DNA of 5,740 nt. It comes from Acholeplasmatales bacterium. Its GTDB lineage: Bacteria; Bacillota_I; Bacilli_A; Acholeplasmatales; Anaeroplasmataceae. The first letter of the stretch is position 1; each line of letters opens with the position of its first letter. Location: NCBI GenBank assembly GCA_024696565.1, contig JAILGR010000070.1, forward strand, positions 1 through 5,740. Reading direction: 5' to 3'. This document shows positions 1-5,740 of the stretch, in pieces. The translations under genes and the position numbers were made by a program. The notes below the pieces were generated by a model. The model did not search any database. It was not told the DNA's origin and saw only the letters and a list, made by a program, of their open reading frames with translations.

Positions 1-99
1 GAATTAGATGAATTAATTTTAATGCTTGACCGTTTATTTGGTAAGGAGCAGTTCTTAGTTTCAAAAGAATTTATTCAAGATTTAAAGAAGAACGCATAA
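1..99 (+). CDS. C-terminal end of an unidentified protein (5' truncated by window)
   Basis: Frame 1 is open from the first base and ends at a TAA at 97-99, giving the last 32 residues of a protein that starts upstream. The fragment is a leucine-rich amphipathic stretch (ELDELILMLDRLFG) followed by a basic end (DLKKNA), probably helical. Codon use (TTA, GAA, AAG) matches the following gene. It lies 34 nt before the start at 134 with no terminator-like hairpin between, so it is probably co-transcribed with that gene. The fragment is too short to assign a family. That it is a real gene end is inferred from the open frame, codon use and spacing. Confidence 0.6.
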   Translation, partial: ELDELILMLDRLFGKEQFLVSKEFIQDLKKNA

Positions 100-117
100 T
101 AAAGAATTTTAACTTAA

Positions 118-126
118 GGGAGGAGG
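118..126 (+). promoter_or_regulatory. Strong ribosome binding site for the 870-residue protein
   Basis: GGGAGGAGG contains a full AGGAGG core at 121-126, 7 nt before the ATG at 134. This fixes the start of the long gene and implies high translation initiation. Confidence 0.85.
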
Positions 127-133
127 TATTGTT

Positions 134-2746
134 ATGGCGAAAAAAGATAAAGACTTCGGTAATGATGAATTACAAGCCTATTATGAAAAGGCTTACCAAG
201 CTTTAGACAATGAAACCCAAAACGACACCTACGGATCTTACATTTTAAACAGAGTTAAGGGTGGTCAAAAAACAGTATTCAATAAGACTCAATCTGAAAT
301 TCGTAATTTCGATATGTCATTCTTGGACACTATTGAATCTGTTTATCCTGCCATTACTAAGATTATGAGAGACCCTAAGAAGTCACTACGCTATGAACAA
401 GAAGTAGTAGCTGTAGAAAAGGCTAGAAAGACTAACTCAGATACAGTTAGACATTTATCTAGCCACACTCATTTAATCAAGGAAATTAAGAAAAATGGTG
501 ATGTTATTCCTTCTAAAGTATTAAATACTTATGCTGAAGAAGAATTAGCCATTTATGAGAACCGCTTCATTAAGTCTTTAGTTAGACGTCTAGAAATCTT
601 CTTAGAGAGAAGATATGAAGTAATGAAAGTATCACTAGAATCATTTGAAACTGAAAGATTAAATGTTTCAGATGAATTCTTAATGTCTGGTCAAACTGTA
701 ACTGTATCTTTAGATATAGCTATTAAAAATGACTTAACTACTAATGTTGAAAATACTAAAGAACAATATAATAGATTATTATTTATCCGTGAAATGGTTC
801 AAGCGTTAAAAGGAACTGATTTCATGCGTGCTCTAGCTAAAGCTAGACCTGTTATGCCACCTATTATGAAAACTAATATCATTATGCATAACCCAGACTT
901 TAAATTATGTTATGGTTTATGGTTATATCTAGATAGAGTAGATGGTATCGCAACTAATATTGATATTAAAGAAAAATCATATAAATATTCTGCAAACTTT
1001 GATAAAGATATTAATAATATCATGGCTTTAGCCTTAACTACTTTTATTAAGAACCGTCAAATTGATGGTGTATATTCATCAAGAAAAGTAGGACAAGTAA
1101 AGAGTCCTAAGCCAATTGAGAATCAATCACTAGAGCTTGAGATGAATTTAGAAGCAGATAATAATAAACTAGAAGATTATACAATGAACCAATTATTGTT
1201 AGATCAAACTGTAAAATATTTTGAAGGTTCTATGCAAGGCTTACAAGAAACAGGTGCGCCTTATAATGAATCTGTAAGAGTAGTTTATAGACAAATGCTA
1301 GATATGGTTGATCAATTATATCCAAAAGCATTTGGTGTATCTGATGATGAATTTGATTCTGCTGACTTATATAAACAATTAGAATACGCAAGACGTGAAA
1401 TGATGGTTGCTAAAATTGTTAAGCAACAAAAACAAATGGCTCTAGCTAAAATGGGTAGAGAAGAAAAGCGTATTGAAAAATTAATCTTAAAGATTGAAGA
1501 AAAGATTAAGAAAAAAGAAATCAAAGATAGAGAGCGTCTTGCAAGAGAAGAAGCTAGACTTGAAGCACAGCGTCAAGCTGCTCTTGAACGTGAAAGAAGA
1601 AAAGAAGCTAAGCGTAAAGCTCTTGAAAAGGCTGCTGTTGAAGCTGCTAAGGCTGTTGAAAGAAAGATTCAAGATAGAAAGAAAGCCGAAAAGGCTGCTA
1701 ATATGGGTAGAATTAAGGATATGACTTTAATGCAGCCAATATTAGATAGAAAGAGAATTCACTTAAAAGAATTAAGAGAAAAAGAACGTGGTGCTTTTGA
1801 AAATCCAGATGATAAGATTGAGGCAATTAAGCCAGAAGATATCTCTATGCCAATTAGAAGAAGAGATGATTATGATGACTTATCAGATGAAGAACTTGAA
1901 TCATTAATGGCTGAAAATGACTTACTAGATATTCCTGAAGATATTCCAGAATATAAAGAACCAATTAAGAAGAAAGTCGTTAAGAAGGTAGTTAAACAAG
2001 CTCCTAAGGAAGAAGAAAAACCAAAAGAAAAGAAGAAACTTGAAGATATATCTGAAGATAACTTCGATCAACTATCAGATGAAGACTTAGATGCGTTACT
2101 TGGTATCAATTCAGGTGTTACTGATTTCAATGCGGCAGATGTATCTGGTGATGATGAAGAAGAAGTAAAACCATCTATTTCTAAAAATAGTGGTAAGAAA
2201 AAATCTAAAGATGAATTTGATGATTTCTTAGATTCTATTCCTGAAAAAGAACCAGAGCCTGAAAAAGAAGAGCCTCAAATTTCAACTGAAGAATTAGATT
2301 CTGCCTTAGATGATAATAAAGAGGTAGAAGATAATAAGGATTCAGAAATTAATGATATCGTATCAAATATTCCTGATGAAGTAGATGAACCAGTTATAGA
2401 GGATAATAAAGAAGATACTAAAGATGAATTTGATGATTTCTTAGATTCTATTCCTGAAAAGGATCCTTCAGATATTCCAGAAGAATTACCAGAAGAAATG
2501 GTAAAAGAATTTGAAGAAGAACCAGTTGAAGAAACTAAAGCAGCAGAAGATACTCCTACTGAAGAAGTTAAAACAGAACCTAAAGAAGAATCACCAAAGG
2601 TTGAAGCTAAATCAAAAGATGATGAATTTAGAGATATCATAAATTCTAAGCCAAAGAAAGATGAAGATGAATCTGATGATGATTTTGATAACATGTCAGA
2701 TGAAGAACTTGAGGCTTTAATGGCCCAAAATGATTTGGATTTTTAA
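134..2746 (+). CDS. Large cytosolic protein: DUF2357-like N-terminal part, coiled coil, acidic repeat-bearing tail; function unknown
   Basis: Encodes 870 residues, with the ATG set by a strong ribosome binding site and a TAA stop. Three parts are visible. Residues 1 to about 400 look folded and lack a signal peptide or membrane segment. They include YENRFIKSL (141-149) and an RPVMPPIMKTN...NPDFK stretch (238-257), which recall DUF2357-family proteins; this is a weak recollection, and no PD-(D/E)XK nuclease motif is visible. Residues about 418-525 are a Lys/Glu/Arg/Ala-rich stretch predicted to form a long coiled coil. Residues about 560-870 are acidic and low in complexity, so probably disordered. 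This tail carries repeated motifs: LSDEELESLMAENDL at 583-597, LSDEDLDALLG at 647-657, MSDEELEALMAQNDL at 854-868, and DEFDDFLDSIPEK at 693-705 and 764-776. The stop is 12 nt before the signal peptidase start, so the two are probably translated from one message. A scaffold or adaptor role is possible but unproven. The gene itself is certain; its function is not. Confidence 0.9.
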   Translation: MAKKDKDFGNDELQAYYEKAYQALDNETQNDTYGSYILNRVKGGQKTVFNKTQSEIRNFDMSFLDTIESVYPAITKIMRDPKKSLRYEQEVVAVEKARKTNSDTVRHLSSHTHLIKEIKKNGDVIPSKVLNTYAEEELAIYENRFIKSLVRRLEIFLERRYEVMKVSLESFETERLNVSDEFLMSGQTVTVSLDIAIKNDLTTNVENTKEQYNRLLFIREMVQALKGTDFMRALAKARPVMPPIMKTNIIMHNPDFKLCYGLWLYLDRVDGIATNIDIKEKSYKYSANFDKDINNIMALALTTFIKNRQIDGVYSSRKVGQVKSPKPIENQSLELEMNLEADNNKLEDYTMNQLLLDQTVKYFEGSMQGLQETGAPYNESVRVVYRQMLDMVDQLYPKAFGVSDDEFDSADLYKQLEYARREMMVAKIVKQQKQMALAKMGREEKRIEKLILKIEEKIKKKEIKDRERLAREEARLEAQRQAALERERRKEAKRKALEKAAVEAAKAVERKIQDRKKAEKAANMGRIKDMTLMQPILDRKRIHLKELREKERGAFENPDDKIEAIKPEDISMPIRRRDDYDDLSDEELESLMAENDLLDIPEDIPEYKEPIKKKVVKKVVKQAPKEEEKPKEKKKLEDISEDNFDQLSDEDLDALLGINSGVTDFNAADVSGDDEEEVKPSISKNSGKKKSKDEFDDFLDSIPEKEPEPEKEEPQISTEELDSALDDNKEVEDNKDSEINDIVSNIPDEVDEPVIEDNKEDTKDEFDDFLDSIPEKDPSDIPEELPEEMVKEFEEEPVEETKAAEDTPTEEVKTEPKEESPKVEAKSKDDEFRDIINSKPKKDEDESDDDFDNMSDEELEALMAQNDLDF
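2205..2247 (+). repeat. Direct repeat copy 1 (43 bp, in frame)
   Basis: A 43-bp stretch identical to 2418-2460, starting CTAAAGATGAATTTGATG. It encodes KDEFDDFLDSIPE and the first bases of the next Lys codon within the acidic tail of the 870-residue protein. The copies are 213 bp (71 codons) apart, so both are read in the same frame. A diverged third copy at protein level (KDDEFRDIINSKPKK, residues 828-842) lies further along. Confidence 0.9.
2418..2460 (+). repeat. Direct repeat copy 2 (43 bp, in frame)
   Basis: Exact second copy of 2205-2247, encoding the same acidic peptide at residues 763-776. Identity at synonymous positions as well as at protein level points to recent duplication or gene conversion within the tail. 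Confidence 0.9.
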
Positions 2747-2758
2747 AGGTTTTAGCTT

Positions 2759-3454
2759 ATGAATATATTTGCTAAGGTATTTAAAAGAAAATCAAAAGAT
2801 GAGCCAATTTATAAACAAGTAATAGGATATGTAGTAAGTATGCTATGTATCCTATTATGCTTGTATATAACTATTGAGGTTATAGTTTCAAATAACCAAA
2901 ATAGACCTCCAAGAATCTTTGGACTTAGTGTATCTTATGTACCAACTGAATCTATGGAACCAACAATTAAACAATCTTCATATATCATGTTTTCATATGC
3001 TACTTTTGATAGTGTAGGTGAAGGTGATATTGTAGTTTATCATAATGATGAAGAAAATATCTTTGTTGTCCATAGAATAATTAGTAAAAATGAAGAAACA
3101 GGAGTTATTATTACTAAAGGTGATAATAATTCTATAGAAGATCCTCTAGAAATTACTAAGGAGAAAAATATGGTTTATGGTAAATACTTAACCACCTTAG
3201 GATTTATGGCAATGTTTAGTGGTGGCATCAATCAAAATCTAATATTTATAATATTAATAATTATCTTTGTTATTATGCTTGGTATGCAAATATTTAGTAT
3301 GTTTATTAAAGGCAAAACAGAGAAATTAAAAGAAGATAAAGAGGCTAAAAAAGCTTTATTAAGAGAAGAAATGAAACGTCAAATCTTAGAAGAAGAATTA
3401 GCTAAATTAAAGAATCAAAGTAATGAAAATAAAGAAGATAATCACCAAAATTAA
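2759..3454 (+). CDS. Type I signal peptidase, SipW/S26B (Ser-His) type, with charged C-terminal tail
   Basis: A 231-residue membrane protease that would remove signal peptides from exported proteins at the outer face of the membrane. Hydrophobic residues 21-45 form the first membrane anchor. The catalytic serine is Ser65 in PTESMEPTI. The second catalytic residue is His105 in VVHRII, where ordinary bacterial enzymes have lysine; this Ser/His form is typical of Bacillus SipW and of archaeal and ER signal peptidases. TKGDNNSIEDP (119-129) is the conserved KGD...D box, with Asp122 and Asp128 as likely triad or structural acids. Residues about 161-183 form a second membrane span. Residues 184-231 are a Lys/Glu-rich, probably coiled-coil tail, expected in the cytosol if both spans cross the membrane. 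A weak AAAGG (2745-2749) overlapping the upstream stop precedes the ATG by 9 nt, suggesting translational coupling. Two SipW-type signal peptides are encoded just downstream, so these are likely substrates. The symbol sipW is not assigned because orthology cannot be shown here. Confidence 0.92.
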   Translation: MNIFAKVFKRKSKDEPIYKQVIGYVVSMLCILLCLYITIEVIVSNNQNRPPRIFGLSVSYVPTESMEPTIKQSSYIMFSYATFDSVGEGDIVVYHNDEENIFVVHRIISKNEETGVIITKGDNNSIEDPLEITKEKNMVYGKYLTTLGFMAMFSGGINQNLIFIILIIIFVIMLGMQIFSMFIKGKTEKLKEDKEAKKALLREEMKRQILEEELAKLKNQSNENKEDNHQN

Positions 3455-3498
3455 TTATTTTAAAAAGTTTATCGATTTAGACAATAATGGCATTTTTG

Positions 3499-3527
3499 TT
3501 GAAAACATTTTTTGATAGTGTTATTAT
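3499..3527 (+). promoter_or_regulatory. Candidate sigma-A-type promoter, distal
   Basis: TTGAAA at 3499-3504 and TATTAT at 3522-3527 are separated by 17 nt, each one mismatch from consensus. In such AT-rich DNA chance matches are common. If used, the leader before the riboswitch would be about 120 nt long. Confidence 0.4.
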
Positions 3528-3610
3528 AAAAATTATGCAAAAAAAATAGGCACAATTATAAATATGTCTAACAAAAAAGCATTATTTCTACTCATTTCAA
3601 TTTGGCTTTA

Positions 3611-3639
3611 TTGAAAAAAATATTATGGTATGTTAACAT
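3611..3639 (+). promoter_or_regulatory. Candidate promoter for the riboswitch and surface-protein transcript
   Basis: TTGAAA at 3611-3616 is followed after 17 nt by TAACAT at 3634-3639, preceded by TGT, giving an extended -10 (TGn). Predicted initiation near 3646 would start the RNA just upstream of the riboswitch aptamer, a usual layout. The -10 matches consensus at only 4 of 6 positions, so it is preferred over the distal candidate mainly on position. Confidence 0.45.
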
Positions 3640-3656
3640 TTAAATACAATTTAAAT

Positions 3657-3737
3657 ATGATAATATTTAGGCAAAGCTGGAGCAATCTAGTGACGCAAAG
3701 CTATAGGGTCTTATATAGATAGCCAGTTGCATTATAT
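3657..3737 (+). promoter_or_regulatory. Cyclic di-GMP-I (GEMM-I) riboswitch aptamer
   Basis: The core matches the GEMM-I pattern. GGCAAAGC at 3670-3677 is followed by the P2 hairpin, with GCTGGA (3676-3681) pairing with TCTAGT (3686-3691) and closed by a GCAA GNRA tetraloop. Next comes the conserved GACGCAAAGC at 3692-3701. P3 then begins, GCTAT (3700-3704) pairing with ATAGC (3719-3723), with the AGGGTCT segment between. The 3' end GCCAGTTGC (3722-3730) resembles the conserved GCCAGGTTGCC. In this family the tetraloop docks into a receptor in P3, and c-di-GMP binds at the three-helix junction. P1 is the weakest part: ATAAT (3660-3664) can pair with ATTAT (3731-3735), extendable by two pairs with one bulged G, so the outer boundaries are approximate. 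It lies directly upstream of the two exported-protein genes and overlaps an intrinsic terminator. Confidence 0.88.
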
Positions 3738-3752
3738 TGGCTATCTATTTTT
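3715..3752 (+). terminator. Intrinsic terminator, riboswitch expression platform
   Basis: The left arm ATAGATAGCCA (3715-3725) pairs perfectly with TGGCTATCTAT (3738-3748), giving an 11-bp stem with a 12-nt loop and a T-tract at 3748-3752. The left arm includes the 3' strand of aptamer P3 (3719-3723), and the loop and right arm take up the 3' side of P1. Aptamer and terminator therefore cannot form together. Ligand binding should disrupt the terminator, which makes this an ON switch. It may also stop read-through from the upstream block. Confidence 0.85.
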
Positions 3753-3759
3753 AATGATT

Positions 3760-3765
3760 AGGAGG
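3760..3765 (+). promoter_or_regulatory. Ribosome binding site of the first exported-protein gene
   Basis: AGGAGG lies 7 nt before the ATG at 3773 and 8 nt after the terminator T-tract. It is outside the terminator stem, so control here looks transcriptional and not by hiding the ribosome binding site. The same AGGAGGTGT string recurs before the next gene. Confidence 0.85.
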
Positions 3766-3772
3766 TGTTCTA

Positions 3773-4642
3773 ATGAAAAAACTAAATACATTTTTATCAT
3801 TTGCTTCATTAGTGTTTACTTCCTTTTTGCTAGTATTCCTAATTTTTGCATGGTATGTTACAAATAAAGTTGCAACTGTATCTGATGGTACTGGTGCTGT
3901 AGCTGATTTGGATGAATTATTAGATACTGCAGAATATTATAATTTCCAATCTGTAAGTGGAAATGTATATACAGTTAGACAATATGTTAAACATACATTT
4001 GGGGAGCATGAAGATAGAGTTCAAATTAGATATTATGAAAATGATGGAACTGCAATTGCAGAACCAGATACAAGTCTAAATGATGGTTATGATGGTCAAT
4101 TCAAAATGAATGAATTTGACTATTTAAAACAAGGTTTTTCAAAATATTTAATTAAGTTAACATTAAAAGAAGGAAAAACCTTAGGACATTTACAATTTTT
4201 ATCAACTGCTAGTTATTTTATAGGATTTTCCAATGGCTCTGGTAATGGAAGTGTAACAAGTGTTAGTAATTTATCAATGTCATCTGTAATTAAGTTTGGA
4301 CAATTAACTACAACTCCAACATTTGGAGCCAATAATTCAACTGTTACTATCATAGGTGGTCCATCTGATAATCCTTTAGATGCAAATCATTATGAACACT
4401 TTGAATATACAAATAATGGGTATGATTATAATGGTGCGATAACAGCATCAACAAAGACTTTAATTAGTAATGTTCAACCAGCTACAGCAAATGATAGCGT
4501 AGTTATCTATTTACTTGTTGATTATAATGTAGATGCACTTAATGCATTCTATGGATATAATCTACAAACATCAAGCGAATGGACAAATCCAGCTGCTCCA
4601 CAATTTACTAATTTAGATTTTAAGATTTTTATTCTAGGATAG
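3773..4642 (+). CDS. Exported protein with SipW-type signal peptide, beta-rich, family not recognised
   Basis: Encodes 289 residues, start fixed by AGGAGG at 3760-3765 and stop TAG at 4640-4642. Residues 2-3 are Lys-Lys and residues 7-26 are strongly hydrophobic. They are followed by AWYVTNK (26-32), which resembles the end of SipW-processed signal peptides such as that of TasA (small residue, then aromatic residues, then a polar N-terminus). Cleavage near Ala26 is inferred; Ile at -3 is not ideal, so it could remain membrane-anchored. The rest has no second membrane span, no LPXTG motif and no cysteine. It is rich in Thr, Ser, Asn and Tyr with alternating hydrophobic stretches (YLIKLTL at 125-131, VVIYLLVDYN at 243-252, LDFKIFILG at the C-terminus), suggesting beta-sandwich folding. 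A TasA/camelysin-like fold is possible but cannot be shown by eye. It is the first gene after the c-di-GMP riboswitch, so a matrix or surface role under c-di-GMP control is likely. Confidence 0.88.
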   Translation: MKKLNTFLSFASLVFTSFLLVFLIFAWYVTNKVATVSDGTGAVADLDELLDTAEYYNFQSVSGNVYTVRQYVKHTFGEHEDRVQIRYYENDGTAIAEPDTSLNDGYDGQFKMNEFDYLKQGFSKYLIKLTLKEGKTLGHLQFLSTASYFIGFSNGSGNGSVTSVSNLSMSSVIKFGQLTTTPTFGANNSTVTIIGGPSDNPLDANHYEHFEYTNNGYDYNGAITASTKTLISNVQPATANDSVVIYLLVDYNVDALNAFYGYNLQTSSEWTNPAAPQFTNLDFKIFILG

Positions 4643-4646
4643 GAGG
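4641..4646 (+). promoter_or_regulatory. Ribosome binding site overlapping the upstream stop codon
   Basis: AGGAGG begins inside the TAG stop of the previous gene and ends 9 nt before the ATG at 4656. It decides the start: the nearer ATG at 4651 hits TGA after two codons. The overlap suggests coupled translation of the two exported proteins. Confidence 0.85.
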
Positions 4647-4655
4647 TGTAATGAT

Positions 4656-5740
4656 ATGAAGAAGATATGGATGTTTTTAATGACCATTATTTGTTCTATA
4701 GGTATCGCTATATGCGTAGCCCAAGCATGGTTTATCAATGGCTTCGATGTTGATCCTCTAGCAACAGGTTCTTCAACTGAAGCATACTATCATTCTGGTA
4801 CAGGAACTGAGTTAGATCCTTATGTTATTACAACACCTAGACATTTATATAATTTAGCATGGTTACAATACCTTGGTAAATATAATAAAGATAAGAAAAA
4901 TGGAACAAATTTCCCTGCAACTTATTTTAAGATTGGTACATCAGCTGGAATCACTATTGATATGGCTGATTGGCCACTACCTCCTATTGGTACAGCAAAA
5001 TATCCTTTTATTGGTAATTTTAATGGTAATGGTGCAACCATTACTAACCTAACAACTACTAACAAATTTAGCGAATTTAATGGTAAAACTCCTTCGGGTG
5101 TTAATAATTCAAATTTTGAAGCTGATTATTGTGGTACTATTGGCTTCTTTGGAGCTATTGGTGCATATGATGGAAATATTATTTCTGAATCAGACTCTAC
5201 TAATAATAGTTTTACTTATGACACAGCTAACAATAAGGTATATAATTTTTATTTAAATGATAATGAAGTTCATACTTGTAGAAGTACAACTTTAATAGGT
5301 GCAGTAGCCGGTTACGTTAATGCTGAAATTTCAGATGTTGGTGTAATTCAACCTCACCTAAACATCCAAACATCAGCAACTTCTAAATTATCTGGTAAAA
5401 CTTCCAATTTAAGCGACTTTGCGGTTGTTGGTTATGCAGAATCAGCATATACAACACAAAAAACAAAATCATCAACTGTTATCTATAACCCAACTTATGA
5501 TTACTCACACTTTAATTTTAAAGGTATGGGTTCTGAAGCAAATTGGGGTGGATCAATCGACTTTTATAAAACATGGACTAGAATTCAAACTGTTCTTCCA
5601 ATGAGCACTACATATCGAGTTTCTAGTTATAGAAATTCTGAAATTCAATATAATTATACTCATGAAGATGTTTATACTACTGGAAGTACAAGTTCGGTTT
5701 ATAATTTGTCTAGTTATAGTAGAATTGCTAGAGATATGAG
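4656..5740 (+). CDS. Large exported surface protein with GLUG-like repeats (3' truncated by window)
   Basis: Open from the ATG at 4656 to the window end, giving 361 complete codons and two bases; the stop lies beyond. Residues 4-24 are a hydrophobic signal segment ending AQAWFING (22-29). This has a good A-x-A site at Ala22-Gln23-Ala24 and the AWF feature of SipW-type signal peptides. Next comes GTELDPYVITTPRHLYNLAW (50-69), of the kind that precedes GLUG/beta-helix surface regions (G-T-x-x-x-P-Y-x-I ... L-x-x-L). PPIGTAKYPFIGNFNGNG (109-126) followed by ATITNL matches the common PIG....PF.G.F.GNG..I.NL pattern. GTIGFFGAIG (160-169) and LIGAVAGYVNAEISDVGV (213-230) are further GLUG-like segments. 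Cys159 and Cys208 could form a disulfide. It probably acts as an adhesin or matrix protein on the cell surface. Whether it ends in a sortase signal, a membrane anchor or free cannot be seen. It is the second gene of the riboswitch-controlled unit, 13 nt after the first. Confidence 0.85.
   Translation, partial: MKKIWMFLMTIICSIGIAICVAQAWFINGFDVDPLATGSSTEAYYHSGTGTELDPYVITTPRHLYNLAWLQYLGKYNKDKKNGTNFPATYFKIGTSAGITIDMADWPLPPIGTAKYPFIGNFNGNGATITNLTTTNKFSEFNGKTPSGVNNSNFEADYCGTIGFFGAIGAYDGNIISESDSTNNSFTYDTANNKVYNFYLNDNEVHTCRSTTLIGAVAGYVNAEISDVGVIQPHLNIQTSATSKLSGKTSNLSDFAVVGYAESAYTTQKTKSSTVIYNPTYDYSHFNFKGMGSEANWGGSIDFYKTWTRIQTVLPMSTTYRVSSYRNSEIQYNYTHEDVYTTGSTSSVYNLSSYSRIARDM

What the first reader, a model, noticed from the sequence alone, without database searches (positions are those of the whole stretch)
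3657..3752. c-di-GMP-I riboswitch whose aptamer and terminator are mutually exclusive: predicted ON switch
The sequence shows a GEMM-I core (GGCAAAGC, GNRA-capped P2, GACGCAAAGC, P3, GCCAGTTGC). An 11-bp terminator stem uses the 3' strand of P3 as its left arm. Ligand-stabilised aptamer should prevent termination, so high c-di-GMP should turn on the two exported-protein genes. A c-di-GMP switch directly on a SipW-type surface locus would tie the second messenger to matrix secretion without a protein regulator.
Basis: partly seen in the sequence, partly recalled or inferred. Interest (0 to 1): 0.75.

Follow-up and report, generated by a model that had tools for sequence, protein, structure and literature searches.

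The report
c-di-GMP ON switch in Anaeroplasma
This stretch of DNA, likely from a relative of the rumen bacterium Anaeroplasma, holds an RNA element that matches the known sensor for the signal molecule c-di-GMP and overlaps a transcription-stop hairpin, so the signal would likely switch on two genes predicted to make exported proteins; it is a well-understood kind of switch, found here in a large set across related genomes.

Summary
Window 3660-3735 (+) scores 55.2 bits against Rfam c-di-GMP-I (RF01051, cut-off 35), with G20, A47 and C92 at 3670, 3697 and 3730. cmscan printed the variant model c-di-GMP-I-GGC, but under its cut-off (49.1 of 59), and its G47 is absent. A 13-bp hairpin plus TTTT (3715-3752, -17.1 kcal/mol) takes the P3 3' strand as left arm; 0 of 300 shuffles of the downstream DNA matched it. 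This is the ON layout of Geobacter pilM and Bacillus thuringiensis Bc3-5. The genome, Anaeroplasma-like, encodes GGDEF and EAL domains and four such aptamers. 46 of 60 genomes searched, own included, carry them; 79 of 139 leaders have an overlapping terminator at -10 kcal/mol or below, against 29 of 1112 shuffles. 117 of 137 first genes have a hydrophobic N-terminus; GGDEF-gene leaders mostly lack the ON layout (11 of 12). The SipW part is half right: the archaeal/SipW-type peptidase gene lies upstream of the switch, and no TasA match was found. Binding and read-through are untested. A new member of a known kind; the pocket diversity in relatives is the more surprising part.

The parts
3611..3639 (+). 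possible promoter (TTGAAA, 17 nt, TAACAT with TG before it); the start site would lie near 3646
   Evidence: consensus scan; the number of such sites in the window is no more than chance, so this is a guess
3660..3735 (+). c-di-GMP-I (GEMM-I) riboswitch aptamer: P1 3660-3664/3731-3735, P2 3676-3681/3686-3691 with GCAA loop, P3 3699-3710/3718-3728; G20=3670, G21-C46=3671-3696, A47=3697, C92=3730
   Evidence: RF01051 55.2 bits; RF03167 49.1 bits; session model R1 81.6 bits, the window being one of its 41 members; positions from the RF03167 alignment, RF01051 alignments of four relatives; the transfer of Vc2 numbers to the model is mine
3715..3752 (+). intrinsic terminator: 13-bp stem (3715-3727/3736-3748), 8-nt loop, TTTT; left arm is the P3 3' strand
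3760..3767 (+). likely ribosome-binding site AGGAGGTG of the first regulated gene
   Evidence: sequence; position
3773..4642 (+). 289-aa protein, N-terminal hydrophobic helix then AWY..N, beta-rich remainder; likely exported; no Pfam family
4656..5740 (+). second likely exported protein (361+ aa, hydrophobic N-terminus then AWF), cut by the contig end; starts 13 nt after the first ORF's stop codon
2759..3454 (+). archaeal/SipW-type signal peptidase I (S..M and HR motifs read by eye), upstream of the switch
   Evidence: TIGR02228 76.6 bits, cut-off 51.85; NF046067 SipW 64.1 bits, cut-off 190, not reached
134..2746 (+). DUF2357-domain protein next to the signal peptidase gene
   Evidence: PF09823 44.1 bits, cut-off 23.3; same neighbours in A. 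bactoclasticum L090

Best explanation
Window 3660-3752 holds a c-di-GMP-I (GEMM-I) aptamer that passes Rfam's cut-off and shares the 3' strand of its P3 helix with the left arm of a 13-bp terminator-like hairpin, so c-di-GMP is predicted to hold the aptamer, prevent the terminator and thereby likely switch on two downstream genes predicted to encode exported proteins. Shown: the covariance match, the letters at the pocket positions (G20, A47, C92), the overlap, GGDEF and EAL domains in the same genome, and the same layout in many relatives. Inferred: that c-di-GMP binds, that transcription starts just upstream, that termination falls when ligand binds, and that the products leave the cell through the archaeal/SipW-type signal peptidase encoded just upstream.
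For: RF01051 55.2 bits, cut-off 35. Pocket letters as in the RF01051 consensus; G20, A47 and C92 are named as key residues in PMC9049102 (passages). Overlapping terminator -17.1 kcal/mol, 0 of 300 shuffles. Of related leaders with at least 100 nt downstream, 79 of 139 have an overlapping terminator at -10 kcal/mol or below, against 29 of 1112 shuffles. Helices covary in 41 aptamers: 132 cells changed on both sides against a shuffled mean of 42.3; 12 of 21 pairs against 10.4, reached by 1 of 500 shuffles. Own genome: 5 GGDEF and 5 EAL matches over the cut-offs. The number of GGDEF matches is higher in the 46 genomes with the aptamer (upper median 17) than in the 14 without (5), p = 3e-5, not corrected for kinship or completeness. 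G035 (no GGDEF match) and G029 (one weak one) have no aptamer and no EAL match. The same layout is described as ON for pilM (PMC9262584, introduction) and reported as ON with reporters for Bc3-5 (PMC4759541, passages).
Against: The aptamer fold is not the lowest-energy fold of 3660-3735 without ligand: -7.3 for the nested aptamer pairs against -15.8 for another fold, which also leads at transcript ends 3731-3740 (tertiary contacts and ligand are not in the energy model). P1 is five A-U pairs, and across the 41 aptamers P1 pairs in only 64.6% of cells. The promoter guess is no better than chance. 12 of the 14 genomes without an aptamer do have GGDEF domains. cmscan printed the GGC variant model, not RF01051. 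No binding, transcription or expression data.
Confidence: 0.85

Rival explanations
1. It is an ON switch of the same build but its ligand is another cyclic dinucleotide, such as 3',3'-cGAMP, or it belongs to the variant class c-di-GMP-I-GGC with a different ligand.
For: cmscan's printed clan model is RF03167 c-di-GMP-I-GGC. 22 of 142 related aptamers carry A20, the cGAMP-type letter, in 15 of 46 genomes.
Against: The window copy has G20, A47 and C92; RF03167 is under its cut-off; the G of its consensus at position 47 is A here. The four aptamers found in the own genome, 85% complete, are 3 G-A-C and 1 G-A-U. None of 69 GGDEF domains on the loci held shows the Ser of cGAMP-making Hypr enzymes (one has a gap there; Ser rule from PMC6456294, passages), though these come mainly from three genomes.
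Confidence: 0.07
2. The aptamer is real but works as an OFF switch or does not control termination; the hairpin is only a transcript end for the peptidase gene upstream.
For: The hairpin starts 261 nt after the peptidase stop codon and could end that transcript. Leaders before GGDEF genes in relatives mostly lack the overlap and look OFF-like.
Against: In the window the hairpin cannot form together with P3. The overlap is better than chance in the window and in 79 of 139 leaders.
Confidence: 0.06
3. A decayed, no longer functional copy.
For: A-U-only P1 and a lower score than many relatives (55.2 against up to 71.1 bits).
Against: The pocket letters, the terminator and a ribosome-binding site are in place. 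The gene cluster of the first ORF has 20 aptamers, 14 of them with an overlapping hairpin at -8 kcal/mol or below.
Confidence: 0.03

Closest known systems
Bc3-5 triple-tandem c-di-GMP-I riboswitch of Bacillus thuringiensis (PMC4759541; passages seen)
   Same: Class I aptamer; terminator uses part of P3, the C92-equivalent and the P1 3' strand; c-di-GMP turns transcription on; tandem copies also occur in relatives of the window.
   Different: There the switch precedes the cspABCED operon and was tested in reporters; the window copy is single, in an Anaeroplasma-like genome, and untested.
pilM riboswitch of Geobacter metallireducens (PMC9262584; abstract, introduction and passages seen)
   Same: Aptamer and terminator mutually exclusive; ON.
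   Different: pilM senses cGAMP; the window has G20 rather than the cGAMP-type A.
Cd1 c-di-GMP-I riboswitch of Clostridioides difficile (PMC9262584, as above)
   Same: Same aptamer family.
   Different: Cd1 is OFF; its aptamer and terminator can coexist, which is not possible in the window. Leaders of GGDEF genes in relatives resemble Cd1 more.
Rfam RF03167 c-di-GMP-I-GGC
   Same: Clan model printed by cmscan; same fold.
   Different: Under its cut-off, and A instead of its consensus G at position 47.
SipW-TasA export locus of Bacillus subtilis (recalled)
   Same: An archaeal/SipW-type signal peptidase gene beside genes for proteins with a hydrophobic N-terminus followed by an A-aromatic motif.
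   Different: SipW equivalog cut-off not reached; no TasA-family match; the peptidase gene is upstream of the switch in the window.

Membership tests
c-di-GMP-I riboswitch (RF01051) | covariance score at or above the curated cut-off | tested here: met
   55.2 bits, cut-off 35
c-di-GMP-I riboswitch (RF01051) | pocket letters G20, A47, C92 and pair G21-C46 | tested here: met
   3670 G, 3697 A, 3730 C, 3671-3696 G-C
c-di-GMP-I riboswitch (RF01051) | P2 capped by a GNRA tetraloop | tested here: met
   GCAA at 3682-3685; docking into its receptor was not tested
c-di-GMP-I riboswitch (RF01051) | binds c-di-GMP | not testable with these tools
   needs in-line probing or calorimetry
c-di-GMP-I-GGC (RF03167) | covariance score at or above the curated cut-off | tested here: not met
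   49.1 bits, cut-off 59
c-di-GMP-I-GGC (RF03167) | G at the position equivalent to A47 (read from the model consensus; that the name GGC means this is my inference) | tested here: not met
   A at 3697
cGAMP (GEMM-Ib) riboswitch | A at position 20 | tested here: not met
   G at 3670
transcriptional ON switch of the pilM/Bc3-5 type | aptamer and terminator share a strand | tested here: met
   8 paired bases shared, C92 and the P1 3' strand in the terminator loop; 0 of 300 shuffles
transcriptional ON switch of the pilM/Bc3-5 type | more read-through with ligand | not testable with these tools
   needs single-round transcription
SipW signal peptidase (NF046067) | equivalog cut-off | tested here: not met
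   64.1 bits, cut-off 190; the broader TIGR02228 is met with 76.6 bits, cut-off 51.85
TasA/CalY secreted fibre proteins (recalled Pfam family Peptidase_M73) | Pfam match of the downstream ORFs | tested here: not met
   no Pfam family at E up to 1 for either ORF; no TasA family among those matched by the 35 aligned members of the first ORF

The most novel reading that the evidence does not exclude
Anaeroplasma and its kin run an expanded cyclic-dinucleotide riboswitch network that controls the cell surface without protein regulators: G20 aptamers switch exported surface proteins ON while diguanylate-cyclase genes are switched OFF by Cd1-like leaders (negative feedback), and pockets with A20 or U92 in the same genomes have diverged towards other ligands or affinities. 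The window copy would be one surface-protein arm of that network.
Probability: 0.35. Interest if true: 0.75.

Novelty: new member of a known kind. Interest (0 to 1): 0.5.

Why it matters
Wall-less bacteria (Mollicutes) are usually discussed with c-di-AMP (recalled), although a 2008 note counted 14 proteins with GGDEF and/or EAL domains in Acholeplasma laidlawii (PMC2408644, passage). A c-di-GMP ON switch in front of likely surface-protein genes, repeated in 46 of 60 genomes searched (own included) and in the cultured A. bactoclasticum, would give those enzymes a direct, testable output. Three pocket types in one lineage make a natural series for asking how a riboswitch pocket changes ligand. 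As to print: in the open-licence papers held, 0 hold 'Acholeplasma laidlawii', 'riboswitch' and 'c-di-GMP' together; 2 hold 'Anaeroplasma' and 'c-di-GMP', of which I saw passages of one, without a link, and did not open the other. One search listed 20 of 1,434. Subscription papers were not searched, and the 2017 variant-riboswitch paper that I recalled is not held.

Tried and rejected
Filing it as the GGC variant: rejected on cut-off and on the letter at 47. Filing it as a cGAMP switch: rejected on G20. Looking for Hypr (Ser) GGDEF enzymes to explain the A20 relatives: no Ser in 69 domains, two with Cys at that place, one with a gap (domains from the GGDEF loci of G000, G003 and G019 plus those that happened to lie on other loci, so most A20-bearing genomes were not surveyed). 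TasA-like fold of the first exported protein: AlphaFold model pLDDT 82.3, but no PDB match at E 0.001 or below and nothing credible by profile. Enrichment of an A-aromatic motif after the N-terminal helix among all targets: not found, 37 of 137 against 34 of 140 other ORFs, p = 0.68. An antiterminator made of the aptamer's 5' strands in GGDEF leaders: suggestive only; matched duplexes were not clearly better than mismatched ones (median -11.5 against -8.2 kcal/mol, p = 0.064, 8 of 12 leaders). My automatic terminator rule misses some cases, clear by eye, whose U-tract starts late (L001, L021), so the ON counts are probably low.

Full report
What is there. The window is contig C67 of a fragmented genome (1,277,435 bases, 259 contigs, 84.8% complete). 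By protein comparison it is closest to records titled Anaeroplasma: the DUF2357 protein is 73% identical to an uncultured Anaeroplasma MAG (L089) and 74% to A. bactoclasticum ATCC 27112 (L090). That the group is wall-less is recalled. On the + strand lie the end of an ATPase gene (bases 1-99, assigned by eye from its likeness to the C-terminus of the L090 ORF 4738-5964), a DUF2357 protein (134-2746), an archaeal/SipW-type signal peptidase (2759-3454), the riboswitch (3660-3752), and two ORFs with hydrophobic N-termini (3773-4642, and 4656 to the contig end).

Aptamer. RF01051 (c-di-GMP-I) scores 55.2 bits with a cut-off of 35. RF03167 (c-di-GMP-I-GGC) scores 49.1 with a cut-off of 59; cmscan prints one model per clan and printed that one. 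The pocket reads G20 (3670), A47 (3697), C92 (3730), with G21-C46 intact. PMC9049102 names these residues as key (passages); the transfer of the Vc2 numbers to the Rfam models is mine. By these letters and scores the window copy is a canonical c-di-GMP-I aptamer, not the GGC variant. An alignment of 41 aptamers (window plus 40) supports the fold: 92.5% of cells paired (shuffled 78.6), 132 cells with changes on both sides (shuffled 42.3), 12 of 21 pairs with such changes (shuffled 10.4), and far more than slid versions. P1 is the weak part, 64.6% paired. The 41 were taken from RF03167 and RF01051 hits, so this is no independent proof for each.

Expression platform. A 13-bp stem, 3715-3727 with 3736-3748, with an 8-nt loop and TTTT, has -17.1 kcal/mol. 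Eight bases paired in P3 are paired in it, and C92 plus the P1 3' strand lie in its loop, so aptamer and terminator cannot coexist. Folding of growing transcripts moves to the terminator at an end near 3743. Without ligand the nested aptamer pairs (-7.3) are not the best fold of 3660-3735 (-15.8), which is against a simple picture, though the energy model lacks tertiary contacts and ligand. Shuffling the 75 nt downstream 300 times never gave as strong an overlapping hairpin. This is the logic described for pilM, 'mutually exclusive', ON (PMC9262584), and for Bc3-5 (PMC4759541, passages).

Relatives. Of 60 genomes searched, own included, 46 have RF01051 matches over the cut-off and 58 have GGDEF matches over the cut-off. 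GGDEF matches are more numerous in genomes with the aptamer (upper median 17 in 46 genomes, 5 in 14), without correction for kinship or completeness. 12 of the 14 genomes without an aptamer do have GGDEF domains; the remaining two are G035 (none) and G029 (one match at E 5e-5, taken to be under the cut-off because the tally lacks one more genome). A session model (R1) found 144 matches in 136 sources, 142 distinct, two of them cut at a locus end and duplicates of L125 and L109. It leaves out at least one RF01051 hit that touches its tandem neighbour (G020:C52:2265-2340). Of 139 with at least 100 nt downstream, 79 have an overlapping terminator at -10 kcal/mol or below, against 29 of 1112 shuffles. 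A first ORF was called automatically for 137 of 142, some doubtfully; 117 have an N-terminal hydrophobic segment, against 73 of 140 other ORFs of 180 aa or more on the loci. 12 are GGDEF proteins; of these, 1 has an overlapping hairpin at -8 or below, against 85 of the other 127 leaders (p = 1e-4, not corrected for kinship). Several GGDEF leaders have a separate terminator whose left arm can pair with the aptamer's 5' strands, as in an OFF switch, but that test was not significant (p = 0.064, 8 leaders).

Targets. The first regulated protein (289 aa) has 38 relatives in the protein database; all 34 that I aligned with it (of 38) keep A26, W27, Y28 and N31 after the hydrophobic helix. The model has mean pLDDT 82.3, but no solved fold matches at E 0.001 or below. 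Among the 142 aptamers, 20 precede genes of the window's cluster, some of which share only the N-terminal stretch. In A. bactoclasticum (L090) a c-di-GMP-I aptamer with an overlapping hairpin (-15.8) precedes a gene cluster that begins with a weak signal-peptidase match (TIGR02228 30.1 bits, under the cut-off) and continues to the DUF2357 protein and a peptidase that passes TIGR02228 (80 bits); in L089 the aptamer precedes a close relative of the first of these genes, with the DUF2357 gene further down. A possible second promoter in the 171-nt gap, seen by eye, leaves control uncertain. In the window the peptidase gene precedes the switch and is not its target.

Pockets. 82 of 142 read G-A-C, 33 G-A-U, 22 A-A-C, and 5 are odd or cut. 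A20 occurs in 15 of 46 genomes, 14 of which also have G20 aptamers. U92 is enriched before one family of about 240-aa anchored proteins, 24 of 45 against 9 of 92 (not corrected for kinship). RF01051's consensus has C at 92. PMC9262584 says that the position equivalent to G20 is a selectivity factor rather than a hard filter, and that cGAMP riboswitches can bind c-di-GMP, so A20 alone does not prove another ligand. None of the 69 GGDEF domains read has the Hypr serine.

Verdict. A canonical c-di-GMP-I aptamer with a mutually exclusive terminator: predicted ON. The kind is known; the member, its host lineage and the breadth of the set are what is added here. G019 is taken as A. bactoclasticum because its contig C20 has the length of NZ_QXEV01000020.1 (31,153), and G054 as A. 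laidlawii because its single contig has the length given for CP000896 (1,496,992; PMC2408644).

Noticed in passing
L033, L071 (two), L097, L098, L102, L103, L104 (two), L117, L118, L119, L126, L130:736, L143, L147, L150, L153, L155, L156, L157, L158: 22 of 142 related aptamers carry A at position 20 (cGAMP-type letter), in 15 of 46 genomes, 14 of which also have G20 aptamers; no Hypr-serine GGDEF was found among 69 domains.
   Followed up: partly
L017, L024, L054 and others; L003:1224-1299 in the own genome: 33 of 142 aptamers have U at position 92, enriched before one family of membrane-anchored proteins (24 of 45 against 9 of 92).
   Followed up: partly
L176 (G019) and L193 (G003): Two otherwise intact GGDEF domains have Cys where canonical enzymes have Asp and Hypr enzymes Ser; both genomes also have A20 aptamers.
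   Followed up: no
L035, L038, L057, L074, L116, L127, L129, L137, L139, L143, L146: Leaders of diguanylate-cyclase genes (11 of 12) lack the overlapping ON terminator and several look OFF-like, suggesting negative feedback; the antiterminator test was not significant.
   Followed up: partly
L016:1190-1264 (-): The pocket pair G21-C46 is swapped to C-G by changes on both sides.
   Followed up: no
L054, L071, L130, L104, L069, L080, L076, L107: Tandem aptamers, two to four in a row; in L071 two A20 copies are followed by one U92 copy.
   Followed up: no
L160 (G000:C115): In the own genome an EAL-domain match (160-867) lies on the same contig and strand just upstream of the U92 aptamer at 1224-1299.
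   Followed up: no
window 134-2746: DUF2357 protein with a long acidic, repeat-like C-terminal half (by eye), next to an ATPase end and a signal peptidase; similar neighbours in L090.
   Followed up: partly
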